Assembly: GCA_030671095.1 (NCBI GenBank)
Contig: DAOVAK010000116.1
Span: forward strand, 1-7,468
From: Deltaproteobacteria bacterium
GTDB lineage: Bacteria > Desulfobacterota > DSM-4660 > Desulfatiglandales > HGW-15
Length of the DNA: 7,468 nucleotides
Direction of reading: 5' to 3'
The notes under the pieces were generated by a model. It was given only the letters and a program-made list of their open reading frames with translations. It made no database searches and was not told where the DNA came from. This document shows positions 1 through 7,468 of the stretch, piece after piece. The stretch's first letter is position 1; every line of letters starts with the position of its first letter. A program made the position numbers and the translations under genes.

Positions 1-378
1 TGTATTAACTGTTATAACTGCCGGGTCGCTTGCCCTGTTTGCTACTGCAAAGAGTGTGTCTTTGTGACCGATGTATTCGACCATGAACCTTCCCAGTATC
101 TGCGGTGGGCCAAGCGGAAAGGCATCCTCAAAATGCCCAGCGACACGGTCTTTTATCATATTACCCGTTTGGCACATATGAGTACGGCTTGTATCGGCTG
201 TGGCCAGTGTTCCAATGCCTGTCCCAACAATATTCCAGTCATGGAGATTTTTCGAACCGTTGCCAATTATACCCAGAAGGCCTTTGACTATGTGGCTGGC
301 CGTAGTGTTGAGGATGAGCCTCCCCTTTCGGTATTTCGCGAAGCAGAGTTCCAGGAGGTTACTGGAGGAAAGGATTAG
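1..378 (+). CDS. FdhB/FrhB-like iron-sulfur electron-transfer subunit, C-terminal part (5' truncated)
   Basis: This is the last 125 residues of a protein that begins before the window; the frame is open from base 1. A cysteine-rich segment opens it: C1, C4, C7, C11-P, then C14, C16 and C19. A second ferredoxin motif, CIGCGQCSNACP, lies at residues 64-75 (C64, C67, C70, C74). The linker contains WAKRKGILKMPSDT and an HITRLAHM stretch. From memory this matches the C-terminal region of FdhB/FrhB-like proteins (coenzyme F420 hydrogenase/dehydrogenase beta family), which in anaerobic bacteria pass electrons between formate dehydrogenase or NAD(P)H and Hdr complexes. The flavin-binding core would be upstream and cannot be seen. 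A GTG at 64 could be taken for a start, but it would cut off the first cluster motif. The gene lies on the same strand as hdrA, 385 bp upstream. The exact electron donor is unknown. Confidence 0.75.
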   Translation, partial: CINCYNCRVACPVCYCKECVFVTDVFDHEPSQYLRWAKRKGILKMPSDTVFYHITRLAHMSTACIGCGQCSNACPNNIPVMEIFRTVANYTQKAFDYVAGRSVEDEPPLSVFREAEFQEVTGGKD

Positions 379-386
379 GGCCATTT

Positions 387-416
387 GCGATTTCGGATTG
401 GGGATTTTGGATTTTT
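387..416. repeat. Short GGATTT-type tandem repeat
   Basis: Just after the stop codon at 378 there are about four degenerate units spaced 7-8 bases apart: GCGATTT, CGGATTG, GGGATTTT and GGATTTTT. No coding sense is apparent. It abuts the left end of the inverted-repeat element that follows. Confidence 0.55.
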
Positions 417-715
417 CGTAACATTTTAGCCTTTTGAAACAACCGTGCAAGAACTCTTGGCGGGCTGAGCGGGGTTCTCTGGAGCGGCCAAAAACCAGGC
501 CTTCTGTGCACGGTTTCTTCCGGGGGCTCCCTTGCCCTGACGCCTGCGCACACAGGCCGTCCAAACAGAGACCAGGCCAAGTTCAATTGTCACAGAACAA
601 GGCCTCAGAGCTACCTTGCTTTGTGCGCCATACTTAAAGGCACCGGGCAAATTTTTTGGCCACTCCAGAGAATGCCGCTTAGCCCGGGGGCTTTTCAAAC
701 GGCTAAAGTATTACG
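417..715. mobile_element. MITE-like element with long imperfect terminal inverted repeats
   Basis: Most of the 385-bp gap between the FdhB-like gene and hdrA is one large imperfect palindrome. The ends read CGTAA (417-421) and TTACG (711-715). Bases 425-439 pair with 693-707 (14 of 15), and bases 462-494 pair with 653-685 (29 Watson-Crick pairs, two G-T, two mismatches). An unpaired stretch lies between these blocks (440-461 on the left, 686-692 on the right). The centre (495-652) contains further small inverted repeats, for example GCCTG/CAGGC at 542-546 and 553-557. The hexamer ATTTTT occurs directly outside both ends (411-416 and 716-721) and could be a target-site duplication, although the region is T-rich. 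No transposase is encoded; the short frames inside are not convincing genes. A non-autonomous miniature transposon fits best. A large RNA hairpin between the two genes is the alternative. Confidence 0.6.
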
Positions 716-763
716 ATTTTTGAAATATGAAGCCCGCAATTATTACATAAGGGAATTCAAATT

Positions 764-3700
764 ATGAAGAAGAAAATTGGCTCCGCTTTAGTGGTGGGAA
801 CAGGGATCAGCGGTATCCGCTCCGCCCTTGATTTGGCAGAAACGGGCTACCAAGTTACACTTGTGGACAAGGCGCCCAATCTGGGCGGGATCTTGACCCA
901 GTTGGATTACCAGTTTCCCACGGATCACTGCGGAATGTGTAAAATGCTTCCCCTCGTGGAGCGTGATGCATCTTCCCAATTCTGTCTGCGCAAGGGCCTA
1001 TTTCACGAAAACATCGATATCATGCTCTCCACGGAGCTGGCAACCTTGGAGGGAGAACCCGGAAAATTCCAGGTCACATTGCGTCAGAAACCCGCTCTGG
1101 TGGATCCAGAGCGCTGCATTGGCTGTGGGGAGTGCTCTCGAGTCTGCCCCGTTGAAGTGCCTGATGAATTCAATGCGGGGCTTACCATGCGCAAGGCGGT
1201 CTACCTCCCCGTACCCCACAACATTCCCAATAATTATGTGGTCGATGTGGCCTCGTGCACCCTCTGCGGAGAATGTGAAAAGATCTGTCCCACCCGGGCC
1301 ATTGATTTCGGGCTAGAAGCCCGCAAGGCGTTTCGCATTCTGGTGGTAGACGACGAGCTGGTGGTTCGTGATTCCCTTAAAGAATGGCTGACGGAGGAAG
1401 GTTTCCAGGTGGATATGGCCGAATCCGGAATGGAGGCCCTAGACAGGGTGACCAAGGATGTCTACCATCTCATGCTTTTGGATATCAAAATGCCAGGCAT
1501 GGACGGTGTGGAGGTCCTCAAACGGTCCAAGGATATCCGCCCAGAACTTCCGGTGGTGATGATGACGGCCTATGCTACCGTGGAGACTGCCGTTGAAGCC
1601 ATGAAGATTGGCGCCTTGGATTACCTGATGAAACCCTTTGATCCGGATAGTCTGGTGCCTCTGATTGTCCAGCTATACCAGAAAATTGAACGCGCCGGCG
1701 AGCGTCAGATAGAAGTGGGATCCGTGATTCTTGCTGCCGGCTTTGAATCCTTTGACCCGGGGTCAGATAGGAATCTCTACGGTTACGGTGTTCTTCCTAA
1801 TGTGGTCACAAGTATTGAGTTCGAACGTTTGCTTAGCGGCACCGGACCCAATCATGGAAGGCTCTTGAGTCCCAGTGATGGCAAAGAGATCAGCAAGATA
1901 GCATGGCTCCAGTGTGTGGGGTCCCGAGATCCCCAATCGGGTGCCGACTTCTGCTCCTCCGCCTGCTGTATGTTCGCCATCAAGGAAGCGCTTCTTGCAA
2001 AGGAAAAGAGTGGGGGTCAGGTGGATACATCCATCTTCTATATGGACATGCGGACCTTTGGAAAAGACTTCCAGCGTTACAGGGATCGAGCAGAAAAGGA
2101 GTATGGCGTTCGCTTCCTGAGAAACAGGGTGCACACTGTCGAATCTTCCGGGAACAATGGGGACTTAATTGTCGGCTACGCAGATACGGGCGGCAATATA
2201 CATGAAGAGACTTTTGACATGGTTGTACTCGCTGCTGGCCAAAGACCGCCTGCAGCCACCGAGGAATTGGCGGAAATGACCGGCATGGAACTGAACCCAT
2301 GGGGTCACTCTCAGTTGGAACCCTTCTCACTGAGTCGCACCAGTCAGGAAGGCATCCTGGTAGGGGGATCCTTTTCCGGGCTTCGGGATATCTCCGAATC
2401 CGTGATTCAGGCGAATTCTGCCTCCTTGTCGGCATCCAGATTGATCCATTCGAAAGGGGGTGGCCTAGCCGAGGAACCTAGCCCTGAAGCCGCTTTTCGA
2501 GATGTATCCCGAGAGATGCCGCAAATGTCAGTCTCATTATGCACTTGCGGGGGCGCTTTGTCAGAAGCAGCGGAGCTAAGTTCACTGGCAGATTGGCTTG
2601 AGGGGCAAGACTCTGTGAGTCGGGTGAACTCTATGGAGGGCATCTGTACTCAGGGGGGCTGGGAGGAACTCAAGGAGAAAATAAAAGAGACTGAGGCGAA
2701 CCGCGTTCTGATTGCCGCGTGCATGCCCTACATATATGCCTCAAAGTTGAGGGAACTTGGTGAGAGTGTTGGACTAAATCCCTCTTTGATCGATGTGGTG
2801 GACATTCGCACCCGGGCGTTCCCAGGGCGTGAAGAGGATAAGGCACAAGTAACGAGTCATATTCGTTCAGTGATTTCCATGGGGATAAGTAAGCTAAAAG
2901 GCATGGATCCTGCACCCACACCCATACGCCGAATCAAACAGAAGGCCCTGGTGGTGGGTGGCGGAATTGCTGGGATGACTGCAGCCCTCGGCATTGCCGA
3001 CCATGGATTTGAGGTGAGCCTGGTGGAACAGGCCGAAGAATTGGGAGGTAATCTCCGATTACTCTATCGGACCATTCAAGGCGATTCCCCCCAAGAACTT
3101 CTGGAGGAGATGGTCTCCAAAGTGGAAAAACATCCCCTCATCAACGTGTACAAAAAAGCCAAAGTCATCCATTCCCTGGGTCATGTGGGCCGTTTTTTGA
3201 CCACCATTGAGAAAGAAGATGGTGCGGCCGAAACCCTTGACCATGGGGTGACCGTGCTGGCCACTGGAGGCATGGAAGCCAAGACCGAGAGTTATTCCTA
3301 TGGGAAAAGCGAGGCCATCGTTACCCAGCATGAACTGGAGGGAAAGATTGCCGAGGGAGGCGTAGATCCTGCCACTCTCAGCGCCGTGGCCATGATTCAG
3401 TGCGTGGATTCCAGGGAAGAGCCTCGCAACTACTGCAGCCGCATCTGCTGCACATCAGCCTTGAAAAACGCCCTCTACCTCAAAGAACAGAATCCAGAGA
3501 CTGCCGTCTATATTTTCTACAGGGATATCATGACCTATGGCTTCCTGGAGACCTATTACACCCAGGCGCGCAAAGCGGGGGTCATTTTTGTCCAATACGA
3601 AGTCGATCAGAAGCCTCAAGTGACTGTAGAGAACGGTAGACCCTTGATCTCTGCCACCGACCCAATCCTCGGCCGAAGCTTTCAGATCCAACCTGACTTG

Positions 3701-4192
3701 CTGGTTCTTGGTACAGGGATTGTCCCCAGTAACGGAAGAGAGCTGGCTGACCTGTTCGGGGTAGAAGTCAACGAAGATGGTTTTTTCCAAGAGGCCGAAT
3801 ATAAATGGCGACCCGTGGACTTCCTAAAAGAAGGCATCTTCATGGCTGGCATCGCCCATTCACCCCGCTCCGTCACCGAGTCCATTGCCATGGCAGAGGC
3901 TGCGGCACAGCGCGCACTCAGGATCTTGAACAGCGAAAGATTGGCCGCAGGAGGCATCGTGGCTGAGGTGCGGCATAGCCTCTGCTCCCTTTGTGAGCGA
4001 TGTATTGACGCCTGTCCCTACGGTGCACGAGTGTTAGATGAGGAAGAGCAAAAGGTTATTGTTGATGAGCTGATGTGCCAGGGCTGCGGCTCCTGTGCCG
4101 CTGTTTGCCCCAATAGCGCGTCGGTCTTACGTGGCTATCGGGACCAGCAGATGTTTGAGGTCATTGATGCAGCCCTGGAAGCGATGTTTTAG
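764..4192 (+). CDS. hdrA: Double-module HdrA flavoprotein with an internal response-regulator receiver domain
   Basis: HdrA is the FAD and iron-sulfur core of cytoplasmic heterodisulfide reductase complexes, where it splits or merges electron pairs. This 1142-residue copy is far longer than a usual HdrA (about 650). Module 1 has a GxGxxG FAD motif at 12-17, HCGMC at 55-59, and two ferredoxin motifs (C118/121/124/128 and C165/168/171/175). A receiver domain follows at about 190-309. The flavoprotein fold then resumes, with CVGSR (C384) and the cluster cysteines C397, C401 and C402. Module 2 resembles a complete HdrA: an N-terminal domain (CTCGG from C593, plus C628 and C653), a second GxGxxG at 732-737, C880/891/895/896, and two C-terminal ferredoxin motifs (C1074/1077/1080/1084 and C1105/1108/1111/1115). 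No membrane segment is visible, so it is probably cytoplasmic. The ATG follows a weak AAGGGA (749-754). The gene lies between an FdhB-like gene and hdrCB, as expected for a bifurcating complex. Confidence 0.93.
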   Translation: MKKKIGSALVVGTGISGIRSALDLAETGYQVTLVDKAPNLGGILTQLDYQFPTDHCGMCKMLPLVERDASSQFCLRKGLFHENIDIMLSTELATLEGEPGKFQVTLRQKPALVDPERCIGCGECSRVCPVEVPDEFNAGLTMRKAVYLPVPHNIPNNYVVDVASCTLCGECEKICPTRAIDFGLEARKAFRILVVDDELVVRDSLKEWLTEEGFQVDMAESGMEALDRVTKDVYHLMLLDIKMPGMDGVEVLKRSKDIRPELPVVMMTAYATVETAVEAMKIGALDYLMKPFDPDSLVPLIVQLYQKIERAGERQIEVGSVILAAGFESFDPGSDRNLYGYGVLPNVVTSIEFERLLSGTGPNHGRLLSPSDGKEISKIAWLQCVGSRDPQSGADFCSSACCMFAIKEALLAKEKSGGQVDTSIFYMDMRTFGKDFQRYRDRAEKEYGVRFLRNRVHTVESSGNNGDLIVGYADTGGNIHEETFDMVVLAAGQRPPAATEELAEMTGMELNPWGHSQLEPFSLSRTSQEGILVGGSFSGLRDISESVIQANSASLSASRLIHSKGGGLAEEPSPEAAFRDVSREMPQMSVSLCTCGGALSEAAELSSLADWLEGQDSVSRVNSMEGICTQGGWEELKEKIKETEANRVLIAACMPYIYASKLRELGESVGLNPSLIDVVDIRTRAFPGREEDKAQVTSHIRSVISMGISKLKGMDPAPTPIRRIKQKALVVGGGIAGMTAALGIADHGFEVSLVEQAEELGGNLRLLYRTIQGDSPQELLEEMVSKVEKHPLINVYKKAKVIHSLGHVGRFLTTIEKEDGAAETLDHGVTVLATGGMEAKTESYSYGKSEAIVTQHELEGKIAEGGVDPATLSAVAMIQCVDSREEPRNYCSRICCTSALKNALYLKEQNPETAVYIFYRDIMTYGFLETYYTQARKAGVIFVQYEVDQKPQVTVENGRPLISATDPILGRSFQIQPDLLVLGTGIVPSNGRELADLFGVEVNEDGFFQEAEYKWRPVDFLKEGIFMAGIAHSPRSVTESIAMAEAAAQRALRILNSERLAAGGIVAEVRHSLCSLCERCIDACPYGARVLDEEEQKVIVDELMCQGCGSCAAVCPNSASVLRGYRDQQMFEVIDAALEAMF
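1331..1690 (+). other. Receiver (REC) domain inserted within HdrA, residues ~190-309
   Basis: This is a domain within hdrA, not a separate gene. Every residue needed for a working phosphoacceptor is visible. The acidic pair D196-D197 lies in ILVVDDE, the phosphorylatable aspartate D240 in LLLDIKMPGMDG, the switch threonine T268 in VVMMTAYA, and the lysine K290 in YLMKPFD. The domain sits right after the second ferredoxin motif (C175-P) and just before the flavoprotein fold resumes at VGSVILAAGFE (319-329). The frame is continuous through both joints. Its sequence most resembles NtrC-type receivers. It would let a sensor kinase alter HdrA activity or complex assembly. No histidine kinase is in the window. 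Confidence 0.95.
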
Positions 4193-4297
4193 CAAGGCTC
4201 TAGCTTAAACCAACCAGAGTCTAAGCTGAATAATTTTATAATTAAATAAGTCTTTAGATCTTGGCCCATGAAGCCCTTTGAAGGGGGATAATATCCA

Positions 4298-4876
4298 ATG
4301 ATGGAACAGAACCTTGATATGGCAAACCAGGCCCATGAATCCGTTTCTGAGGATCTTATGGCAGATATCCAAGAGACGGTTCAGGCCTGTATACAATGCG
4401 GCACGTGTAGCGGTTCTTGCGCCAATTCCTTTGCCATGGACCTTACGCCGCGGCAGGTATGGAGACTCGCCCAATTGGGGGAGAAGGAAGAGATCTTCAA
4501 CAGTACCACCTTCTATCTCTGTTCCGCCTGCTATTACTGCACCCTTCGCTGCCCAAGGGGGCTTCCTCTGACGGACGCAATGAGTGCCTTGAAGAGGCTG
4601 GCAGCCTGGGACGGGATACGGAAGTACAAGCAGAGCTCAAACTTCTACAAGACCTTCATGGACACCGTTCGGCGCTATGGTCGAATAAGAGAGGCAGAGT
4701 TCATGAACCGTTATTTCCTCTCCATGATGAATCCCTTCCTACCACTGGGCTTCGTTTCAATGGGAATGAAGCTCATGAAAAAAAGGAAGATACCGCTGGA
4801 GATACCCAAGTTGTTCGGGGAAGGGAGATTTGACAGGCTATTTCGCAAGGTGGAAGAATTGGAGGCGAGACCATGA
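4298..4876 (+). CDS. hdrC: Heterodisulfide reductase subunit C (two 4Fe-4S clusters)
   Basis: This 192-residue protein has the HdrC plan: two ferredoxin-type motifs, CIQCGTCSGSC (C31, C34, C37, C41) and CSACYYCTLRCP (C75, C78, C81, C85). The motif PRQVWRLAQLG at 51-61 between them is typical of the family. The basic C-terminal half (MKKRKIP at 164-170) has no clear motif. HdrC relays electrons from HdrA to the non-cubane clusters of HdrB. The start at 4298 has AAGGGGG at 4281-4287, ten bases upstream; a second ATG at 4301 follows directly. The purine-rich site lies in a small palindrome, CCCTTTGAAGGG (4274-4285), which might modulate initiation. The gene begins 105 bp after hdrA, and its stop codon overlaps the start of hdrB, so C and B are probably translationally coupled. 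Confidence 0.93.
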   Translation: MMEQNLDMANQAHESVSEDLMADIQETVQACIQCGTCSGSCANSFAMDLTPRQVWRLAQLGEKEEIFNSTTFYLCSACYYCTLRCPRGLPLTDAMSALKRLAAWDGIRKYKQSSNFYKTFMDTVRRYGRIREAEFMNRYFLSMMNPFLPLGFVSMGMKLMKKRKIPLEIPKLFGEGRFDRLFRKVEELEARP

Positions 4877-5742
4877 AGTACATCTACTATCCTGGCTGCA
4901 CTCTGGAGACGACTGCCCTCGAATACAATGAATCAACCCAGGCGGCGATGCAGGCGCTGGGTGCGGAGTTGGTGGAAATAGAGGACTGGAATTGTTGCGG
5001 GGCGGCTGCGGCGGAGGCGACCAGCCATCTCCTCGCCATGGTCCTTGGTGCCCGTAACCTCGCCATGGCTGAGAAGATGGACACTGATGGCGATTTGCTG
5101 ATCCCCTGCAGCGGCTGTTATCTCAACCTGAGAAAGGTGGAAGATCACGTCCACAAAGAGGAAGGACTCTTAGGCAAGGTCAACGAGGCCCTGAAGGAAG
5201 AGGACTTACATTACAAAGGCGGAATAAAGGTGCGCCATCTTCTGGACGTGTTGGCCCGTGACTTTGATCCCAAATCTATAAAGCGCTTAGTAAAGAAGGA
5301 TGTGTCGGGTCTCAAAGTGGCCCCCTATTATGGCTGCCAGGCACTACGTCCCTATCCCGATTTCGATGATCCACAAGAGCCCCGATCCATGGAGCCGGTG
5401 ATTGAGGCCCTGGGCGCAGAAGTCCATCCCTGGACGGTGGGGAGCAAATGTTGCGGTGCGGCGATCATGAACACCAAAAAGGATGTGGCCCTGGAGCTTA
5501 CAGGTGGCATCTTAAAAGAGGCTAAAGGGGCAGACTGTGTGGTCACTGTCTGTCCCATGTGCCAGTTGAACCTGGAAGCCTATCAGAAACCGATCTCCCA
5601 GGCACAAGGGGAAGATGTGAGTATCTCCATTCTCTATCTCCCTCAACTTATGGGGGTTGCATTTGGTCTGTCCAAAAAAGACCTGAAATTGAATCTAAAC
5701 CTGGCTTTGACCAAGTCGCTCAAGGAAAAGCTGGGAATTTAA
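4873..5742 (+). CDS. hdrB: Heterodisulfide reductase subunit B (two complete CCG motifs)
   Basis: HdrB is the catalytic subunit that reduces a disulfide, or a related acceptor, on paired non-cubane 4Fe-4S clusters. Both CCG motifs are intact in this 289-residue protein. The first is C9 (YYPGC), C41-C42 (WNCCGA), then C79 and C82 (IPCSGC). The second is C155 (YYGC), C193-C194 (SKCCGA), then C227 and C230 (VCPMC). The length matches the family. The start codon overlaps the hdrC stop as ATGA (4873-4876), and GGAGG at 4861-4865 is seven bases upstream. The physiological disulfide is not evident: bacteria of this kind lack the coenzyme M/coenzyme B pair of methanogens, and in related systems the acceptor is often unknown. 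Confidence 0.94.
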   Translation: MKYIYYPGCTLETTALEYNESTQAAMQALGAELVEIEDWNCCGAAAAEATSHLLAMVLGARNLAMAEKMDTDGDLLIPCSGCYLNLRKVEDHVHKEEGLLGKVNEALKEEDLHYKGGIKVRHLLDVLARDFDPKSIKRLVKKDVSGLKVAPYYGCQALRPYPDFDDPQEPRSMEPVIEALGAEVHPWTVGSKCCGAAIMNTKKDVALELTGGILKEAKGADCVVTVCPMCQLNLEAYQKPISQAQGEDVSISILYLPQLMGVAFGLSKKDLKLNLNLALTKSLKEKLGI

Positions 5743-5745
5743 CCG

Positions 5746-5883
5746 ATTGATGATTGATGATTGACTATTGAAGACTTTCAAGCGTGGCAAATCAATCTGT
5801 ATTGACTTTCGCTGAGCTTGGATCTACCATTCTTGATTCGTCAATGACCATTATTTATCAATCGTCAATAATCAATTGTCAAT
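5746..5883. repeat. Intergenic inverted-repeat element between hdrB and the HdrD-like gene
   Basis: The 168-bp gap after hdrB starts and ends with related AT-rich arms built from ATTGA/TCAAT words. Bases 5749-5771 match the reverse complement of 5858-5880 at 19 of 23 positions, and three more outer bases pair. The left arm is itself a tandem repeat (GATTGAT and GATGATT words). The 86 bases between the arms hold no gene. It may be a MITE or REP-like element. As RNA it could form a long weak hairpin between the two genes. Confidence 0.55.
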
Positions 5884-5897
5884 ATTCGATCTTACTC

Positions 5898-5904
5898 AGG
5901 AGGT
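5898..5904 (+). promoter_or_regulatory. Strong Shine-Dalgarno site of the HdrD-like gene
   Basis: AGGAGGT ends six bases before the ATG at 5911 and fixes that start over the nearby in-frame ATG at 5920. It is the best ribosome binding site in the window. The message is thus set up for efficient initiation despite the in-frame UGA at codon 231. Confidence 0.85.
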
Positions 5905-5910
5905 TAATTC

Positions 5911-7212
5911 ATGGAGGCAATGACCATTAATCCAAAAGAGAGCAAATTGAGGGTAGCCCCCGAATGGGCCGATGTCTGCTTCACATGCGGAACGTGTGCC
6001 AGTGGCTGCCCGATCACAGGTGTGGACGGCCTGGACCCCAGAAAGGCGATCCGAATGGCCGCTCTGGGACTGGACCAGGAGCTGGTTGATTCCCGCTTCC
6101 CTTGGATATGCACCCTGTGCGGGCGGTGTGAATATGCCTGTCCTCAAGGGGTAGAGCTGCTGAAGACCTTTCGCAGGGCCAGAACCCTGAGAGAAAGGGA
6201 TAAGGTGCCAGGCCCTATCCATAAGGGTGTGGTCATGGATCTGGAGAGGGGGAACAATCTGGGGATCCCAAAGGATGACTTTCTCTTTCTCCTGGCCGAC
6301 CTGGCTAAAGAGATGGATGAGGATGAAGGATTCCCTGGGTTTTATGTCCCGGTGGATAAGAAGGGCGCCAATATGTTGGTGACCGTCAACTCCAAGGAAC
6401 CCTTTGGCGAGCCGGATGACATGAAATTCTGGTGGCGCATCTTTTACTGTGCCAAAGAAGACTGGACCGTTCCTTCGGAGAACTGGGAGGGGGTCAACTG
6501 GGGCCTCTTCTCAGGGGATGATGAGGCCTGGAAGACACTTGTGGGCCGAATTGTGGAGAACATGGAGCGGCTGGAGTGTAAGACGCTCCTGTTGCCCGAA
6601 TGAGGGCACGCCTACTTTGCGACCCGTGTTGGTCTGCAAAATTGGTTCCCGGAAGTATTGGAAAAGTACAAAGTTGTTTCTGTTCACGACCTCCTGAAAG
6701 AATACATTGAAACGGGACGGATCAAGGTTGACAAATCCATCCATGAGGAGCTGACAACCGTACATGATCCCTGTAATTACGGACGTAAAAGTCAAAAGGC
6801 CGTGGGACACGCCTATTTTGAAGAGCCCAGGTGGGTCACCCAGCAGTGTTGTGAAAACTATGTGGAGATGTACCCCAACCGGATGAACAACTTCTGCTGC
6901 GGGGCCGGGGGTGGTGCCTGGGCCATGCCCTATGAGCAAGAGAGGATTTACTACGGCCGGGTGAAGGCAAAACAAATCATGGATACGGGCGCGAAACTGG
7001 TCATTGCCCCTTGCCATAATTGCCGCGATCAGATCATGAAGTCCTTGACCAAAGAATTTGATCTGGGTATTGAGACCAAGTATCTCTGGGAACTGGTGGC
7101 CGATTCCCTGATCGTTGAGCCCTGGAGCGAGGATGAAATCAAGAAGGCCCATGAACTGAGGGATGCCCAGTACGAAAGGGACGGGGTTGATCTGGAGGAG
7201 GAGTGGGGATAG
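5911..7212 (+). CDS. HdrD-like iron-sulfur oxidoreductase, probable selenoprotein (Sec231 at UGA 6601-6603)
   Basis: Read through one in-frame TGA, this is a 433-residue fusion of an HdrC-like and an HdrB-like part, the plan of HdrD, DsrK and TmcB relatives. Residues 23-33 and 67-77 hold two ferredoxin motifs (CFTCGTCASGCP and CTLCGRCEYACP). The central part (about 150-245) is a degenerate first CCG region. Its most conserved stretch reads LLLPE-U-GHAYFATR, with the TGA where relatives, from memory, have Cys. The C-terminal CCG motif is complete: C288 (HDPC), C329-C330 (NFCCGAGGG), C368 and C371 (APCHNC). An extra pair, C313-C314, lies between. No frame change occurs at 6601, no good start follows it, and homology-like sequence continues at once, so a true stop is unlikely. 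Without readthrough the product would lose its catalytic cluster domain. No membrane segment is seen. It probably acts with HdrABC as an extra or alternative terminal subunit; the substrate is unknown. Confidence 0.88.
6616..6640 (+). promoter_or_regulatory. Bacterial SECIS-like hairpin downstream of the UGA codon
   Basis: TTTGC (6616-6620) pairs with GCAAA (6636-6640), and GACC (6621-6624) pairs with GGTC (6631-6634). This leaves one bulged T at 6635 and a six-base loop, CGTGTT (6625-6630). All nine pairs are Watson-Crick. The loop begins 22 bases after the UGA and has G as its second base followed by U. That agrees with the known bacterial SECIS requirements: a short stem, a loop roughly 16-37 bases downstream, and a G among the first two loop bases. 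E. coli fdhF also has a bulged U, but on the 5' side of its stem. The hairpin lies inside the coding sequence and would bind SelB. Confidence 0.82.
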
Positions 7213-7241
7213 AATTTCATAACGTTATAGACGAGCATTGG

Positions 7242-7273
7242 AGAGCCCCGCCTAAACGGGGCTCTTTTATTTT
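7242..7273 (+). terminator. Rho-independent terminator of the hdr cluster
   Basis: A perfect nine-pair stem, AGAGCCCCG (7242-7250) with CGGGGCTCT (7257-7265), encloses a six-base loop. It runs straight into TTTTATTTT. It lies 30 bases after the stop at 7210-7212, so the hdr transcript probably ends here. Confidence 0.93.
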
Positions 7274-7347
7274 GTCTGTTTTTCTAGTAGTCTGTATCTT
7301 GTCACTTTGTGATCGCCTCAGAATCTTCGGTGGAAAGCACCGAGAGT

Positions 7348-7356
7348 TGCTATAAT
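7348..7356 (+). promoter_or_regulatory. Extended -10 promoter
   Basis: TGCTATAAT is a perfect extended -10 element (TGnTATAAT). No good -35 hexamer is found 16-18 bases upstream, which extended -10 promoters can do without. Transcription would begin near 7363. The element lies after the cluster terminator and so would serve whatever follows to the right. Confidence 0.45.
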
Positions 7357-7362
7357 AGTAAA

Positions 7363-7425
7363 GAATCCAGGCCGTGAGGACCTGGCTTTGAGCTACCCCC
7401 AGAGGGGGCTTTTAGGGTCTTTTTT
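7363..7425 (+). ncRNA. Candidate short terminated transcript (small RNA or attenuated leader)
   Basis: From the predicted start near 7363 the RNA would fold a first hairpin, CCAGG (7367-7371) with CCTGG (7381-7385) and a nine-base loop, then reach a terminator-like hairpin within about 60 bases. No open frame of useful size fits inside. It could be a free small RNA or a leader controlling a gene beyond the window edge. I recognise no riboswitch class. Confidence 0.25.
7391..7425 (+). terminator. Possible second intrinsic terminator or attenuator
   Basis: CCCCC (7396-7400) and GGGGG (7404-7408) form a tight C/G stem. An alternative fold adds AGC/GCT pairs (7391-7393 and 7408-7410) around a four-base loop. 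The stem is followed by TTT and, after AGGGTC, by six more T. The break in the T tract makes it weaker than the first terminator. Confidence 0.45.
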
Positions 7426-7468
7426 CATGCGAAAGTCTGCTGGAGTAATGGCCTGCCCTGGCGCGACG

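Follow-up and report, generated by a model that had tools for sequence, protein, structure and literature searches.

A complete receiver domain inserted in a two-module HdrA-like protein, a possible phosphorylation switch of low-potential electron delivery

The hdrA-type gene described here, from a bacterium of the sulfate-reducer type, encodes a chain of 1142 residues made of two HdrA-like modules, the first of which is interrupted by a complete receiver domain of the CheY type. It lies on contig DAOVAK010000116.1, in a forward-strand stretch of 7,468 nt which, taken as a whole, is called the window below. The inserted domain is likely to be a working receiver and is predicted to accept phosphate. 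In the reading towards which we lean, a kinase would phosphorylate its residue D240, and the receiver would then switch the delivery of low-potential electrons, by changing how the ferredoxin domain moves or how its partner reaches it. The window contains the following features, given with their strand and the basis of each assignment:

1 to 378 (+): C-terminal part of an FrhB/FdhB-type gene (position; 4Fe-4S matches; PF04432 in the complete counterpart at locus L001)
764 to 4192 (+): hdrA, two-module HdrA with inserted receiver, 1142 aa (open reading frame, profile matches, model)
764 to 1093 (+): module 1, first part of the FAD (thioredoxin-reductase-like) domain, aa 1-110 (Pyr_redox / NAD_binding_8; superposes on HdrA 8rwn_A)
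1097 to 1303 (+): inserted ferredoxin domain, aa 112-180 (Fer4_9 at 117-180; invariant columns)
1313 to 1699 (+): whole insert relative to the receiver-less sisters, about aa 184-312 (alignment against L143-L147)
1331 to 1690 (+): receiver domain, aa 190-309, with D196/D197/D240/T268/K290 (PF00072, residues, fold)
1700 to 2458 (+): module 1, remainder of the FAD domain, aa 313-565 (invariant columns; superposition)
2513 to 4138 (+): module 2, aa 584-1125, with an HdrA N-terminal-like part, a second FAD domain and a C-terminal ferredoxin
4298 to 4876 (+): hdrC-like gene, 192 aa (CoB_CoM_SS_C 2.2e-21, below its cut-off)
4873 to 5742 (+): hdrB-like gene, 289 aa, CCG domains (CCG 1.3e-26; CoB_CoM_SS_B 7.7e-55, below its cut-off)
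5911 to 7212 (+): HdrD/TmcB/DsrK-like gene with an in-frame TGA at 6601-6603, candidate selenoprotein (TGA conserved in place)
7240 to 7267 (+): hairpin resembling an intrinsic terminator, 3' of the hdrD-like gene

The receiver is recognized by PF00072 over residues 192-299 with an E-value of 1.7e-31 (109.1 bits against a gathering cut-off of 30.2), on the strength of which a chance match was rejected. Its catalytic set is complete and consists of the acidic pair D196/D197, the phosphoacceptor D240 (codon at 1481-1483), T268 and K290, all intact and at the positions given in the preliminary description of this DNA. An AlphaFold2 model of the whole chain, the kind of prediction which that description had proposed, was computed from 50 sequences (mean pLDDT 86.1, pTM 0.86) and recovers the canonical five-fold beta-alpha fold, with D240 at the end of strand 3. 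Residues 188-312 of the model superpose on the CheY-like chain 3crn_B with 1.4 A over 125 residues, and residues 5-565 on HdrA 8rwn_A with 1.7 A over 414 residues. The insertion point lies at the return from the inserted ferredoxin into the first FAD domain, a place occupied in the receiver-less sisters by a short loop of about 10 residues. The alignment with these relatives thus bears out the earlier placement of the receiver between the ferredoxin part and the rest of the module 1 FAD domain.

Could such an arrangement be an artefact of assembly or gene calling? A chimeric joint had been a concern from the beginning. The receiver is however present in all 120 listed homologues (the best 120 of 2811 matches, rechecked by profile, a set from which nothing follows for remote homologues), as well as in a chromosome record (CP070689.1) of L001, which is the nearest among the fetched relatives with long flanks; the joint is therefore not chimeric. 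It is also found on the chromosome of Desulfobacterium autotrophicum HRM2. Nothing was found to support an artefact, and we consider this explanation refuted.

Like the HdrA of methanogen HdrABC (PDB 5odc, 7bkb, 8rvu, 8rwn), the window protein has an FAD domain with an inserted ferredoxin, its second module has an N-terminal-like part and a C-terminal ferredoxin, and its gene is neighboured by hdrC-like and hdrB-like genes. Unlike the methanogen protein, it consists of two HdrA-like modules plus a receiver of about 120 residues, and it scores under the curated NCBIfam HdrA cut-offs (NF040770, 724 bits for a cut-off of 1100; NF041891, 572 for 1300; NF041778, 564 for 1400). With all three scores below cut-off, the protein is HdrA-like and is not filed as a CoB-CoM heterodisulfide reductase. 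Both the C/C-x3-CC cysteine set of HdrA, which we take to lie close to the FAD, and the FAD domain with its inserted 2x[4Fe-4S] ferredoxin are nevertheless present. In the alignment columns, C384, C397, C401 and C402 are invariant in the remainder of the module 1 FAD domain, as are the eight cysteines 118, 121, 124, 128, 165, 168, 171 and 175 in the ferredoxin domain. The FAD domain of module 2 has neither an inserted ferredoxin nor a receiver, so module 1 bears the only inserted ferredoxin of the chain. Judged purely by family resemblance, the window complex may be an electron-bifurcating one.

The phosphorylation site is strongly conserved among close relatives. In 121 aligned rows (the window and the best 120 of 2811 homologues), D196 is kept in 121, D197 and T268 in 118 each, K290 in 120, and D240 in 120, the remaining row having a gap. 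The 27 intact rows, which comprise the window and 26 relatives taken from fetched loci, retain all six checked residues; among them, mean identity reaches 67.5 percent in the receiver versus 53.0 in the rest of the chain, and the receiver is the more conserved part in 351 of 351 pairs. L014 was excluded from the conservation count, the fragment L148 was set aside, and L129, L140, L149 and L080-L109 were left out as duplicates or short. A search through a sample of 389 genomes from a single order supplied a fresh set of 40 loci, chosen for room on the contig and for completeness of the genome. Removing three duplicates (L164, L173, L181) and L190, where an antisense frame had been called instead, left 36 loci, every one of which shows D, D, D, T, Y and K at the six positions checked.

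A distant clade of five loci (L016, L017, L136, L138 and L142) departs from this pattern. Its phosphosite is broken: D240 itself persists in four members, whereas the acidic pair and T268 have not been retained, and in all 10 pairs the receiver shows lower conservation than the remaining chain. The survey of D240 proposed in the preliminary description therefore gives a divided answer, with the residue kept in the close rows and the phosphosite lost in this clade. The degenerate receiver of L017, the one member modelled, is missed by the receiver profile, although a receiver fold is still predicted (pTM 0.84); a structure comparison listed no receiver chain among 50 entries, which is not evidence of a differing fold. 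Such a combination of broken site and retained fold is what a mere structural spacer, a relic of a former receiver, would look like. As an account of the receiver this is very improbable: the 27 intact rows keep the catalytic residues, their receiver evolves more slowly than the rest of the protein, and the fresh loci are all intact; for the clade of the window the idea is already disfavoured. In the five relatives the protein persists although its phosphosite is incomplete; the switch would therefore be dispensable in those five, and their clade constitutes a natural negative control.

Where does the receiver come from? In a tree built without the receiver columns (a quick search without bootstrap), receiver-bearing rows form one clade with an SH-aLRT of 98, nested among receiver-less relatives; L148, a fragment missing the receiver region, falls inside it. 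On this topology, the receiver would have been gained once. Two-module HdrA proteins without receiver (L018-L021, L075 and L143-L147) can be aligned to the window protein over both modules, and two of them, L144 and L146, have similar neighbours (HdrA-GltD, MvhD and FrhB/FdhB). In L144 (4663-7039), the receiver-less sister gene is adjoined by a histidine kinase and two free single-domain receivers, an arrangement that would fit the capture of a receiver by a complex already located near kinase and receiver genes. The HdrA receivers group with those of three USP-receiver-USP proteins (SH-aLRT 96, from 121 columns with many long branches). These proteins are encoded beside the operon in L004 (13166-14485), L022 (2843-4033) and L135 (13207-14520), and at the corresponding place two degenerate-clade loci, L016 and L017, encode a USP-USP protein that lacks a receiver.

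Histidine kinases are linked to most of the intact genes. They were detected with profiles built from Pfam-confirmed seeds in mechanically called open reading frames, most relatives being metagenome-assembled; the receiver-less controls were 37 genes from 30 loci, paralogues or relatives hand-picked among the best matches. Downstream counts were restricted to genes or loci followed by 5.5 kb of DNA or more. Among the intact loci, 14/20 have a kinase gene no further than 3 kb downstream, compared with 0/5 among the degenerate loci and 3/22 among the receiver-less HdrA genes (Fisher p 3.8e-4 for intact versus receiver-less); at 6 kb the counts rise to 16/20, 2/5 and 6/22, respectively. When both flanks reach at least 7 kb and either side is considered, the corresponding counts are 10/12, 4/5 and 1/12 within 5 kb, and 11/12, 4/5 and 3/12 within 7 kb. 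Degenerate loci thus do have kinases in their wider neighbourhood, and are set apart only by the close downstream position and by the kinase type. The receiver-less genes also led us to reject close kinases as a trait of every HdrA. Their three close downstream kinases belong to L121, L143 and L144, and since the last two are sisters of the receiver clade, the linkage may predate the insertion.

Seventeen intact loci have a same-strand downstream kinase, which in 12 of them starts less than 100 bp past the preceding gene. Kinases with the H-box signatures of the family occur in 18 of 27 intact loci (counting the upstream kinase of L131), in none of the 5 degenerate and none of the 30 receiver-less loci, and also in the fragment L148; the signatures were derived from those same intact loci, so the first count is not independent. 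In the fresh set, 34 of the 36 loci have a kinase in the flanking DNA fetched (at most 8 kb in each direction), L162 and L196 being the exceptions, and in 27 it lies within 3 kb downstream; L161, L185 and L187 have an upstream kinase only. The H-box signatures recur in 25 of these 36, all intact loci with no fresh receiver-less control. Kinases were also seen downstream in L190, outside the 36. In the window itself, a profile search covering its 7,468 nt found no kinase gene; L001 and L131, both near relatives, have their closest kinases about 9 kb upstream. The fetched flanks of L009 and L130, like those of L162 and L196, yielded no kinase, and in L002, L003 and L006 the downstream DNA is too short to judge. 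The kinase that the preliminary description suggested seeking near hdr loci thus exists beside most examined relatives, but not in the window. Linkage of this kind does not prove phosphotransfer.

Conformational gating has been reported in HdrA complexes, and a passage of the same work presents the inserted ferredoxin-like domain as the anticipated electron exit (PMC12350162). Against this background we infer a phosphorylation of D240, a kinase acting on it and a gating step. The histidine kinase, encoded near the operon in most examined relatives, would phosphorylate D240, and the phosphate would change the signalling face of the receiver. The changed face would in turn affect either how the ferredoxin domain moves or how its electron partner gains access, and low-potential electron delivery would thereby be switched by a signal. 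Grafted onto the exit domain, the receiver may restrain that domain or its partner until phosphorylated. Whether the receiver gates electron flow, as had been suggested at the outset, we regard as evenly balanced. We give a slight preference to the broader proposal that a His-Asp phosphorelay, which in many relatives has kinase types of its own close to the operon, directly and reversibly controls an HdrA-type, possibly bifurcating, enzyme by way of the receiver on its ferredoxin exit domain. This would amount to two-component control of energy metabolism without transcription.

The receiver might instead serve as a phosphorylation-dependent docking site, recruiting or releasing a partner (a ferredoxin, a polyferredoxin, HdrD or the USP protein) or setting the assembly or location of the complex, with electron transfer inside the chain left untouched. 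It adjoins the domain that is named as a partner-binding site in a passage on methanogen HdrA (PMC12350162), and the USP-receiver-USP proteins beside the operon in L004, L022 and L135 carry a receiver of the same lineage (SH-aLRT 96). The data presented here do not separate docking from gating; we rate docking as rather unlikely. The signal could also run in the reverse direction, the redox state of HdrA altering the phosphorylation of the receiver or its lifetime, so that a redox-reading sink would inform the kinases on electron flow. This would suit the PAS domains carried by several linked kinases, their hybrid receiver-HATPase partners, and the loci L013, L024 and L141, where the hybrid type alone is found downstream. 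However, a reader for such a signal, in the form of another receiver gene that is not a kinase, is missing from the downstream stretch in 14 of the 17 loci that have a same-strand kinase there (one could be encoded elsewhere), and we hold reverse signalling to be improbable.

If control of electron delivery by the receiver is real, a central anaerobic redox enzyme would be quickly switched by a sensor kinase. Of the 389 sampled genomes of the single order searched, 130 contain a match of 1e-255 or better, and 120 of the matching rows align without a break from before residue 190 to past 310, across the receiver; the control point would therefore be widespread in anaerobic sediments. A sample drawn from the phylum, comprising 395 genomes with two candidates scored in each, gave an HdrA relative at 1e-150 in 274 genomes and the receiver form in at least 15 (L102 included).

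Response regulators with enzymatic output, such as CheB and the GGDEF/EAL types, have their receiver fused to an enzyme that is under histidine kinase control. The receiver of HdrA differs from these in that it lies in a loop inside a redox flavoprotein and not at an end, and in that its output would be electron transfer. No description of a receiver in HdrA was found among the literature matches listed (titles and abstract openings). The cultured organism D. autotrophicum HRM2, whose HdrA carries the receiver (PF00072, 5e-27), offers a test case, although the fetched flanks of this gene contain no detected kinase. Its gene order is the one seen in many relatives: HdrA-GltD, MvhD, FrhB/FdhB, receiver-HdrA, hdrC-like (Fer4) and hdrB-like (CCG), the last two being of the L004_228 and L004_277 type in the relatives, where they are often followed by a PAS histidine kinase together with a receiver-HATPase hybrid. 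By our own matching, the HRM2 protein is probably HdrA4 of locus VIII, which is described as a tandem hdrL/hdrA4 with fdhB and hdrBC (PMC2702500). In the main text of that article, the word "receiver" is absent, and "response regulator" occurs once, for a neighbouring gene in the legend of Fig. 4.

The operon neighbours vary. In L001, two kinases, a USP protein and a single receiver are encoded upstream of the operon, and the receiver-HdrA gene is followed by a TetR regulator and ETF genes, with no hdrC-like or hdrB-like gene directly there. TetR and ETF subunit genes occupy 11558-14114 in L001 and 3686-6582 in L130, and a CCG/Fer4 protein and acyl-CoA-type genes come further on in L001; this arrangement hints that the operon may be connected with fatty-acid or acyl-CoA metabolism. 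Another HdrA-like protein of the same operon includes a GltD-like part (Fer4_20, Pyr_redox_2; L001 2707-6126 and counterparts) and is perhaps the entry point for NAD(P)H.

Between the first gene of the window and hdrA lies a long imperfect palindrome (416-716), which as single-stranded DNA folds far better than its shuffles (z -7.67) and whose arms (461-494 and 653-686) are 88 percent complementary. It has no match in four related genomes, which tells nothing either way, and Rfam has no match in the window. The in-frame TGA of the HdrD/TmcB/DsrK-like gene is shared by 13 of 16 aligned places (window included), the other three having a Cys codon; hdrD4 of HRM2 is described as selenocysteine-containing in a passage of PMC2702500. 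Finally, several receiver-less HdrA paralogues of G002, G003 and G005 have a single in-frame TGA within the stretch that corresponds to residues 1 to ~185, possibly encoding selenocysteine as well.
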